Part shown: positions 1-64,000 of the stretch, piece by piece | Numbering within the stretch: position 1 is the first letter of the stretch | How the letters are laid out: each line of letters starts with the position of its first letter | Assembly (NCBI RefSeq): GCF_007741475.1 | Contig: NZ_CP036261.1 | Span: forward strand, 744,001-808,000 | DNA from: Rosistilla ulvae | GTDB lineage: Bacteria > Planctomycetota > Planctomycetia > Pirellulales > Pirellulaceae | DNA length: 64,000 nt | Reading direction: 5' to 3' | Notes under the pieces: model-generated | Seen by the model: only the letters and a program-made list of their open reading frames with translations | What the model was told of the DNA's origin: nothing | The model's database searches: none | Position numbers and translations under genes: made by a program

Positions 1-1
1 G

Positions 2-1858
2 GGCAAACAGAGTCAAGATCTCTTGGATCGGCACTTGCAAATTCAAATCGCCGACCGCTGGGGCTACCACGGTGAAACCGGGGTGCTGCCGGTCGAAGAG
101 TTCATGCGAGACTACTTTCAGCATACCGGTGAAGTGCGGTATGCCGTGTCGCACTTTCGCGACACCTGCCGCAACCGATCGATCTTTGGTGCCGCAATCG
201 ATCGGGCATTTTCCAAGACTGTCGATGAAGACTTCAAAGCCGGGCCGTATCACATTTGGATCAAGCCGCGGGCGTTGGAACGCGTCGCGAACAGCGTTCC
301 CGCAGTGCTGCATCTGATGGATATCGCTAATCAACGCTGTCTGCGGATTCGACATCAATCGTGGCAAGCGATTCGAACCGCGATGCGTATCCGACAGCCG
401 GAATCGCCCACGGTGGAGACGACGCAACGTTTCTTGTCGTTGATCAGCCAGCCTGGGCGGTTGGCCGATCTACTGCGTCGCTTGAACGAATTGCGAGTGT
501 TGGAGCAGATCATTCCGGGGATGAAGCACGCCCGGCGGTTGTTGCAGTTCAACCAGTATCACAAGTTTACCGTCGACGCGCATTCGATTCGGGCCGTCGA
601 AGCGGCGACGAATCTAATCGACAACGAAGATTGGCCGGGTGATATCTATCGCGCGATCAAGGATAAGACTCGACTGCATTTGAGTCTGTTGATCCACGAT
701 CTGGGCAAAGGGTTCGACGAGGACCACAGCGAAGTGGGCAAAAGGATCGCCGAACAGACGGCCGATCTGTTGCACATGTCCGAAGACGATCGCGAGCTGT
801 TGGGGTGGATGGTTCACAAGCATTTGTTGATGGCGCACACCGCGTTTCGGCACAACCTGAACGACCCCGATATGCTGACGACGTTTGCGTCGGAAGTTGG
901 GACACCGCAGAGATTGGATCTGTTGGTGTTGCATACAATCGCCGACCTGACGGCGGTCGGGCCTGGTGTGTTGACCGATTGGAAATTGAATCTATTGCGC
1001 GAGCTTTACGACAATACCAAACGTTACTTCCGCACCGGCGAATTGCCCGACGATCCCGATATCGCGGTGTTGGAAACGAAGAACCAATTGCTGACCGCGT
1101 TGGAAAAAGCTCACGCGTCGGCCTTGAGTTTTGAATGCGTCAAAAACATGCCCCCTTCGATGTTGCGACATCACGATGCCGACGAATTGTTGGAAGAGTT
1201 GATGTTGGCCGATAAATTGAGCAGCGCCGATCGTGTTGCCGTCGTCATCCCACGCTCGATTCCCGACAGTTATGCGTTGGAATATACGGTGATCATTCGG
1301 CAGGACGATCGCCCGATCGGTACGTTTTCGCGGATCACCGGGGCGCTCTCGGGGATGGGGTTGGAGATCTTGCGAGCCGACATCGAAACCGTCGGCGATA
1401 ACCTTGCTTGGGATCGATTCCTTGTCAACGATCCCGAGGCGGTGGAAACGTCCGACGCCCGCCGCAACGCAGTCTGTAAAGCGATCGTCGATTATTTGGC
1501 CGCCGATGAAATTCCGAAACCGACTTTCCGTCGGCGTTGGAATCGTGCCGCGGTCAAGCAGGATACGGGGCTGCAGCAATTGCCGACCCGAGTGACCTTC
1601 GACAACGAAACTTCCGAACGCTCGACGATCATCTCGCTATTTGCCTACGATCGTCCAGGGCTGCTGTTCACGATCGCCAAAGCGCTCGCAAATCTCGGCG
1701 TCGTCCTGAATTTTGCGAAGATCTCGACCCATCTGGATCAGGTGGTCGACGTGTTCTATGTCACCGAACTCAATGGCGATAAGCTCGATTCGCCCCAGCG
1801 GCGACAGATTCTCCGCGAGCATTTGCTCGAATCGGTGCAGAGTTTGGGACAGCAGTAG
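2..1858 (+). CDS. glnD: [Protein-PII] uridylyltransferase/uridylyl-removing enzyme GlnD, C-terminal part (5' end outside window)
   Basis: This is the C-terminal two thirds of GlnD, the enzyme that uridylylates and de-uridylylates PII in response to glutamine and so sets cellular nitrogen status. The frame is open from base 2 with no stop, and 618 codons are present against roughly 850-900 for the family, so the N-terminal nucleotidyltransferase domain lies upstream of the window. The TTG at 23 is an internal codon, not a start. Visible are the linker helices with the FTVDAHS motif (about 566-590), the HD phosphohydrolase signature LLIHDLGKG (about 690-715) and two C-terminal ACT domains (about 1270-1560 and 1620-1850), the second containing ERSTIISLFAYDRPGLL. 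No terminator is obvious in the 239 bp downstream. The call is secure; the substrate follows from the family. Confidence 0.93.
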   Translation, partial: GKQSQDLLDRHLQIQIADRWGYHGETGVLPVEEFMRDYFQHTGEVRYAVSHFRDTCRNRSIFGAAIDRAFSKTVDEDFKAGPYHIWIKPRALERVANSVPAVLHLMDIANQRCLRIRHQSWQAIRTAMRIRQPESPTVETTQRFLSLISQPGRLADLLRRLNELRVLEQIIPGMKHARRLLQFNQYHKFTVDAHSIRAVEAATNLIDNEDWPGDIYRAIKDKTRLHLSLLIHDLGKGFDEDHSEVGKRIAEQTADLLHMSEDDRELLGWMVHKHLLMAHTAFRHNLNDPDMLTTFASEVGTPQRLDLLVLHTIADLTAVGPGVLTDWKLNLLRELYDNTKRYFRTGELPDDPDIAVLETKNQLLTALEKAHASALSFECVKNMPPSMLRHHDADELLEELMLADKLSSADRVAVVIPRSIPDSYALEYTVIIRQDDRPIGTFSRITGALSGMGLEILRADIETVGDNLAWDRFLVNDPEAVETSDARRNAVCKAIVDYLAADEIPKPTFRRRWNRAAVKQDTGLQQLPTRVTFDNETSERSTIISLFAYDRPGLLFTIAKALANLGVVLNFAKISTHLDQVVDVFYVTELNGDKLDSPQRRQILREHLLESVQSLGQQ

Positions 1859-2097
1859 CGCCCGCGTCCGAAGGGTTGTAACGTCTGGCACCGAGTTTGC
1901 GTTCTCTATCGGCGGGTGTCGTCCCGTTGGGGCACTCGCAATCGCTGTAATGCGTTTGACCCGATGTCCAATGCGATAACTCACGCGTTCCCTGCCAATC
2001 GGCGTTGTCTGCGCGGGCCAGTTACCCGATATCCATCATGGCTAGGTGTTTACGGGTAAGTTTGTTTGGCGTTTGGGATGATGTAAGGATGCTAACG

Positions 2098-2841
2098 ATG
2101 CATGCGAAGCTTCTGACGGCGGGTCTGGTTCTTTGTGCGATGCATTCGTCGGTCTGGGGGCAAATGAGTCCACAGCGGACGTACCGATTGGCTCAGACGT
2201 CCCCGGCACCTGCCCAAGCACAGTCATCTTCTCCGGCGATCCGGATCATTCAACCGGCGACAAAACAGCCTCAATCGGTGCCCCCGTCGATTCCTCAATC
2301 GATGCAGCAGCCGGTCCCGCAACCCGCGGATTTATCCGTGCTCGAGCCCTCGGCCAACGGAGGGGCAATGGCAGTCGATTTCAACCAGATTCTGTCCGAT
2401 CAGGAGGCCGTTTCCTGTGGTTGCGAGGCGTCGACATGCCCGCAAGCGTGTGTTGAATGCCAGGATGGATGCGAAACGGCATGCTGCATGGCGGCTTTTT
2501 TTGGAGCCGATCCCTGCGTGCCGGTGCCACCGAACGGTGCCGATCCGTTGACAGGCTGTTCGATCGAGAGCATCTACCGTGCGGAAGCTCATCATCGCGG
2601 CCTGTGGGCAACCTACCCAGCCGAGAAGATGAAGCAGAGTTTGGCGCTGCGACGCAGCCGCGTTCCCCCCGCTCCACCGCAATGTTTCGATGGACCAACA
2701 ATGTATCGTCCCGCCGCCCCGGCGTGTGCGGTTGAGCCGGTCTCTGCCGAAGTCTGTCCGACCCCGGGGGAGTGCTGTGCCACACCCAACAACTCAGCTG
2801 TTCAACAGGCCCAGCTGGGACGCCCTGGGGTTGCTCGCTAA
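2098..2841 (+). CDS. Cys-rich secreted protein of unknown function
   Basis: I do not recognise a named family. The ATG at 2098 is preferred because AAGGA lies about 8 bp upstream and the first ~22 residues form a signal peptide (MHAKLLTAGLVLCAMHSSVWGQ minus the last residues); ATG at 2089 is also in frame, and the open frame extends up to 2005. The mature part starts with a Pro/Gln/Ser-rich linker (about residues 25-85), followed by Cys clusters such as CGCEAS, CPQACVECQDGCETACC and a C-terminal CPTPGECC. About a dozen cysteines suggest disulfide cross-linking outside the cytoplasm, which is inference. It stands alone between glnD and a strong terminator at 2970-3015. A second, more repetitive Cys-rich secreted protein is encoded at 53339-54193. 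Confidence 0.75.
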   Translation: MHAKLLTAGLVLCAMHSSVWGQMSPQRTYRLAQTSPAPAQAQSSSPAIRIIQPATKQPQSVPPSIPQSMQQPVPQPADLSVLEPSANGGAMAVDFNQILSDQEAVSCGCEASTCPQACVECQDGCETACCMAAFFGADPCVPVPPNGADPLTGCSIESIYRAEAHHRGLWATYPAEKMKQSLALRRSRVPPAPPQCFDGPTMYRPAAPACAVEPVSAEVCPTPGECCATPNNSAVQQAQLGRPGVAR

Positions 2842-2969
2842 CAGCCGAATTAGACGAATTTCCAGCTTTCGCCCAGAATTTTCAATGCCCGCTGACCGGG
2901 TTTGCCGATACCAAAGGTACCATGGATTGGGAGGGTGGAACGAACGGTGCCATCGTTCCAGCGATTGAT

Positions 2970-3015
2970 GGGTCATGGACGGGCAGGGAGGGCCTTTCCA
3001 TGACCCTCTTTTTTT
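2970..3015 (+). terminator. Rho-independent terminator after the Cys-rich gene
   Basis: Ten-base arms GGGTCATGGA (2970-2979) and TCCATGACCC (2997-3006) enclose a 17-nt loop and are followed directly by TCTTTTTTT. A second hairpin, TGGAACGA/TCGTTCCA (2936-2960), lies just before it. The T-run is on the plus strand, so it terminates the gene ending at 2841. The remainder of the 311-bp gap up to 3153 shows no gene. Confidence 0.85.
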
Positions 3016-3152
3016 GCGCTGTGCCAAATTTTGGCCTCTATGCAGTAATTGGTCCACTTTTTGCGACATCTGGCTCTCGGTAATTCTGGCTCCTGCCCGT
3101 TTGACAGGCTTGCCATTCTTCGAGGCCCAGTAATTCGAATTTTGCTGCAAAA

Positions 3153-3701
3153 ATGGATTATTCAATCGTTGGGAATTTGTTGGTCGCGGCGCCTGCGTTG
3201 GACGGAACGCTGTTCCAGCGAAGCGTCTGTCTGCTGTTGCATCACGACCAGGAGAACATCATTGGGGTGGTGCTGAATCGCCCCCTGTTTGGCGAGGTTC
3301 AGATTGCGCAAGGTGCTTTGCTGGCACCGTCGGGGAAGCGGAGCCTTCATTTCGGAGGTCCGCATGCCGGTCCGGTTTTCGCGCTCCACAATTGCGCTGA
3401 TCTGGCGGAATTGGAAACTGCGAAGGGGCTCTACATGGCCTCCAGCCAGCAGCATATGCAGCGTCTGTTGACCGATGCGAGCCTTCCCTGCCGCTTGATC
3501 GTGGGGCATGTGCAGTGGTCGGTCAAAGATCTTCAGTCGCAGCTTTCGGCTGATCTTTGGCGTGTGATCCCCGCAACCCCCGAGGCGGTATTTGAGCCGG
3601 ACGATTTGATGTGGGCCGATCTGGCGCGAAAATCGGCAGCCCTCCATTTCGCCCATTTGGTCGGTGCAAAGCACATTCCGCCTCATCCCGCTTTGAATTA
3701 G
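3153..3701 (+). CDS. YqgE/AlgH family protein (UPF0301)
   Basis: The 182-aa product matches the YqgE/AlgH family in length and layout: N-terminal GNLLVAAPALDGTLFQRSVCLLLHH, then IIGVVLNRP, FGGP, and late GHVQWSVKDLQSQL with a W..I/P pattern. The family is widespread in Gram-negative bacteria; it is named from a proposed role in alginate regulation in Pseudomonas, and its biochemical function is unsettled. No signal peptide is seen, so the product is probably cytoplasmic. The ATG at 3153 follows an A-rich stretch without a clear Shine-Dalgarno. It is 21 bp upstream of the cold-shock gene, so the two may be co-transcribed. Confidence 0.9.
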   Translation: MDYSIVGNLLVAAPALDGTLFQRSVCLLLHHDQENIIGVVLNRPLFGEVQIAQGALLAPSGKRSLHFGGPHAGPVFALHNCADLAELETAKGLYMASSQQHMQRLLTDASLPCRLIVGHVQWSVKDLQSQLSADLWRVIPATPEAVFEPDDLMWADLARKSAALHFAHLVGAKHIPPHPALN

Positions 3702-3722
3702 AATGCGGTTTGAATCGGCGGG

Positions 3723-4124
3723 ATGTGGCCCGCCATCGACAGCTTGTCATGCGAGACCCCTGCTTTGAACATCCGATACGACGACGAATACATCCAGCGA
3801 AAGCGAGTTGGAGAAATCCGCAACATCGACCCAGTGAAGAATTTTGGGTTTATCAGCGGTGAGGATTTTCGTGGCGACGTCTTCTTTCACATGTCGGTTT
3901 GGGAGAGCGATCGCAACATGCTGCCAGAGATCGGGATGGTTGTCGAATTTGAAATCAACCAGGAGCACCTGCGGGAAAACGATTCGTTGCGTGCAACCGT
4001 TGTCCGGCAGACCAACCGCCCCTACACCAAGCAATTGGACCTTAAGGCGGACGATTCTTTGACCGTCAAGCATCACCCTAACGCTAGGAAGCGGAAGCCG
4101 GTGTGGCGTGGGAAGAAGACTTAA
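3723..4124 (+). CDS. Cold-shock domain (CspA-like OB-fold) nucleic-acid-binding protein
   Basis: A 133-aa protein with one cold-shock domain at about residues 29-98. The RNP1-like motif is KNFGFI and the RNP2-like motif is DVFFH, the two aromatic RNA/ssDNA-binding patches of the CSD fold. It is about twice the length of CspA, with a ~28-residue N-terminal extension and a basic tail ending in KRKPVWRGKKT. The start is uncertain: ATG 3723 gives the longest form, while TTG 3765 would begin at the conserved-looking NIRYDDEY. It probably acts as an RNA chaperone in the cytoplasm (inference). The stop lies only 3 bp from the end of the convergent membrane-protein gene. Confidence 0.82.
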   Translation: MWPAIDSLSCETPALNIRYDDEYIQRKRVGEIRNIDPVKNFGFISGEDFRGDVFFHMSVWESDRNMLPEIGMVVEFEINQEHLRENDSLRATVVRQTNRPYTKQLDLKADDSLTVKHHPNARKRKPVWRGKKT

Positions 4125-4127
4125 GTC

Positions 4128-4841
4128 TTAAGTTGTTGCCGTCATACGATTGCCCGATGCGGGGGTGACGTCTGCGCGTCGAGTTTGTTTGTCCCAGTAC
4201 GCCAACGCTGCGTGCGTTGGCAGATAGAACATCGCTGGCAGGCCCAGCATCAGGCAACTGAGCCACACCCAACCGGGCATCCAGGTCTGCGCCGTGTCGG
4301 CGTCGGGACCAAAGACGTAGTTCACGTTGTGCGGTTGGTTGGGGAACGCCAGGGGATCGCCCGGACCGGGCAAAACAAAGTAGGCGATCAGCATCGCCGC
4401 CCAAGCGATGATGGTCCAGCCGATCAGTGCACGGCGGTCGTATCCCAATCGCCAGACGAGATACAGCAGCAGGATCGGCAGCCAGAAGTGGAAGAACGAG
4501 AGTCCGCGGGCTATCAACGAGATCGAATCGTCGAACATGTAATCGGTCATCCCGACCACGCGAACTCCGGCAAAGGCCCCCAGGAAATCGATCTGCCACA
4601 GCAGTTGAGGGATCGTAATTCCGACGGCGGCCATCGAGGCGTAGATCGGTTTTTCGGTCCAGACCGCCAGCACTGCCAGGAATAGCGCGATGTCGCAGAA
4701 GTACAGGAAGTTGGTCGGCCCGTACTCTCGCCAATAGTAGACGGTCAGGACGGCTGTAAACGCCGTGTAGGCCAGCTTCAACGACCACGGGATCATCGTC
4801 CGACGCTGGCTCGTTTCGCCGTGGGGCGGTGTCGTGTTCAT
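4128..4841 (-). CDS. Multi-pass inner-membrane protein of unknown function
   Basis: A 237-aa hydrophobic protein with about six predicted membrane segments (examples: LAYTAFTAVLTVYYW, FLYFCDIALFLAVLAVW, FWLPILLLYLVWRLGY, ALIGWTIIAWAAMLIAYFVL, WVWLSCLMLGLPAMFYLP). Polar loops contain conserved-looking PGPGDPLAFPNQPHNVNYVFG and WMPGWVW. I do not recognise a named family; similar proteins annotated only as membrane-associated occur in planctomycetes (from memory). The ATG at 4841 is chosen over the GTG/ATG options up to 4856 because it removes a non-conserved leader. The gene is convergent with the cold-shock gene and followed by no terminator, leaving a 3-bp tail-to-tail junction. Confidence 0.8.
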   Translation of the reverse strand: MNTTPPHGETSQRRTMIPWSLKLAYTAFTAVLTVYYWREYGPTNFLYFCDIALFLAVLAVWTEKPIYASMAAVGITIPQLLWQIDFLGAFAGVRVVGMTDYMFDDSISLIARGLSFFHFWLPILLLYLVWRLGYDRRALIGWTIIAWAAMLIAYFVLPGPGDPLAFPNQPHNVNYVFGPDADTAQTWMPGWVWLSCLMLGLPAMFYLPTHAALAYWDKQTRRADVTPASGNRMTATT

Positions 4842-4959
4842 CGGGGCGCTCCGCAAAAGGTTTGGACGGGAAGACTTGGTCGCTTGAACTTTAAAAGAGA
4901 CCAGTCTTCCTGCGGCTGTGCGCCATATCGGCGAGAAACTGCACTTTTGACTCGGGCGG

Positions 4960-7641
4960 CTACTCGAGTCGCAGAGAGTCGATGTTCATCAATCCGCCCC
5001 GCTGCTTTTCGTTCTTAAAGACGATGAACAGTGCATCGCGGCCGCTGCTGGGATCGATCGCGATCTGGTTCTCTTCAAACGCGTCCCAGCTGCCGTTGAC
5101 CTCCACCAACGCGCTGCCCAACAGCGGGCCGTCGACCTTGCCGCGGCGGACTTCGATCGTCCCCCCTGCCCCGGCGCTTGTCACGCGGACGGCGATCGAC
5201 GCGATCTCATCCAGTGGAATATCGTTGAACTTTAAGAACGCATCGTGGTTGATCGCGCCGATGAACTTCTTTCCTTCGGCTTTGCCCGATCCGAGCTCGC
5301 GCGCACCGGAGACCTCGTCGGCCGATTCGGCTTGCAAGTTGCGGCTGCGCAAAACGACTTCCGCAGTCCCGATCAGTTTGGGAATTTCATCGCGCCCCAG
5401 ATCGGTGTAGGTCGCTTCGAGTCGCATCTTGCCGGGCGTCTCGATGGCGACCAATTCGTTGTTGAATCCTTGAGCGGTTGGGGCGGAGGCGTCGGCGGTC
5501 GCTGCGTAGACGTACTGAACCATCTGCAGCACTTCGGCTTCGGTGTGCTGCCCGTGTGGCAACATCCCGATCTTGCCCCACACGCCGGTCGATCCCTGGC
5601 GTACGCGAGCTACCGATTTTTCGATCTCGTGCGGCTGGTCGCGATATTTGGTGGCGATCTCGACAAAGCTGGGGCCGACCAATCGACGGTTCGCTGCATG
5701 GCAGTTCAGACAATCACTTTTGCGGATCAATGCGAGGCCTGGAGGAACGTTTGCCGCGGCACCTTCATCGGCGACGGCGCTTGCTTCGACAAACAGCCGC
5801 GTCGGGGCAAGCCCTTCGATCAAGTGCCATCCCTCTTCTTCAGCTTCATCAAAATCGCTCGTCCCATCCTCGATGTCGCGTACCTGCAATCGGTAACGAA
5901 TTGGTTTGCCGGGGCTGAAGAAGTCGCCGTTCTGCGGTTCCAAGAACTTCACTTCCGGTCGCGCGTTCCCCACGATCACCGGCAGCGACATGCTGCTGCT
6001 TGCGCCCGATGGATCGGTCACCGTCAATTCGATCGTATAGACTCCCGGTTCGGCGAAGCTGGCTTCGGCCGTCGCCGTCGTCGCGATCGGATTCCGTACC
6101 GGAGGCGTGACGCCTGAACGGACGGATGTCCATTGATAGGTCAGGCTGTCGCCATCTTTGTCGTATGAATCGGCGGCTGACAGTTTGACGATCAACGGTT
6201 CGCGGCCGACGGTGCTCTCGGCGCTGGCCACTGCCACGGGAGAACGGTTGCCGCGGACGTAATCGATTCGGACCAGCCGCGCGTCGGGATTGACGCCCCA
6301 GGTCTCGCCGTATTCGATCACGTACAACGCTCCCGCCGCGTCGAACTGCAAGTCGATCGGGCGGGCGAATTTCATCTCGGGCAGGAACGGTTCCAACCGC
6401 TCGACGTTGGAGTCTTTGTCCACATGAACGGCCATGATCCAGTGCCGCGACCATTCGAACGCAAACAACGTTCCGTCATAGGCTGCAGGAAACTTGGTGG
6501 TCGATTTCGATTGGGCGTCGTAGTGATAGACCGGCCCGGCGCAGGCGGTTCGGCCGCCCGAAGCGACTTCGGGAAACTCCGGCGACGGCGCGGCGGGGTA
6601 ATAGATCATCGCCGGCTGCGCTGGTGGAAGTTCTTTGCTGCCGGTGTTGTTGACCGATTCGTTGATCGGTTTGCGAGGGTCTTGGGCGGGGTGGATTTCA
6701 CCGCTGGCAAAATCGACCATCGGGTAGGCAAAGTTGTTGCCGATAAAGTAAGGCCAGCCGAAGTTGCCAGCCGCCTTGGCTTGATTGACTTCGTCGTAGC
6801 CGCGAGGGCCGCGATCGTTGTCGCTGCCGGCATCGGGCCCAACGTCACCCCAATACAGGTATCCCGTTTTTTGATCGACGCTGATCCGCCAAGGATTGCG
6901 GCAACCCATCACGTAGATCTCGGGATGTCCGATCGAACCGTCTTTGGGGAACAGGTTGCCGTCGGGGATCGAATAACTGCCATCGAGCTCGGGCCGAATC
7001 CGCAGCACTTTGCCGTTGTAGTTTTTCGTGTTTCCCGCAGTCCGTTGAGCGTCCCACGGTCCCCGGTCTTCGCGCTGGTCGATCGGCGCGAAGCCTTGCG
7101 AATCCTTGAAGGGATTCGTGTTGTCACCGGTGCCGATGAACAGGTTTCCGTCGGGACCAAACTCCAGCGATCCAGCGTGGTGGCAGCACTCGCGTCGCTG
7201 TTCTTTATACTTGAACATCAACTTCTCGCTCGCCAAATCGATCTGGCCATCGCGGAAATCGAACCGGCTGACATGTTGCCCCGAGAAATCGGGTGGAGAG
7301 TACTGCAGGTAGATCCAGCCGTTTTCGGCGAAGTTGGGATCCAACGCCATGCCGATCAAACCATTCTCCTGAGCGGTGGTGACCTCCAGCTTTCCGACGA
7401 CGGTTGCCTTGCTTGTTTGCGGATCGATCTGCTTGACCAGACCTGCGATTTCGATCAGGAAGATGCTCCCGTCGGGGGCGATCTCCAATTCCATCGGCTG
7501 TGTCAGTTCACTGTAGACCGTCGTTCGTTCAAACCGATCGATCTCGACCTCTTCGGCGCACAAGGCACCGGGCCAGGCGATCGCACACCAGACGGCAAGG
7601 CATCGAGGGATCCGTGTCACGGACAGATTGGGTTTTGACAT
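4960..7641 (-). CDS. Secreted PQQ-dependent glucose/sorbosone dehydrogenase-like protein with PKD, c-type cytochrome and CBM6-like domains
   Basis: An 893-aa exported protein, taking ATG 7641 (MSKPNLSVTRIPRCLAVWC..., a signal peptide ending near GALCAEE); the open frame reaches 7764 but the extra 41 residues look non-coding. Domains in order: a six-bladed GSDH-type propeller (about residues 30-440, with QPMELEIAPDGSIFLIEIAG, HHAGSLEFGPDG and YDEVNQAKAAGNFGWPYFIG), a PKD/Ig-like domain (about 455-545), a c-type cytochrome with the haem motif CLNCH near residue 642 and a distal Met in GKIGMLPHG, and a C-terminal CBM6-like beta-sandwich (about 760-893). It presumably oxidises a sugar in the periplasm and passes electrons to its own haem; the substrate cannot be read from sequence. 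It sits alone, 170 bp beyond a terminator. Confidence 0.88.
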   Translation of the reverse strand: MSKPNLSVTRIPRCLAVWCAIAWPGALCAEEVEIDRFERTTVYSELTQPMELEIAPDGSIFLIEIAGLVKQIDPQTSKATVVGKLEVTTAQENGLIGMALDPNFAENGWIYLQYSPPDFSGQHVSRFDFRDGQIDLASEKLMFKYKEQRRECCHHAGSLEFGPDGNLFIGTGDNTNPFKDSQGFAPIDQREDRGPWDAQRTAGNTKNYNGKVLRIRPELDGSYSIPDGNLFPKDGSIGHPEIYVMGCRNPWRISVDQKTGYLYWGDVGPDAGSDNDRGPRGYDEVNQAKAAGNFGWPYFIGNNFAYPMVDFASGEIHPAQDPRKPINESVNNTGSKELPPAQPAMIYYPAAPSPEFPEVASGGRTACAGPVYHYDAQSKSTTKFPAAYDGTLFAFEWSRHWIMAVHVDKDSNVERLEPFLPEMKFARPIDLQFDAAGALYVIEYGETWGVNPDARLVRIDYVRGNRSPVAVASAESTVGREPLIVKLSAADSYDKDGDSLTYQWTSVRSGVTPPVRNPIATTATAEASFAEPGVYTIELTVTDPSGASSSMSLPVIVGNARPEVKFLEPQNGDFFSPGKPIRYRLQVRDIEDGTSDFDEAEEEGWHLIEGLAPTRLFVEASAVADEGAAANVPPGLALIRKSDCLNCHAANRRLVGPSFVEIATKYRDQPHEIEKSVARVRQGSTGVWGKIGMLPHGQHTEAEVLQMVQYVYAATADASAPTAQGFNNELVAIETPGKMRLEATYTDLGRDEIPKLIGTAEVVLRSRNLQAESADEVSGARELGSGKAEGKKFIGAINHDAFLKFNDIPLDEIASIAVRVTSAGAGGTIEVRRGKVDGPLLGSALVEVNGSWDAFEENQIAIDPSSGRDALFIVFKNEKQRGGLMNIDSLRLE

Positions 7642-7810
7642 CGCGCGGGGCTCAGGAAGGCGTTGCGGAAAGGATAATGGGGATATTCTAGTCAAAGTTG
7701 GGGTGATTGCACGCGGCCGGCAGGAGGGGGCGGGAGAGGCCATTGCGAGCGGCTCAATTACCATGTTTGCCGCGATCCGGTGCTGTTTCGCAATGCAGCG
7801 GTCGAGAAAC

Positions 7811-7858
7811 GAAAAAGGGCGTCACGCCCAACACTCGATGTGTCGTTCGCGACGCCCT
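7811..7858 (-). terminator. Rho-independent terminator after DUF1559 gene copy A
   Basis: On the minus strand AGGGCGTC (7858-7851) pairs with GACGCCCT (7823-7816), followed by TTTTT (7816-7812). It lies 34 bp beyond the stop of the leftward DUF1559 gene. Confidence 0.75.
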
Positions 7859-7891
7859 GCAGACTTCAAATACGTGTCCGGACCGTGAACG

Positions 7892-8884
7892 TTAGTAGGG
7901 GCCGATCACATTGCCGTCTTGCGGCGTGTGCAGGTTCTTGTAAACGATCAGATCGATCGTTTCGGTGACGAACCGAACCGATCCATCTCCCAACGTCACC
8001 TGCATCCCGCCGGGATGGCAGCCCTTGGCGGTCCAGTCGTCTGCCCAACTGGCGGTGGTGCGTCCGAAGCCGTAGGTCAGGCTGCCGCCACCGACGTTGG
8101 TGACATCCAGTAATCGCAGGCCGGTGTGCCAGCCTTCGCTCGCGCCGATGATCCGCGGCCCGATCCAGATTCCTCCGGCCCAATTGCAGTCGGTGCCACC
8201 GCATTGGAGCGAGTCAGCGCGATCGTTTTTTGTGGTTCGTTCGGAAACAAACAGCGTGTTGCTGGTGCCATCAGTCACGTCGCGAAAGCGGCGGTCGGAG
8301 TTTTCGAAGAACATGCCGTTCTGGGTCGATTTGCCGTTGCCGTTTGCATCGCGTTGGACGGCGGAATGTCCGGCGACCGCAAGGTAGTTCGATTTGCCAA
8401 GGCTCGATTTGTCGGTGTTGATTCCCGACATCGGGTCCGATGGGCAGACGTAGGCGTCGATGATCACCGATGCCGAAGCAATCGGATCACTGGCCGAACC
8501 GTCACCGTTGGCATCCTGCCAGGAGCGTGCAAAACCGTCGGTTTCGTTGCTGATTTGATCGTGCAAAGCCGATTGCTCGATGAAGGGCAGCAAGCCGGTC
8601 GCCCAGCCAAAACCATTGTTGTTGTTGGCAGCGTCTCCAGGCGAACTGGTCTTTGGATTGCTATCGTAGCAGCCCGATGGGAAGACCTGGTACGTGTCGT
8701 GGTAGTTGTGCATCGCCAAGCCAATCTGTTTCAGATTGTTGCTGCACTGCATCCGGCGAGCTGCTTCACGGGCCGCCTGTACCGCGGGCAGCAGCAAGCC
8801 GACCAAGATGCCGATGATGGCGATCACCACCAACAGTTCTACAAGTGTGAAGCCGTCACGGCTTCGTTGAGAATTGCGTTTCAT
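7892..8884 (-). CDS. DUF1559 type IV pilin-like protein (module A)
   Basis: A 330-aa protein with the type IV pilin/pseudopilin N-terminus [19 protein letters not shown], in which prepilin peptidase would cut after Gly before Phe-Thr-Leu-Val-Glu, followed by [17 protein letters not shown] and the DUF1559 body. It ends with the family signature CHPGGMQVTLGDGSVRFV. ATG 8884 gives a short basic leader (MKRNSQRSRD); the frame continues to 8905. DUF1559 proteins are strongly expanded in planctomycetes, and their role (fibre or pseudopilus component) is not established. The lipoprotein gene 108 bp upstream is probably co-transcribed, and the pair is repeated at 10126-11760. The two DUF1559 copies are near-collinear throughout. 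Confidence 0.93.
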   Translation of the reverse strand: MKRNSQRSRDGFTLVELLVVIAIIGILVGLLLPAVQAAREAARRMQCSNNLKQIGLAMHNYHDTYQVFPSGCYDSNPKTSSPGDAANNNNGFGWATGLLPFIEQSALHDQISNETDGFARSWQDANGDGSASDPIASASVIIDAYVCPSDPMSGINTDKSSLGKSNYLAVAGHSAVQRDANGNGKSTQNGMFFENSDRRFRDVTDGTSNTLFVSERTTKNDRADSLQCGGTDCNWAGGIWIGPRIIGASEGWHTGLRLLDVTNVGGGSLTYGFGRTTASWADDWTAKGCHPGGMQVTLGDGSVRFVTETIDLIVYKNLHTPQDGNVIGPY

Positions 8885-8992
8885 CACGATTAAAGATCTC
8901 CACAAAAAGGAACACGTTAAGAATAGGAAAAGCGTGTAGGAATGCGGGCCAACTCGGTACTCACTGCTGGGTGGTCGCGCTGGCCGAAGTGG

Positions 8993-9451
8993 CTACTTGG
9001 AAGTGAGTTCCAGTGGGATGTCGTTGGAGCCTGCTGCGACTTCTACCACCAACTCGGTTTTCGAATTGTATTTTGCGGGGATCGGTTCTTTGGCTTGTCC
9101 CGATGGATCGGGAGCATCGGTTGGCGTTGTTACACTCACTTTATGAGATCCAATCAGTGCACCCGATTTGTCGGCGTGGTAGCTCAGCGTGTAGCGCCCC
9201 TGTTCATCCGAAACCCCCATCGATGAGCGGGCGTTCGCGTCACCCTGAGGCTGGAAAACTATAGATACATTGGGTAGTGGCATGCCGTCCAATGTGATGG
9301 TTCCTTCTACCTCTCCTGTTTCAGGCATCTTCAAGCCATTTCCACCGCACCCCACAGAAATGATTGCTATGATTGCTGCCGCCAGGGGGGGTGTTGTTAG
9401 GGATCTCGGGCTCATCTTCATGATGTGGCTGATTCGCGAAGTTGCGGTCAC
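8993..9451 (-). CDS. Small lipoprotein with carboxypeptidase-regulatory/transthyretin-like fold (module A)
   Basis: A 152-aa protein with a lipobox (IISVGC) after an Ala/Ile-rich hydrophobic stretch, so it is probably lipid-anchored in the periplasm. The mature part is a single beta-sandwich with GEVEGTITLDGMPLPNVSIVFQP, which matches the carboxypeptidase-regulatory-like pattern. GTG 9451 is preferred because this codon aligns with Val7 of the second copy (11287-11760), where the DNA matches across NVT; ATG 9421 is an alternative giving a tighter signal peptide. Relative to copy B, small indels have destroyed the upstream ATG and placed an in-frame TAG at 9466. It is the first gene of the lipoprotein-DUF1559 pair; function unknown. 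Confidence 0.82.
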   Translation of the reverse strand: MTATSRISHIMKMSPRSLTTPPLAAAIIAIISVGCGGNGLKMPETGEVEGTITLDGMPLPNVSIVFQPQGDANARSSMGVSDEQGRYTLSYHADKSGALIGSHKVSVTTPTDAPDPSGQAKEPIPAKYNSKTELVVEVAAGSNDIPLELTSK

Positions 9452-9498
9452 GTTTGTAGATACCTATGACAGAGGTGAGTAGAAAAGATTGTCTCGGT

Positions 9499-9537
9499 CT
9501 ATAGATTATCACTTCATGTGTCAGGTTTTGTAGAGCC
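9499..9537 (-). promoter_or_regulatory. Conserved upstream motif of lipoprotein/DUF1559 module A
   Basis: These 39 bases match 11791-11829, upstream of module B, at 36 of 39 positions, while the surrounding DNA matches less well. On the coding (minus) strand it contains AAGTGATAATCTATAG. It lies 48 bp before the GTG start of the lipoprotein, consistent with a promoter or operator kept after duplication. The exact -35/-10 cannot be fixed from sequence. Confidence 0.6.
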
Positions 9538-10125
9538 TTTCTGAGTAGTTAAGCGGAAGCAGGGGACGGTGTGGGGTGCGTTGTGCGCAGTAATCTCCCT
9601 TTGAGTGCGTCGCTTGCTCTGGAATACTTGAGCCGTTGGGAGGCCTAATGTTGTCATTCTCCCCGAAACAATAAATTCCAGTTTTTGTAATTTTAAATTC
9701 ACCACATGCCACCTGTGGTTTTGTTGTTTTTGCTGCTTGGTTGGGTTTTCTTGCTAGACAGTCAATTTTGGAGAAAGGGGGAGCGCGGAGTATGTGAAAT
9801 TCGGTGCCGTCAGAATGCGTTGGGGGATCGGTTAGAACGCTTGCCGCTATCGACAAAAGTTCCGTTTGGGGAGTGTGGTGACGACGAAACGGGCGCGGTG
9901 TTTCCAGGCGATGCGCTCAAGGGCTCGCCCACGCTGTTACTCCGGTGCGACAGAGAGAGCGTCGCGAAGAGGTTGGGGAAGGCGACGCCTTCCCCTTGGG
10001 TTTTGTGTCCCCCCCCCCAAAAAAAAAAGGGTCCTGTCCGTTTTTGTCGTGTTGGTTCGGAGCGGACTCGACGGAGCATGGCTGCATGCTCCGTCGTAAG
10101 CGAGTGGCGCCAAAGAAGGGGGGCG
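9538..10125. other. 588-bp gap between the two lipoprotein/DUF1559 modules; no convincing gene
   Basis: The stretch holds decayed similarity to the region upstream of module B (shared GCGTTGTGCGCA), a near-perfect palindrome GGGGAAGGCG-A-CGCCTTCCCC (9975-9995), a C10 run followed by an A10 run (10009-10028), and a perfect 12-bp-arm hairpin CGACGGAGCATG/CATGCTCCGTCG (10069-10096) that may act as terminator or stabiliser for the DUF1559 gene ending at 10126. An open frame across 9706-10227 has no family similarity and overlaps the DUF1559 3' end. Confidence 0.5.
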
Positions 10126-11133
10126 TTAGAACGGGCCGATCACGTTTCCGTCTTGCGGCGTGTGGAGGTTGCGGTAGAGGTCGAAGTCGATCGTTTCGGT
10201 GACGAAACGCACCGAACCGTCCCCTAGAGTCGTTTGCATTCCGCCGGGGTGACATCCCTTGGCGTTCCAGTCGGCACCCCACGTTGCGCTGCTGCGGCCG
10301 AAGCCGTGGGTCAAACTGTAGCCGGTGTCGTAGCCGCCGACGTTGGCGACATCAAACAAATAGAGCCCGGTGTGCCAGGTTGCGGAACTGCTGACGATAC
10401 GCGGACCGATCCACAGACCTCCGGCCCAACTGCAAGGCGATCCACCGCACTGCGTCGAATTGGCGTTGTCGTTTTGGGTCGTTCGCTCGGAGATGAACAA
10501 TGTGTTGGAGGTACCGTCGATGACGTCCCGGAACTTACGGTTGGAGTTCTCAAAGAACATTCCGTTGCGTTGGCCCAATGGGGATCCGTTTGCGTCGGTT
10601 TGCACTGCATAGCGGCCTGCAATCGCCAGGTAGTTCGATTTTCCATAACCGCTCTTGTCGGAGTTGAGGCCTGACATCGGATCCGATGGGCAGACGAACG
10701 CGTCGATCACAACCTTGGCCGAATCGATGGGGTCGTTTGCCGTGCCGTCGTTGTTTTTGTCCTGCCACGATCGCCCAAAGCTCCCCGTTTCGAGGCCGAT
10801 TTGGTCGTAGAGCGGGGATTGTTCGATGAATGGAAGCAGGAGAGTGCCCCACCCCAGCCCATTGTTATTGCTGAGGGCGTCGGTTGGGGAGTTCGTCTTG
10901 CGGTTGCTGTCGATGCATCCTGGTGGGAAAACCCGGTAGGTGTCGTGGTAGTTGTGCAGGGCAAGGCCAAGCTGTTTCATGTTGTTGCTGCATTGCATCC
11001 GGCGTGCTGCCTCACGCGCCGCCTGGACGGCTGGCAAAAGCAAGCCGACGAGGATCCCGATGATGGCGATCACTACCAAAAGTTCAACCAATGTGAAGCC
11101 GGGACGGCTTCGTCGCTGTGGATTCTGTGTCAT
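10126..11133 (-). CDS. DUF1559 type IV pilin-like protein (module B)
   Basis: A 335-aa paralogue of the neighbour at 7892-8884, with the same prepilin motif [20 protein letters not shown], the same [17 protein letters not shown], and the same C-terminal CHPGGMQTTLGDGSVRFV and LHTPQDGNVIGP ending. ATG 11133 gives a 12-residue basic leader before the predicted cleavage Gly. The copies differ mainly by short substitutions and a small insertion (about GGYDTGYSLTHGFG) late in the protein. The gene follows its lipoprotein partner by 153 bp. A 12-bp-arm hairpin lies 30 bp beyond the stop. Role as a surface fibre or pseudopilus subunit is inference. Confidence 0.93.
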   Translation of the reverse strand: MTQNPQRRSRPGFTLVELLVVIAIIGILVGLLLPAVQAAREAARRMQCSNNMKQLGLALHNYHDTYRVFPPGCIDSNRKTNSPTDALSNNNGLGWGTLLLPFIEQSPLYDQIGLETGSFGRSWQDKNNDGTANDPIDSAKVVIDAFVCPSDPMSGLNSDKSGYGKSNYLAIAGRYAVQTDANGSPLGQRNGMFFENSNRKFRDVIDGTSNTLFISERTTQNDNANSTQCGGSPCSWAGGLWIGPRIVSSSATWHTGLYLFDVANVGGYDTGYSLTHGFGRSSATWGADWNAKGCHPGGMQTTLGDGSVRFVTETIDFDLYRNLHTPQDGNVIGPF

Positions 11134-11286
11134 GATGTCGATTCCTGAAGTGGAAGAAGTAGATGTAACAACGGACGAAGGCGAGATTGCGATCGTCCAG
11201 GAAACCCCGAGATGACTGCGCGGACCTGCAGCTGTCGAATCGAATCGACTCGCCGCGGTATTCCTGCAATCGCTTGCGGGTGGGGG

Positions 11287-11760
11287 TTATTTCGAAGTGA
11301 GTTCGAGCGGGATGTCGTTGGAGCCTGCTTGGACTTCGACGACCAGTTCGCTTTTTGAATTGTATTTTGCCGGGATCGGATCCTTGGCCTGCCCCGAAGG
11401 ATCGGGAGCGTCGCTTGGCGTGGTGATGCTGACCTTGTGCGATCCGATCAACGCCCCTTGTTTGTCAGTGTGATAGGTCAGCGTGTAGTGTCCCTGTTCG
11501 TCGGTAACTCCCATCGAAGCCCGCGCCTGGGGATCGTCTTGCGGTTGAAAAACGACGGAGACATTGGGCAATGGCTGACCATCCATCGTGACGATCCCTT
11601 CGACCTCACCGGTCTCAGGCATCACCAGGCCGCTGCCGCCACCACAGCCAGCGGAAACGATCAGCAGTAGGGTCGCCAATAAAATAGAAACAGAGGCTGT
11701 GTTTGTGTTCTTCGAGTCGACGAATCGCCAGAGGTCGGTCACGTTGTAGAATACTTTCAT
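11287..11760 (-). CDS. Small lipoprotein with carboxypeptidase-regulatory/transthyretin-like fold (module B)
   Basis: A 157-aa paralogue of the 8993-9451 product, about four fifths identical by eye in the mature part; both end in AGSNDIPLELTSK. It starts at ATG 11760, has a ~22-residue N-region, a hydrophobic core (SILLATLLLIVSAGC) and a lipobox Cys. The mature domain carries GEVEGIVTMDGQPLPNVSVVF. Its 5' leader contains the 39-bp motif at 11791-11829. It is transcribed divergently from the FG-GAP gene at 11939. The pairing with DUF1559 suggests envelope assembly or anchoring work together, which is inference. Confidence 0.87.
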   Translation of the reverse strand: MKVFYNVTDLWRFVDSKNTNTASVSILLATLLLIVSAGCGGGSGLVMPETGEVEGIVTMDGQPLPNVSVVFQPQDDPQARASMGVTDEQGHYTLTYHTDKQGALIGSHKVSITTPSDAPDPSGQAKDPIPAKYNSKSELVVEVQAGSNDIPLELTSK

Positions 11761-11790
11761 ACGAGGGTTAGGAGAATGTTTGGATCTGCT

Positions 11791-11829
11791 CTATAGATTA
11801 TCACTTCATGTATCAACTTTTGTAGAGCC
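11791..11829 (-). promoter_or_regulatory. Conserved upstream motif of lipoprotein/DUF1559 module B
   Basis: Second copy of the 39-bp motif at 9499-9537 (36 of 39 identical). It lies 31 bp upstream of the ATG at 11760 and within the 178-bp divergent region shared with the rightward gene at 11939, so it could influence either direction. Confidence 0.6.
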
Positions 11830-11938
11830 GTTTTGTATAGTTGTGTGGAATCGCAGGACGGTGATCGAAGCGTTGTGCGCAATGTTTTCGCATAACAAAT
11901 CGTGAAGCGTCTTGAAAACTGGATCGTTGGAAAACTTA

Positions 11939-13246
11939 ATGTTGACGATGTCTCCCAAGCAGCAAATCGTGGTTTTTCTAATATTAATATTCGCGATTCC
12001 ACCTGTGGTAATGGTGGTTTCTCGGCATGGGGGGGCGATTCGTCCCTTGCCGGTCGTCTATCAGGGGGGAACCGCTTATTCTGCGTCGAAGGTTCCATTC
12101 GAAATGATCTCTTTGGACGCTGCGTCGGAGGGCTTGCCGCAGATTACAAACGTCCAAATTTTGGATTTTGATGGGGATGGAAACGTCGACGTGCTCGCTT
12201 GTGATTCACTGAAGAATCAGGTGCTGCTGTTTCGCTTGCGCGATGGAAAGTGGCGCGAAGAGGTTTTGGTGCGCGACGTCGCCGCCCCTGCCCACGCGAC
12301 AGTTGTCGATATCGATTCCGATGGCGATCTCGATTTGGTCGTTTCGGTCTTGGGAAATATCATGCCCGACGACAGTGTGATCGGGCGAGTGGAGTTGTTT
12401 GAGTCGACGCCCGAGGGGTATCGGCGGCACGTGATCTTGGACGACGTGCGGCGCGTCGCCGATGTCCAGCCGGCCGACTTCGATGGCGATGGGGATATCG
12501 ATCTCGCGGTGGCTGTTTTTGGATACTCTCGCGGTTCGGTCTTGTGGTTGGAGAATCGCGGTCACTTGAAATTCCGCGATCACCTGTTGCACACCGCTCC
12601 GGGGACGATCCACGTTCCGATCGCCGACTACGATGGCGATGGCGATCCGGACATCGCGGCGATCGTCACGCAGGACGAAGAGGAGTTGTGGGGCTTTGAG
12701 AATCTTGGCAATGGCGAATTCAAGAAACGCCGATTGTGGATGACGATCAATCACGATCTCGGCAGTGCGGGGTTGGTGCAAGCCGATCTCGATGGGGATG
12801 GCGATCCCGATCTGATCTTGCCTGCGGGGGACAACCTGGAGGATCTCGATGCCTATCCGCAGCCCTATCACGGTTGTTATTGGTTTGAGAACCAAGGCGA
12901 CTGGACGTTTCAGATCCGTCGCATCGCGGATCTGGGAGGGACCTACGCGGCGGACGTCGGTGATTTTGATTCCGATGGCGATCTCGACGTCGTCTTGGCC
13001 AGCATGACGAACAATTGGAACCGAACCGATACGGCAAGTCTTGTTTGGCTGGAAAACGATGGCCAACAGAACTTCACGACCTGGCAGATCGCCAGCGATC
13101 CGATCCATCTGGTCACCGTCGCCGCCGGAGATCTCGATGGCGATGGCAGCGACGATATCGTGGCGGGGGCATTAAACCTGCGGAAACCGTTTCAGCGGGT
13201 GGGGCGCGTGAGTGCGTGGTTGAATCGCAGCGAGGCAAAACAATGA
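11939..13246 (+). CDS. FG-GAP/VCBS repeat beta-propeller protein
   Basis: A 435-aa protein with an N-terminal membrane anchor or uncleaved signal (QQIVVFLILIFAIPPVVMVV) followed by seven FG-GAP/VCBS repeats, each with a calcium-binding loop of the type D-x-D-G-D-G-x-x-D (for example FDGDGNVD, IDSDGDLD, YDGDGDPD, LDGDGSDD). That is the expected count for a seven-bladed integrin-like propeller. ATG 11939 is chosen over the TTG at 11912 because it begins the hydrophobic segment. The stop overlaps the next start as ATGA (13243-13246), indicating translational coupling with the TPR gene. The pairing with a TPR protein resembles the CRTAC1/ASPIC-type FG-GAP plus TPR arrangements common in planctomycetes; function is unknown. 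Confidence 0.88.
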   Translation: MLTMSPKQQIVVFLILIFAIPPVVMVVSRHGGAIRPLPVVYQGGTAYSASKVPFEMISLDAASEGLPQITNVQILDFDGDGNVDVLACDSLKNQVLLFRLRDGKWREEVLVRDVAAPAHATVVDIDSDGDLDLVVSVLGNIMPDDSVIGRVELFESTPEGYRRHVILDDVRRVADVQPADFDGDGDIDLAVAVFGYSRGSVLWLENRGHLKFRDHLLHTAPGTIHVPIADYDGDGDPDIAAIVTQDEEELWGFENLGNGEFKKRRLWMTINHDLGSAGLVQADLDGDGDPDLILPAGDNLEDLDAYPQPYHGCYWFENQGDWTFQIRRIADLGGTYAADVGDFDSDGDLDVVLASMTNNWNRTDTASLVWLENDGQQNFTTWQIASDPIHLVTVAAGDLDGDGSDDIVAGALNLRKPFQRVGRVSAWLNRSEAKQ

Positions 13247-14640
13247 AACGTTTCAAGCAGCTTCTGGTCGTTGTCTTGTTGCTCGAGATCGTCATTGGCG
13301 GGCTCTACCTGAAGCGTCGCTTGTGGCGGCATCATGTTGTGCTGCCGGCTGTGACGCTGGACGATCCGCTGTTGGCGACGGAGTTCCAACAGCTCGCCGA
13401 TCAAGCGACTGCGGGAGGGAGCGAGCAATGGCAGGCTCTCGGCGAAGGCTTGCTGGGACAAGGCTTTTACGGCGAGGCGGAACATGCGTTTCGGGCGGCT
13501 GTCGATATCGACCCGAGCAACTACATGGCTCAATTCTCACTGGCCTTCTGCTTGGACCGAACGGGGCGGATCGCCGAGAGCAGCGAAGCGTATTTAAAGG
13601 CATCGGAAATTGAACGCAAGTCAAAGCGATTGATCGGGTCGGTCGAACATTGTCGGTATCAAGTTGGCAAGAATTATCTGAGAGAAGAGGATGCTGCGGC
13701 GGCGATCGACAGCTTTGCCAGCCAGGTCGGTTTCGCTCCCGCCAGCTACCAATACGCCAAGCTGTTGGTTCGCGACGGCAAGGTCGACCGCGCTTTGCCG
13801 TTGTTGGAGATGCAGCTTGGTAAAACGCCACTGTCGTTGAAGTTCAACGCGTTGCGATTGCAGGCTCTTGAAGCGAAGGGGCAGCAGGCATTGGCAGCTC
13901 AAGCGGCCGACGTGCTGCAGCGGTCGCGGTACATGATTCCTATCGATATGAGCACCAACTTCGTGACTCCTTTGAACCAGCGGTTGGGGATTTCTCGGAA
14001 GCTGCAGGAATACAACGAACTGCTGGCGTCGGGGGATATGGATCTGCTGGCGAAGCATTTGCAGTCGATGTGGGATGTTGTCGAACCAACAATGCTGAGC
14101 CAGAAGAGCAAGATCCTGATCAGCATGGCGGAGGTTGCGTTTCAGCGGCGTCGCGCCGAGGAGATGTTGCACGCCGTCGACCGCTTAAAAGAGCTGGGGG
14201 TCAGCAGTCCCGACATGTTGCAATTGGAAGGGGCGGCGTATCAGTTGAATGGCGACATCGACCGTGCGGTTACGTTGTGGATTCGCGCCAGCGAGATGTC
14301 TCCCAATATCCCGCTGCACCAAATTCTGGCCGACGCCTACCAGCAGAAGAACGACGACGCGCGACGCGATTATCATTTCGGTCAGGCCGGGTTGTTGGAA
14401 GCGAAGCAGGCGTTCTGGAATAACCAATGGGAACCGGCGAAACAGGCGGCCCAGCGGGCGATCGATGCCGATCCGTCGCTCGATCAAGCTTGGTTCTACC
14501 TGGCGGAGATCGAGCGAGAGCTAGGCAATCCACAGTCGGCGTTGGAGGCTTACCAAAAGTGTTTGGATCTGAACCCCGATCACGGCCGCGCTTTGGCTGC
14601 GGCCGCACGGTTTCGCGACGACGCCGCTGCGGCGCCGTAG
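13243..14640 (+). CDS. Membrane-anchored TPR protein coupled to the FG-GAP protein
   Basis: A 465-aa protein with one N-terminal transmembrane segment (LLVVVLLLEIVIGGLYL) and a long helical periplasmic part made of TPR-like repeats. Clear TPRs are at about residues 60-130 (YGEAEHAFRAAVDIDPSNYMAQFSLAFCL) and 390-455 (WEPAKQAAQRAIDADPSLDQAWFYLAEIE and SALEAYQKCLDLNPDHGRA). The frame is open from 13015, but ATG 13243 is the start: it overlaps the preceding TGA by ATGA and begins the membrane anchor. The tight coupling implies stoichiometric expression with the propeller protein and perhaps a complex on the outer face of the inner membrane (inference). Confidence 0.87.
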   Translation: MKRFKQLLVVVLLLEIVIGGLYLKRRLWRHHVVLPAVTLDDPLLATEFQQLADQATAGGSEQWQALGEGLLGQGFYGEAEHAFRAAVDIDPSNYMAQFSLAFCLDRTGRIAESSEAYLKASEIERKSKRLIGSVEHCRYQVGKNYLREEDAAAAIDSFASQVGFAPASYQYAKLLVRDGKVDRALPLLEMQLGKTPLSLKFNALRLQALEAKGQQALAAQAADVLQRSRYMIPIDMSTNFVTPLNQRLGISRKLQEYNELLASGDMDLLAKHLQSMWDVVEPTMLSQKSKILISMAEVAFQRRRAEEMLHAVDRLKELGVSSPDMLQLEGAAYQLNGDIDRAVTLWIRASEMSPNIPLHQILADAYQQKNDDARRDYHFGQAGLLEAKQAFWNNQWEPAKQAAQRAIDADPSLDQAWFYLAEIERELGNPQSALEAYQKCLDLNPDHGRALAAAARFRDDAAAAP

Positions 14641-14824
14641 CGGTCCGCTAGCCAGCAAGTTATTTTGCCAGATCTTTCGAACTGCGCAGTCGCATTTGTT
14701 GCGACCGGGCGGTGGCTGCGAATATCCTGGTTGGGTGACTGGGTCACCCGTTGGAGGGTGTTCTCGGGAGCGTTGGCTCCCCCCCGCCTGCTCCGCCAAT
14801 CTGGTTCCCTCTCCGAAGTTGTTC

Positions 14825-17800
14825 ATGTCCAAATCTGCACGGTTCCTCTTCCCTGCTGTCGCAAGTTTTGTCTTGCTTTCCCAGGCTGGTGCGCTCGCGA
14901 TCGGTTCGCCCGTCGGTGGCGATCTACTGGACCGCGATGCGTTTGCTCAATGGGTCGACGGGCAGGAGTCGGCGATTGCGGAATCCGAAGCGAAACAGGG
15001 ACCCGGCAGCCTCGTCTGGAGCGCTCGCCATCGTCCCGATTGGCAAGGCGTGAAGTTCGGCCAGGGACGCGCTGCGGGACCGCGACATCTGAGGATTGGA
15101 TTGACCGAACCGATCCGCGTTGGCAGCGTCTTGGTTCGTGGTGGCGGAACGCTCAGTGTGCTCAAGCCGGGCGTGGCCTCTCCCGGCAACCTGGCCGACG
15201 ATTCGCAGTGGATTGTCGCGGAGCGGTTGATCGACGGCCACGCGTCGCAAGAACCTGTCGATCGCGAGGGCTATGCGGTCTGGTTACTGCCAGCGGGGAC
15301 GCAGACCCAGGCGTTTCGTTTCAGCCACACGCCCGCGGCGGGAGATCCCGAAATGGCGGGCTGGATCGGCGGTGTCTGGATCGAACGAGAGCGGTTTGGC
15401 AATGTCGCACCGCAGGCTGTCGTGCAATCGATCGCGCGGGAAGACGTTGGGACGCGGCTGGTCGATCGGTCGAACAATGGGATGTGGAAGACATGGGACA
15501 ACGGCGAGCAAGGGGCGGCTCAGCCGATCTGTATAACAAATCAAGAGACCGTCACGCTTGCGTGGCCCAAGCCGGTCACACTCAACGGACTGTGCCTGTT
15601 GTGGACAGGCTTCGCCGCGCTAGAGGTCGACGCTTTTGGTGGATCGGCCGACTCGCAACCATTCGATGCAGCCGAAACCGATTGGCAAAAAGTGGGCGGT
15701 CGCAGCGAGATGGATCCGTTGTATCCGATGGGGCTGGGGCCAAACTGGGTCCCCTTCGACAAAACGGTCACAACGCGCGCGATTCGGCTGCGGATCGTCG
15801 AGGGGGCTAAGGCGAATCATTCGCACCTGGAGAGCAAGGTGAAGGATGGGCGACGCGTTTGGTTGGGCGAGCTGATGGCGATTGCTCCGCTGGCCGACGA
15901 CGCTCACCTGGCGAGTCTTGTGTTGCCGCAAGCCAGCGAAGTGCCGCCCCCGATTCCAATTCGCTTCCATCTGCCCGAAGCCGGTTTGGTGACCTTGGTG
16001 ATCGAGGATCAGAACGGGCAACGGGTGCGGAATTTGGTCAGCGAGACGCCCTACCCTGCTGGCGAGAACGTTGCCTGGTGGGATGGCAGCGACGATCTGA
16101 CTCGCGATCCCGAAGCCGCTCGCCACGGCGTCTACTACATTCCAACGCGGTTTGTCGAACCGGGAACCTACACCGTGCGTGGACTGTGGCGAAAACCGCT
16201 GCAGCTGCGGTATGAATTCAGTATCTACAGCGCCGGCAAACCGGCTTGGCGAACGGCGGACAATACAGGTTGTTGGCTGACGACGCACACGCCCCCCAGC
16301 AGCATGGCGGTCGTTCCCGGTTCGCGAACCGCCGACGGAGAGCCGTTGGTGTTAATAGGGGCGTACGTGGCCGAAGGTGGTCATGGTTTGCAGTGGTTGC
16401 GCGAAGATGGCACCAAGCTGGGCGGGCAACATTGGGTCGGCGGGCATTGGACCGGCGCGCCGACGTTGGCGGTCGACAATGGGGATGGTGCGGTTGCCGA
16501 TCACCTCTGTTATGTCGGGTCGATTTGGGAAGGTGAGTTGCGGCTGACGGCGAAGACGCGGAAGCTGCAAGACGCGGAGGTCTTTAAGCTGGTGTTGGGG
16601 AAGGATCCGAAGAATCGCAGCAACGCCCCCCTGCCCTACCCCGAGTTGGAAGGTTTTGACGGTGGTGAGAAGCAGTTTGTGTTGGGCGGTCTGGCAGCTC
16701 ACAACGGATCGCTCGTCTGTTCTTTGGTGCGGCAGAACGAATTGTTGATAGTCGACTCGGCAGAGGGCAAGATTGCCTCGCGGATCGCGTTGGACGATCC
16801 TCGCGGTTTGGCATTCGACGATCGCGGTCGTCTGCTGGTACTCAGTGGCAAAAAGCTTGTCCGCTTGGAGACTCTTGCCAGCGAGCCGCAAACGATCATC
16901 GGCGATGGGCTCGAAGATCCTCGTCACGTCGCCATCGCGACCGACGGGCGGATGTTTATCTCCGATCGAGGCCAATCCCATCAGGTGAAGATTTTTTCGC
17001 CCGACGGCAAGTTGATGGGGACGATCGGCCGACCGGGGGCTCCCGCCGCGGGACTTTACGATCCGTTGCATATAAACGATCCGAACGGCTTGGCGATCGA
17101 TACGCAAGGTCGGCTGTGGGTTGCCGAGTCCTCGAACCATCCTCGACGCGTCTCGTTATGGAGTGCAGACGGCAGTTTGCAGCGAGCCTTCTATGGACCG
17201 ACGGAATATGGCGGCGGCGGCGCGCTCGATCCACGCGATCCCACGCGGTTCTATTACAAAGGGATGGAGTTTAAGCTCGATTGGGAAGCGGGAACCGATT
17301 CGCTGACTCGTGTGTTCCATCTGCCCAGCCCGCTGTTGGATGCACACTATGGACCGTACTCCCCCGACACGCCCCTCTACCCTGCCCTTTCCTCAGGGCG
17401 ACGCTACTTCACCAGTTGCTATACCCACACGCCGACCAATGGCGATAACGTCGCGTTCCTGTGGCTCGATGAAGAGCCGCTGACCCGTTTGGTTGCGGCC
17501 GTCGGCGACGCCCGTTCTTGGAGCGTCCTTCGCGAGCCTGAGTTCCACGATCGTTGGCCCGCGGGCTCGAAGCCAGCGGAGGAACGGCCTCGCGACGCAA
17601 CGCCGGTCGCTTTTGCTTGGACCGATGCCAACGGCGAAGGTAGGCCGCAGCCGGAGGAGGTGCAGTTTGTCGCCGAGAGTTGTCGTGGCGTCTGTGTGAT
17701 GAACGATCTGTCAGTCGTCGTGGCGCGGTATGGCGATCGCAACGTTCGGATTGCCGCGGCGATCGATGCGGCGGGACTGCCTCGCTATGACATCAATCAG

Positions 17801-19159
17801 CCCGAATCGCTCGGCCCGGCGGCTGGGCGGCCACAATCGAGTGGCGGTAATCAATCGCTGACCGAACCGGGAGGCTGGACGATCCAGACCAATGCGCCCG
17901 AGCCGTTTTCGCCTTACGGTTTGGGAGGGGGCCGGGACGGTCAGCCGCGTTGGAGTTATCCGAGTCCCTGGCCGGGGCTGCACGCCAGCCATGAAGCCGC
18001 CGTTCCCGATCGGCCTGGAATGGTCATCGGTCACACGCGGTTGTTGGGAGGTTGGATTCAAGGGAACGCGGGGCCGATGTTCTGCGTCAACGGGAACATG
18101 GGAAACATGTACCTGTTCACCGCCGACGGTTTGTTCGTTGGCACGTTGTTCCACGACATCCGCACGCGGCCGAACTGGGCCGCTCCGATCGCTCAGCGGA
18201 ACATGGACGTGACCGATGTTTCGCTGCACGACGAAAATTTCTGGCCCAGCATCACGCAGACCACCGATGGCAAGGTCTTTTTGGTCGATGGTGGACGCAC
18301 GAGTCTCGTCCGCGTCGACGGTTTGGAAACGTTGCAGCGGTTGCCCGAACAGAATTTGCAGGTGAGCAGCGACGATTTGCAGGAGGCTCGGCAATGGTTT
18401 GCGGAAGTCGAATCGCAGCGGCAGCAGCAACGCGGTCGCGGGACGGTGGAGGTGCCGTTGCGGCGGACGCCGCCGCAGGTTGATGGGAATCTTGACGATT
18501 GGCCGGCGGAGACCGATTGGGCGTTCATCGATCGCCGGGGTATCAAAGCCAACTTCAACAGCGACTCCCGGCCCTATGAAGTCAGCGCGGCGGTGACGTT
18601 GACCGATTCGCATCTGTTTGCCGCATGGCGCACGACCGAAAAGAATCTGCTGGTCAATTCGGGCGAAACGCCCAACGCACTCTTTAAGACTGGGGGATGT
18701 TTAGATCTGATGCTCGCCACCGATGCCAGTGCAGCAGCCGATCGCCGATCGCCGGTCCCTGGGGATCAACGCCTGCTGGTCACGCAAGTCGATGGGCAGA
18801 CACGAGCGTTGTTATACCGGGCGCGTGTCCCCGGCACGAAACAGCCGGTTGGGTTCAGCAGTCCCTGGCGGACGATCGAATTGGACGTTGTGGAAGATGT
18901 CAGCCGCGACGTCAAGTTGGCCGCCGACGGGCAGGGGAATTTTGAGATCAGCATTCCGTTGAAGCGATTGAACTGGCAGCCCACCGCCGGGCAAACGTAT
19001 CAAGCCGACCTGGGCGTGTTGCGAGGTGCTGGCGGTCAGACGACACAGCGTGTTTATTGGTCGAACAAAGCGACAGCGATCACCGCCGACGTTCCGAGCG
19101 AGGCGGAGCTTACCCCAAGCCTCTGGGGCCGCTGGAAAGTTGTGGCTTCGGAGGAGTGA
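14825..19159 (+). CDS. Large secreted protein: NHL-type propeller with FlgD-Ig-like and CBM9-like domains
   Basis: A 1444-aa exported protein. ATG 14825 begins a good signal peptide (MSKSARFLFPAVASFVLLS... ending ALA); the open frame upstream to 14696 is not supported. From N to C: beta-sandwich, discoidin-like sequence (about 40-360), a FlgD-Ig-like domain (about 375-460, VTLVIEDQNGQRVRNLVSE), a propeller with NHL/SMP-30-like repeats (about 600-870; DPRGLAFDDRGRLLVLSG, DPRHVAIATDGRMFISD, DPNGLAIDTQGRLWVAESS), a less clear middle, and a C-terminal CBM9-like carbohydrate-binding domain (about 1205-1441, VDGNLDDWP). It probably binds or processes polysaccharide outside the cell; no catalytic motif was identified. 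The 184-bp gap from the TPR gene leaves operon membership open. The REP array starts 33 bp after its stop. Confidence 0.8.
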   Translation: MSKSARFLFPAVASFVLLSQAGALAIGSPVGGDLLDRDAFAQWVDGQESAIAESEAKQGPGSLVWSARHRPDWQGVKFGQGRAAGPRHLRIGLTEPIRVGSVLVRGGGTLSVLKPGVASPGNLADDSQWIVAERLIDGHASQEPVDREGYAVWLLPAGTQTQAFRFSHTPAAGDPEMAGWIGGVWIERERFGNVAPQAVVQSIAREDVGTRLVDRSNNGMWKTWDNGEQGAAQPICITNQETVTLAWPKPVTLNGLCLLWTGFAALEVDAFGGSADSQPFDAAETDWQKVGGRSEMDPLYPMGLGPNWVPFDKTVTTRAIRLRIVEGAKANHSHLESKVKDGRRVWLGELMAIAPLADDAHLASLVLPQASEVPPPIPIRFHLPEAGLVTLVIEDQNGQRVRNLVSETPYPAGENVAWWDGSDDLTRDPEAARHGVYYIPTRFVEPGTYTVRGLWRKPLQLRYEFSIYSAGKPAWRTADNTGCWLTTHTPPSSMAVVPGSRTADGEPLVLIGAYVAEGGHGLQWLREDGTKLGGQHWVGGHWTGAPTLAVDNGDGAVADHLCYVGSIWEGELRLTAKTRKLQDAEVFKLVLGKDPKNRSNAPLPYPELEGFDGGEKQFVLGGLAAHNGSLVCSLVRQNELLIVDSAEGKIASRIALDDPRGLAFDDRGRLLVLSGKKLVRLETLASEPQTIIGDGLEDPRHVAIATDGRMFISDRGQSHQVKIFSPDGKLMGTIGRPGAPAAGLYDPLHINDPNGLAIDTQGRLWVAESSNHPRRVSLWSADGSLQRAFYGPTEYGGGGALDPRDPTRFYYKGMEFKLDWEAGTDSLTRVFHLPSPLLDAHYGPYSPDTPLYPALSSGRRYFTSCYTHTPTNGDNVAFLWLDEEPLTRLVAAVGDARSWSVLREPEFHDRWPAGSKPAEERPRDATPVAFAWTDANGEGRPQPEEVQFVAESCRGVCVMNDLSVVVARYGDRNVRIAAAIDAAGLPRYDINQPESLGPAAGRPQSSGGNQSLTEPGGWTIQTNAPEPFSPYGLGGGRDGQPRWSYPSPWPGLHASHEAAVPDRPGMVIGHTRLLGGWIQGNAGPMFCVNGNMGNMYLFTADGLFVGTLFHDIRTRPNWAAPIAQRNMDVTDVSLHDENFWPSITQTTDGKVFLVDGGRTSLVRVDGLETLQRLPEQNLQVSSDDLQEARQWFAEVESQRQQQRGRGTVEVPLRRTPPQVDGNLDDWPAETDWAFIDRRGIKANFNSDSRPYEVSAAVTLTDSHLFAAWRTTEKNLLVNSGETPNALFKTGGCLDLMLATDASAAADRRSPVPGDQRLLVTQVDGQTRALLYRARVPGTKQPVGFSSPWRTIELDVVEDVSRDVKLAADGQGNFEISIPLKRLNWQPTAGQTYQADLGVLRGAGGQTTQRVYWSNKATAITADVPSEAELTPSLWGRWKVVASEE

Positions 19160-19192
19160 CGCGACCGTTGCCAATCAAGTTGCCTTATCTGA

Positions 19193-22113
19193 GGGTGGCA
19201 CGGGCTGTGCCCGTGCTATCTGAGTCTGAAGGTGCTCTTGGATGGCGTTGGGCGGGTTGCAAGCTTGTGCAAAGTCGAGGGCTTCGATCCCGTGGCACTG
19301 GCATTAGCCAGTGGCACCCTGTGTGGCAACCGGTTGGGTTGGTGGGTGGCACGGGCTATGCCCGTGCTATCTGAGTCTATAGGTGCTCTTGGGTGACGTT
19401 GGTCGGATTGCAAGCTCGGGCATCGTTGAGATGCTTCGTTTCTGAGGCACTGGCAAAGCCAGTGGCACCCTGTGTGGTTACCGGTTGGGATTATGGGTGG
19501 CACGGGCTATGCCCGTGTTCGCCGAGTCTGGAGTTGCTCTTTGGGTGACGTTGGTCCGTTTGCAACCTTGGGCAACGTCGAGGGCTTCGTTTCCGAGGCA
19601 TTGGCAAAGCCAGTGGCACCCTGTGTGGTAACCAGTTGGGTTGGTGGGTGGCACGGGCTATGCCCGTGCTATCTGAGTCTATAGGTGCTCTTGGGTGACG
19701 TTGGTCGGATTGCAAGCTCGGGCATCGTTGAGATGCTTCGTTTCTGAGACACTGGCAAAGCCAGTGGCACCCTGTGTGGTAACCAGTTGGGTTGGTGGGT
19801 GGCACGGGCTATGCCCGTGCTATCTGAGTCTATAGGTGCTCTTTGGGTGACGTTGGTTGGATTTCAAGCTTGGGCAACGTCGAGAGCTTCGATCCCGAGG
19901 CACTGGCAAAGCCAGTGGCACCCTGTGTGGCAACCGGTTGGGTTGGTGGGTGGCACGGGCTATGCCCGTGCTATCTGAGTCTATAGGTGCTCTTGGGTGA
20001 CGTTGGTCGGATTGCAAGCTCGGGCATCGTTGAGATGCTTAGTTTCTGAGGCACTCGCAAAGCCAGTGGCACCCTGTCGTGGAACGTTTCTGCAACGTGG
20101 TGTCGCACGGGCTATGCCCGTGCAGTCAATTCCAGGATTTGTTTTGGTCGACGTTCAATTTTGGTGAAACCCTAGAGGATTCGTTCAGGAAGCACCGGTA
20201 ACTCGTGAGTCGGTTGGCTCTACGTCCGTTTGCACTAGAGGGGGCCGTGCATACCTTTTGTTGTGGGTGATGTTGGTATGGGCCGTCTTCTATAATCGAT
20301 ATGGTTGAATCGAGGGTTTCGGTTTCGTCGTCTTGCGTGGAAGGAGTGTTTCACTTCCGAATTCTCAGGTCCGTTCATTCGTCCACTCTCGGTTCTGGTG
20401 GAGATGTTCGTATGATGGAAATAGTCGGTCAACCACATCGGAAAAAGATCAAGCATTACCATCAGCCCGGCCACCTTCACGAGTTGACGTTTTCGTGCTT
20501 TCACCAGATGCCGCTGTTGACCAACGATGCTTGGCGGATGCACTTGTCGCGGTCGGTGGAAACCGCTTGTGAACAGCATCGGTTCCAACTTGTTGCTTTT
20601 GTTTTCATGCCGGAGCATGTGCATTTGCTTGTATTGCCCCTTTGTCCCGAACCCGATATCGGTTTGCTTCTGGCTGCGATGAAGCAGCCGTTTTCTCGGC
20701 AAATCAAACAGATCTTGATCGACCGGAATAGTTCGTTGCTCGAACGATTGACGGTCCAAGAACGTCCAGGGAAAAAGTGCTTTCGGTTTTGGCAGGCAGG
20801 TCCTGGATTTGATCGAAACATCTATTCCGCGAAAGCGATCGCTGCATCGATTGACTACATTCATACAAACCCCGTAACACGTGGTCTGTGTAAACGTGCG
20901 ATCGATTGGAAATGGTCCAGTGCTCGCTACTACCACGCAGAGCCAATGTTCCAGCAGTGTTCTAACCTGCCTACGATAGCTCGTCTGCCGCCACAAGCAT
21001 TCGACGATTTTTCTCGAGTGGATTGAGTCGGCTCGGCCGATGCTTGTGCAAAGTCGAGGGCTTCGTTCCTGAAGCACTGGCATAGCCAGTGGCACCCTGT
21101 CATGCAACGATCCTGTGAGGTGGTGTGGCACGGGCTACGCCCGTGCATTCCTGCTTCGAAGCTTGGACAGGTCGTTGTCGGATGCTTGTGAAGCATTTGG
21201 GCTTCGTTCCTGAGGCACTGGCATAGCCAGTGGCACCCTGTGTGTTAGCTGGTTGGGATTGTGAGTGGCACGGGCTATGCCCGTGTTGGCTGAGTCCGAA
21301 GGTGCTCTTCGGATTGCAAGTTTATGCAACGTTTAGGGCTTCGTTCCTGAAGCACTGGCATAGCCAGTGGCACCCTGCCGTGGAAAGTTCCTGCAACGTG
21401 GGGTGGCACGGGCTATGCCCGTGCAATCCTGCTTCGAAGTTTGGACAGGTCGTTGTCGGTTGCTTGTGAAGCATCAGGGCTTCGTTCCTGAGGCACTGGC
21501 ATAGCCAGTGGTACCCTGGGCAACCGGTTGGGATTGTGGGTGGCATGGGCTATGCCCGTGTTATCTGAGGCTGAAGGTGCTTTTGGGTGACGTTGGTCGG
21601 ATTGCAAGTTTGTGTATCGTTGAGGGCTTCGTTCCTGAAGCACTGGCATAGCCAGTGGCACCCTGTGTGGTGACCAGTTGGGATTGTGGGGTGGCACGGG
21701 CTGTGCCCGTGCTATTTGAGTCTGAAGGTGCTCTTGGATGATGTTGGTCGGGTTGCAAGCTTGTGCAACGTCGAGGGCTTCGTTCCTGAGGCACTGGCAT
21801 AGCCAGTGGCACCCTGTGTGGTGACCAGTTGGGTTTGTGGGTGGCACGGGCTGTGCCCGTGTTACCTGAGTCTGAAGGTGCTCTTGGGTGACGTTGGTCG
21901 GATTGCAAGCTTGGGCAACGTTCAGGGCTTCGTTCCTGAGGCACTGGCATAGCCAGTGGCACCCTGTGTGGTGACCTGTTGGGATTCTGGGTGGCATGGG
22001 CTATGCCCGTGTTTGCTGAGTCCGAAGGTGCTCTTGGGGGGCGTTGATCAGATTGCAAGCCTGTGCAACGTTCAGGACTTCGATCCGCTGCACTGGCATA
22101 GCCAGTGGCACCC
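19193..22113. repeat. Array of 14 REP-pair (BIME-like) units filling a tail-to-tail gap
   Basis: Each unit has a head hairpin (arms GCACGGGC/GCCCGTGC around TAT or TGT) and a tail hairpin (arms GCACTGGC/GCCAGTGC around ATA or AAA, followed by ACCC). Heads begin at 19198, 19348, 19500, 19651, 19802, 19953, 20105, 21128, 21268, 21406, 21543, 21694, 21844 and 21994; 14 tails run from 19295 to 22090. The head (19343-19366) and the complement of the tail (21215-21238) match at 21 of 24 bases, so each unit is an inverted pair of one REP type. The period is 150-152 bp for most units and 137-140 bp for three after the transposase gene. The array begins 33 bp after one stop codon and ends 8 bp before the next. 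Confidence 0.95.
20412..21026 (+). CDS. REP-associated tyrosine transposase (RAYT, TnpA_REP / IS200-like Y1 family)
   Basis: A 204-aa Y1 HUH transposase-like protein. The HUH motif is His69-Val-His71 in FMPEHVHLLVLPL, and the likely catalytic Tyr149 is in SIDYIHTNPV, followed by the RAYT-typical DWKWSSARYY. The N-terminal KKIKHYHQPGHLHELTFSC matches the usual RAYT opening. ATG 20412 is chosen; the longer frame from 20301 adds 37 residues without family character. The gene lies inside one unit of the REP array, between head 20105 and tail 21074. Known RAYTs cut single-stranded REP hairpins and are single-copy, host-domesticated relatives of IS200/IS605 transposases. All motifs look intact, so it is probably functional. 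Confidence 0.93.
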   Translation: MMEIVGQPHRKKIKHYHQPGHLHELTFSCFHQMPLLTNDAWRMHLSRSVETACEQHRFQLVAFVFMPEHVHLLVLPLCPEPDIGLLLAAMKQPFSRQIKQILIDRNSSLLERLTVQERPGKKCFRFWQAGPGFDRNIYSAKAIAASIDYIHTNPVTRGLCKRAIDWKWSSARYYHAEPMFQQCSNLPTIARLPPQAFDDFSRVD

Positions 22114-22121
22114 TGGAGAAC

Positions 22122-22991
22122 TCACGAACCGAGGTGCGATAGGACTTGGGGGTGCAGGTGGCCGTTGGTGCCGAAGGCGTCGCCGCCGCGGATCGTTGGA
22201 TTGCCTTTCCAGTCGCTGAATTGGCCGCCGGCTTCGGTCAGGACCGGTTGGACGGCGGCGACGTCGTAAGGGTTGACGATCGGATCGACCATGATGTCGG
22301 CGCGGCCGGTGGCGACTAACAGGTAGCCGTACGCATCGCCCCAGCTGCGAGTGATCGATGCTGCCGATTGCAGGCTGTCATAGGCTGCTCCTGCGCCGCG
22401 GTTGGCAAAGCTGTCGACTTGGCTGGTCAAGAAGACGGCGTCTTCGATGCGGTCGCACGGCGAAACGTGGGCCGCGGTCCAAGGGGCGTCGCTGTTGCGG
22501 CAATGCCACGCGCCACTGCCGATCGCGGCGACGATCGATTCGCCCAAGGCGGGGATCACGATCGCCCCGGCGATCACTTGGTCATCTTTCTCCACGGCGA
22601 CAAGCGTCGAATAGAGTGGAACGCCACAGATGAACGACTTCGTGCCGTCGATCGGATCGACGATCCAACGGTAGCCCGAACTGCCCTGCGTGTCGGCAAA
22701 CTCTTCGCCCAGGATGGCATCGTCGCCATACGATTCGGCGACCCGTTGGCGGATCAGACGCTCTGCGCTGCGATCGGCTTCGGTCACCGGCGAGGCGTCT
22801 CCTTTGCGATCGACGGCGAGCGTGGCGTCGCCAAAGAAGTTGAGCGTCAGTTGGCCGGCGGCATGGGCCAAATCGATCATCGCTGCAACACGACCTTCAT
22901 CGCGAGCGGACCATTCACTGGGAGGAGTTGTTGTCACGGGGTGCCTCGTTGGAATCTTCTTGAGAGTTTGGTTTGTCGTCGTCGAATTCAT
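22122..22991 (-). CDS. Inositol monophosphatase family protein, probable histidinol-phosphate phosphatase (HisN type)
   Basis: A 289-aa Mg2+-dependent phosphatase of the IMPase superfamily. Metal-binding motifs are present: GEEF (about residue 95), WIVDPIDGTKSF (about 108-119) and WGDAYGYLLVATGRADIMVDP near the C-terminus. The spacing and GTKSF resemble HisN-type histidinol phosphatases (step 8 of histidine synthesis) more than inositol-specific enzymes, but substrate cannot be settled from sequence. ATG 22991 overlaps the upstream lspA by 77 bp; GTG 22937 would cut this to 23 bp and remove a low-complexity Thr-rich leader. The overlap implies co-transcription with lspA. The REP array ends 8 bp beyond its stop. 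Confidence 0.85.
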   Translation of the reverse strand: MNSTTTNQTLKKIPTRHPVTTTPPSEWSARDEGRVAAMIDLAHAAGQLTLNFFGDATLAVDRKGDASPVTEADRSAERLIRQRVAESYGDDAILGEEFADTQGSSGYRWIVDPIDGTKSFICGVPLYSTLVAVEKDDQVIAGAIVIPALGESIVAAIGSGAWHCRNSDAPWTAAHVSPCDRIEDAVFLTSQVDSFANRGAGAAYDSLQSAASITRSWGDAYGYLLVATGRADIMVDPIVNPYDVAAVQPVLTEAGGQFSDWKGNPTIRGGDAFGTNGHLHPQVLSHLGS

Positions 22992-23616
22992 CGACGGGGA
23001 AAAACGATCGGTAGATCAGCATCGCCGCGCCGCAGACTAGCAGGCTGTCGGCGATGTTGAAGTTGGGCCATTTGAGCGTGTCGCTGGCTTGGAAAAGGAT
23101 CCAATCGCGGACTCCCGATTGCCAACGCGGATCCATTCCCGGTTCCCACCACAATCCGAGCCGATCGTAGAGGTTGCCGATGATGCCTCCCATCACACAG
23201 CCCAGGGCGATGGTCAGCAGCCACTGGTGGGCGGCTCGTTTGACGAACAGAAAGATGAAGATCGCGATCGCCGCGACGACCGAGATCGCTGCAAACAGCT
23301 GTCCCTTGCCGGCACCGATGCCAAAGACGGCGCCGATATTCACGGCGGTCTCGATGCCAACATAGCCTTCGACAACCCAATGCGGCGGCTGCATGCCGGG
23401 CAGCCCACGCCATGCGAACATCGCTTGCTTGGTCCACAGATCGGCGACTCCGCCGAGGATTGCCAGTGCGAAGAAGGTGATGTAGCGGTTGGTGGGGATG
23501 GCTGGCAGGGGATTGGAGTGCGGCAAGGGGCTTCCGTCACGCGATTGGGGTGGGTGATTGGAGCGGTCGGCGGGAGCGTTTGCTAGCACCTGCGGATCGC
23601 CGTTTGGACTGAGCAT
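22915..23616 (-). CDS. lspA: Lipoprotein signal peptidase (signal peptidase II)
   Basis: A 233-aa inner-membrane aspartyl protease that removes signal peptides from prolipoproteins. Conserved motifs include the NIGAVFGIGAG loop, GNLYDRL, and the two catalytic aspartates in VRDW (near residue 175) and NFNIADS (near residue 189). Four membrane segments are visible. ATG 23616 is preferred over GTG 23631 because GGAGA lies about 9 bp upstream. The protein is longer than E. coli LspA, with a ~40-residue Pro/Asn-rich N-terminal extension and an acidic polar tail (DEFDDDKPNSQED). Its substrates would include the lipoproteins encoded at 8993, 11287, 50150, 57593 and 62030. The next gene downstream overlaps its 3' end. 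Confidence 0.95.
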   Translation of the reverse strand: MLSPNGDPQVLANAPADRSNHPPQSRDGSPLPHSNPLPAIPTNRYITFFALAILGGVADLWTKQAMFAWRGLPGMQPPHWVVEGYVGIETAVNIGAVFGIGAGKGQLFAAISVVAAIAIFIFLFVKRAAHQWLLTIALGCVMGGIIGNLYDRLGLWWEPGMDPRWQSGVRDWILFQASDTLKWPNFNIADSLLVCGAAMLIYRSFFPVDEFDDDKPNSQEDSNEAPRDNNSSQ

Positions 23617-23846
23617 TGTCGCTTTCTCCACCAGAATACTCGTTTTTTGTCTTGCGGTTCCTGTTGCTTCGTCGAATTTGAAACAGCATACCGGAAATCG
23701 AATTTTCTGGTCTCAATTAGCAGGTCTGGCGATGCCAATCTAGCGACAAACGAGAAAAACCGATCTATTCTATAGTCTGGGGCCGATGACTTGGCAAAGT
23801 CCCCCGAATTACACAATCCGCCGACACACAATCGAATCACGCTATC

Positions 23847-25271
23847 ATGCTCCAGACGAAACCATCGCATCGCAAGACCGAAGGAATCGCGTTTCAGAAG
23901 TGCATCTCGCCCTCCTGTGGCGCCACCTACGAGGCGGAGTCGGTGCGCACCAGTTGCGATCGATGCGGCGATCTGGTCGACGTGATCTACGATTGGGATC
24001 GCGGTACGGTTCCGACAAAGTTGAAGGACTTCGAGCAATTCTGGACACAGCGGCACGATCCGCTGCGGTTCAGCGGCGTGTGGCGGTTTAAAGAATTGCT
24101 GCCATTTGCTCCCGACGACAAGATCGTCACCGTCGGCGAAGGGCAGACGTTGCTGCAGCAGGCCGAATCGGTCGGGCAATACGTCGGCATGAACGCTGGC
24201 CAGTTGCATCTGCAGTACGAGGGGATGAACCCGTCGGGCAGTTTCAAAGACAACGGCATGTGCGCCGCCTTCACTCACGCTCACATGATGGGTGCCAAGC
24301 GAGCGGCTTGTGCCAGCACCGGCAACACCAGCGCGTCGTTGGCGATGTATTGTGCGGTCAGCCAATTGATGAAGGCGGTTATCTTCGTCGGATCGGGCAA
24401 GATCGCCTACGGCAAGCTCAGTCAGGCCTTAGAGTATGGTGCGTTAACGGTGCAGATCGCTGGCGACTTCGACGATGCGATGATCCGCGTCAAACAGGTC
24501 AGCGATGAACTGGGGATCTATCTGGTCAACAGCGTGAATCCCTTCCGGCTGGAAGGCCAGAAGACGATCATGTTCCGCGTTCTCGAAGCGTTGCAGTGGG
24601 AAGTGCCCGATTGGATCGTTGTTCCCGGCGGCAACTTGGGGAATAGCAGCGCGTTTGGCAAAGCGTTTACCGAGCTGAAGGAACTGGGGCTGATCGATCG
24701 GATTCCACGCTTGGCGGTAATCAACGCATCGGGAGCCGACACGCTGTACGAACTGTACGAACGCCGCGGCGTCCGTTGGAACGGCGGCAATGTCGACATG
24801 GATCCGATCCGTGCGTTCTACGACGAGATGGACCGCGATGGGGCCAAGGCGGACACGATCGCCAGCGCGATTGAGATCAATCGCCCGGTGAATCTGAAGA
24901 AGTGTCTGCGTGCGTTGGAAGCTTGCGATGGCGTCGTCCGGCAGGTCTCCGACCAAGAGATCCTCGACGCCAAGGCGAAGGTGGGCGCTGGCGGAATCGG
25001 TTGCGAACCGGCCAGTGCAGCAAGCGTTGCCGGAGCGAAGATGCTTCGCCGCGAAGGGGTGATCGCCCCGAGCGACCGCGTCGTCTGCATCCTGACCGGG
25101 CATCAGTTGAAAGATCCCACGGCGACCGTCGCCTATCACACGACTGACCAGGCGGTCTTTAACGACGTCTTGGGAAGCCGTGGCGTGCAGCGGGCCAGTT
25201 TCGCCAACCGAGCTGTCGCGTTGCCCAACGATCTCGAAGAGATCATCAAAGCGATCCGGCTGTATTCTTAA
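23847..25271 (+). CDS. thrC: Threonine synthase
   Basis: A 474-aa PLP-dependent fold-type II enzyme converting O-phosphohomoserine to threonine. An N-terminal zinc-ribbon-like motif has Cys19, Cys24, Cys37 and Cys40, as in one class of bacterial and archaeal threonine synthases. Lys134 in [11 protein letters not shown] is the PLP Schiff-base lysine, with [11 protein letters not shown] as the phosphate-binding loop and [12 protein letters not shown] later. The length is typical. It is divergent from lspA with 230 bp between, in which no riboswitch or leader peptide was recognised. A GC-rich hairpin (25312-25333) follows the stop. Confidence 0.95.
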
Positions 25272-25311
25272 GCCGGCGTCGGTACGCGAGCCGTCCGCCC
25301 TGCCCTACCCT

Positions 25312-25333
25312 GCTCCATCCAGTCGGATGGAGC
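25312..25333 (+). terminator. Possible terminator hairpin after thrC
   Basis: Perfect 9-bp arms GCTCCATCC/GGATGGAGC with an AGTC loop, 41 bp beyond the thrC stop. There is no U-run, so intrinsic termination is doubtful; it may instead stabilise the 3' end. Confidence 0.4.
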
Positions 25334-25425
25334 CTTCCATCGCTTGACATTTCATCGACTGGGCGGTTTTGCTGCGCAGTCGCGTTACCGGACGCTGTAG
25401 AATCGTGGTTGTGATTGCACAACTA

Positions 25426-25851
25426 ATGCGTCGATTCGACGACTGGCGGTTTGGCAAAATCGATCTCAGTCGTCCCCTGGGAGAGCGTGGCGAGCAGGCT
25501 GCGGAGCGTTATCTTCGCAAGCTGGGCTATCGAATCGTCTCGCAGAACGATCGCCAGGGAATCGGAGAGATCGATCTGGTGGCGGTCGACAAACGGACGG
25601 TGGTGTTTGTCGAGGTGAAGACGCGGACCAGCGATCATCGCGGGCATCCCGCCGACCGGATCGATGCCGACAAAGAGCGGCGTTTGACGCGTGCGGCTCT
25701 TTCGTTTCTGAAACGCCATCGATTGTTAGAGCACCGGGCGCGGATCGATGTGATCGCCGTTTGGTGGCCGCCGGGGCTGGATCAGCCCGAGCGGATCGAA
25801 CACTATCAGAACGCTGTTGAGCCGACCGGTCAGTACCAATGGTTCAGCTGA
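25426..25851 (+). CDS. YraN/UPF0102 family endonuclease-like protein
   Basis: A 141-aa protein with the UPF0102 core: GERGEQAAERYLRKLGYRI, then GEIDLVAVDKRTVVFVEVKTR, the E...D...EVK pattern of the restriction-endonuclease-like (PD-(D/E)XK) fold, and a C-terminal RIDVIAVWW. Family members are linked to DNA processing or Holliday-junction metabolism but lack a firm role. ATG 25426 gives MRRFDDWRFG; the frame is open from 25369 and GTG 25411 is possible. The stop is 30 bp from the tail of the convergent giant-protein gene. Confidence 0.88.
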   Translation: MRRFDDWRFGKIDLSRPLGERGEQAAERYLRKLGYRIVSQNDRQGIGEIDLVAVDKRTVVFVEVKTRTSDHRGHPADRIDADKERRLTRAALSFLKRHRLLEHRARIDVIAVWWPPGLDQPERIEHYQNAVEPTGQYQWFS

Positions 25852-25881
25852 CTTGGTCGATATCAAACTACCTTCGCAGGA

Positions 25882-28800
25882 CTAGGTTCCTGCAAAGTAA
25901 TCGTCGACAGCTTCGGTGTAGTCATCGAAACTGGCTTCCCCTCCGATCTCAACTTTCGGCGTAAAGGCGACATCGCCCAGGACGCGAATGATGGTGTCAC
26001 CGGTTTCGGGATCTTCCATCGAGATGAACAACGCTCGTGGGATCACGACGGGGACCGAAACGCGACCATCCGCGTACAGCTTGGTCAGTTCCAGCTGGCT
26101 GCCATCGTCGCTCAATGTGGCCGAGATCGCGGCAGCGTCCTGGAAGCCGGTGCCTCCCTTGACGAACATGAACGATATCTCGTCGTCGCCGTCGATTCCG
26201 AAGACGATTCCCTGTTCCGACAGGGCTGCGATATCTTCATCGGACAGGTCGCTATTGGCACGTTGAAGTGCCATCAGGTAGCTACCGATGTAGCGATCGA
26301 GCGTATTGCCAGCGGTCGAGCTGAGGCTGTCGGCGGTGAAGGAGATGCCGGTGAATTCCTCTCCACCCGCAGGGCCAATCGAGATTGGAATGCTGTCGGG
26401 ATTGGTCGCACTATCGTTGACGCCGCTTGGAGTCTCGTAGGTGAGGGTGTATTCACCCGGAACGACATTCTCAAATTTGAAATTGCCGTAGGCATCGGAG
26501 AGGACCGAAAGGACAGGCGAGCCCGCTTGCCAGAGAGTCACGTGAACTGAGCCCAGTCCGATCTCTCCATCGTCCTGGGAGCCATTGGCTTCCGATCCGT
26601 TGGCTTGATCGACATAGACCGATCCGGTGATCGTGCTTGGTTGGAACGGCAGGATCGCCACGTCGACGGTACCGACGCGTTCGGAGAACGAATCGGTCAC
26701 GGTGTAGGTGAATTGAGTCGAATCGGCATCCGATTCACTTGGGGTCGTCAATATGATCGACAGCCCATCTTCGCTGAGCTCGACGGTTCCAACCGACGGC
26801 TGGGTGATCGATGTGATCGTCAGCGGATCGCCTTCGGCATCCGAATCGTTCGCCAACAGTTCGCTAGCAAGGATCGTTTTGGTCAGGCCCTTGTAGGTCG
26901 AGACGGTGTCGTTGCGGACAACAGGAGCGGCGTTGTTGGTGATCGAAACCGTTGCGGTTGCGATTTCGCTTGGCGAGCCGTTATCGCGAACCGAGATCTG
27001 GAACGTGTCGGTTCCCGAGAAGCCGGCTGGCGGCGTGTAGGTGATCGATTGGTCGGCGTTGAGGACGACGTTGCCGCCGCCGGAGGTTGCCCCGCCGTTG
27101 CTAACGGCAAAGATCGTCAACGTTTGACTCGCTTCATCCGCTGGCCCCGGAGTTGCTCCCGCCAGCAAGGTGCTTTTGTCCAAGGTGATCGCTTCGGAAC
27201 CTTGGGTCAGCTGGGTGACGGGCAGCAGGTTCGGAGCGTCGTTGATCGAAGCGATCGAGAAGCTGGCTGTTGCTGTCGTCGTGTCGACGCCGTCGCTGAT
27301 CGTGTAGGTGAACGAGTCGTCGCCGTGGTAGTCGGCAGCTGGTTGGAAGGTGACAACGCCATCGGCAAGCGTGACGGTGCCGTTCGCAGCGGAGGTGGCC
27401 GAGACAGAGGAGATCGAGAGGGTCTGCTGCTCGTTTGCTGGGCCTGCCGAATCGTTTGCCAGGACGCTTGCTGGAAGCGTGAAGGTTTCGTCTTCGTCGA
27501 TTTCGAACAATGCGTCCGCAACAAAAACTGGCTTGTCGTTAACCGACGCGACATTGATCGTGACGGTCGCGGTGTTGGCACCGATCGCCGCAGCTTCGGA
27601 ATCGTTTCCGCTGGTGTCGCTGATCGTGTAGGTGAATGTCAAGCCGCTGGTGCTGAAGTAGTTTTCCGCCGGAGTGAAAACCACCACATCATCGGTCTTC
27701 GTGTTGGGGTCTTTTTCGTCGATCTCCAGCGTCCCTGCGGCGGCGGGGAAGCCAGTGGTGTCGATCGATTCGAGCGTTACCGATTCACCCACGTTACCGA
27801 GGTCGTTGGCCAGCACATCGATTTCGATCGCCGCAGCGTCTTCGTTGATGTTCACGACGTCTGGGATCGCACGAGGGCGGACCGTCGGGACAACGCTCAA
27901 CGTGACATCGGCGGTTGCTGAGAGTCCCTGGCTGTCCTGGATGGTGTAGCTGAAGTTGATCGCGGCGTTGACGTAGTTCGCCGATGGCGCGGTGTAGATC
28001 AGCGATTGGCCGTCGCTAGCGATCGCGACGGTGCCGGCACCCGCAGGGAGTGCTGTGACGTCGGTGATCGTGACCGAAGTTCCCTCGCCGGGGCCCGCGT
28101 TGTCGTTATCTAACACATCCAGCGTTCGCGGGGTCAGCCCTTCGTCGACCGTCAACGCGTCGTCGGTCGCGACAGGTGCGTCGTTGACCGCCGTGATGTT
28201 CACTCGCACGGTCGCCGTGACGGCTTCGTTCACGCCGTCGGTCAGGGTGTAGGTGAACGAATCGGCGTTGGTGCCAAAGACGTTCGCGGCGGGGGTGTAG
28301 GTGATCGTGCCTGCACCGGAGTTGAACACGACGCTGCCAGCGGATGCCCCGGTTCCGGCATTGACGCTTTCAATGCTGAAGATGTTGTTGTCGTCCGAAT
28401 CGTTGGCAAGCAGATCGGAGACGTCGATGGTCAGCGGCACATCTTCGGTCACTGCAATCGTATCGTTGCCAGCGATCGGTGCTGTGTTGACGTCGGTCAC
28501 GTTAACCGTGACGGTCCCCGTCGCGGATCCGCCGGCGCCGTCGCTGATCGTGTAGGAGAAGGTGTCGTTGCCGAGTTCACCGTTCTTGGGCGTGTAAAGG
28601 ATTTCATTGGTCGAAGGGTTGAACGAAACCGTCCCCTTGGTCGACGCTGTTGAAAAGGCGTTGGTGACGCTTAAGATCTGATCCGATTCGTTGTCCGCGC
28701 CCTTGAGATCGTTGTCTAGCAAGCGATCGGCGGTGATTGTCAGTGGATCGGTTTCAGGAGTGGTCAGTCCAATGCCCGAATCGTTGACTGCGGTGGGGAC

Positions 28801-30558
28801 ATCGTTGACGGCGGAGACCGTGACCGAAACAGTGCCCGTCGCTTCGACACCTTCGCTGTTGACGACGGTGTAGGTGAAGCTGTCGGGACCGTTGTAGTTG
28901 AGATCTGGGGTGTAAGTTAGCGTATTGGACGTGCCAACTCGAGTAACGGTACCGTTGGTCGGTTGAGTAAAGCCACCTGTCGATTTCAGGGTCAACACGC
29001 CCCCTTCGATCTCCACATCGTTGGCGACCGGATCGATGTTTTTGGCAGTGTCTTCCACGACCGAAAGGCTATCGGCACCGATCGTGATGTCTTGTGGAGC
29101 GGCGACAAAGGTACCGCGTACCAGCGCTTTTCCGTTCTCGGATGTATCGATCGTAACCAGACCATCCTCGGTCAACGCATCGTCGTTTCCGAATACCGTC
29201 AATTGGTTTCCGATCAGATCGGGCATGTTCAGCGTGAACGTCACGTCATCCGCTGGCTCGAGAACGATTAATTCGATGCTAAACGCTTCGAAATCGAGTC
29301 CGTCGTAGGGAAGTGCATTTGCCACTCCCCTCACGATCGATGGCAAACCGCCCGAGGAGATGTTGTTCGAAAGACCGCCGACTTCGTCGAAGATCACGTC
29401 GTCGCCGTCGGGGTTCCCGTCGCCATCGAGCGTGTAGTTCCCGCTCGGGCTCGACGGGTAGAGCGCCATCTCGTTGAGGTTGGATGACCGGAAATCGATG
29501 TTGAAGCGGAAGGCGTCGGGATTCAGGCCATCGGCTTCGTTGTTGTTGAGATAGACGGGGATCTCAGCGACCGATGCGGTGATGTTGTCCATCAGGTTGT
29601 CGCTGCCGTCGGTGATCTTGGGCGTCACCTGTAACTTGGGAATGTCGATATTCTCTTCGGTATCTCCGTTGTACCGAATTGTATAGACAAACGGATCGCC
29701 AACGCCGGTTTCGCTGTTCGCACGCGAGGTGCGAGCCGTGCTTTGGAAGACGCTGATGCTCCCTTCTTCAAATCCTCCTGCCTCCTCGATCGCGCTGGAC
29801 AGGGGCCCTTCGAAACCATGATCAGAGATATCTTGGAAACTTACAGAGACGGGAGTTCTTCCGGGGTAGCTCAATTCCAAGCCACCGCCACCGCCATCCA
29901 CCAGATTTTCCGAGATCGTAATGATCTGCGTCTCGCTCAATACCGGCGCAAAGGCGTCCTTATTGCTCGCCAAGATGTCGGCGTAAACTGTAAACGCCCC
30001 CAGCGGTTGCTGGCCGAAATCTTTGACCAAGTGATCCCAGCGAACCTCTAGGTTAAACTTCTCGCCGACCGTCAGCGTGAAATCGCGAGTGTTCATCTCG
30101 TTGTCGCTCACCGAATCACCGTCGGCACGCAGCAGCGATTGATTGTTTTGCGAGACGTCCAGCGAAAGCTCGAGGATCGGTGAGAGAGATCCCTCGCCGC
30201 GATTGATCGTATTGAGGATATTCAACGCATCGATCGGCGTGATCAAACCGTCGTTATTGACGTCGGGGAAGACGCCATCGTCGTTGGTCGATCCCAGTTC
30301 ACCACTGAACGCCGAATTGGCACTGTTCAGACGGTTGATCACGATCAACGCATCGACAGCGGTGGTTTGATAGTCGCGGTTGGTATCGGTGCCGAAGACG
30401 TAGTTGTGATGTGGATTCATTCCATCCATCGGAACCACGACGTCGGCAGCGAGCAATCGCCGCCCTTCCAGCACCTCTCCAAACAATTGTCGCCGTTGGC
30501 GGCGGGTGTTTTTTTTGCGTGACTTCAAAAACCGTTGGCGCAGTTGGTTCATCGCCAT
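25882..30558 (-). CDS. Giant secreted dockerin/Tandem-95 repeat protein (1558 aa)
   Basis: The first ~40 residues are basic and end in EVLEGRRLLAADV, the LEPR-XLL-type export/processing motif seen on large planctomycete surface proteins. A dockerin-like pair of EF-hand repeats follows at about residues 46-123 (DTNRDYQTTAVDALIVINRL and DVNNDGLITPIDALNILNTI). Residues 130-420 are an unassigned all-beta region. Eight repeats of ~100 residues (about 486-1301) match the cadherin-like/Tandem-95 pattern (APVxxND...LANDxD...FTYTVTD). An SdrD-B/carboxypeptidase-regulatory-like domain lies at about 1306-1390 (GSVYVDQANGSEANGSQDDGEIGLGSVHV in part), then a unique tail. It is probably a calcium-binding surface adhesin or matrix protein. 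The long antisense frames opposite it are not genes. Confidence 0.88.
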   Translation of the reverse strand: MAMNQLRQRFLKSRKKNTRRQRRQLFGEVLEGRRLLAADVVVPMDGMNPHHNYVFGTDTNRDYQTTAVDALIVINRLNSANSAFSGELGSTNDDGVFPDVNNDGLITPIDALNILNTINRGEGSLSPILELSLDVSQNNQSLLRADGDSVSDNEMNTRDFTLTVGEKFNLEVRWDHLVKDFGQQPLGAFTVYADILASNKDAFAPVLSETQIITISENLVDGGGGGLELSYPGRTPVSVSFQDISDHGFEGPLSSAIEEAGGFEEGSISVFQSTARTSRANSETGVGDPFVYTIRYNGDTEENIDIPKLQVTPKITDGSDNLMDNITASVAEIPVYLNNNEADGLNPDAFRFNIDFRSSNLNEMALYPSSPSGNYTLDGDGNPDGDDVIFDEVGGLSNNISSGGLPSIVRGVANALPYDGLDFEAFSIELIVLEPADDVTFTLNMPDLIGNQLTVFGNDDALTEDGLVTIDTSENGKALVRGTFVAAPQDITIGADSLSVVEDTAKNIDPVANDVEIEGGVLTLKSTGGFTQPTNGTVTRVGTSNTLTYTPDLNYNGPDSFTYTVVNSEGVEATGTVSVTVSAVNDVPTAVNDSGIGLTTPETDPLTITADRLLDNDLKGADNESDQILSVTNAFSTASTKGTVSFNPSTNEILYTPKNGELGNDTFSYTISDGAGGSATGTVTVNVTDVNTAPIAGNDTIAVTEDVPLTIDVSDLLANDSDDNNIFSIESVNAGTGASAGSVVFNSGAGTITYTPAANVFGTNADSFTYTLTDGVNEAVTATVRVNITAVNDAPVATDDALTVDEGLTPRTLDVLDNDNAGPGEGTSVTITDVTALPAGAGTVAIASDGQSLIYTAPSANYVNAAINFSYTIQDSQGLSATADVTLSVVPTVRPRAIPDVVNINEDAAAIEIDVLANDLGNVGESVTLESIDTTGFPAAAGTLEIDEKDPNTKTDDVVVFTPAENYFSTSGLTFTYTISDTSGNDSEAAAIGANTATVTINVASVNDKPVFVADALFEIDEDETFTLPASVLANDSAGPANEQQTLSISSVSATSAANGTVTLADGVVTFQPAADYHGDDSFTYTISDGVDTTTATASFSIASINDAPNLLPVTQLTQGSEAITLDKSTLLAGATPGPADEASQTLTIFAVSNGGATSGGGNVVLNADQSITYTPPAGFSGTDTFQISVRDNGSPSEIATATVSITNNAAPVVRNDTVSTYKGLTKTILASELLANDSDAEGDPLTITSITQPSVGTVELSEDGLSIILTTPSESDADSTQFTYTVTDSFSERVGTVDVAILPFQPSTITGSVYVDQANGSEANGSQDDGEIGLGSVHVTLWQAGSPVLSVLSDAYGNFKFENVVPGEYTLTYETPSGVNDSATNPDSIPISIGPAGGEEFTGISFTADSLSSTAGNTLDRYIGSYLMALQRANSDLSDEDIAALSEQGIVFGIDGDDEISFMFVKGGTGFQDAAAISATLSDDGSQLELTKLYADGRVSVPVVIPRALFISMEDPETGDTIIRVLGDVAFTPKVEIGGEASFDDYTEAVDDYFAGT

Positions 30559-30852
30559 TCCTATTGTTTGGTCTGCGAGAAGCGTGGTTCGTTAGTTACG
30601 ATGTTGCACACGAATGAACTTGCACGGAAAGTGGTCGGCAAGTCATCGAGGGTTCTACTGTTGTCGCCGGACTCTATTCCGTATGGGGAACAAATAAGGA
30701 CCACCGGGCGTGACAAGTTTGTCTATCTTATTCAGCTTGTCGGCGTTAGCAAGTTTTCTTGGTTACTTAGAATGTACGTCGAGGTGTGGAAACAAAACTT
30801 AGAACCTGAAAAACCGTTATAGTTCCCCCGAATTTGGGAATATGTTTTACTT
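30559..30852. other. AT-richer spacer upstream of the 1558-aa gene; no gene seen
   Basis: This 294-bp spacer is visibly lower in GC than its flanks and would hold the promoter of the leftward gene starting at 30558. No ribosome-binding site or terminator hairpin with a U-run was recognised. Confidence 0.4.
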
Positions 30853-33444
30853 TTATAGCGGTTGGATTAGGGAGTTGTGCGATTCGAGGTCCGTTTCTAG
30901 GGAGTCTCGCGAATCGTTTGTTTCTTCGGTTTTTTCCGTTTTATCCTGTTCTAAGGCCGCGCCAGGTTGGGAGGGCCTCGATCGGAAGGGGAGATCGCTG
31001 CCGGTCAGCGGTGCCGACGCGGGGATGAAGGCTGCAAAGATTTCGTCGGTCGCCCGTTCGCGATCGGATCGAGTCTTGGAAGACGACGGAACAGCCTGCT
31101 CGCCAGCCGCCACAGGGGACGGGGGCGTTAGTGTGTTCAACGTTGTGTCCGACGAGCCGACTGGCGCGGTGTCGCTTGCAGATTGACTGTCCCCGGTACT
31201 GGCCTGGAATTCGCCGTCGAACATTCGGGTTCGTTGGATCTCGTTGATGACGTTCAGCACGTCGACCGGCGCGATCAGACCGTCGCCGTTGACATCGAAA
31301 TAGCGAGCTCCGATGTCGTCGGTGGTTAATTCGCGACTGCCATTGCGATTGATTTCGTTAAGGATTTGCAAGGCATCGAGAGGTTCGATCGTGTTGTTGG
31401 CGTTGACATCGAACCGATCGGTCGGGTTTTGCCAGGGGCTGTTGTATTGGGTGGCGCGAAGCGTCAGCGGTTGTGCGATCGCTCCGTCGCTGACCGTGAC
31501 TTCGATCACGGGAGTTTCGATTTCAAAGATTTCGGGGCGGTCGCTTTCAATTTGCAGGCGATATTGTCCGTCCGGCAGACCACGCAGCGAGAAGGTTCCC
31601 ATGGCATCGGTGCTAGTGGCGGTCGTCGTACCGAATCGTAAATTATCCAATGCCACTGATGTTTCGGCGTGGCCAAACGCTCGAATCGATGCAATCTCTG
31701 CCGTCGCGGTCTCGATTGCAAGCGTTATGCTTTCGCCCAGCGGGATCGCGTCGCTGGTGATCCGATGGATCAATTGACCGCTGGCATCATAAGCCTCGAT
31801 GCGTCCAATGCTCGACTGAGTCAACGCGGTCGCATCGATCCAGGCGTGGCTGACCGGTTCGTCAAACGTTGCTTGGAAGAGTTGTTCACGAGACGAGGAC
31901 CACGATTCGGAGCGACGGAATTGTTGCGTATCGAGTGCGCTGAAAACGAGTTGGCCGGTCGATGCGAAATCGGAGGTCGATGCAAACAGATTGGGGCCCA
32001 ACGACGTTCCAACGGCTGAAAGCGTCACGCCTGGAATAGCGCCAATCACCCCGGCGTCGAAATCGTCCGGTTCGACTCCTTGGCTCATAGAAACCGGTTC
32101 TCCGAATGAATCGATCACTTGAACCGAAACGCCTGCAATTCCAGGGTCTGCGGGATCAAAGATCTCATCGTTTTTCCGGTCCAGCCAGACGTGTCCGGCG
32201 ATTGCCGCGGTGGTGTTGGTCGTCGCGGGGGCATCGGCCCTGCCGGTGAATAGGTTGCTGGTTACCCCCGTTTGTTGGTCGATCGCTCGGATTTGAATCT
32301 CGGTAAACGGATCTTCGATCGGAATCCGCAAGTCGAGTGTTGCTGTGGGGGTGTTGGGGGACGACGCGATCTGCCAATCGCCGCCGTCGATCCGGTATTC
32401 GATCCGGCTGATCTGATTCAGGGTGATATCGTTTTGCAAGCCCGTCGGATTTTGATTCGGCAGGGCTTGCGCCGCCGCTTCCCCTTCGAATCGATAGGTG
32501 CTGGTGTTGCTATCGAATCGCCCGCTGCCAGAGAGGGCCAACGGAACGTCGAGGACGTCGAAGATGCCGTCGCCATCGCTGTCTTGCCAGCCGACCATGG
32601 CCAGCGTCTCGGCGGCACTGGTGTTGTTTGCGAACGCGGTCTGTAGACTGCTGCCCCCCGACATGATGCTCGGCTCTTGCACGAAGCCAGGCTCGGGGTT
32701 GCCGCTGATCGCGTTGAGGTTGGTGGTGTTGTAATAGCCGCGGGTTCGATTTGCCGACGCACCTCCTGAGTATTCGTCCAAGGCATAAAACATGTGCCCT
32801 GTTTCGTGCGCATAGGTCGATGTCGGACGGGAGGCCGGGGTGACGAAAAACAGTCCACCGGGGAGCGCGAATGCTGTCGCAAAGGTGCCGCTGGAGGGGA
32901 ATTGATCGTATTCTTCCGCCGCGGCAACGAAGATGGTGAACGACCAATCGGTATCGAGTTTCTGCCGTTGGGCGTCGTTGAAGTCGCGGATTCCTTGTTC
33001 CAACGAACCGTTGCCGTCATAGCCGACGGTCAGTAGGAAGTCGGTGATCCAGATCGGATAATCGTCCGACGGGCGATTGATCGGTTCGTAGGGTGTCTCG
33101 AACGGGGTCTCGGCAAAGCTGTCGTCGATGACAAATTCCAGCGTATGGACGCTGTCGAGCTGGTCGAGGGTGTCGGCCCACCACTGGACTCCGCCGGCCA
33201 CTTTGGCGAGCGTCGTGGCGATCTCCTCCTCGGACCAGTCCTGAGTGCTGGTATCGATCGAGCCATCGCTTTCCAGGAATACAGGAGTAACCGCAACGCG
33301 GCCCAGCATATATTCAGCTGTATCGTTTGCCGCCGCTCCCAGGGGCAATCCAGCTAGCAATTGCCGGCTTTCGAGATGTTCCAACCGAAGCGCACACCGC
33401 CGCCACGATTTGCGGCGGAGCGGAGATCGCAGCGGAAAAGTCAT
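30853..33444 (-). CDS. Secreted dockerin protein with M64-like metallopeptidase motif (863 aa)
   Basis: An 863-aa exported protein. The N-terminus is basic and ends in LEHLESRQLLAG (LEPR-XLL type). A zinc-peptidase motif HETGH (residues 213-217) is followed by MFYALDEY; HExGH...LxDEY is the pattern of peptidase family M64, so catalytic activity is likely. Two SdrD-B/Cna-B-like segments (about 412-452 and 608-648) flank an insert resembling a jelly-roll. A dockerin-like region lies at about 671-741 (FDVNANNTIEPLDALQILNEI and FDVNGDGLIAPVDVLNVINEI). The tail is Ser/Asp/Glu-rich. It is separated by 294 bp from the 1558-aa gene and 203 bp from the 5336-aa gene, both on the same strand. Confidence 0.87.
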   Translation of the reverse strand: MTFPLRSPLRRKSWRRCALRLEHLESRQLLAGLPLGAAANDTAEYMLGRVAVTPVFLESDGSIDTSTQDWSEEEIATTLAKVAGGVQWWADTLDQLDSVHTLEFVIDDSFAETPFETPYEPINRPSDDYPIWITDFLLTVGYDGNGSLEQGIRDFNDAQRQKLDTDWSFTIFVAAAEEYDQFPSSGTFATAFALPGGLFFVTPASRPTSTYAHETGHMFYALDEYSGGASANRTRGYYNTTNLNAISGNPEPGFVQEPSIMSGGSSLQTAFANNTSAAETLAMVGWQDSDGDGIFDVLDVPLALSGSGRFDSNTSTYRFEGEAAAQALPNQNPTGLQNDITLNQISRIEYRIDGGDWQIASSPNTPTATLDLRIPIEDPFTEIQIRAIDQQTGVTSNLFTGRADAPATTNTTAAIAGHVWLDRKNDEIFDPADPGIAGVSVQVIDSFGEPVSMSQGVEPDDFDAGVIGAIPGVTLSAVGTSLGPNLFASTSDFASTGQLVFSALDTQQFRRSESWSSSREQLFQATFDEPVSHAWIDATALTQSSIGRIEAYDASGQLIHRITSDAIPLGESITLAIETATAEIASIRAFGHAETSVALDNLRFGTTTATSTDAMGTFSLRGLPDGQYRLQIESDRPEIFEIETPVIEVTVSDGAIAQPLTLRATQYNSPWQNPTDRFDVNANNTIEPLDALQILNEINRNGSRELTTDDIGARYFDVNGDGLIAPVDVLNVINEIQRTRMFDGEFQASTGDSQSASDTAPVGSSDTTLNTLTPPSPVAAGEQAVPSSSKTRSDRERATDEIFAAFIPASAPLTGSDLPFRSRPSQPGAALEQDKTEKTEETNDSRDSLETDLESHNSLIQPL

Positions 33445-33647
33445 GTCGACAGCAGACAGAAGAGGGGGCGAAGGAGATGAACTCGAGATTTAACCTATAA
33501 GGACGAAATCCCTACGTTTAGATTCTCCTTCGACAAAAAGATTCCGTCTTCTAAATAAACTTCTCCGCAATCGGAAACCGCCCATCGCGCTCGGGTCCTA
33601 GCTCATCTGAGGAATTTCCCGATTGCGCGATCTGCCGACAACACTCC

Positions 33648-36600
33648 CTATTCGAAGCTGATATTGGCAAAGAAGTCATCGATTGCCGAGGGTTCTTCCT
33701 TGGCTTGCTCGGACGCCAGTTCGCCGATCACGTCGTCCAGCGTGCCACTGGCCGCGGAATCGAACACGCTGCCGCTGGCGGTGGCGGTCGATGCCGGCGT
33801 CAGTTGTTCGGCGTCGGCGATTGTCGGTTCATCCTGCGAATCCATGAACTCAGGCGTCAACACACCGTTGGCTGCGGGGATCCATCCAAAGCCTTCCCCC
33901 TCGCCGTTGGCTGGGGTGTTGTTGAGGTAATTGAGTACGATCAGGGCATCGACAGGTTCCAGTTGGCCGTTGCCGTTGACGTCGATATAGGGGAACGATG
34001 GGATGTTGCTTGTGATCTGCCCCGAACCATAGCGGCCGATAGCATTGATCACCTGCAACACGTCGATTGGCGAGATATCGCCGCTGCCGTTGACATCCTT
34101 CTCGTCTGTCGGATTCTGGTGCGTGCTTTGTTGCACGTTGACGACGATATCTTCGACTTCTCCGTCTGCCGCTTTGCCAACCGGCGACGAGACGCCGGTC
34201 GAGCTCAAACGGAACCGACCATAGGTGGTGCCAGGCCGAGCCGTGTGAGGAACTTCGATCGAGTAGGTGTTGGTTCCGTCCTGCAGATGGATTCCGCCGC
34301 TGCTGGCCAGGATCGGACCGGGGTTCCAGTTCAATCGCTCGCTGTCGGAGAACTGGCCGTCTTGGTTCCAATCGATCCAAGCATCGAGGATCGCGTCGAG
34401 GCCGGCGGTATTGGTCAGGTCGATTTGCAGCGTCGCGGTTCCCGATGGAGTCAGGACCGAGGTCGCGGTGAAGGCAACGCCATCGTCGATATCGCTATCG
34501 GCATTGGATGCATCGTCACCCAGTCGCGCGTCGCTTTCGGGCGTTGCGGTCGCACCCAAGGAGAACCCGGCCGTGACAGTGTGGCGAGCTCCATCGCTCG
34601 CTTCCAGCGTGCCGTAGCTGTCCGGGGCGTCACCGTAGTCGAGTCCCGCTTCGTCGGAAACGAAGATCGTAAACTGAGTGGTGCCGGTTGCCGGATCGTT
34701 CGATGCCAGCGTATTACCCGCGTTGTCCATGATCGCTTGAACGCGTTCGGCACCCGCTCCGGAGACCGCTTGGGCACCCTTGACGATGATTTGATCGCCA
34801 ATGACGCGAAGCGTGATACCAGGCAGATCGGCCGCCTGGACCGTTGCGACGATGATTTCGCCGACTTGGCTGCTGGTCAGATTGCCTTCCAGCACGATGG
34901 GGATTGCCGCTTCGTCGCCAGGTTGCCCGATTTGGGTGAGAACGCTGTCGGTCAAATCGATCGTGACGTCGGCTGCTTTGGGCAGAAGGATTTGTCCGCC
35001 GGCGGCTACGCTTGGGTTCAGACCCAGGTCGGACAGCGTGATCGCATCGCGAATCGCAATCGCGATCGCCGTCAGGTCGGTTGTCGAACTGATTTGAATC
35101 GGCGTTGCGGAGGTGTTGATGTTGCTGCCGTTGAGATCGATTTCGAAGAATCGAATTCGTCCGTCGCCACGTCGAACGCTGAACTGTTGACCGTCGGTAA
35201 TACCTTCGGCAACTCCCAGCGTGTTGGGGATCTGGATTCCGTATCCGGTCGAAACGCCGACACTGCCCTCGGCGGTGAGTGTCGAGGTGTCGGTGCTTAC
35301 CGATGTCAGACGGTTGTCGGAGAACAATTGCACTTGGCCACCGAGATCCGACGCTTGCACGTTGAGTCCCGAGATCTGAATCGCTGCGGTGATCGCGGCG
35401 GAAACTTGATTGACCGATTGTGGTTCACCGGTGTCGGTGCTCGGCGGGATCGAAACCGCAATGTTTCCAGGGAAGGCAGCCCCGTTGGTATCGAATTCGA
35501 AGGTGCGTTCGGTCACGCCATCGAAGATCGTAAAGGTGTCGCCATCGTTGACGTTGGCAAAGTCGCCAGCCAACGCTGGAACGGTGACGAGGATGCCACG
35601 TTCGATTTCGAACGGGGTTTCGATCGACGTGCTGTCGATCAAGCGGATCTGATCGCCGTCGGTGTAGTCGGACGTCGGCAGCGAATTCAACACCGCTTGC
35701 GCGTCGTTGAGCAATTCGATTCGGTAGACCGAATCGGGTTCCCAACGTCCTGCCAATGGGGTCAGTCGGATCACGTCGCCCGAGGTGTCGTAGGCAAAGA
35801 TGTAGTCTTCGCCTTCGATCAATGGGACATTGTCTTTGAACAGCAGCAGTGCGTTGGAGGTGACCGAGCTGTCTTTGATGCCAACGCCACCGCGTGGGTT
35901 GGCGGGTTCGCCACCGTCGACCAGCAAGATCTCAAAATAGTTCTTGTTGGACTGGAGGATCTGGACCGAATCGGAGAGCGGATCGATATCGGACCCGTCT
36001 CGCGAATTGTCCAGCGGCGTGGTAACGATGCCGCGAGGCGGCGCCAGATCGCCCCGATCGAAGGCCCCGCGATCCTTGTAGATCAGGCTTCCCTGACCGC
36101 CGGGAACATTGTGGGTTGGATCGTCGATACGAAGGGCACCGTTGGCATCGAAGTTAGGTGCCAGGACGGGGGAGGCAAGCAGGCCGACGGTTTCGCGGAC
36201 GATCTGCAATTGAGGACGATCATCCAACGAGTTGATCGAACTGTCGATCAGATCCGATCCCTGGGACGGGATGAAGATCGATTCGGTGGGCGACACAAAC
36301 AGGTTTGTGGAGGCGTCGACGAAGCGAGCCAAAACGTTGTCCAACAGGGTCTGGCTGGGGTCGTTCAAGTTGAACGTGTTGGCTTGGAACGTATTGGCTC
36401 CCAACACGACGGGATGATCCGGCACGTTGTTGGCCGCGGCATCGATCGCGGTGCGGTTGTTGACGAAGACGTTGTTCAACAGCGTCGGGCTGACGCCGTT
36501 GGAGAGTTCGATGCCCGTACCCCCGGCGACGAATTGATCGGCAGGAACCGACGAGATTGCTCCGACGGCGTCGATATCGGCACCAACAGCTTGATCCGCC

Positions 36601-39600
36601 GCACTGCCAAAGTTTTGGTCGGTGATCCGTACAAAGGAGATGCGATCGTTGGGGCCAAAGCCATAGCGGTCGATGTCGATCTGGTTGTTGCCACCCACCG
36701 CGGTGCCAACGCTGACGAAGTTCACGCCGTCGATGCTGACTTCGACGCTGACCGGTTCGGCATTGCCGACTTCGAAGATTTCGAGATCGGGCGATGCGTC
36801 GCCGCTGCCGACCAATCGGTTGTCGACAAATTGGACCGTGATCGATCCACCGCCGCCAAGCGAAACGGCCCCCTGCCCTGCGTTAGGTGTTGGTTCGGCG
36901 GTTCCGCCGGTGTAGTTGGGGACGCCCAGGCTGTTGCCAGAAATCTGCAGCCCCAGCGCTGGCGGGGTCGTTGTGCTAGGGTCGTACTGGACAACGACAT
37001 CAGCAAACGAAATGCTTCCCTGCGAGTAGACGGTGCCGCCATAGGTCGCCTCTTCCGGAGTCGACGTTGGGCTGATCGTGCCGCCGACGATCGTGTTGTT
37101 GACGATTCGGTCGTATGCAATCATCGATCGTTGAGAACCGTTGGCCGTGTCGATCCCGACGACGTTGATGCCACCTGCATCGTTGAATGCCAGCAGATTG
37201 CTTTGCACGACAACGCCTGGTGCCAGCCCCGCGTGAACGATGCCCGCGGCGTCGACATAGGAGTTCAATTCGACCAAGTTCTTTGGATACTTGAACTTGC
37301 CCACGTCGTTGCCGTGGTCCAATTCGATACCAAAGTTGGCAGAGTACGAAACCGATACGCCTTCGATCTTGATGACACCCTGTTCTTCGCTGCCGGTGTT
37401 CGCGTCGCCGCGGCGATCGAATGCCAAGGTTTGCGTCGGTTGGCCAAACAGGGAGACGGTAGGCAGTTCATCGGTACCCGGTTTTCGCGAGTCGCCCAAA
37501 ATTTGGGACGACAGTTGCGAGAGGTTTTCGGTGATGTTGACGTTGCCCGACAGGTTGATTCGGAAGTCGCCAATGGCGGCCGCGTCGGCCGAAGTTTCGC
37601 CGCTGGAACCGAGTGCGCTGATATCCAACAAAGCTTGGACCTCAGGCAAATTGATCGCGTCGGTGATCTTCGCGGCGATGTCGGCAGCCGAATCGGGGAC
37701 CGATTCGCCACTGATCGGATTGACCACGCCGGTGTTGTAATAGATCGGTACGTTGCCTTCCAGCGGTTCGATTCCCGAGCTCTCGTTCACGAATTCAAAG
37801 GTGATCGTCGTCTGCCCGTCGTTGAGCGTGAAGCTGAGGCGGGTATCGGTATCGATGTCTAACAGCGTTGGATCGCTGTTGCGAAGTTGAATCAGTTCCT
37901 CGAGAGCGGTTGCCGCAGCGTCCAGATCGGTCGCGCTGATCGCTTCCAGCGTGACGCCTTGGACCAGGCGGTCGTTGGTGTCGAACGATCGGAACAGCGT
38001 GGCCGGTTCGGTGGGGAAGCCAGCAAGTACGTATTCGCTGGCACCACGGATTTCCAGTTGGTATTCGCCCGTTTGCGTGACAGCGAAGTCGGCGCCATCG
38101 AGATCGAAACCATTGTTCGCGACAAAGTCATTAAACACCCCGGCGGAGGTAACAAATTCACCTCGCTCGCGGAAGCCGATGATGAAATCGTCCAGATAGA
38201 CGCCGCGGTGGTCGTTGTCGCGAGCCATCTCAACCGTCGGGGCCCCAAATGCGTCTCCGGTTCGTACCGGAATGCTCAATGGGCCGGCACTGTTGATCGA
38301 CAGTCCTGGCAGCGTCAGTACGGCACCTTGTTGTGTCACGATCTGGCCGTCGCCCAGCGTCTGACTGATCGCGTCGGCAATCGCCGTTGCAACCTCGGCT
38401 GGCGTCATGTCGCGGTTGATCAATACGGGGATTCCGCTGGCACCGTCGTTGCCCGTCACTTGGATCGAACTGGACGCGGAGAACTCTGCGTCGCCGGTGC
38501 CGTTCAAAATCACTTGGTTGCCAGTGACACGAATGTCGTAAGGTCGCGTGCTTTCGATGTTCAGCGAATAAGCACCGCTCTTGCCAAACGCCCGTCCGCT
38601 AAGATTGTTGGTCGGGTCGTAGTTGCCATTTCCTTCACCGCTGATACCGATGTAGTAGGTGCCGTCGGCAGGGGCCTCAAACGTGATCACCGTTTGGCCG
38701 TCGACCGAGACTTCACGCTCCAGTTCCATCCCTTGATCGTTGAACAGTCGGGCGATCGGGTTCAATCCCGGTGCGGTCGCGACTTCGTCGATCGTCAACA
38801 GGATGGTCTGCCCTTCGGCCAGTTCCAATCGCAACATGTCGACATCGAGACTGCTGATGCTGCCGTCGGAAGTGCCGATCGATCCAGTCGAGGTGACCGT
38901 GGTCATCGCACCAGGTAGATCGACAGGATTGGCAGTGCCAAAGTTGTCGTTGACCTGCGACGCGTCGGCGTCGGTGTCGTAGTCGACGTTTGTCGAATTC
39001 GTGTAGTTGGCAATCGCATCGCGAAGCGATTGAGCGATTTCATCACCCGTCTGCGTTACGCTGTACTCAACCGGTACCAAGGGGCTGGCGACTGTCGTCG
39101 CATCGGTGGTGAATTGGTAGACCACGTCGTCGATGGTGATCGTTTCACCTTCGACGATCTGATTGCCATCGGGAATGACCAACAGTGGCGAGAGGACAAA
39201 TTCGTAATCTCGGCCGCTGACCCGGAAGCGATCGCCATCGAGAATGTCTTCGCCCGCAACCGCTTGCAGCTGGGCTTGGCCAAATTCGAGGCTTCCCGAA
39301 GTGCTGAATTCAAATCGCAGCTTCAGGTCTTTGAGGCCCGCGTATTCATCCAATGGGATGCGGGCTTGTCGCCATGTTCCGGTGTTGTCAAAAGTCTCTT
39401 GGGCTTCATCCAACGCCTGAATTTCTAAGTCGGAAAGATTCGGGTTGTTGACGCTTGCAGTGGCCGAATCGCTGTTGGTCGACAGCAGGTATTCGGTGCC
39501 GTTTTCATCGACCAGATAGACTCGCAGCGAATCTTCTAACTGCCGATCGCCATCGCTGTCGGTTTCCAAGAAGTAATTGAAGTAGAACGTCGGCAGGTCG

Positions 39601-42600
39601 GCAGAGTTGTAGCCTTCCAAGCTGAACGCGTTGCTGACGATCTCGCCGTGGGCACCGCCAGCAAAGTCGTAGGTTCCGTTGACCGTGCTGCCATCGACGC
39701 GAGTTGTCCGCGCGTTGAGAGTGCCTGTGGAAATGGCATCGTCCAAGCCGAAGTACCAACTGGTTCCGCCAGCCGACGAATTCCGCGTGTCGTTAAACGT
39801 TGAGTTGATGCCGTGCCCAGGCAGCGTGATCGGAGTCGGGCTGCCAGCGAAGGTATCGCCGGTGACGTGCCAGAGGTTGTAATCGAGGTTGCTGAAGTCG
39901 AAGCCGGTCGCTCCGAAGACTCCAGTCGAGATCCGCGAGCTGCCGTTGGCAAAGACTGGCTGCAATTCACCACGCGTGTTGAATGCGTAGATGTCGCCGT
40001 TGCCGGTGATACCAAACAATAGGTCGGCGTATTTGCCACCCTCGACATTCTCTGGTCCAGCGCTCAGGCCGGTGAAGTTGATCCCCAGCAGATCGGTCGC
40101 GGTTTCCACGTAAGCGCCGATGCTGTCGACGAACCACGCCTGGGCTGGTGAGGTGAATTGGGAGTCGATCCGGTACAAACCGCCTTGGTTGCTGACCGCG
40201 TAGAGGTCGGCACCTGGTGTGACGACGCCGTTGACGATCTCGCTCGGCGTGGCGATGCCGGTGACCGTTCCGCCAGGAGCGATGCCGGCAACCGTCAACG
40301 GATTGTTAGCGGACAACACGTTGGCGCCATTGAAGACCACGGTGTTGCCGTCGACCGCTGCGCTGACACTGGTCAATAGGCCAGAATCGACAGCGGCTTG
40401 GATCGCATCGACGATTCGAGTTCCGATCTCTGCGGCGGTATCATCGACGTCGAAGGGGATCACTGTCGGGCCGCCCGCGGTGTTGGCGGTGCCAACGATC
40501 GAAATCGCTGCGCCGACACCCAGCGGTGTGTCGAGATCGAGGTCGATGTCGGGATTGTCGGTAAAGTCGATTCGCGTTCCCGCGGTGGCAATTGCGATTT
40601 GGCTGTCGCGGATCGCGGACGAGATCGCTTGTGTCAGATCCGTTGACGAAAGGTCGTCGTCGATCACGATCGCTGTGGCGTTGGTGCTGGTGATGCCATC
40701 GGCTCCCAGCGAAGTGATTCCTAGCCCGGTCGAAGGTGCGGTGCCGACAGTCCCCGTCAACACGATTTCGCCCGTGTTGGATGACGTGGCTCGAATCCCA
40801 ACTCCCGCAGCGTTGATCGCCGAGGCCAGGACGCTGGCCGCTGACCCGTCGGTGATCGCGGTTGTCAGATCGACGGCAAACAGATCGGGGCGCGAGAAGT
40901 CGCGTCCGGTGAAATCGATTCCATCGCTGTCGAATTCGAACGTGTAGGCTAGCCCGGTCGATTTGCTGGTCAACGTCACACGCGACCCCTCTTCGACGCC
41001 ACCGCTCAACGGATCGCTGGTGCCGACAACGTCCAACCGCACGCCCGTGTCGAATTCAAACAACTGGCCGCCGATCGTGATCGTCTCGCCATCTCGCAAG
41101 AAGACGCCCGAGCTGACATTGCTGCTGATCTGGATTGCCGACCCAAGGTCGAACTGGAATGGTATCGACGTGGCGCTGACAAAGTCGCGGATCGTGAAGC
41201 TGACGCCATCGGTGAGGCTTGGTGCCACGAAGCCGTTTGCATTGGCTACGCTCGCCGCGGTCACACCCAATCGCGTGCTTGGCAGATTGTTCGGGTTGCC
41301 CGTTTCGATGTAACCGCGTTCGCGTGGGTCGGTGAATCCACCGGTGTCTGCCGCTACCAGCGTCGCCCCGCCAATGCCTTGGATCAGGCCGGTGGTTGGG
41401 TTGAACTGCCACAACAGATTCTGTGTCTGGTCGACACCTACACCTGGGCCGCGATCGCCAACGATGAAGCCTCGTTCGGATCCATTGATTGCATCGAAGC
41501 TGATCGCGTTGACCGTCACGCCCGTATCGGATGGGACTACCGTTGCGGTGACATTGCCCTGCGCGTCGACCGCGATCAGCGCTTCGTTGGTGATCAGGTT
41601 GGTCCCGGTGGGCGTCAGGTCGGTCGTGTTCGCAAACCCTGTATCGATGTTGTAATAGTGCCACGAAGCATCGTCGACGACGCCGTTGGAGTTGTAACCA
41701 AAGATGTCGCCGTTGGGGCGGATCGCGATGTCGTTGAACTCTTGGCCGGTGGTCGAACCGATGACTCCGTATTGCTGTCCGGTGTAGGCGTTGACCAAGC
41801 GGATGTTGTCCGTCGATCCGCCCGTGCTGACGTACAGTTTGAGATCGTTCAGCGTCAGCCCCGTCGCAGCGGTGGCCGGGTCGAACAGCAGCGTCTGCAA
41901 CACGGTTGGGGCGGCGGTGCTGCCACCGATCGATCCGACGTGGTCTTCGACGATACGGATGATCGATTCGGCCGGTTCCAGACGAACCAGAGGATTGGTT
42001 GCCGCAGCGGTGGTGAATTGATCCAGCACCGACGGCATGTTGTTTATACCGCTGATCGCAACATAGTAGGTCTGCGAGGTTCCTTCGCCGATCAGTTCGA
42101 CGGGCCCAATGAACGGATCGGCGTTGCCGGTCGAACCGCGCGAGAGCGACGTGAAGTCGGACGAATTGGGGTTGCCCGGTTGGTCGTCGGCGACGTTGCT
42201 GTCGAGTCCAGTCAGGATCAGTTGTCCGGTTTCGTCGAAGACCCAGATCGAGAAATCGCCCCGGCCCAAGCCATCGGCGTAGTCCAGATCGAAGATCGTC
42301 GAAACGTAGTTCTCCAGGCCGCTTTGAGTGGTTACGCCCGAGATCGAAAATTCGAACCAATCGATGTCGGTCGCCGAACTGATCGCACCGGCCACGGACA
42401 ATTGGTCGCTCGAATTTGGATCGGTTTGCGTACCATAAGGGCCCAGCGGTTGGGCGGTCGCCAGCGTGTCGTTGTTGTCGTCGCCGTTTTGGTCGATGAA
42501 TTCAACCGCATCGCCCAACAGCGGCGAATTGAAAGGTTGACCGATCACGGTCACACCCGTCGTCGCATAACGAATGTCGACAAGGTTCAAGTACGAACCG

Positions 42601-45600
42601 GCGGTCTCGTCGGCTTCGGCCAAGCGGATGCTCAGTTCGTAAGGACCCGAGGTCAAACCGTCGTATTGTCCGGCGTCGATCTTCGCCCCGGTCTCGGGCG
42701 AAAAGAGTTTCGATACCGGATCGTTCAGCTGCAAATTACTGCTGCGAACGCGGACTTGGTAGGTGAAGACTTCACCGGTTTCACCTGGCAACACGACTCG
42801 CAAACCGGGGTCGTGTGGATTGGTGGAATAAAGGTCTTGAGGGGTGTCGAAGGCGGATGTGGAGGCAGGCGAGAACATCGAATTGTCCAACGAATTCACC
42901 TGGCCATTGCTGACCGTTCGCTCGAACGTCCCGGCGTTTTCATCGCGAATGATCAGATCAGAATCGAGAGCTTCGACGATCGAACCGTTGGAGATCGCCA
43001 CGATGCTATCGGAGATCTGGTCGCTATCGGAATCGCTTCCATTGGGAAGCAGACGAACGAGTTCGAGGACCGAATCGAGCGAGCTGTCGGTGCGATCGAT
43101 CTCCAACCAGACCTCGGTCCCTGCTTCGGCATCAAACGAATAGACGTCGACGTCGGAGGGTTGATCGATGTTGCCATAGACCTGGAACCCGATCCGGCGG
43201 TTCTCGCTGCCCGCTTTGACCGTGGGAGCCAGTTCGCCCAAGAATTGTGCCAATTCGATTTGGTCGTTGCGGTTCAGCGGCAGGTCGCCTTCCTGTTCCA
43301 CTGCGGCTTCGACATTCCGGTCCAAAGCGGCTTCGCGGATCACGATCCCGTCCCAGTCGCCCGGTTTGCCCAACCCGACGGTTTGGTCGAATTCGTCTTC
43401 GATCAATTCCAAGGCCGCGGTGATCGTGACGCTGGTGGAGGTTGGGTTGACCAACCAGGCATGGGCTGTCGTGGTGATTGCGGGACCGTAGATTGGCGCT
43501 GGCAGATCGGCGACTGTCGTCAACGGAATCGACGTGGTGTCGATTGTTCCCGCTGGTGTGAAGGGGAGGCTGAATTCCGGAGCGGTGATCAGGTCGGGGA
43601 ATTCGTCGGCGATCCAGCCTTCGTAATTCGCCCCGACAAGGCCCGTCCCGTTTTCGAAGGTTCCGTAGTGGCGGAAACCGACGCGTTCATCACCATCGAG
43701 GACAGTCACGCGGTAATCGTTGGTCCCGGGAGTACCTTCGGTGAACAACAGGTCGCCCGAATCGCTGGCGATGACTGGATCGTAGTAGTTGATGAAACGT
43801 AGATCGCCGAGCGGCGCGTCGCTATCGAGTGTCAGTTTTGTGATCAGGGTCGGCGAGCCATCTTGGAACGATTGTTCGATTCGCCAAGTGATCAGGCCGT
43901 TTTCGCCGGTAAACGTTCCTTCGCTGTAGACCACGTCATCGGCTAGCAAGGTCGTGGGCGTTGTGATCGTTGTGGTTCCCAGTTCGACCGCTGCACCGTC
44001 CGCTCCGACATCGATGTAGTTGAGATAATCGAACAGCGCGTTTTGTTGCTGGAAGAAGGTCGAGACACCCTGTGTCGTGACTTCATTAAATCCTCCATTG
44101 ACAGTGGCCCCGACACCGCCACCGGCGACGGGTTGGAACGAGAAGTGTCCCGGTACGGTATTCAGAACATCGTTGTCGATGATCGTGCCACGCGCCACCT
44201 CGGGGCCTGTTGGCAGCAGCGATATCGCGTTGGCGATGTCGCTGTTGCGACTGTTGTCGGTGTCGGTTTGCGGCTTCCCTTGCGTGTCGAAACCCGATCC
44301 AACGGTGTCATCGGAGATCGAGGTCAAAATCACCGATTTGCCCGGTTGCCCAATCACTTGCAACGCACCGCCGACGCGATCGGCCAAGCCGTTAAATTGG
44401 TCGGCCGATCCGGTCAGATCGCCACCGGCGATGATCGTGGCCGGGGCGATGCTGGAATCAAATTTGACAACCAAGCTGCGGTCTGGAGCACTTTCCAGAC
44501 GCAAGCCACCATACACCTCGTGGTTCGGAATCGAGATCGTGCCGCGGACAACATGCACGATATCGCTGTCGTCCCAGACACCCGCAGCAGCCAATTCGCC
44601 GCCACGAACTTCCATGCCGTTGTAGGCGTTGTTTTCCAATACGTTATCGAAGACCAACGGGCCCTGGTTCCCCAGGCTGGCGCCGAGAACCTTTTCCAGG
44701 CGTCCGGTGGTCGTTCCAAGATCGCTGACGTACGAATTGTCGAGCGAATTGAGGTCGAAGTTGAGCGCGACCGCATCGTTGTTGATGAACGTGTTCGACG
44801 CGATGATCGGCTGGGCGCCACGGACAAATACGACCGCGGGATTGTGAGTCTGCAGACCAGCGCGATCGCTGTCGCCGGTTGCAAATCCGGTACCGCTTTG
44901 TTCCAAGCGGCTGTTGGTCAAACGCAGTTCACCCTGATGAACTTCGATCGGATTGAAGAAGGCTAGCTTGCCATCGATCCGTGCGCCACCACCGGCTCCG
45001 GTGATGCGGGTGTGGTCGAGGCTGGCTTCCGCTCCGGGGCCGACGTAGATCCCTCCCCAGTCGCCCGTCAGGTCGTTCGCATCGAAAACGGTGTTGGTGT
45101 TCGCTTGGTTGGTGTTGAAGGTTCCACCACGGCCAAAGCGTTGGTCGTCCAAGCTGGTGAAGACGATCTGCTTCAGGTCGGTTCCTTCGGCGATCAACTG
45201 GGCACCTTGTTCGACCTTGATGAACGCGCCCGACAACTTGACCACGACGCCTGCATCGATCGCCAGTCGGGCATCCATGCGTGGACGCAGGTTTTCGATC
45301 AACGTCATTCCGCTGACCAATCCACTGTCGGTGAATTGGGTCGCGGTGTTGTTGGGGATCGCGGCGATCATGCGAAACGCGTCGCCGTTAAACGATCGGT
45401 AGACGCGACGTGACACGACGTTGCCGTTGAGCGACGTCGGCAGGTTGTCCAATTGGATCGCGTTGTCGTCGATATCGATTCCGGGAACAAAGGCCGCTTC
45501 GGTGGCGAAGGAGACCGAAAGTTCTTTTCCGTTGGCATCGACGTAGCTGATCTTGTATTCGTATTGACCCGCTGGGAGATCGCCACCGGCGATCGCTGTC

Positions 45601-48600
45601 AGCGTGACGTCGTCGACGTTGGGACGATTGACGTCGATCGACGTTCCGGCGGTCAAACCGTTGTCGACGAAATCGGTGCTGCTGCCGTTGAGCGTCGCTA
45701 CCAATCGGTAATCGCCGCCATCGACCGAACGATACAGTCGGCGGGCGACAAAATCTTCTCCAGCCGGAACGGTCGGCAATTGTTCCAGAAGGATCGATCC
45801 GTTGGCACCGTCGGTGATCACCGAACCGGTGGCGTTGGAGACCGGGCTTTCGTTGCCATTGGCCGTCACGTACGACAGGCGATAGCTGTATTCACCCGCC
45901 GCCAGAGTGCCTCCGGCGGTTGCTGTCAGGCGAACGATTCGTGTTGGCGGAGCGGCCGATTCGACCAACGCACCGCCAGGAGTTCCTTGGATCTCCAAGT
46001 TTTCGGCGAGCACATGGACAACGTCCAGGTCGTCGAAACGGGCTTGGACCGTCAGCTTCTCAACTCCCTGGCCGTCGCGAGTCTGCGACCGAATGAACAT
46101 CCCATTGATCGTATTGTCGATGAATTGGATATCGTAGATGTCGGGGCCAACGCGGGTGTAGTCCGGCGCCGCTTGCCCTTCCAGCAACGTGAACTTGTCG
46201 TCCTGGAACGTGTCGGCGGACGCTTCGATTGCCGCGTCGGCGCTGTAGGAGAACGTGGAGTTTGCGATCGTCGCACGCGTCTCGGAGAGTTCGACGGGGC
46301 TGATCACTTCGGGCTTCGATTCGACCAGGATCGTGCCGCCGCCATATCGGAAATCACCGTATTGAACGACGTTCAGGAAGATCCCTTCGGCTTCGTAATT
46401 GATCCGGCTCTCGTCCGCTTTGTCGACATCGGATCGGAAATCGATTCCACCCCAATCACCCTGTCGCGCTGCATTGCCACTCTGATCGCCACCGATCGTG
46501 TCGTCGGCGATCGATGTAAAGACGACGTCGCCCGAAACGGGAGTCGCGGTCGCTTGGCTGCCGTTGGCGCCAACAAACAAAGGAGTTCCCAGAACCTGCA
46601 GCGAACCGCCGCTGGCATCGACCACGGCACTGCTGCTGCCGACGCCGATCCTTGCGCGGCGGAGCTTCAAGATCGCCCCCGAATCGATCATCACCGTGAC
46701 GTCTTTGGGAACTTGGAAGCTCGATCCATCGGCCAGCGGTCGGCCGAAATCATCGAATCCGATCAGATAGGGAAGGTTGTCCCCCGTCGTTGCAAGGTTG
46801 CCATCGCCGCTTGGCAGAATCCGAATGATGTCGGTCCCCTGCGATGCAACGCCCGAGATCGCGCTGGAGATCGTGGTGACGGCCCCTTGAGCTACGCCGC
46901 TGATTGCATTGTTGACGACGGGGGTGATCGTGCCGCCATCTTTTTTGACAAACACGGTGTCGGTGAAGGCTGCCGATTCGAACCAGAAATCGAATGCCCC
47001 CCCTTGTTCGCCATCGTTGTCGCCATCGAGCGCAATGTCGTCGGTATCAGTTATCTTCGTTGGTACGGTGGGCGTTGTTGCTTCTATGTCGGGCTTGAAC
47101 GACATCCGCAATTCGTAAGCCCCTTCGCTGCGGCCGCCGATTCCGGAATCTTCGATCATCGGATCGTAGGTGTCATTGCCGCTGGCGCTGACGCCGATGA
47201 AATACGTGCCAGCGGGCAGATCGACAGTGATCTCGGAGTCTTCGCTCCAGTAATCGTCGTTGGCCGCCCATTCCTCGATCGATCCATTGGACAGTTCGCG
47301 ATACAGTCGCAGGTTGGTATCCAGCAGGCTGGCGCTGTCGGACAGACGTTCGGCAACCGTTTCGATCGTGACTTCGCCCGCCGTCGGAACGGTGAACTTG
47401 TAGAGATCGATGTCGGTGCTGTCGGGGCGGTATGCGTATTGCCCCTCGATGATGTCGCGTGGCGACGGATACAGCGGATCGGCGGTGGCGCTGATTGGCG
47501 ACAGGAAGTCCGAAACGCCGATCAGATCCTTGACCATTCCATTGGCCAATTGGAAGAACTCCTGGCCATACAAATCGTCGTCCGATTCGTCGACCAGTCG
47601 CGAATTGATCACGCCCAGATCGCTCGAAACCTCCCAGCCGGTCGTCGTGCTGGAGGTCTCGCCGACCGCGATTTGCAGCCCCATGTCGGCGCTTTCGACA
47701 AACTGCACGCCCAGGTATTGGCTGTACAGATCCAGCACCTCGCGAACTCGCTGCTTCTGCTGTTCGGTGATGTTGTTGAACAGGACCCGATCGTCGTCGA
47801 CAAAGATCGAATTCGGGTCGTCGCCGCGAAATTGCCCGAAGAAGTTGTAGTAATAGGTCGAGATGCCATCGAGCGGATCGGCTTGGGGAGCACTGTAGAT
47901 CGAAGCGTCTTCGGGGCGGAATTCCTGGACCCCTGGCGCGCTATCGCCACCTGGGAAATCGATCAGGTATTCGTTGTTCGAAACCGGAACGCCATTGATG
48001 AATTCGGTCTTGGCGATCGCCCCTTCGATCACGACCGATGAGATCGTATCGGTCGATACGATCCAGTCGTTGCGAATATCGCGAGCCTGGGCAAAACTGT
48101 CGCCAGGTTCGACGACCGCTGGCAGCACGGTGGGGCTGGTTCCGCGAACATCGGTCTCACCGACGCGTAAGCGGAGCTGTTTGACGTCCGTTCCGGGGAA
48201 CAGCGAATAGAGATCGTCGGAGAACTGTAGAACGGCGACTCCGGTGCCTGGGTTGTAGCTGACCGAAAGTGGAGTCCGCGATTGATCGTCGGCCCCCGTC
48301 TCGGTCCCTGCGGTGGAGATCAGTTGATACAACGCCGCATTGCGTGCGGACGCCGCGTCCAAGGGATCGTTGCGGTCGAAGTAAACCCAAATCTGGTCGC
48401 GCAGTTGCTGACCATTGACGATCGGCTGTGGCACAACCGCTTCGATCGTGGGAGCCAGATCGAGCGTGAACTGGATCGTCTCGTCGACGCCGTTGTTGAA
48501 TTTGTCTCCCTGTTCGTTCTGCAACGCATTGGCACTGCTGCCATCGATCTCGATGCGGTATTCGTCTTGCGGCAAATCCTCCGCGAAACGGAAGACGACT

Positions 48601-49658
48601 TCGCGCTGACTCGCATCGACGAAACCGACATAGCCAGGCACGATTTCGACATCCAAGTTGCCGCTTTGCAACGAGAATTCGATCGGTGAAAACAGGCTCA
48701 GATTCAGACCGATGGTCGATGACGGGCTACCGGTCTCCTGTGCCGCGGTCACCAATAACTTGGCCGACGGGTGGTTGTTGATCGCCGTGACCAATTCGCC
48801 AACGGTTGTCCGCGACGCTGGATTGCTGTTGATCAAGACTTCGATTCGCTCGCCTAGCACCGACACGATCGGTGGTGCCCCAGCGACGCGGAACGATTCG
48901 CGGACATCGATCCCCAAGTTTTGTCCGGCAACGCCGCTCTGGGTCGCGGTGAAGCGAACTTGCGTGTTGGCAGCTCCCAGCGAGGAGGTCGCTTGAGCGC
49001 GATCGGATCCCTGAAGCGTCAGGATCTGACCCTGTTGCGCAGTCCGGCCGACGTCGAAGAAGGTCTGCCCGCTAACTGAAGCGACGCGCAGCAACGCCGC
49101 CGCAGCGGGATTCTGCGCGATCCCGTACTGGATGTCCGAAGCGCGGGTGACCAGGCTGGGGTTAGAATTCAGTTCGATTTGGATCTGTTGGCCGACCACG
49201 CTTACGATTGGCAGCGTCTTGTCGGTCCGGTTGGCCTTCGTAAAGACGATCTCCAGGCTGTCACCCGCGGAACCGGATTGCACCGCTTCAAAGGTGATCT
49301 CGACCAAGCCGGACGAACCGAGATCGGTGACCGCCGATGCGGACGCAAATTCACCGTCCCCGCCAGCGCGAATGATCTTAATCGCATCGAGCGAAGCGGG
49401 ATCCAACGATGCCAATTCATCGAATCGCAACGTGATCTCACGCGGTGATGTCGTCAAAACATCCAGATTTTCCAGCAAATCACCGGTGTCCGGCTGGACT
49501 CCGACCAACATCGGGCCAGCGGCCAGCAATTGCCGCCCCTCCAGCGTCTCCAGCAGCGACCGGCGGCTGTTGAGCCGTTGGCGCTTTGCGGCCCGATCGC
49601 TTCTGCGGGACTTGTTGGAATTGTCATTCACCGACGATCCAGTTTTCCGGATAGCCAT
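33648..49658 (-). CDS. Giant secreted multidomain dockerin protein (5336 aa)
   Basis: A single 16-kb frame begins at ATG 49658 with a basic leader and LLETLEGRQLLAAG (about residues 34-48). About residues 553-703 resemble an M10-type metallopeptidase (ITEQQKQRVREVLDLYSQYLGVQF), but the expected HExxH segment reads FFQLANGMVKDLIGV, so it looks catalytically dead. At least four pre-peptidase C-terminal (PPC)-like domains follow, near 745-855, 2163, 2430 and 3610 (STDIDLYKFTVPTAGEV, SDVDVYSFDAEAGTEVW). Between them are beta-helix-like segments with repeated GDWGGI (about 1060 and 1530) and two Fn3-like domains (about 1243-1433). Near 5160 is GEVEDIVVNV, then a dockerin-like EF-hand pair (about 5181-5250) and an acidic tail. 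It is probably a cell-surface fibre; no internal stop or frameshift is seen. Confidence 0.9.
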   Translation of the reverse strand: MAIRKTGSSVNDNSNKSRRSDRAAKRQRLNSRRSLLETLEGRQLLAAGPMLVGVQPDTGDLLENLDVLTTSPREITLRFDELASLDPASLDAIKIIRAGGDGEFASASAVTDLGSSGLVEITFEAVQSGSAGDSLEIVFTKANRTDKTLPIVSVVGQQIQIELNSNPSLVTRASDIQYGIAQNPAAAALLRVASVSGQTFFDVGRTAQQGQILTLQGSDRAQATSSLGAANTQVRFTATQSGVAGQNLGIDVRESFRVAGAPPIVSVLGERIEVLINSNPASRTTVGELVTAINNHPSAKLLVTAAQETGSPSSTIGLNLSLFSPIEFSLQSGNLDVEIVPGYVGFVDASQREVVFRFAEDLPQDEYRIEIDGSSANALQNEQGDKFNNGVDETIQFTLDLAPTIEAVVPQPIVNGQQLRDQIWVYFDRNDPLDAASARNAALYQLISTAGTETGADDQSRTPLSVSYNPGTGVAVLQFSDDLYSLFPGTDVKQLRLRVGETDVRGTSPTVLPAVVEPGDSFAQARDIRNDWIVSTDTISSVVIEGAIAKTEFINGVPVSNNEYLIDFPGGDSAPGVQEFRPEDASIYSAPQADPLDGISTYYYNFFGQFRGDDPNSIFVDDDRVLFNNITEQQKQRVREVLDLYSQYLGVQFVESADMGLQIAVGETSSTTTGWEVSSDLGVINSRLVDESDDDLYGQEFFQLANGMVKDLIGVSDFLSPISATADPLYPSPRDIIEGQYAYRPDSTDIDLYKFTVPTAGEVTIETVAERLSDSASLLDTNLRLYRELSNGSIEEWAANDDYWSEDSEITVDLPAGTYFIGVSASGNDTYDPMIEDSGIGGRSEGAYELRMSFKPDIEATTPTVPTKITDTDDIALDGDNDGEQGGAFDFWFESAAFTDTVFVKKDGGTITPVVNNAISGVAQGAVTTISSAISGVASQGTDIIRILPSGDGNLATTGDNLPYLIGFDDFGRPLADGSSFQVPKDVTVMIDSGAILKLRRARIGVGSSSAVVDASGGSLQVLGTPLFVGANGSQATATPVSGDVVFTSIADDTIGGDQSGNAARQGDWGGIDFRSDVDKADESRINYEAEGIFLNVVQYGDFRYGGGTILVESKPEVISPVELSETRATIANSTFSYSADAAIEASADTFQDDKFTLLEGQAAPDYTRVGPDIYDIQFIDNTINGMFIRSQTRDGQGVEKLTVQARFDDLDVVHVLAENLEIQGTPGGALVESAAPPTRIVRLTATAGGTLAAGEYSYRLSYVTANGNESPVSNATGSVITDGANGSILLEQLPTVPAGEDFVARRLYRSVDGGDYRLVATLNGSSTDFVDNGLTAGTSIDVNRPNVDDVTLTAIAGGDLPAGQYEYKISYVDANGKELSVSFATEAAFVPGIDIDDNAIQLDNLPTSLNGNVVSRRVYRSFNGDAFRMIAAIPNNTATQFTDSGLVSGMTLIENLRPRMDARLAIDAGVVVKLSGAFIKVEQGAQLIAEGTDLKQIVFTSLDDQRFGRGGTFNTNQANTNTVFDANDLTGDWGGIYVGPGAEASLDHTRITGAGGGARIDGKLAFFNPIEVHQGELRLTNSRLEQSGTGFATGDSDRAGLQTHNPAVVFVRGAQPIIASNTFINNDAVALNFDLNSLDNSYVSDLGTTTGRLEKVLGASLGNQGPLVFDNVLENNAYNGMEVRGGELAAAGVWDDSDIVHVVRGTISIPNHEVYGGLRLESAPDRSLVVKFDSSIAPATIIAGGDLTGSADQFNGLADRVGGALQVIGQPGKSVILTSISDDTVGSGFDTQGKPQTDTDNSRNSDIANAISLLPTGPEVARGTIIDNDVLNTVPGHFSFQPVAGGGVGATVNGGFNEVTTQGVSTFFQQQNALFDYLNYIDVGADGAAVELGTTTITTPTTLLADDVVYSEGTFTGENGLITWRIEQSFQDGSPTLITKLTLDSDAPLGDLRFINYYDPVIASDSGDLLFTEGTPGTNDYRVTVLDGDERVGFRHYGTFENGTGLVGANYEGWIADEFPDLITAPEFSLPFTPAGTIDTTSIPLTTVADLPAPIYGPAITTTAHAWLVNPTSTSVTITAALELIEDEFDQTVGLGKPGDWDGIVIREAALDRNVEAAVEQEGDLPLNRNDQIELAQFLGELAPTVKAGSENRRIGFQVYGNIDQPSDVDVYSFDAEAGTEVWLEIDRTDSSLDSVLELVRLLPNGSDSDSDQISDSIVAISNGSIVEALDSDLIIRDENAGTFERTVSNGQVNSLDNSMFSPASTSAFDTPQDLYSTNPHDPGLRVVLPGETGEVFTYQVRVRSSNLQLNDPVSKLFSPETGAKIDAGQYDGLTSGPYELSIRLAEADETAGSYLNLVDIRYATTGVTVIGQPFNSPLLGDAVEFIDQNGDDNNDTLATAQPLGPYGTQTDPNSSDQLSVAGAISSATDIDWFEFSISGVTTQSGLENYVSTIFDLDYADGLGRGDFSIWVFDETGQLILTGLDSNVADDQPGNPNSSDFTSLSRGSTGNADPFIGPVELIGEGTSQTYYVAISGINNMPSVLDQFTTAAATNPLVRLEPAESIIRIVEDHVGSIGGSTAAPTVLQTLLFDPATAATGLTLNDLKLYVSTGGSTDNIRLVNAYTGQQYGVIGSTTGQEFNDIAIRPNGDIFGYNSNGVVDDASWHYYNIDTGFANTTDLTPTGTNLITNEALIAVDAQGNVTATVVPSDTGVTVNAISFDAINGSERGFIVGDRGPGVGVDQTQNLLWQFNPTTGLIQGIGGATLVAADTGGFTDPRERGYIETGNPNNLPSTRLGVTAASVANANGFVAPSLTDGVSFTIRDFVSATSIPFQFDLGSAIQISSNVSSGVFLRDGETITIGGQLFEFDTGVRLDVVGTSDPLSGGVEEGSRVTLTSKSTGLAYTFEFDSDGIDFTGRDFSRPDLFAVDLTTAITDGSAASVLASAINAAGVGIRATSSNTGEIVLTGTVGTAPSTGLGITSLGADGITSTNATAIVIDDDLSSTDLTQAISSAIRDSQIAIATAGTRIDFTDNPDIDLDLDTPLGVGAAISIVGTANTAGGPTVIPFDVDDTAAEIGTRIVDAIQAAVDSGLLTSVSAAVDGNTVVFNGANVLSANNPLTVAGIAPGGTVTGIATPSEIVNGVVTPGADLYAVSNQGGLYRIDSQFTSPAQAWFVDSIGAYVETATDLLGINFTGLSAGPENVEGGKYADLLFGITGNGDIYAFNTRGELQPVFANGSSRISTGVFGATGFDFSNLDYNLWHVTGDTFAGSPTPITLPGHGINSTFNDTRNSSAGGTSWYFGLDDAISTGTLNARTTRVDGSTVNGTYDFAGGAHGEIVSNAFSLEGYNSADLPTFYFNYFLETDSDGDRQLEDSLRVYLVDENGTEYLLSTNSDSATASVNNPNLSDLEIQALDEAQETFDNTGTWRQARIPLDEYAGLKDLKLRFEFSTSGSLEFGQAQLQAVAGEDILDGDRFRVSGRDYEFVLSPLLVIPDGNQIVEGETITIDDVVYQFTTDATTVASPLVPVEYSVTQTGDEIAQSLRDAIANYTNSTNVDYDTDADASQVNDNFGTANPVDLPGAMTTVTSTGSIGTSDGSISSLDVDMLRLELAEGQTILLTIDEVATAPGLNPIARLFNDQGMELEREVSVDGQTVITFEAPADGTYYIGISGEGNGNYDPTNNLSGRAFGKSGAYSLNIESTRPYDIRVTGNQVILNGTGDAEFSASSSIQVTGNDGASGIPVLINRDMTPAEVATAIADAISQTLGDGQIVTQQGAVLTLPGLSINSAGPLSIPVRTGDAFGAPTVEMARDNDHRGVYLDDFIIGFRERGEFVTSAGVFNDFVANNGFDLDGADFAVTQTGEYQLEIRGASEYVLAGFPTEPATLFRSFDTNDRLVQGVTLEAISATDLDAAATALEELIQLRNSDPTLLDIDTDTRLSFTLNDGQTTITFEFVNESSGIEPLEGNVPIYYNTGVVNPISGESVPDSAADIAAKITDAINLPEVQALLDISALGSSGETSADAAAIGDFRINLSGNVNITENLSQLSSQILGDSRKPGTDELPTVSLFGQPTQTLAFDRRGDANTGSEEQGVIKIEGVSVSYSANFGIELDHGNDVGKFKYPKNLVELNSYVDAAGIVHAGLAPGVVVQSNLLAFNDAGGINVVGIDTANGSQRSMIAYDRIVNNTIVGGTISPTSTPEEATYGGTVYSQGSISFADVVVQYDPSTTTPPALGLQISGNSLGVPNYTGGTAEPTPNAGQGAVSLGGGGSITVQFVDNRLVGSGDASPDLEIFEVGNAEPVSVEVSIDGVNFVSVGTAVGGNNQIDIDRYGFGPNDRISFVRITDQNFGSAADQAVGADIDAVGAISSVPADQFVAGGTGIELSNGVSPTLLNNVFVNNRTAIDAAANNVPDHPVVLGANTFQANTFNLNDPSQTLLDNVLARFVDASTNLFVSPTESIFIPSQGSDLIDSSINSLDDRPQLQIVRETVGLLASPVLAPNFDANGALRIDDPTHNVPGGQGSLIYKDRGAFDRGDLAPPRGIVTTPLDNSRDGSDIDPLSDSVQILQSNKNYFEILLVDGGEPANPRGGVGIKDSSVTSNALLLFKDNVPLIEGEDYIFAYDTSGDVIRLTPLAGRWEPDSVYRIELLNDAQAVLNSLPTSDYTDGDQIRLIDSTSIETPFEIERGILVTVPALAGDFANVNDGDTFTIFDGVTERTFEFDTNGAAFPGNIAVSIPPSTDTGEPQSVNQVSAAITAAIQISGLNVQASDLGGQVQLFSDNRLTSVSTDTSTLTAEGSVGVSTGYGIQIPNTLGVAEGITDGQQFSVRRGDGRIRFFEIDLNGSNINTSATPIQISSTTDLTAIAIAIRDAITLSDLGLNPSVAAGGQILLPKAADVTIDLTDSVLTQIGQPGDEAAIPIVLEGNLTSSQVGEIIVATVQAADLPGITLRVIGDQIIVKGAQAVSGAGAERVQAIMDNAGNTLASNDPATGTTQFTIFVSDEAGLDYGDAPDSYGTLEASDGARHTVTAGFSLGATATPESDARLGDDASNADSDIDDGVAFTATSVLTPSGTATLQIDLTNTAGLDAILDAWIDWNQDGQFSDSERLNWNPGPILASSGGIHLQDGTNTYSIEVPHTARPGTTYGRFRLSSTGVSSPVGKAADGEVEDIVVNVQQSTHQNPTDEKDVNGSGDISPIDVLQVINAIGRYGSGQITSNIPSFPYIDVNGNGQLEPVDALIVLNYLNNTPANGEGEGFGWIPAANGVLTPEFMDSQDEPTIADAEQLTPASTATASGSVFDSAASGTLDDVIGELASEQAKEEPSAIDDFFANISFE

Positions 49659-50149
49659 TCACCGACCTCTTCGTAAACCCTTTCGGGCGAACAACTTATG
49701 GGCCGAACGATTCGGCCCTCTGATTTAGGCACAACACCTATGTTGGCATGGACTTTCGGAGCATTTCGCAGTGCGGATAACGGCGGTCCCGAGTGCCAAA
49801 ATAGACAAGCTGGGCAATTTGCGTAAGCAGCATGCCGCATTGGCTGGATTGTAGTTGAGACGGCCGTCAGTGCAACGAAAATCAATGCGATACCCTGTTC
49901 CACGTCTGCTTATTAACCGCTTGTGCCAAATATGCAGGCTTCGCAGAACGCTTCGGTTTGGATACTTGCGACTCTGGGAAAGTTCCGTGGCTTTGCAGAT
50001 CCTCTACCAGCCCCCCCCGAGCGGGTGTTTTGGCGGTCCTGATCCATTGGGTTCCAAAACGACCTTGCCGCGATGGGACGAAGGCTGGTAATGTCCCCGT
50101 AACTAGCGACAAATTCCCTCCAAAACCGAAGTAGACAAAGGTGCACATC
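49659..50149. other. Divergent intergenic region between the 5336-aa gene and the TPR lipoprotein
   Basis: This 491-bp region must hold both promoters. A C8 run lies near 50009-50019. AAAGG about 10 bp before ATG 50150 is a plausible ribosome-binding site. No small gene, RNA or repeat was recognised. Confidence 0.4.
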
Positions 50150-50893
50150 ATGCACTCCTTCTGGAAAACCGAACTAAAGTGCCAACTATTGGCTACTGCA
50201 TTACTCGCGTTGTCGCTTTCCGGCTGTCAATTTGCTGCCAGCGGGCAAAACGCCCAGGGCGTTCGACTGTACGACCAAGGTCAGTACTCCGCCGCATTGC
50301 AGCAGTTTCAACAAGCGATCTCTTCGGATCCAAAAAATCCCGACAGCTATTACAATTTGGCTGCTACCACCCATCGGTTGGCTAAGGAGCGGAACGATCG
50401 CGCTTTGATGGACCAGGCCGAATCGTTGTACAACCAATGTCTCGATATTCAGCCGTCGCATGTCGATTGCCATCGCGGGCTGGCCGTTTTGTTGGTCGAG
50501 ACCGATCGTCCCGATCGCGCCTTTGCGTTGTTGAGAAATTGGGCGACCAGCCAGCCCCAGCTTGCCGATTCTCGCATCGAGTTGGCGCGGCTGTACCAGG
50601 AGTTTGGCGAGGGAGAGACCGCTCAGAAGTTTCTCGAGGATGCGATTCATCAGGACGGAAACAATGCTCGCGCTTGGCTCGCCTTGGGGCAGATCCGCGA
50701 AGCGGCGGGGGATTACCAGCAGGCTCTGCAGGATTACCAACGCAGTTACGACCTGAACAGCATGCAGCCTCAGGTTGCCGAGCGGATCGCGTCGATGAAC
50801 CGCCAGATCGTCAGCGGCGTCGGCGGAGTGACCGCCAGCGGCACCCGTTTGGCTCAGCAATCCGCCGCCGACGTCTCCAAGGGACGTTATTAA
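50150..50893 (+). CDS. TPR-repeat lipoprotein
   Basis: A 247-aa lipoprotein: the signal peptide ends in the lipobox LSLSGC (Cys26). About four to five TPR repeats follow, e.g. AQGVRLYDQGQYSAALQQFQ, PDSYYNLAATTHRLAKE, AESLYNQCLDIQPSHVDCHRGLA and ARAWLALGQIREAAGDYQQALQDYQ. ATG 50150 is chosen over GTG 50141 because it has AAAGG upstream and gives a compact signal. TPR lipoproteins usually scaffold envelope complexes; the partner is unknown here. It is divergent from the giant-protein gene and ends at the second palindromic repeat cluster. Confidence 0.87.
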   Translation: MHSFWKTELKCQLLATALLALSLSGCQFAASGQNAQGVRLYDQGQYSAALQQFQQAISSDPKNPDSYYNLAATTHRLAKERNDRALMDQAESLYNQCLDIQPSHVDCHRGLAVLLVETDRPDRAFALLRNWATSQPQLADSRIELARLYQEFGEGETAQKFLEDAIHQDGNNARAWLALGQIREAAGDYQQALQDYQRSYDLNSMQPQVAERIASMNRQIVSGVGGVTASGTRLAQQSAADVSKGRY

Positions 50894-50968
50894 TCAGCGT
50901 TTCCCAGGGGCCACGTAGCGGAGCTCGTCAAGAGCTTCGTTGGGCACCCGCCGTGGACCGAAAGTCTT

Positions 50969-51090
50969 GACGGGCTGTTGATTTAATAGCGTGCGAACTT
51001 CTTGAATTAGCCGTTTGGGCGTTAGCCCCGGTTTAGCGGTGCTTGAACCGGGGCTAACGCCCAAACGGCTGATTAAATCGACAGGCCGTT
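50969..51090. repeat. Long inverted repeat (25-bp perfect core) downstream of the TPR lipoprotein gene
   Basis: Perfect 25-bp arms occupy 51009-51033 and 51046-51070 (inner bases GTTAGCCCCGG / CCGGGGCTAAC) around a 12-nt loop. Outside these, imperfect arms (GGCTGTTGATTTAA near 50972 and TTAAATCGACAGGCC near 51074) extend the structure. No coding potential and no U-run follow. It looks like a MITE/REP-type element rather than a terminator. Confidence 0.85.
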
Positions 51091-51117
51091 GACGACTACC
51101 GCTACGTCCAGAATACG

Positions 51118-51420
51118 AGCACGAAGCGCAAGCGAGTGAATTTTCTTTACTCACGCCTAAGATACTAGCACGAAGCGCAAGCGAGTGATTTGTTCGTCAC
51201 TCGCTTGCGCTTCGTGCTGGTATGGGGGCTCGCGGCCTGCCCGATATCGGGCTCATTGAGGCGTCCGTCGCAGCCCGAAAGTCTCGATGTCTTTCGCTAC
51301 GCTCAAGATACGAGCACGAAGCGCAAGCGAGTGATTTTGTTCGTCACTCGCTTGCGCTTCGTGCTGGTATGGGGGCTCAATGGAGTGCCGTCTTGTGACA
51401 CTCGCTTGCGCTTCGTGCTG
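51118..51420. repeat. Six copies of a 20-22-bp repeat in alternating orientation
   Basis: GCACGAAGCGCAAGCGAGTG occurs forward at 51118, 51167 and 51313 and as its complement at 51197, 51344 and 51399. Forward and reverse copies are paired around TTTGTTCG-type loops (51167-51218 and 51313-51365), making 22-bp-arm hairpins. Reverse copies are followed by GGTATGGGGGCTC. The last copy ends 6 bp before the lpxB stop codon. Together with the inverted repeat at 50969-51090 it fills the 532-bp gap between two convergent genes. Confidence 0.92.
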
Positions 51421-51425
51421 GTATG

Positions 51426-52613
51426 TTACGCGGCGCGGCGAAGCGCGCTCGATCGACGCTCGCCCATCCATTGGATCAACTGGTCGGCGGCCCGCTCCGA
51501 AGCGCCTGGGACCGCGTATTTGCTGCGCAACGTCTGCAACTGCTGTTGCAGGTCGGCTAGATATTCGGGTTCGCTGAGCATTCGATCGGCCGCGGCAACG
51601 ACCTCCCCGATCACCGGTTCGGGATCCCCGGCAGAGACGAATTCAGGAAACAGCGTCTTTTCTGCGATCAGGTTCGGTAGCGTCATGCTTTTGGTGGAAA
51701 CGAGCACCGAAGCGAGCCATTTGATGGTCCGCCCCACGCGATACAACACGACCGCGGGGGTCGAGCGGGCCATCAGTTCCAGACTGACCGAACCGGAGAC
51801 CATGATCGCCGATTCGGCGGCTTCCACGATTTCACTGGTCTTGCCGACGAAGAAGTCCAGCGGCAGCGATTGGTCTTCGGCGGTTAGTTGTTCGCGGCAC
51901 CAGAGGCATTGTCGGTCGCGGAAACATGCGACTTGGAACCGCACGTCGGGATGGCGCTTGGCCAGTCGGCGGATCGCTTCGAGCTGCAAAGGCCAATTGT
52001 TCGTGACTTCGCTGCGTCGCGATCCGGGCAACACGGCGACCAGCCGCTTTCCCGACCTTTTGATCTCATCGAATCGATCGAGGGTTGTTTTGTCCAGCGG
52101 TTGTTTGGCGACGGCATCAAAGAAGGGGTGTCCAACGTATTCCGCGTCGATTCCGCGATCGCGGTACCACTGGTACTCAAATGGCAGCACGCACAGCACT
52201 TTGTCGACGTACTTGCGGACCTTGCGGATCCGCCAGGGGGCCCAGGCCCACAACTGGGGGGGCAGGTAGTAGTAGACCGGGATTCCGCAGGCTTTGGCCC
52301 GCTTGGCAACGTGCCAATTGAACCCCGGGAAATCGACTAATACGACGCCATCGGTCTCCCCTTCGGCAAAGATCTGTTTGGCCTGCTGGGCGACGCGATA
52401 AAACTCTGCCACCTTCGGAGCAACCTCGACGATCCCCATCACCGCCAATTGGGTTAGTTCGAAATCGGTCTGGCACCCGGCCTGCTGCATCTCGCTGCCG
52501 CCGAATCCACGAAACTGGAGCTTCGGATCGCGCTCGCGAAGCGCTTCGATCAAACGTGCGGCATGCTTGTCGCCGCTCGGTTCACCGGCAGAGAAGAAGA
52601 TTGATCGATTCAT
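51426..52613 (-). CDS. lpxB: Lipid-A-disaccharide synthase
   Basis: A 395-aa GT-B glycosyltransferase (family GT19) that joins UDP-diacylglucosamine and lipid X into the tetraacyl disaccharide of lipid A on the inner face of the inner membrane. Diagnostic motifs are FFSAGEPSGDKHAARL at the N-terminus, VVLVDFPGFNWHVAKRAK, YYLPPQLWAWAPWRIRK, and VLPGSRRSEV. ATG 52613 is chosen because it starts the conserved N-terminus; the frame runs to 52706. Presence of lpxB indicates LPS-type outer-membrane chemistry, as in other planctomycetes. The gene ends against a palindromic repeat and is divergent from the gene at 52752. Confidence 0.95.
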   Translation of the reverse strand: MNRSIFFSAGEPSGDKHAARLIEALRERDPKLQFRGFGGSEMQQAGCQTDFELTQLAVMGIVEVAPKVAEFYRVAQQAKQIFAEGETDGVVLVDFPGFNWHVAKRAKACGIPVYYYLPPQLWAWAPWRIRKVRKYVDKVLCVLPFEYQWYRDRGIDAEYVGHPFFDAVAKQPLDKTTLDRFDEIKRSGKRLVAVLPGSRRSEVTNNWPLQLEAIRRLAKRHPDVRFQVACFRDRQCLWCREQLTAEDQSLPLDFFVGKTSEIVEAAESAIMVSGSVSLELMARSTPAVVLYRVGRTIKWLASVLVSTKSMTLPNLIAEKTLFPEFVSAGDPEPVIGEVVAAADRMLSEPEYLADLQQQLQTLRSKYAVPGASERAADQLIQWMGERRSSALRRAA

Positions 52614-52751
52614 GGGGGCGTGATAGGGTTGCAGGAGGGATCGTCCCAAATAGACACATGTATTCGCAGCCGAAAAATTGGTCAATACGAACCGTGTTGC
52701 TAGCATCCTATCGATGCGACGCGCTAGCTCTCTTCAAACCTGGAACTTGCG

Positions 52752-53234
52752 ATGAACCTGCCCGAATCGCCCGATTATTTAAATTCTCTGCAAGGCGGCT
52801 GGGAGGCGCTCGGCAACGGGGCGCCGACGTTGGTCGCGTTGGCCCAACTGTGTGCCCGCGCGATGGTCGAAGGAACCCGCGACAAGACTCCGCTGAGTGT
52901 CGAAGCGAAAGCGATCTTATACGCAGCTCGCAATCGAGGCGTGATCGAAGTCCGCGGAGTGAACACCGCGTTTGAAGCGACCGCGCGGTTGTTGGCCGTC
53001 TATATCGAAGAGGACGAGCATCGGACGATCGCGTTTCGCAATCGCGAGCAGCCACAGGTGACGGTCCGGTTCTTTGAAGCCTTCTGCCAGTTGTGTCGCC
53101 ACGGGTTGGTGCTGCATCACCTGTACCGCGACTTTTCGTTGACCGATCGGGGGTTTGTGATCGCCGCGAAGATCGAACGCGAAGAGGTTGCCGAGGCGCT
53201 TGGCGAAGGGACCGAATTTGGCCTGCACGATTAA
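52752..53234 (+). CDS. Conserved hypothetical soluble protein (160 aa)
   Basis: I recognise no domain. The 160-aa product has no signal peptide or membrane segment and mixes helices and strands: ALAQLCARAMVEGTRDKTPLSVEAKAIL, then GVIEVRGVNTAFEATARLLAVYIE, then FFEAFCQLCRHGLVLHHLYRDFSLTDRGFVIA. The last part resembles a winged-helix-like end (LTDRGF), so nucleic-acid or regulator binding is possible but unproven. ATG 52752 is the first start. The gene is divergent from lpxB and is followed by a strong bidirectional terminator at 53265-53300. Confidence 0.72.
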   Translation: MNLPESPDYLNSLQGGWEALGNGAPTLVALAQLCARAMVEGTRDKTPLSVEAKAILYAARNRGVIEVRGVNTAFEATARLLAVYIEEDEHRTIAFRNREQPQVTVRFFEAFCQLCRHGLVLHHLYRDFSLTDRGFVIAAKIEREEVAEALGEGTEFGLHD

Positions 53235-53264
53235 CAGCACGGGAATTGCTTTCGGCGCAAAAAA

Positions 53265-53300
53265 AAACGGCCCGGAAAGCCGAAGCTGACCGGGCCGTTT
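53265..53300. terminator. Bidirectional terminator between convergent genes
   Basis: Perfect 11-bp arms AAACGGCCCGG (53265-53275) and CCGGGCCGTTT (53290-53300) enclose a 14-nt loop. An A-run precedes on the plus strand, giving a U-run for leftward transcription; the rightward U-run is short. It serves the genes ending at 53234 and 53339. Confidence 0.8.
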
Positions 53301-53338
53301 ATCGAATCACGTCTGAAGGATCTAGCATCCTACTCGCA

Positions 53339-54193
53339 TTAGCGAGCGTAGCGGGTGCTAGCCTGAATGACGCGACGCTTGCTGTTCAAGTAAGCACTTG
53401 GGTCTACAACCGGTGCTGGTGGCATTGGAGCAGCGTCTTCAACTACTGGAGCTTCGACTTGAACCGAAGTTCCGCCGTTGCAGCTCGAGCAAGCTGGTGC
53501 GGCTGGAGCAGCGTAGCTAGTAGCTGCACATCCGCAGCTGTCGCAAGCCGAATCGCAGTCGCTCTTCTTGCAGCAGCTCAGGCCGCCGAACAACTTCGAC
53601 AACAGGCCACCGCTCTTCTTCTTTCCGCATGGGTCGCAACCGCAAGCTGGTTCGCAGCACGAAGCCGATTCGCAGCAAGAAGTTTCGCATCCGCAAGCTG
53701 GTTCGCAGCAAGCAGCAGCTTCACATCCGCAAGCTGGTTCGCAGCAAGCCGAAGTTTCGCAGCACGAATCACAGCTGTTCTTCGATCCGCCGAAAAGCTT
53801 CGACAGCAGGCCACAGCACTTTTTCTTCTTCGAACCGAAGCACGACTTGCTGTCGCAAGATGCTTCGCAGCAAGATGCTTCGCAACCACAAGCTGGTTCG
53901 CAGCAAGAGGTTCCGCACAGCGAAGTTTCAACTCCGCAGGTTGGTTCGCAGCAGGAAGCAGCTTCGCAGCAAGAGGCTTCGCAACCGCAAGCTGGTTCGC
54001 AAACCGACTCGCAACAAGAAGTTTCACAACCACATGCTGGTTCACAAACGTCTGCACAGCCAGTTTCACAGCAGCTGCTGCTTCCACCACCACACTTCAG
54101 TCCCAACATGCGGTCCAATAGGTCAAATCCGAAACCTTGCGAGCAGATGCTCATTCCGATAATCAAGGTCGTCGACAGGATTGCACGCTTCAT
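53339..54193 (-). CDS. Secreted Cys-repeat protein (284 aa)
   Basis: A signal peptide (MKRAILSTTLIIGMSICSQGFG) precedes a body dominated by repeats of CCEPACGCE and CCEASC type, with about 60 cysteines. Two near-identical insertions, KKKxCGLLSKLFGGSK-like and KKKSGGLLSKLFGG-like, separate the Cys blocks, so the central part is an internal duplication. A cysteine-poor Pro/Ala tail follows and ends in STRYAR. GGAG lies 10 bp before ATG 54193. It is probably a disulfide-cross-linked envelope protein, consistent with the Cys-rich proteinaceous coats described for planctomycetes (inference). A related but less repetitive protein is at 2098-2841. Confidence 0.82.
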   Translation of the reverse strand: MKRAILSTTLIIGMSICSQGFGFDLLDRMLGLKCGGGSSSCCETGCADVCEPACGCETSCCESVCEPACGCEASCCEAASCCEPTCGVETSLCGTSCCEPACGCEASCCEASCDSKSCFGSKKKKCCGLLSKLFGGSKNSCDSCCETSACCEPACGCEAAACCEPACGCETSCCESASCCEPACGCDPCGKKKSGGLLSKLFGGLSCCKKSDCDSACDSCGCAATSYAAPAAPACSSCNGGTSVQVEAPVVEDAAPMPPAPVVDPSAYLNSKRRVIQASTRYAR

Positions 54194-54763
54194 TGCACCA
54201 CGTCTCCTAACGTTAGTTCGACGTTTTTTGAAACCTAGTTTTCACTCACACGGAAAGTGGCGGCCAAGGACACGGTCGGCGGACGAAGTCGCCGCCGATC
54301 AAGCCCTGATGGGCCGGCTAGCACTTTAGAGGTCAACATTCCAATGGAACGCCAACCCTCCGACTTCGTTCTGCTTGCACTGCCACTGACAGTCCCACCT
54401 AGGGATGGTGAGACCAGTGAGTTCAATTTTGTTCAGGTTCTAGACCAGCTCAGACCATCCACTAGTCTGATATTCGCACTGGCCTTAGTTGTTGTCTCAG
54501 GAGGCCTCAACGCGAGGTAAGGCACTGGACTCGTAACACGTCACTTACCGTATCGACCGGGAGATCGGGTTCTCTTGACATCGGAATGGTAATTTCGGCA
54601 GGATGCTGAAGTTGGGCGGATACGTAAGGAATGCCGGTTTGACGACTTTTTCTGACCGTATCGGTTATCGCATGGAAAAGCGTCGGCGGTACGTATAAAA
54701 TGCGTTCCGTACGCTAAATCGCGTTCACGTTTGCCCCACCTCCAACCGCGCATAGACTCTCCC
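54194..54763. other. 570-bp divergent intergenic region; no gene seen
   Basis: This region contains promoters for the leftward Cys-repeat gene and the rightward cupin gene. Visible are a SD-like GGAG near 54200 and an imperfect hairpin CAGACC...GGTCTG-like near 54450-54475. No RNA gene or repeat was recognised. Confidence 0.4.
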
Positions 54764-55120
54764 ATGCCAAAAGCCCCTGCCTTTGTGGTGGCTCATCTGC
54801 CCGATTTGCCCGGCACCCCCTGTCCGTGTGGTACGGCGCGTCGTGCATTTGCGGAGGTTGAGTCGTTTCCGGCAACTGTCCACCTCACCGAAATCGCTGC
54901 AACCGCCAAAGTCCACTACCATAAGACCTTGACCGAAACGTATGTCGTCCAAGAATGCGACGACGATGCCTTCATCGAACTCGACGGCCAATCCCACCCG
55001 GTCCGTCCCGGCACAGCGATCTTGATTTCCCCTGGCACCCGCCATCGCGCGGTCGGCAAGATGAAGGTAATCATCTTCTGTACTCCCAAGTTTGATCCCA
55101 ACGACGAATGGTTTGACTGA
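54764..55120 (+). CDS. Cupin-domain protein
   Basis: A 118-aa single cupin. Metal-ligand-type residues occur in VHYHKTLTETYVVQE (H-x-H...E pattern) and in GTRHRAVG. ATG 54764 is chosen; the frame from TTG 54731 is open but adds only a non-conserved leader. Small cupins range from sugar isomerases to ligand sensors, and no reaction can be assigned. It is upstream of the propeller gene at 55229, with 108 bp between, and could share its transcript. Confidence 0.82.
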   Translation: MPKAPAFVVAHLPDLPGTPCPCGTARRAFAEVESFPATVHLTEIAATAKVHYHKTLTETYVVQECDDDAFIELDGQSHPVRPGTAILISPGTRHRAVGKMKVIIFCTPKFDPNDEWFD

Positions 55121-55228
55121 TGCCCCGCTGATCAGGAGCGGAACTCTCGATTCGGCTGATTGGATGGATTCTTGTTTCGCAGTTTCAAAACACCCACCTA
55201 GGCTTCCAACAACACCAAGCTCTTAACA

Positions 55229-57454
55229 ATGATGATGCGAACATACCTATTGATCCTCCCGACCCTTTTGCTCCTGGCAGGTGCTGCCTTCGGGCAAGCC
55301 CCCAAAGCCGCGGATTGGAGCTATTGGCGGGGCCCCAATTACAACGGAACCAGTTCGGCAACCGGATTGCCGGCGACCTGGGATCCCGATGGAGGCGAGG
55401 GAAGCAACCTGAAATGGCACCGCGATGACCTCGCCGGCCGCAGCACCCCCGTCGCGATGGACGGCAAGCTGTATCTGATCACCCGCGCCGATCCCGGCAC
55501 CGAGATCGAAGGCGAACGCGTCGTTTGCATCGATGCCGCAACAGGCGAGACGGTTTGGGAACACAAGTTTAACGTCTGGATGTCAGATGTCCCCGACACC
55601 CGCGTCGGTTGGGCCAGCGTTGTCGCCGATCCGGAAACCGGCAACGTCTATGCGTTGGGCGTCTGCGACATCTTTATGTGTCTCGATGGAAAGACGGGCG
55701 AGGAGAAGTGGAGCGTTCCGCTGCACGAGTTCCTCGGCATGTTGAGCACCTACGGCGGACGAACCAACTTTCCGATCATCCACGAAGACCTGGTGATCAT
55801 CAGCGGCATCATCATTAACTGGGGCGATGCGGCCAAGCCAAACCATCGCTTCCTGGCGATGGACAAGCGAACCGGCGAAATCGTTTGGTTCAGCCCAACC
55901 CGCGATCTCCCCGACGACACCTCGTACAGCGCGCCGAACCTGGCGGTTATCAACGGGCAATTGCAGATGGTCGTCGGCGGTGGCGATGGTGCGGTCTGGG
56001 GTTTCCAGCCTCGCACCGGCAAGACGTTGTGGAACTACCAGTTCTCGCGTCGCGGTCTGTTTGCGACTCCATTGGTTGTTGGCAACCGTGTCTATGCCGG
56101 CCATGGTGAAGAAAATATGGAAGGGACCTCGATGGGCGCTCTAGCGGCGATCGAGATCGAAGGTACCGGTTCGGATACCAAGGCCAAAGAGCTTTGGAAG
56201 ATGGAGGGGCTGATCCTCAATCGCAGTTCACCACTGGTGATCGGCGACCGACTGTACATTGTCGATGATCGCTGCAAGTTGTGGGTCGTCGACGCCAAGA
56301 CGGGCGAAATGATTCAAGAGCGTGTTGCCCTGGGCGACCGCAAGCAATGGGCTAGCCTGGTCTACGCCGACGGTCGGATCTACGCCGTCACCGAAAACGG
56401 CCGCTGGGCCTTTATGGAACTCTCCGACGCGGGAGTCGACATCACCGACAAGGGCCGGATCAGCAATGAAGCCTTCTACGCTTCGCCGATCGTTTACGAT
56501 GGCGCGATCTATTTCGTTGGCACCTCGGGGATCTATTGTATCGCTGACGAAAAAGCGAAGCCGGGCGTAACGCCAGCTCCCGAAGCTGCCAAAGAGATGG
56601 CTAACGACGACAAGACGCCAGCTTGGGTTCAAGTTGTCCCCGCCGAAGCGATCGTTCGTCCGGGCGAGAAGATCGACTACAAAGTGCGTCTGTTCAACCA
56701 GAACGGCCAGTTCATCGAAGAGGCATCCGACCCGAAGCTGACCGTTGTCGGTGGTGGTTCGGTCGATGGAACGACATTTGACGCCGCCGACCAAAACGGT
56801 TCGCACTACGCGGCGACCGTGACTGCAGCGGTTGGCGATCTGCAAGGCAGCTCGCGAGTTCGCGTGGTCCCTGCCCTGCCCTGGAAGTTCACCTTCGACG
56901 AACTCGACGACGCCCCGGTCACCTGGGTCGGCGCTCGCTATCGCCACGTGATCCGCGAAGTCGACGGATCGCCAGCTTTGGTCAAGGTCTCGACGATTCC
57001 CAAGGGAGCTCGCAGCCGCGGTTGGATGGGACATTGGGATCTCGCCAACTACACGATCTCCGCCGATGTCAAAGGCCAGCAAGTCGGAACCCAGTTGCCC
57101 GATATCGGGTTGACCGCGATGGGCTACGCCTTGGATTTGCAAGGCAACAGCCAGAAGCTGCAGATTCGCACCTGGTACGCTCAACTGCGGATGGCCAAAA
57201 CGGTTCCATTCGAATGGAAGGCCGACGTTTGGTACCGGATGAAATTGCAAGCTGGCATCGAAGAGCAGGATGGCAAGAAGGTTGCCGTCTTGAAGGGGAA
57301 AGTTTGGCCTCGCGATGACAAGGAACCAAGCGAATGGACGGTCACCGCGGTCGATCATTCGCCAAATCTCTCGGGCAGTCCTGGTCTGTACGGGAATGCC
57401 AAAGTCTGCGAGTTGTACTTGGATAACATCGAAGTCACCGCAAACGAACAGTAA
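55229..57454 (+). CDS. Secreted PQQ-like (BamB-type) beta-propeller protein
   Basis: A 741-aa protein with a signal peptide (MMMRTYLLILPTLLLLAGAAFGQA) followed by an eight-bladed PQQ-like propeller (about residues 30-440). Blade motifs include DWSYWRGPNYNGTSSA, VVCIDAATGETVWEHKF and KLWVVDAKTGEMI. A short linker leads to an Ig-like domain (about 480-560) and a C-terminal concanavalin/LamG-like beta-sandwich (about 570-735). Planctomycete genomes carry many such proteins; without the quinone-binding residues of true alcohol dehydrogenases the substrate is unknown. It lies 138 bp before a second propeller gene of related architecture. Confidence 0.87.
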   Translation: MMMRTYLLILPTLLLLAGAAFGQAPKAADWSYWRGPNYNGTSSATGLPATWDPDGGEGSNLKWHRDDLAGRSTPVAMDGKLYLITRADPGTEIEGERVVCIDAATGETVWEHKFNVWMSDVPDTRVGWASVVADPETGNVYALGVCDIFMCLDGKTGEEKWSVPLHEFLGMLSTYGGRTNFPIIHEDLVIISGIIINWGDAAKPNHRFLAMDKRTGEIVWFSPTRDLPDDTSYSAPNLAVINGQLQMVVGGGDGAVWGFQPRTGKTLWNYQFSRRGLFATPLVVGNRVYAGHGEENMEGTSMGALAAIEIEGTGSDTKAKELWKMEGLILNRSSPLVIGDRLYIVDDRCKLWVVDAKTGEMIQERVALGDRKQWASLVYADGRIYAVTENGRWAFMELSDAGVDITDKGRISNEAFYASPIVYDGAIYFVGTSGIYCIADEKAKPGVTPAPEAAKEMANDDKTPAWVQVVPAEAIVRPGEKIDYKVRLFNQNGQFIEEASDPKLTVVGGGSVDGTTFDAADQNGSHYAATVTAAVGDLQGSSRVRVVPALPWKFTFDELDDAPVTWVGARYRHVIREVDGSPALVKVSTIPKGARSRGWMGHWDLANYTISADVKGQQVGTQLPDIGLTAMGYALDLQGNSQKLQIRTWYAQLRMAKTVPFEWKADVWYRMKLQAGIEEQDGKKVAVLKGKVWPRDDKEPSEWTVTAVDHSPNLSGSPGLYGNAKVCELYLDNIEVTANEQ

Positions 57455-57592
57455 TCCGCGGCGGCCATGATCCCGCCCATTGATCCCCTGCTTGCCGAGC
57501 ACTGCAGGCAGGGGGCGTTCACGACGGGCAAAGTGTCCGTCTCACCGAACCTTTCTGGAAAACAAAATACCTCCGCCCCACGGCTCTAAAAA

Positions 57593-59884
57593 ATGAACAG
57601 TGAAATTAAAACTTGGTGCATGCTGACACTGGCTGTCATCAGTGGCAGTTTTGCCGCAACGTCGATGAGTGGTTGTCGCAAGCCGACCGATCCAGCTGGG
57701 GTCTCTAGCAACACGACAGCGGCCGACAGCAACGTGACCGCCGCCGACAGCAACGTGACGGCTGCGGAGACACCGATCGCGGCGGCCGACGACAACGAGG
57801 CCACTTCTGAAATGCAGTTGAAGGCTGTCGACACTCCTGTCGCCGCAAAACCTGCTGCGGCCGAAGTCAAGGAAACGCCGGTTGCTGAAGTCAAAGAAGC
57901 ACCAGCGGCTGAACCAAAAGAAGCCCCCGTGGCTGAAGCCAAGGAAGAGCCAGCGGCGATGGTTGCTGCTGCACCGAAGGCGACCAAGACGGCTGCCGCA
58001 CCGGCGGGCAAGAGCGACGATCCTGCCGCCGTTCTCGAAGCGGGTGGCGATTGGCCGCAGTGGGCCGGAACGCGTCTGCGTAACAACACTCCCAACGTCA
58101 AGGGAATCGCGAAGTCTTGGAACATTGGCAAGTTCGATCGCCGGACCGGTGAATGGGACGGCACCAATGCCGAGAACATCAAATGGTTCGCGAAATTGGG
58201 CAGCCAAACCTACGGCAACCCCGTCGTCGCCGGTGGCCGCGTCTTTTGCGGTACCAACAACAGCGGTGGCTACCTGAAGCGTTATCCCGGTGACGTCGAC
58301 CTCGGATGTTTGATCTGTTTCGACGAAGAGACGGGTGATTTTCTGTGGCAGCACAGCAGCGAAAAACTGATCACCGGCCGCGTCCACGACTGGCCGCTGC
58401 AAGGCATCTGTTGTGCTCCGTTGGTCGAAGGCGATCGCTTGTGGTTCGTCACCAGCCGCGGCGAAGTCCGCTGCTTGGACACCAAGGGTTTTCATGACGG
58501 CAGCGACGATGGCGAAGTCAAAGGCGAGCGGGGACGCGTCGCCGATCTGCCTGTTGCCAAGCCCGAGTTTAAAGAAGCCGTTGCCGGACTCGACAAGGGC
58601 GAACTGACGCAAGCTCTGTTGGATCTGTTGACCGAACATGGCGAACCGATCGAAGGTGCTGCCGAAGTCACAACCGTTGCCGCTGGCAAGAAGTGGTCGA
58701 TCAAAGCGACGATCGACGGCGCTGCTCGCGATCTCGAAGCTGTGGTTGCCGGCCCGCGTTTGAGCGTCTTCAAGACGATCACCGCCGACGACAAGGAAGA
58801 GGCCGACGTGTTGTGGGTTTACAACATGATGGAAGAACTGGGGATCAGCCAGCACAACATGTGCAGCTGCTCGGTCACCAGCTACGGCGACCTGTTGTTC
58901 GTCAACACCAGCAACGGTGTCGATGAATCGCACATTGTCCTCCCCTCCCCCGACGCGCCAAGCTTCATCTGCATGAACAAGAACACCGGCGAGGTTTTGT
59001 GGACCGACAAGTCGCCTGGAACGAACATCGTTCACGGCCAATGGTCCAGCCCAACCGTGGCGGAACTCGGTGGCGTTGTCCAAGCGATCTTTGCTGGCGG
59101 CGACGGCTGGGTCTACAGCTTCAAAGCCGATCAGGGTGGCGATGGCAATCCTGAACTGTTGTGGAAGTTTGACGCCAACCCCAAGACTTCGAAGTGGATC
59201 TTGGGCGGAGCCGGAACGCGTAACAACATCATCGCCACGCCTGTCGTTCACGACGGTCTGGTCTACGTCGCTGTCGGTCAGGATCCCGAGCACGGCGAAG
59301 GCCAAGGTCACCTGTGGTGTATCGATCCGACCAAACGCGGCGACATCAGCTCGGAATTGGCGATGAAGATCGAAGGCGACAAGCGTGTCCCGATCCCGCA
59401 TCGTCGTTTGCAAGCTGTTATCGAAGAGGATGGCGAAGTTGCGATCGATAACCCGAACTCGGGCGTCGTTTGGCACTACGCATCGTTCGATCAGAACGGC
59501 GACGGCGAGATCGACTTTGAAGAAGAGATGCACCGCAGCTGTGGTACCGTGGCGATCCAAGGCGATCTGCTGTACGTGGCCGATTTCTCGGGCATGTTGC
59601 ACTGCTTGGATCCTAAGGGCTCCGAAAATGGCGAACCGATCGTCCACTTCACCTACGACATGCTGGCTCAAGCTTGGGGCAGCCCGTTGATCGCCGATGG
59701 CCATGTTTACATCGGTGACGAAGACGGCGACGTGGCGATCTTCGAGCTCGGCAAGGACAACAAGGAACCGATCGATGAGATCAACATGGGAACCAGCGTC
59801 TACAGCACGCCGATCGCCGCCAATGGCGTGATCTATATCAGCACCAAGGACAAGCTGTTTGCGATCGCTCCGCCAAAGGAATAA
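57593..59884 (+). CDS. Lipoprotein PQQ-like beta-propeller with inserted EF-hand
   Basis: A 763-aa lipoprotein: lipobox MSGC with Cys28. Residues ~30-140 are a low-complexity Ala/Glu/Lys/Pro linker with repeats such as EVKEAPAAEPKEAPVAEAK. The rest is a PQQ-like propeller (GDWPQWAGTRLRNN, VFCGTNNSGGYL, GCLICFDEETGDFLW, FICMNKNTGEVLWTD, LWCIDPTKRGD). Unusually, an EF-hand-like loop DQNGDGEIDFEE (residues 633-644) is inserted late, next to MHRSCGTVAIQGDLLYVADFSG. It probably binds calcium and is tethered in the periplasm facing outward. The two propeller genes are likely co-expressed. A strong terminator follows at 59915-59942. Confidence 0.88.
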   Translation: MNSEIKTWCMLTLAVISGSFAATSMSGCRKPTDPAGVSSNTTAADSNVTAADSNVTAAETPIAAADDNEATSEMQLKAVDTPVAAKPAAAEVKETPVAEVKEAPAAEPKEAPVAEAKEEPAAMVAAAPKATKTAAAPAGKSDDPAAVLEAGGDWPQWAGTRLRNNTPNVKGIAKSWNIGKFDRRTGEWDGTNAENIKWFAKLGSQTYGNPVVAGGRVFCGTNNSGGYLKRYPGDVDLGCLICFDEETGDFLWQHSSEKLITGRVHDWPLQGICCAPLVEGDRLWFVTSRGEVRCLDTKGFHDGSDDGEVKGERGRVADLPVAKPEFKEAVAGLDKGELTQALLDLLTEHGEPIEGAAEVTTVAAGKKWSIKATIDGAARDLEAVVAGPRLSVFKTITADDKEEADVLWVYNMMEELGISQHNMCSCSVTSYGDLLFVNTSNGVDESHIVLPSPDAPSFICMNKNTGEVLWTDKSPGTNIVHGQWSSPTVAELGGVVQAIFAGGDGWVYSFKADQGGDGNPELLWKFDANPKTSKWILGGAGTRNNIIATPVVHDGLVYVAVGQDPEHGEGQGHLWCIDPTKRGDISSELAMKIEGDKRVPIPHRRLQAVIEEDGEVAIDNPNSGVVWHYASFDQNGDGEIDFEEEMHRSCGTVAIQGDLLYVADFSGMLHCLDPKGSENGEPIVHFTYDMLAQAWGSPLIADGHVYIGDEDGDVAIFELGKDNKEPIDEINMGTSVYSTPIAANGVIYISTKDKLFAIAPPKE

Positions 59885-59914
59885 AGCGGCAGCTTTCGAC
59901 AGTTAATCCCGCAC

Positions 59915-59942
59915 AACCCGGCTGCTCGCAGCCGGGTTTTTT
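59915..59942 (+). terminator. Rho-independent terminator after the propeller lipoprotein gene
   Basis: AACCCGGCTGC (59915-59925) pairs with GCAGCCGGGTT (59928-59938) with a minimal loop, followed by a six-T run to 59942. It lies 31 bp beyond the stop at 59884. Confidence 0.9.
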
Positions 59943-60134
59943 CGTGGCGAATGCTTCCCCGGGGCTGGCTTTGCCGTGGACAACATGCCCATCGATGCAA
60001 AGAATACATTGCACCGGTGCCGGTTTAAAATCGTCAGACGATCGACAGCCGGCATTTTCAGCTTGGGATGCAAGCAATACATTGCATGCTCGTCGGTTGG
60101 ATAACCTCCCCCCTGCCCTGGAATCTCGCACATC

Positions 60135-60503
60135 ATGCAGACCGTTCTCGATATTGGAAACTGTAGCCCGGATCATTCCGCGATCCGAACGCTGATCGAA
60201 GGCAACTTCGACGCTCGTGTGGTGCAGGCCCATGGAGCGGCTGATGCGATGGAGATCCTGGGCCGCCAGGAGGTCGCGTTGATCACCGTCAATCGTAAGC
60301 TGGATCGCGATTACAGCGACGGGATGGAGATCATTCGGCAACTGAAAAACGACCCGAAGACCCAGGCGATCCCCGTGATGTTGATTACCAATTTTCCCGA
60401 ACATCAAGACGCGGCGATGGCGATCGGCGCCGAGCGTGGTTTTGGAAAGTTGCAGTTGCGAGCCGCCGAGACCAAACAATCGTTGGCCGCATTTCTATCG
60501 TAG
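60135..60503 (+). CDS. Degenerate (pseudo-)receiver domain protein
   Basis: A 122-aa stand-alone CheY-like fold: strand-helix pattern with EVALITVNRKL (third strand), IIRQLKNDPKTQAIPVMLIT and GFGKLQL. The phospho-acceptor Asp is replaced by Asn53, the acidic pair after strand 1 is absent (VLDIGNCSP), while the Thr in LITN and the Lys in GFGKL are kept. It therefore probably cannot be phosphorylated and may act as a constitutive partner-binding module. The ATG at 60135 gives a full domain without output region. It is 15 bp upstream of panD, so the two are probably co-transcribed. Confidence 0.8.
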   Translation: MQTVLDIGNCSPDHSAIRTLIEGNFDARVVQAHGAADAMEILGRQEVALITVNRKLDRDYSDGMEIIRQLKNDPKTQAIPVMLITNFPEHQDAAMAIGAERGFGKLQLRAAETKQSLAAFLS

Positions 60504-60518
60504 GACTATTGACTCGCC

Positions 60519-60923
60519 ATGCCATTTCGCAAACTTCTCAGTGCCAAGATTCATCGCGCGACCGTCACGGGAGCCGATCTGGAATACGAAGGCAGCATCA
60601 CGATTCCGCCCGAGTTGATGGAAGCCGCGGGGATCGTTCCCTATGAATCGATCCAGATCTGGAACGTGACGCGCGGTTCGCGATTGGAAACCTACGCGAT
60701 CGAAGGCGTTCGCGGTTCGAGCGATATCTGTGCCAACGGTGCCGCAGCGCACCACGTCTACCCCGGCGACAAAGTCATTCTGGCGACATTCGCCTTCTAC
60801 GATCGCGACGATGCCGCAACGCATTGCCCGCGGCTGATCTTCGTCGACGATCACAACCAGATCAAACACGAAGGCCCCGAGATCGCCGGCCCCCAACGCC
60901 GCGCCGAACCCGCCGGATCCTAA
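60519..60923 (+). CDS. panD: Aspartate 1-decarboxylase
   Basis: A 134-aa precursor of the pyruvoyl enzyme that makes beta-alanine from aspartate for pantothenate synthesis. Self-cleavage occurs at Gly25-Ser26 in YEGSITI, turning Ser26 into the pyruvoyl group. Other family motifs are KIHRATVT at the N-terminus, ESIQIWNVTRGSRLETYAI, and GAAAHHVYPGDKVILATF. The length is normal. Its 15-bp spacing from the pseudo-receiver gene is unusual context. A GC-rich repeat cluster begins 48 bp beyond the stop. Confidence 0.95.
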   Translation: MPFRKLLSAKIHRATVTGADLEYEGSITIPPELMEAAGIVPYESIQIWNVTRGSRLETYAIEGVRGSSDICANGAAAHHVYPGDKVILATFAFYDRDDAATHCPRLIFVDDHNQIKHEGPEIAGPQRRAEPAGS

Positions 60924-60970
60924 ATCGCGGAAGCCGCAGCAACCGCAGCTTTGTTCTAGAGATCCTTCTA

Positions 60971-61968
60971 AGGCCGCAGGCCGACACAAGACCTGCCGGT
61001 GGTGTAAGCCACCGGTGTCCAAGTCCGCGCAAATGTATTCAGGCCGGAGGCCGACACAGGACCTGCCGGTGGTGTAAGCCACCGGTAGGCACCGCCCGGC
61101 AAGAAGAGCAGCCCGGAGGGCGACACATGGGATTCTAAGTGTGTCGCCCTCCGGGCTTTGTTATGGCCGGCGAGTCTGGAACCGGTGGCTTACACCACCG
61201 GCAGTTAATGTACCGCCCTCCGGGCTCAGCCAAACGAACCGCCGAACCGCCACAACCAGCTCCCCCGTCGCCTCCCCAAGGCCGGAGGCCGGCATAGGAC
61301 CTGCCGGTGGTGTGAGCCACCGGGGTCCAGAACGGCGCAGATGTCTTCAGGCCGGAGGCCGACACACGAATTGCCGGTGGTGTAAACCACCGGTAGGCAC
61401 CGCCCAGCAAGAAGAGAGCAGCCCGGAGGGCGACACATGGGAGTTGACGTGTGTCGCCCTCCGGGCTTTGTTGTGGTGGGCGATCCTGGAACCGGTGGCT
61501 CACACCACCGGCAATGGATGTTTCGCCCTGCGGGCTCCCTCGGTCCAAACGTCCGCACCAAATGCCCTTCAGGCCGGAGGCCGACACAAGAACTGCCGGT
61601 GGTGTAAACCACCGGCCTCCAACTCCGCGCAGATGCCTTCAGGCCGGAGGCCGACACGCGACCTGCCGGTGGTGTAAGCCACCGGTGTCGAGCCCTGCAA
61701 CAGAATGCCTTCAAGGCCGGAGGCCGACACAGGACCTGCCGGTGGTGTAAGCCACCGGTAGGCATCGCCCAGCAAGAAGAGAGCAGCCGAGAGGGCGACA
61801 CATGGGAGTTGAAGTGTGTCGCCCTCCGGGCTTTGTTGTGGTGGGCGATCCTGGAACCGGTGTCTGACGCCACCGGCAGTTCCTGTTCCGCCCTCCGGGA
61901 TCCAACAGTCCAAACACCCACCACCGACCTGCAAGCCGGAGGCCACCGCACGGTCTTCGTACGTGCGG
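60971..61968. repeat. GC-rich composite palindromic repeat cluster
   Basis: Seven A-B units begin with AGGCCGGAGGCCGACAC at 60971 (variant), 61041, 61279, 61349, 61571, 61641 and 61714. Each is followed by CCGGTGGTGTAAGCCACCGG, itself an inverted repeat; adjacent units are 70-73 bp apart. Interspersed are long hairpins with 18-bp arms AGCCCGGAGGGCGACACA (61110-61127 and 61420-61437) and its complement (61140-61157 and 61450-61467), and complementary CCGGTGGCTTACACCACCGG blocks. A terminal hairpin CCGCACG/CGTGCGG closes at 61946-61968. The cluster fills the tail-to-tail gap between panD and the gene ending at 62030. Reading frames across it are artefacts. Confidence 0.93.
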
Positions 61969-61982
61969 TTTACATGAGATAC

Positions 61983-62013
61983 CGGCAGGGGCAACTTGCG
62001 GTCACCCCTGCCG
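61983..62013 (-). terminator. Hairpin after the third lipoprotein gene
   Basis: Perfect 9-bp arms CGGCAGGGG (61983-61991) and CCCCTGCCG (62005-62013) lie 16 bp beyond the leftward stop at 62030. No U-run follows, so termination is uncertain. Confidence 0.45.
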
Positions 62014-62029
62014 TGACAGCGTTTTCCGA

Positions 62030-62464
62030 TTAAGGCTCGCTTGTCAGTTCGACGTTGAACTCGTTTTCGCCCGCCGTTGCGAGAGTGGTCTTCAGTCCAC
62101 TGGTGGTGCGAGCTGAATACTTCTTGGGAATCAAGTTAACAACCTTTTCCGGTGGGTTTTCGACTAGCGCGGTTGCGTCCAGTTCCTCCTCTTGGGGAGG
62201 CCCGATTGTCACTTCGTAGTCAGCTCCAATGTCGGCTTTGGGGAACGTGACCGAATAGCGGCCGTCATTGTCCAAATTTACAGCGGCGCTTTCACCCGTC
62301 TTGGGTGAAGTGAGCTGGATGTTGCCTGAGGATAATGGAGTGCCATCGAGCAGCACTTGGCCGCTGATCGTCGCGGGCTGGCGGGGATCGCTATCTCCGC
62401 ATCCGACCAGCAGGACCAGCGAGGCGAGCAATCTCAGGAATCGAGTTTTGTTGAAATAAACCAT
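62030..62464 (-). CDS. Small lipoprotein, carboxypeptidase-regulatory/transthyretin-like (module C)
   Basis: A 144-aa lipoprotein with lipobox LLVGC (Cys22). The mature domain has ISGQVLLDGTPLSSGNIQLTSP and GRYSVTFPKADIGADYEVTIG, the same fold as the lipoproteins at 8993 and 11287 but clearly diverged. ATG 62464 is chosen over ATG 62470 because it overlaps the DUF1559 stop codon as TAATG, implying translational coupling. It is thus the second gene of its module, the opposite order from modules A and B. A hairpin follows at 61983-62013. Confidence 0.87.
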   Translation of the reverse strand: MVYFNKTRFLRLLASLVLLVGCGDSDPRQPATISGQVLLDGTPLSSGNIQLTSPKTGESAAVNLDNDGRYSVTFPKADIGADYEVTIGPPQEEELDATALVENPPEKVVNLIPKKYSARTTSGLKTTLATAGENEFNVELTSEP

Positions 62465-63471
62465 TACCATTCTCCAATTACCTGTCCATCGTCACGTGTA
62501 GCAAGCTTCAGCACGATTTCCAGTGCGACGGTGTCGGACATGAATCGTGTGGATCCGTCAGCCTGAAGCACTTGAACACCGCCGGGGTGGTAGGAGGTCA
62601 GTGGCGTGTTGCTGTCCCAGTCCGCATTCGCTTCGCTGCCTAGTGAGGTGGGGTTTGGGGAATGGTAGAGCGCCGTGACTCCAGATCCGAATCTGTGTTG
62701 CGAAGCGGCACCAGCGTTCCAGGTCGCAACGGTTCCGGAATAACCATAGCCAGACCAGCCGGAATGGTAGTTTGCGGTTCGAGTCGGAAATCGGCGGTTG
62801 CCAGATTGTTCGCCAACGATGCCCGTGTTGGATGTTCCATCGGTAATGTCGCGGAAAGCTGTGTGTTCGTTGATTAACAGGCTGCCGTTATTGGTTGCAA
62901 AACTCGAGTATTGAGTTTGGTAGGCTGAACTCGTGCGGCCGGCGGGATCGGGATATGCTCCCATGATTCCCGTGTAGTTGATTCGCTGTGTCCCTGTGTT
63001 TGTGAAGTGAGATGAGTACGTGTATATCTCCGGCGCGGCGCTTGAGGGGCAAGCGTAGGCTGGAATGATCAGATTTATCAGCGGTTGGGTGTAAATGTTG
63101 TAATCCGCGAGTGTGTGCGCCGCATTGCCCTTCGGGTAAAAGTTGATCTTTGTGCCCGCTGCTTCCGCAGCCCTGGCAAGATCCGCAATCGCTTGCTGTT
63201 CCATGAATGGAAGCAGGGAAAATCGCCAGCTATTGGGATTCATTAGGCCGTGCCGGGCCCCTTGGGGGAACTTTTTGTACGTGTCGTGATAGTTGTGCAG
63301 CGCCAAGCCGATCTGCTTGGTGTTGTTACTGCATTCCATACGGCGCGCTGCTTCGCGAGCCGCTTGGACTGCAGGCAGCAACAGGCCAACAAGGATGCCG
63401 ATGATCGCGATGACCACCAGCAATTCAACCAACGTGAATCCGTTGGTTCGTTTAAATTGAAAGCTTCTCAT
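62464..63471 (-). CDS. DUF1559 type IV pilin-like protein (module C)
   Basis: A 335-aa protein with [59 protein letters not shown], and C-terminal [18 protein letters not shown], the DUF1559 layout. The central part differs from modules A and B ([20 protein letters not shown]). ATG 63471 gives a short basic leader [10 protein letters not shown]; four upstream codons are open. It precedes and is coupled to its lipoprotein by a TAATG junction at 62466-62462. Role as surface or pseudopilus component is inference. Confidence 0.93.
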
Positions 63472-64000
63472 GGGAGGACCCAATAGTGAGGAGGTAGGGA
63501 AAGAACAAGAAACGAGGTGAGCGGGAGGATGAGGCGCATTGGACGCGCGTCACATAACTTGCAGTGTGGGTGGGTGCCTTCTCGTCCTCTTCTCCGCTGG
63601 GGGCTGCGGTGACGAAGTCTGGTCGAGTGGTGTTTGAGGTTTGGCTGTTGGGGGGTGCGGTGAGTGTAGCAACTTTGTTGAGAGGGTGTCAAATATTTTG
63701 CATCGAGTGTGCCCCTCGACATCGATTGGCCGGTTTTCGCCTGTGCGTCGGACCATTTGGGGCTATTTGGTTTGCCCACGGCGCGGTATGGATGCGTATC
63801 CAGGTTCCCTTTGATACGAGCAGGAACTTTCGCGAGGCCAGAAGCCACCACAAGATCTTCCAGCGGTGTCAGCCGCCGGAATCCAGGACTACACGGACTA
63901 CTACGAGTTCGTGTGCCGACACGCGACCTGCAGGTGGTGTAAGCCACCGGGGGCGAGCCCTGCAACAGAATGCCTTCAGGCCGGAGGCCGGCATAAGAAC
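63472..64000. other. Window end: promoter region of module C and start of another repeat block
   Basis: No gene is supported here. The 63835-64000 part repeats the GC-rich family of 60971-61968: degenerate AGGCCAGAAGCC near 63835, CTGCAGGTGGTGTAAGCCACC near 63925-63950 and AGGCCGGAGGCCGGCA from 63978, running off the window. The 39-bp motif of modules A and B is not found upstream of module C. Confidence 0.7.

Follow-up and report, generated by a model that had tools for sequence, protein, structure and literature searches.

The locus and its array

We analysed a window of 64,000 nucleotides of the Rosistilla ulvae genome (bases 744001-808000 of a single 7.48-Mb contig), in which a tandem array of paired hairpins is interrupted by a gene of the RAYT (TnpA-REP) family (Table 1). 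The array lies between a 1487-aa ORF with an NHL-repeat match and a gene of the inositol-monophosphatase family on the opposite strand. It is made of alternating hairpins, 14 heads of the type GGGTGGCACGGGC-TAT-GCCCGTGC and 14 recognisable tails of the type GCACTGGC-ATA/AAA-GCCAGTGGCACCC, which were sought by pattern with up to five substitutions allowed (13 of the tails were found in this way, and one, at 19295, has a variant loop); an nhmmer search gave 15 plus-strand unit matches in the array. Among the pairs listed, head and tail are 78-88% complementary, i.e., they are inverted versions of one REP, so that each unit is a REPIN in the sense of two inverted REPs per unit.

Most units (type A) have head and tail 101-103 bp apart; the distance is 89 in one unit and 92 bp in the two type-B units (at 21123 and 21401), while consecutive units are separated by a tail-to-head distance of 45-49. 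The foot of the heads is mostly GTGG, which fits the canonical GT[AG]G, and that of the tails is mostly GTGC, unlike the canonical one. Furthermore, units are locally homogenised, as exemplified by a 302-bp higher-order period on the left.

Table 1. Features of the REPIN array and its RAYT gene (positions within the window)
Feature	Position	Strand	Description
Tandem REPIN array	19193..22113	+	13 units with both hairpins recognisable, one decayed-tail unit, one right-half unit, RAYT gene
Left sub-array	19193..20074	+	6 units, 151 bp period; AAA tail loops except in the first; stem mismatch in the last tail (20051)
Type-B spacer preceding the decayed unit	20075..20099	+	like the type at 21098-21122 and 21376-21400; read by eye
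Complete type-B-like REPIN	20100..20215	+	intact head hairpin 20100-20123, foot changed to GTCG; decayed tail at about 20192-20215
RAYT upstream region	20217..20411	+	possible second decayed unit at about 20260-20360 (match not significant)
RAYT (TnpA-REP) gene	20412..21026	+	204 aa from ATG 20412; interrupts the array
REPIN right half	21042..21097	+	interior 21042-21073, tail hairpin 21074-21097; just past the RAYT stop
Right sub-array	21123..22113	+	7 units, ATA tail loops; type B at 21123-21238 and 21401-21516

The RAYT protein

The start of the gene was inferred from how far the proteins of its relatives reach. Scored on the longer ORF from 20301, the product passes the cut-off of NF047646 narrowly (81.7 bits vs 80) and also that of PF01797 (26.4 vs 23). 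The residues H69, H71, Y149, N153 and P154, which form the HUH and Y---NP signatures, are invariant across 21 aligned proteins. In a profile search the protein matches the solved TnpA-REP 4er8 (E 8.7e-8), and an AF2 model of the protein (pLDDT 88.4) retrieves the same structure at rank 1 of a fold search (E 7.4e-8, TMq 0.60), followed mainly by IS200/IS605 transposases. Judged from its sequence, the gene is a class-2 type RAYT (TnpA-REP) encoding a predicted HUH/single-tyrosine nuclease.

The two flanks of the RAYT gene

The first-pass annotation had taken the head at 20100-20123 and the tail at 21074-21097 for the two ends of one RAYT-bearing unit, and the 150-bp units for internally deleted versions of this head-RAYT-tail element. 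Both hairpins exist and fold as described: the head reaches -10.2 kcal/mol, with none of 200 shuffles as good, and the tail -7.3 kcal/mol, with 5 of 200. The likeness of the approximately 45 bp preceding the tail to the right half of the units was also borne out, since the score of 21027-21073 is reached by none of 400 shuffles. The best match to this right flank is the unit at 21689 (39 of 46 columns identical over 21027-21072), and the first unit is identical in 27 of 28 columns over 21042-21069. The homology does not extend significantly into the RAYT coding end, where 36 of 200 shuffles reach the score.

On the left side, the head at 20100 is not paired with the tail at 21074. In an nhmmer search with a unit model built from 12 other units, 20102-20200, head included, aligned to model positions 3-111 with an E-value of 6.6e-11 (5.4e-6 with a single-consensus model). 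When the head is left out, the flank still scores 39 (alignment 20144-20198). Among 300 shuffles of 20124-20413 none attains this value, and among 3000 random segments, sampled from the array-free part of the window and from six further loci of the genome, two do; under looser scoring, it is reached by 1 of 400 shuffles for 20124-20216 and by 10 of 400 for 20124-20189. The lost tail is placed at 20192 by 12 of the 13 units, which is 92 bp after the head, the type-B spacing, and as it now stands this tail folds no more stably than expected by chance, 79 of 200 shuffles equalling it. The head thus belongs to a complete decayed unit, the sequence after it being colinear with a whole unit down to a ruined tail at about 20192. 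On the intact hairpins alone the window reads head-RAYT-tail; the tail-RAYT-tail reading depends on the decayed tail.

A second decayed unit within 20217-20411 was considered and rejected, the matches being not significant (110 of 400 shuffles for 20217-20413, and 34 of 400 for 20260-20360). Likewise, comparison of the window with the flanks of a shortened RAYT element at 506k of the same genome, or with the 5′ flank of the RAYT of genome G015, gave nothing significant (128, 44 and 34 of 500 shuffles), nor did the 3′ part of the 506k element against the right half of the units (99 of 500).

The alignment of the units to both RAYT flanks, which had been put forward as a check of the proposed derivation, has therefore a double outcome: unit interiors do match both flanks, but what the left flank matches is a whole unit and not a left half. 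The RAYT therefore has a complete but decayed REPIN on its left and a right-half REPIN on its right, so that direct copies of the tail half flank it. Had the units arisen by internal deletion, the left flank would resemble their left half alone and the right flank their right half alone; since the right half is found on both RAYT flanks, plain internal deletion of this element cannot have made the 150-bp units, and the derivation proposed in the first-pass annotation does not hold here. The window is a real REPtron in a well-preserved array, not a parent together with its deleted offspring in one place.

The site in congeners and the association of RAYT and REPs

Two congeners, G001 and G002, could be compared at the orthologous site. 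In G001 the flanks are 92 and 95% identical, with 1094 bp of other DNA between them; in G002 the right flank is 96% identical, the left match (92%) starts further upstream, the large left gene has no match at the site, and about 370 bp lie between. Neither the array nor RAYT sequence is found between the flanks in these two genomes, which also lack any match to the RAYT protein at E 0.001. Array and RAYT are present or absent together at this site in the three genomes. Neither congener offers a clean empty site, as other DNA separates the flanks in both.

More broadly, the RAYT protein has matches in 47 of 98 genomes, its own included. With a cut of E < 1e-25, which was our own choice, a RAYT clade is defined that is present in 21 of the 98. 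REPs were counted in the same genomes for two stems, each with a GTGC foot on one side. Clade RAYTs occur in 18 of 35 REP-positive and 3 of 63 REP-negative genomes (Fisher one-sided 1.5e-7), in 11 of 19 genomes with CACTGCTGG REPs (9e-5) and in 10 of 22 with CACTGGC REPs (0.0035), kinship being ignored in all three tests. The 17 REP-positive genomes without a clade RAYT include G001.

Other Y1 genes and REPs in the same genome

The genome of the window (G000) holds one full RAYT copy and one fragment, and seven Y1_Tnp matches in total, six of them above the Pfam cut-off. The one under the cut-off, at 1902k (L044), is embedded in an array of its own, built of 132-bp units: it is bordered by four full units and a shortened one (by eye, head plus tail end) in one direction, and by a tail half with five units in the opposite one. 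The genes at 1051k, 4592k and 5241k also have copies of one repeat on both sides, so that five of the seven, the window included, are flanked in this manner; the gene at 106k has nearby repeat copies on one side only, and near the gene at 3022k no such array was among the repeats listed.

Among the first 50 CACTGGC REPs listed (68 in all), 49 fall within 11 clusters. A dispersed genome-wide population, as known for REPINs, is not what this genome shows; a rayt directly flanked by a REP cluster, as in REPtrons and BIMEs, is what the window holds. The other REP arrays of the genome that were looked at have in common with the window array the REP cores only (by eye), and the CACGGGC head with its TAT loop occurs, among the matches listed, in this array only.

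REP-RAYT-REP cassettes in relatives

The best 80 relatives of the RAYT in named genomes, kept from 318 loci, come mostly from Planctomycetes, among which Pirellulales are frequent; a few are from Armatimonadetes, and one belongs to a Zixiibacteriota record. To be scored, a flanking hairpin had to have a perfect stem of 7 bp or more and a loop of 2-5, and RAYTs with imperfect REPs therefore count as misses. Of 35 long RAYT copies (E < 1e-25, that of the window excluded), 16 are bounded on both sides within 400 bp by same-stem perfect hairpins, as compared with 17 of 4986 control intervals, 15 of them from one locus. In the overlapping set of 80 loci, from which 16 too near the end of the locus stretch were dropped, 38 of 64 testable loci are so bounded (control 14 of 2761).

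Classed by their outward feet, these 38 loci comprise 25 inverted head-RAYT-tail arrangements, 9 tail-RAYT-tail ones and 4 with one unclassified REP; the 25 were classed from perfect hairpins, and decayed inner tails like that of the window fall outside the count. With the decayed tail included, the window has the tail-RAYT-tail arrangement. A GTG(C/G) foot, mostly GTGC, accompanies 72 of the 76 flanking REPs. In Planctomycetes, this RAYT clade often takes the form of compact REP-RAYT-REP cassettes with outward GTGC feet.

Derivatives and possible movement

Seven short N-terminal RAYT matches were found (G000 at 506k, G005 twice, G094, G082, G090 and G019), three of which, those of G000, G082 and G090, lie between one-stem hairpins. 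A RAYT profile, from which two proteins were excluded (L106, out of frame, and L101, with a divergent end), served to read these elements; matches restricted to the C-terminal or internal part (e.g., G081, G084, G057 and G062) were left out of the interpretation. In the G090 element, one open frame passes directly from profile positions 32-73 to 189-228 (domain E 2.4e-16 and 3.7e-6), which makes it an in-frame internal deletion of a RAYT. It is here, and not in the units of the window, that both parental ends are kept and the middle is lost, as in MITE-like derivatives. Both RAYT parts are also kept in G094, in different frames and with no hairpins found around the element, and the short copies of G000 at 506k and G082 retain the N-terminal part only. 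An N-terminal match in G088 proved to be part of a frameshifted long copy.

A different kind of derivative is exemplified by a REPIN of about 180 bp in G068, which has four further full-length matches at 86-91%; four of the five places are off the RAYT contig. Over the right 90 bp, this REPIN matches the 3′ end of the RAYT at 86%, which takes in remains of the last eleven RAYT codons and the stop (TGA in three of the five copies, TAA in two). Because the C-terminal LP..L-like pattern is common to many RAYTs of other genomes, it is likely that the REPIN sequence came from the RAYT and not the reverse. The left half was not traced to the RAYT 5′ end; given that the whole REPIN matches its own reverse complement at 70%, this half looks more like an inverted right end than like the outcome of a plain internal deletion. 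When each of the 80 loci was compared with its own RAYT sequence, 12 further matches appeared in 9 loci, among them copies of the RAYT 3′ end such as those of L218 (inverted, 92%), L251 (direct, 79%) and L267 (direct, 90%). Dispersed matches to the RAYT 3′ side in G028 were discarded as a coding fossil, as they correspond to a decayed-head REPIN just downstream of the RAYT.

Taken as a general idea, the origin of short REP-pair units from a REP-RAYT-REP element is thus partly supported: it fails for the window array and finds better support at other loci of the clade, in the shortened RAYT copies of three genomes, in the G068 REPINs with RAYT codons and in duplicate cassettes with sharp ends (below).

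Full cassettes were also found in more than one copy. Among 14 same-genome pairs in the 80 loci, which were grouped by accession prefix and are a subset of the possible pairs, five have a single block of 693-841 bp in common, the identity being 82-97%: Blastopirellula marina L231/L284 (97.4%), L283/L290 of an Armatimonadetes bin (95.3%), RI_361 L213/L214 (85.8%), L265/L281 of a further bin (84.1%) and Aeoliella straminimaris L222/L226 (82.8%). In addition, G082 has two full RAYT copies, 95.6% identical over 937 bp, on one 6.6-Mb contig. The flanks of the duplicate pairs have no colinear similarity, the common sequence consisting of a 136-bp stretch at 79% upstream of L222/L226, at a shifted distance, a 46-bp stretch in L231/L284 and a few short repeats in L265/L281. 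Where readable, the left edge is no more than about 20 bp away from a REP or foot, and right edges extend past the tail REP by a few bases (G082) to more than 100 bp (L265/L281); at the edges of L283/L290 REPs were not identified. These duplicates suggest cassette movement, short of proof, segmental copying being the other possible origin, and in the three of the five pairs that come from metagenome bins strain mixture is also possible.

A model for the window and its rivals

We consider it likely that the locus is a REPtron in which a class-2 type RAYT is surrounded by tandem REPINs, presumably its cognate ones, the array being formed by nicking and by copying or rejoining of the segments between REPs. 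The model starts from the anatomy of the array, the homology pattern of its units, the lack of the block at the orthologous site of both congeners and the recurrence of the arrangement, from which we infer cleavage, a copying mechanism and an action of the window RAYT on the window REPs. The RAYT occupies a single long period of the array, bounded by two tails of equal orientation, the decayed one at 20192 and the intact one at 21074, and the units have in common with the RAYT segment its right terminus, i.e., the 3′ flank plus the tail REP, and not both ends of a deleted whole. The nuclease would nick single-stranded REP hairpins beside the outward GTG(G/C) foot. Copying or rejoining of the stretches that lie between REPs of equal orientation would yield an array of tail-to-tail periods, either by a rolling-circle-like route, as proposed by Nunvar et al. 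for BIMEs, or by slippage or unequal crossing over in an already existing tandem. The right half on both RAYT flanks, the similar layout at 1902k, the tail-RAYT-tail loci of relatives, the association between RAYT and REP presence, the repeat on both sides of five of the seven Y1_Tnp genes and the protein matches all argue for this model. The different cores of heads (CACGGGC) and tails (CACTGGC) count against it, as do the 17 REP-positive genomes that lack a clade RAYT, the likeness in REP cores only among the arrays of this genome, the other DNA at the G001 site and the dependence of the tail-RAYT-tail reading on a decayed hairpin.

Alternatively, the array might have come first, a RAYT cassette of the G015 kind having been inserted in or beside a pre-existing unit, with loss of its own left REP. 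Elsewhere the cassette is indeed compact (717 bp from REP to REP in G015), the sharp-ended duplicates suggest that such cassettes move, and the RAYT separates sub-arrays with different tail loops; yet no left cassette end is recognisable in 20217-20411, and this history is unlikely. We regard as quite improbable that the 150-bp units arose by internal deletion from a head-RAYT-tail element sited here, given the whole unit with its own decayed tail on the left, which puts the right half on both RAYT sides, and the lack of significant homology to the RAYT coding end, even though the RAYT 3′ flank and tail match the units and shortened RAYT copies lie between REP hairpins in G090, in G082 and at 506k of the same genome. 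Still less credible is a history in which slippage or unequal crossing over simply expanded a tandem repeat and the RAYT is no more than a neighbour: such a process would be consistent with the locally homogenised units and with the REP clusters of G001, but one repeat lies on both sides of five of the seven Y1 genes of this genome, and the presence of REPs and RAYT is associated across the 98 genomes.

In G001, 43 exact CACTGGC REPs, 41 of them in 9 clusters, occur without a RAYT of the window type. This observation is counted against the REPtron model and means that arrays can persist, perhaps grow, without the RAYT.

Relation to known systems

RAYTs inside BIME or REPIN clusters have already been published (PMC2817692, PMC3116915). 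Nunvar et al. (2010, PMC2817692) described a direct association with BIMEs for one third of rayts and, in their Discussion, rayt 3′ termini that four neighbouring BIMEs had captured. The window resembles these REPtrons in that the RAYT is flanked by REPs within a cluster of alternating inverted REPs, and differs from them, as there depicted, in its phylum, in the decayed inner REP of the left unit and in its GTGG/GTGC feet. Similarly, the REPINs of P. fluorescens SBW25 (Bertels and Rainey, 2011, PMC3116915) have two inverted REPs per unit, and each RAYT has an ordered tandem cluster of them next to it; that genome is reported to hold REP doublets dispersed in their hundreds, whereas nearly all the listed CACTGGC REPs of ours are clustered. 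In the REPtrons of Marinomonas (PMC8266576), REPs are also multiplied around the tnpA-REP gene and not genome-wide, but the account consulted describes neither a tandem period nor unit homology, unlike the window.

With respect to the TnpAY1 classification (PMC6006769), the window protein shares with class 2 the HUH motif, the Y---NP signature, WQ and the flanking REPs. Class 3 is described there as common in Planctomycetes and as having a likeness to IS as well as to REPtrons, one bacterium carrying three closely related genes of this kind; the tyrosine motif of the window protein is that of class 2, not class 3. In turn, the foot of the window clade is mostly GTGC, as opposed to the GT[AG]G or CnGA given for the TnpAY1 classes, and the near-identical RAYT copies of some clade genomes differ from the low between-copy conservation reported for class 2 in the same source.

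The locus is similar to IS200/IS605 elements in the protein fold, in being a hairpin-bounded single gene and in the sharp-ended duplicates found in relatives, and is set apart from them by Y---NP instead of Y---Q and by the lack of a second full copy in its own genome. A RAYT coupled with internal deletion was not found in the literature searched. A 2017 classification of RAYTs may already describe multi-copy members.

Meaning for the RAYT family

The sharp-ended duplicate cassettes suggest mobility, contrary to the published accounts of RAYTs, as far as the sources cited here represent them. Tentatively, and with somewhat less than even confidence, we propose that this Planctomycetes RAYT clade is not domesticated: its cassettes may move autonomously, REPINs would be by-products that arise by internal deletion or by capture of the right terminus, and the window would represent a stage at which an array of such by-products has taken up the cassette.

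The origin of REPINs and whether RAYTs can still move are the questions on which the relatives bear. They supply candidate intermediates, from the full cassette to the truncated cassette, the REPIN with RAYT codons and the REPIN without them, and these, together with the same-genome cassette duplicates, make REPIN origin and RAYT mobility testable on real sequences. The RAYT family is, in this respect, a good place to see how palindrome-pair repeats arise.

REP elements elsewhere in the genome

Two further elements of the R. ulvae genome carry sequence related to transposases of this type (table). The Y1-transposase-like gene near 1902k is embedded in its tandem array, with a shortened unit to one side and a tail half to the other. 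In the element at 506k, a RAYT is recognised for its N-terminal part only.

Coordinates of two transposase-related elements in the R. ulvae genome
Feature	Locus position	Genome position (G000:C1)	Units
380-bp element bounded by CACTGGC hairpins	L078 6004-6383	506003-506382	
Y1-transposase-like gene with its own tandem array	L044 4507-6580	about 1901506-1903579	132 bp

Four more REP arrays are present in the same genome (L038, L039, L040 and L041, with periods of 84, about 220, 150 and 114), and the consensus of each contains a CACTGGC hairpin matched with a single CACGGGC hairpin. None of the four is located at any of the genome's seven matches to Y1_Tnp, the transposase family matched by the RAYT.

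Within the window, a second, REP-like array extends over 61042-61897 and includes a TRF repeat of period 70 at 61553-61759; it forms one family with the repeats that flank the Y1_Tnp gene at 4592k on both sides. Window positions 53642-54049 hold short repeats as well, 15-45 bp in size and arranged in tandem, that contain GCTTCGCA-like motifs.

Relatives

In the congener G001, the array site is occupied by about 1.1 kb of other DNA (L179 9345-10438), which, judged by eye, resembles a putative acetyltransferase-type toxin-antitoxin pair. At L218, a locus from another relative, the RAYT 3′ end has been copied in inverted orientation, joined to a REP, 5′ of that same RAYT (2139-2246).
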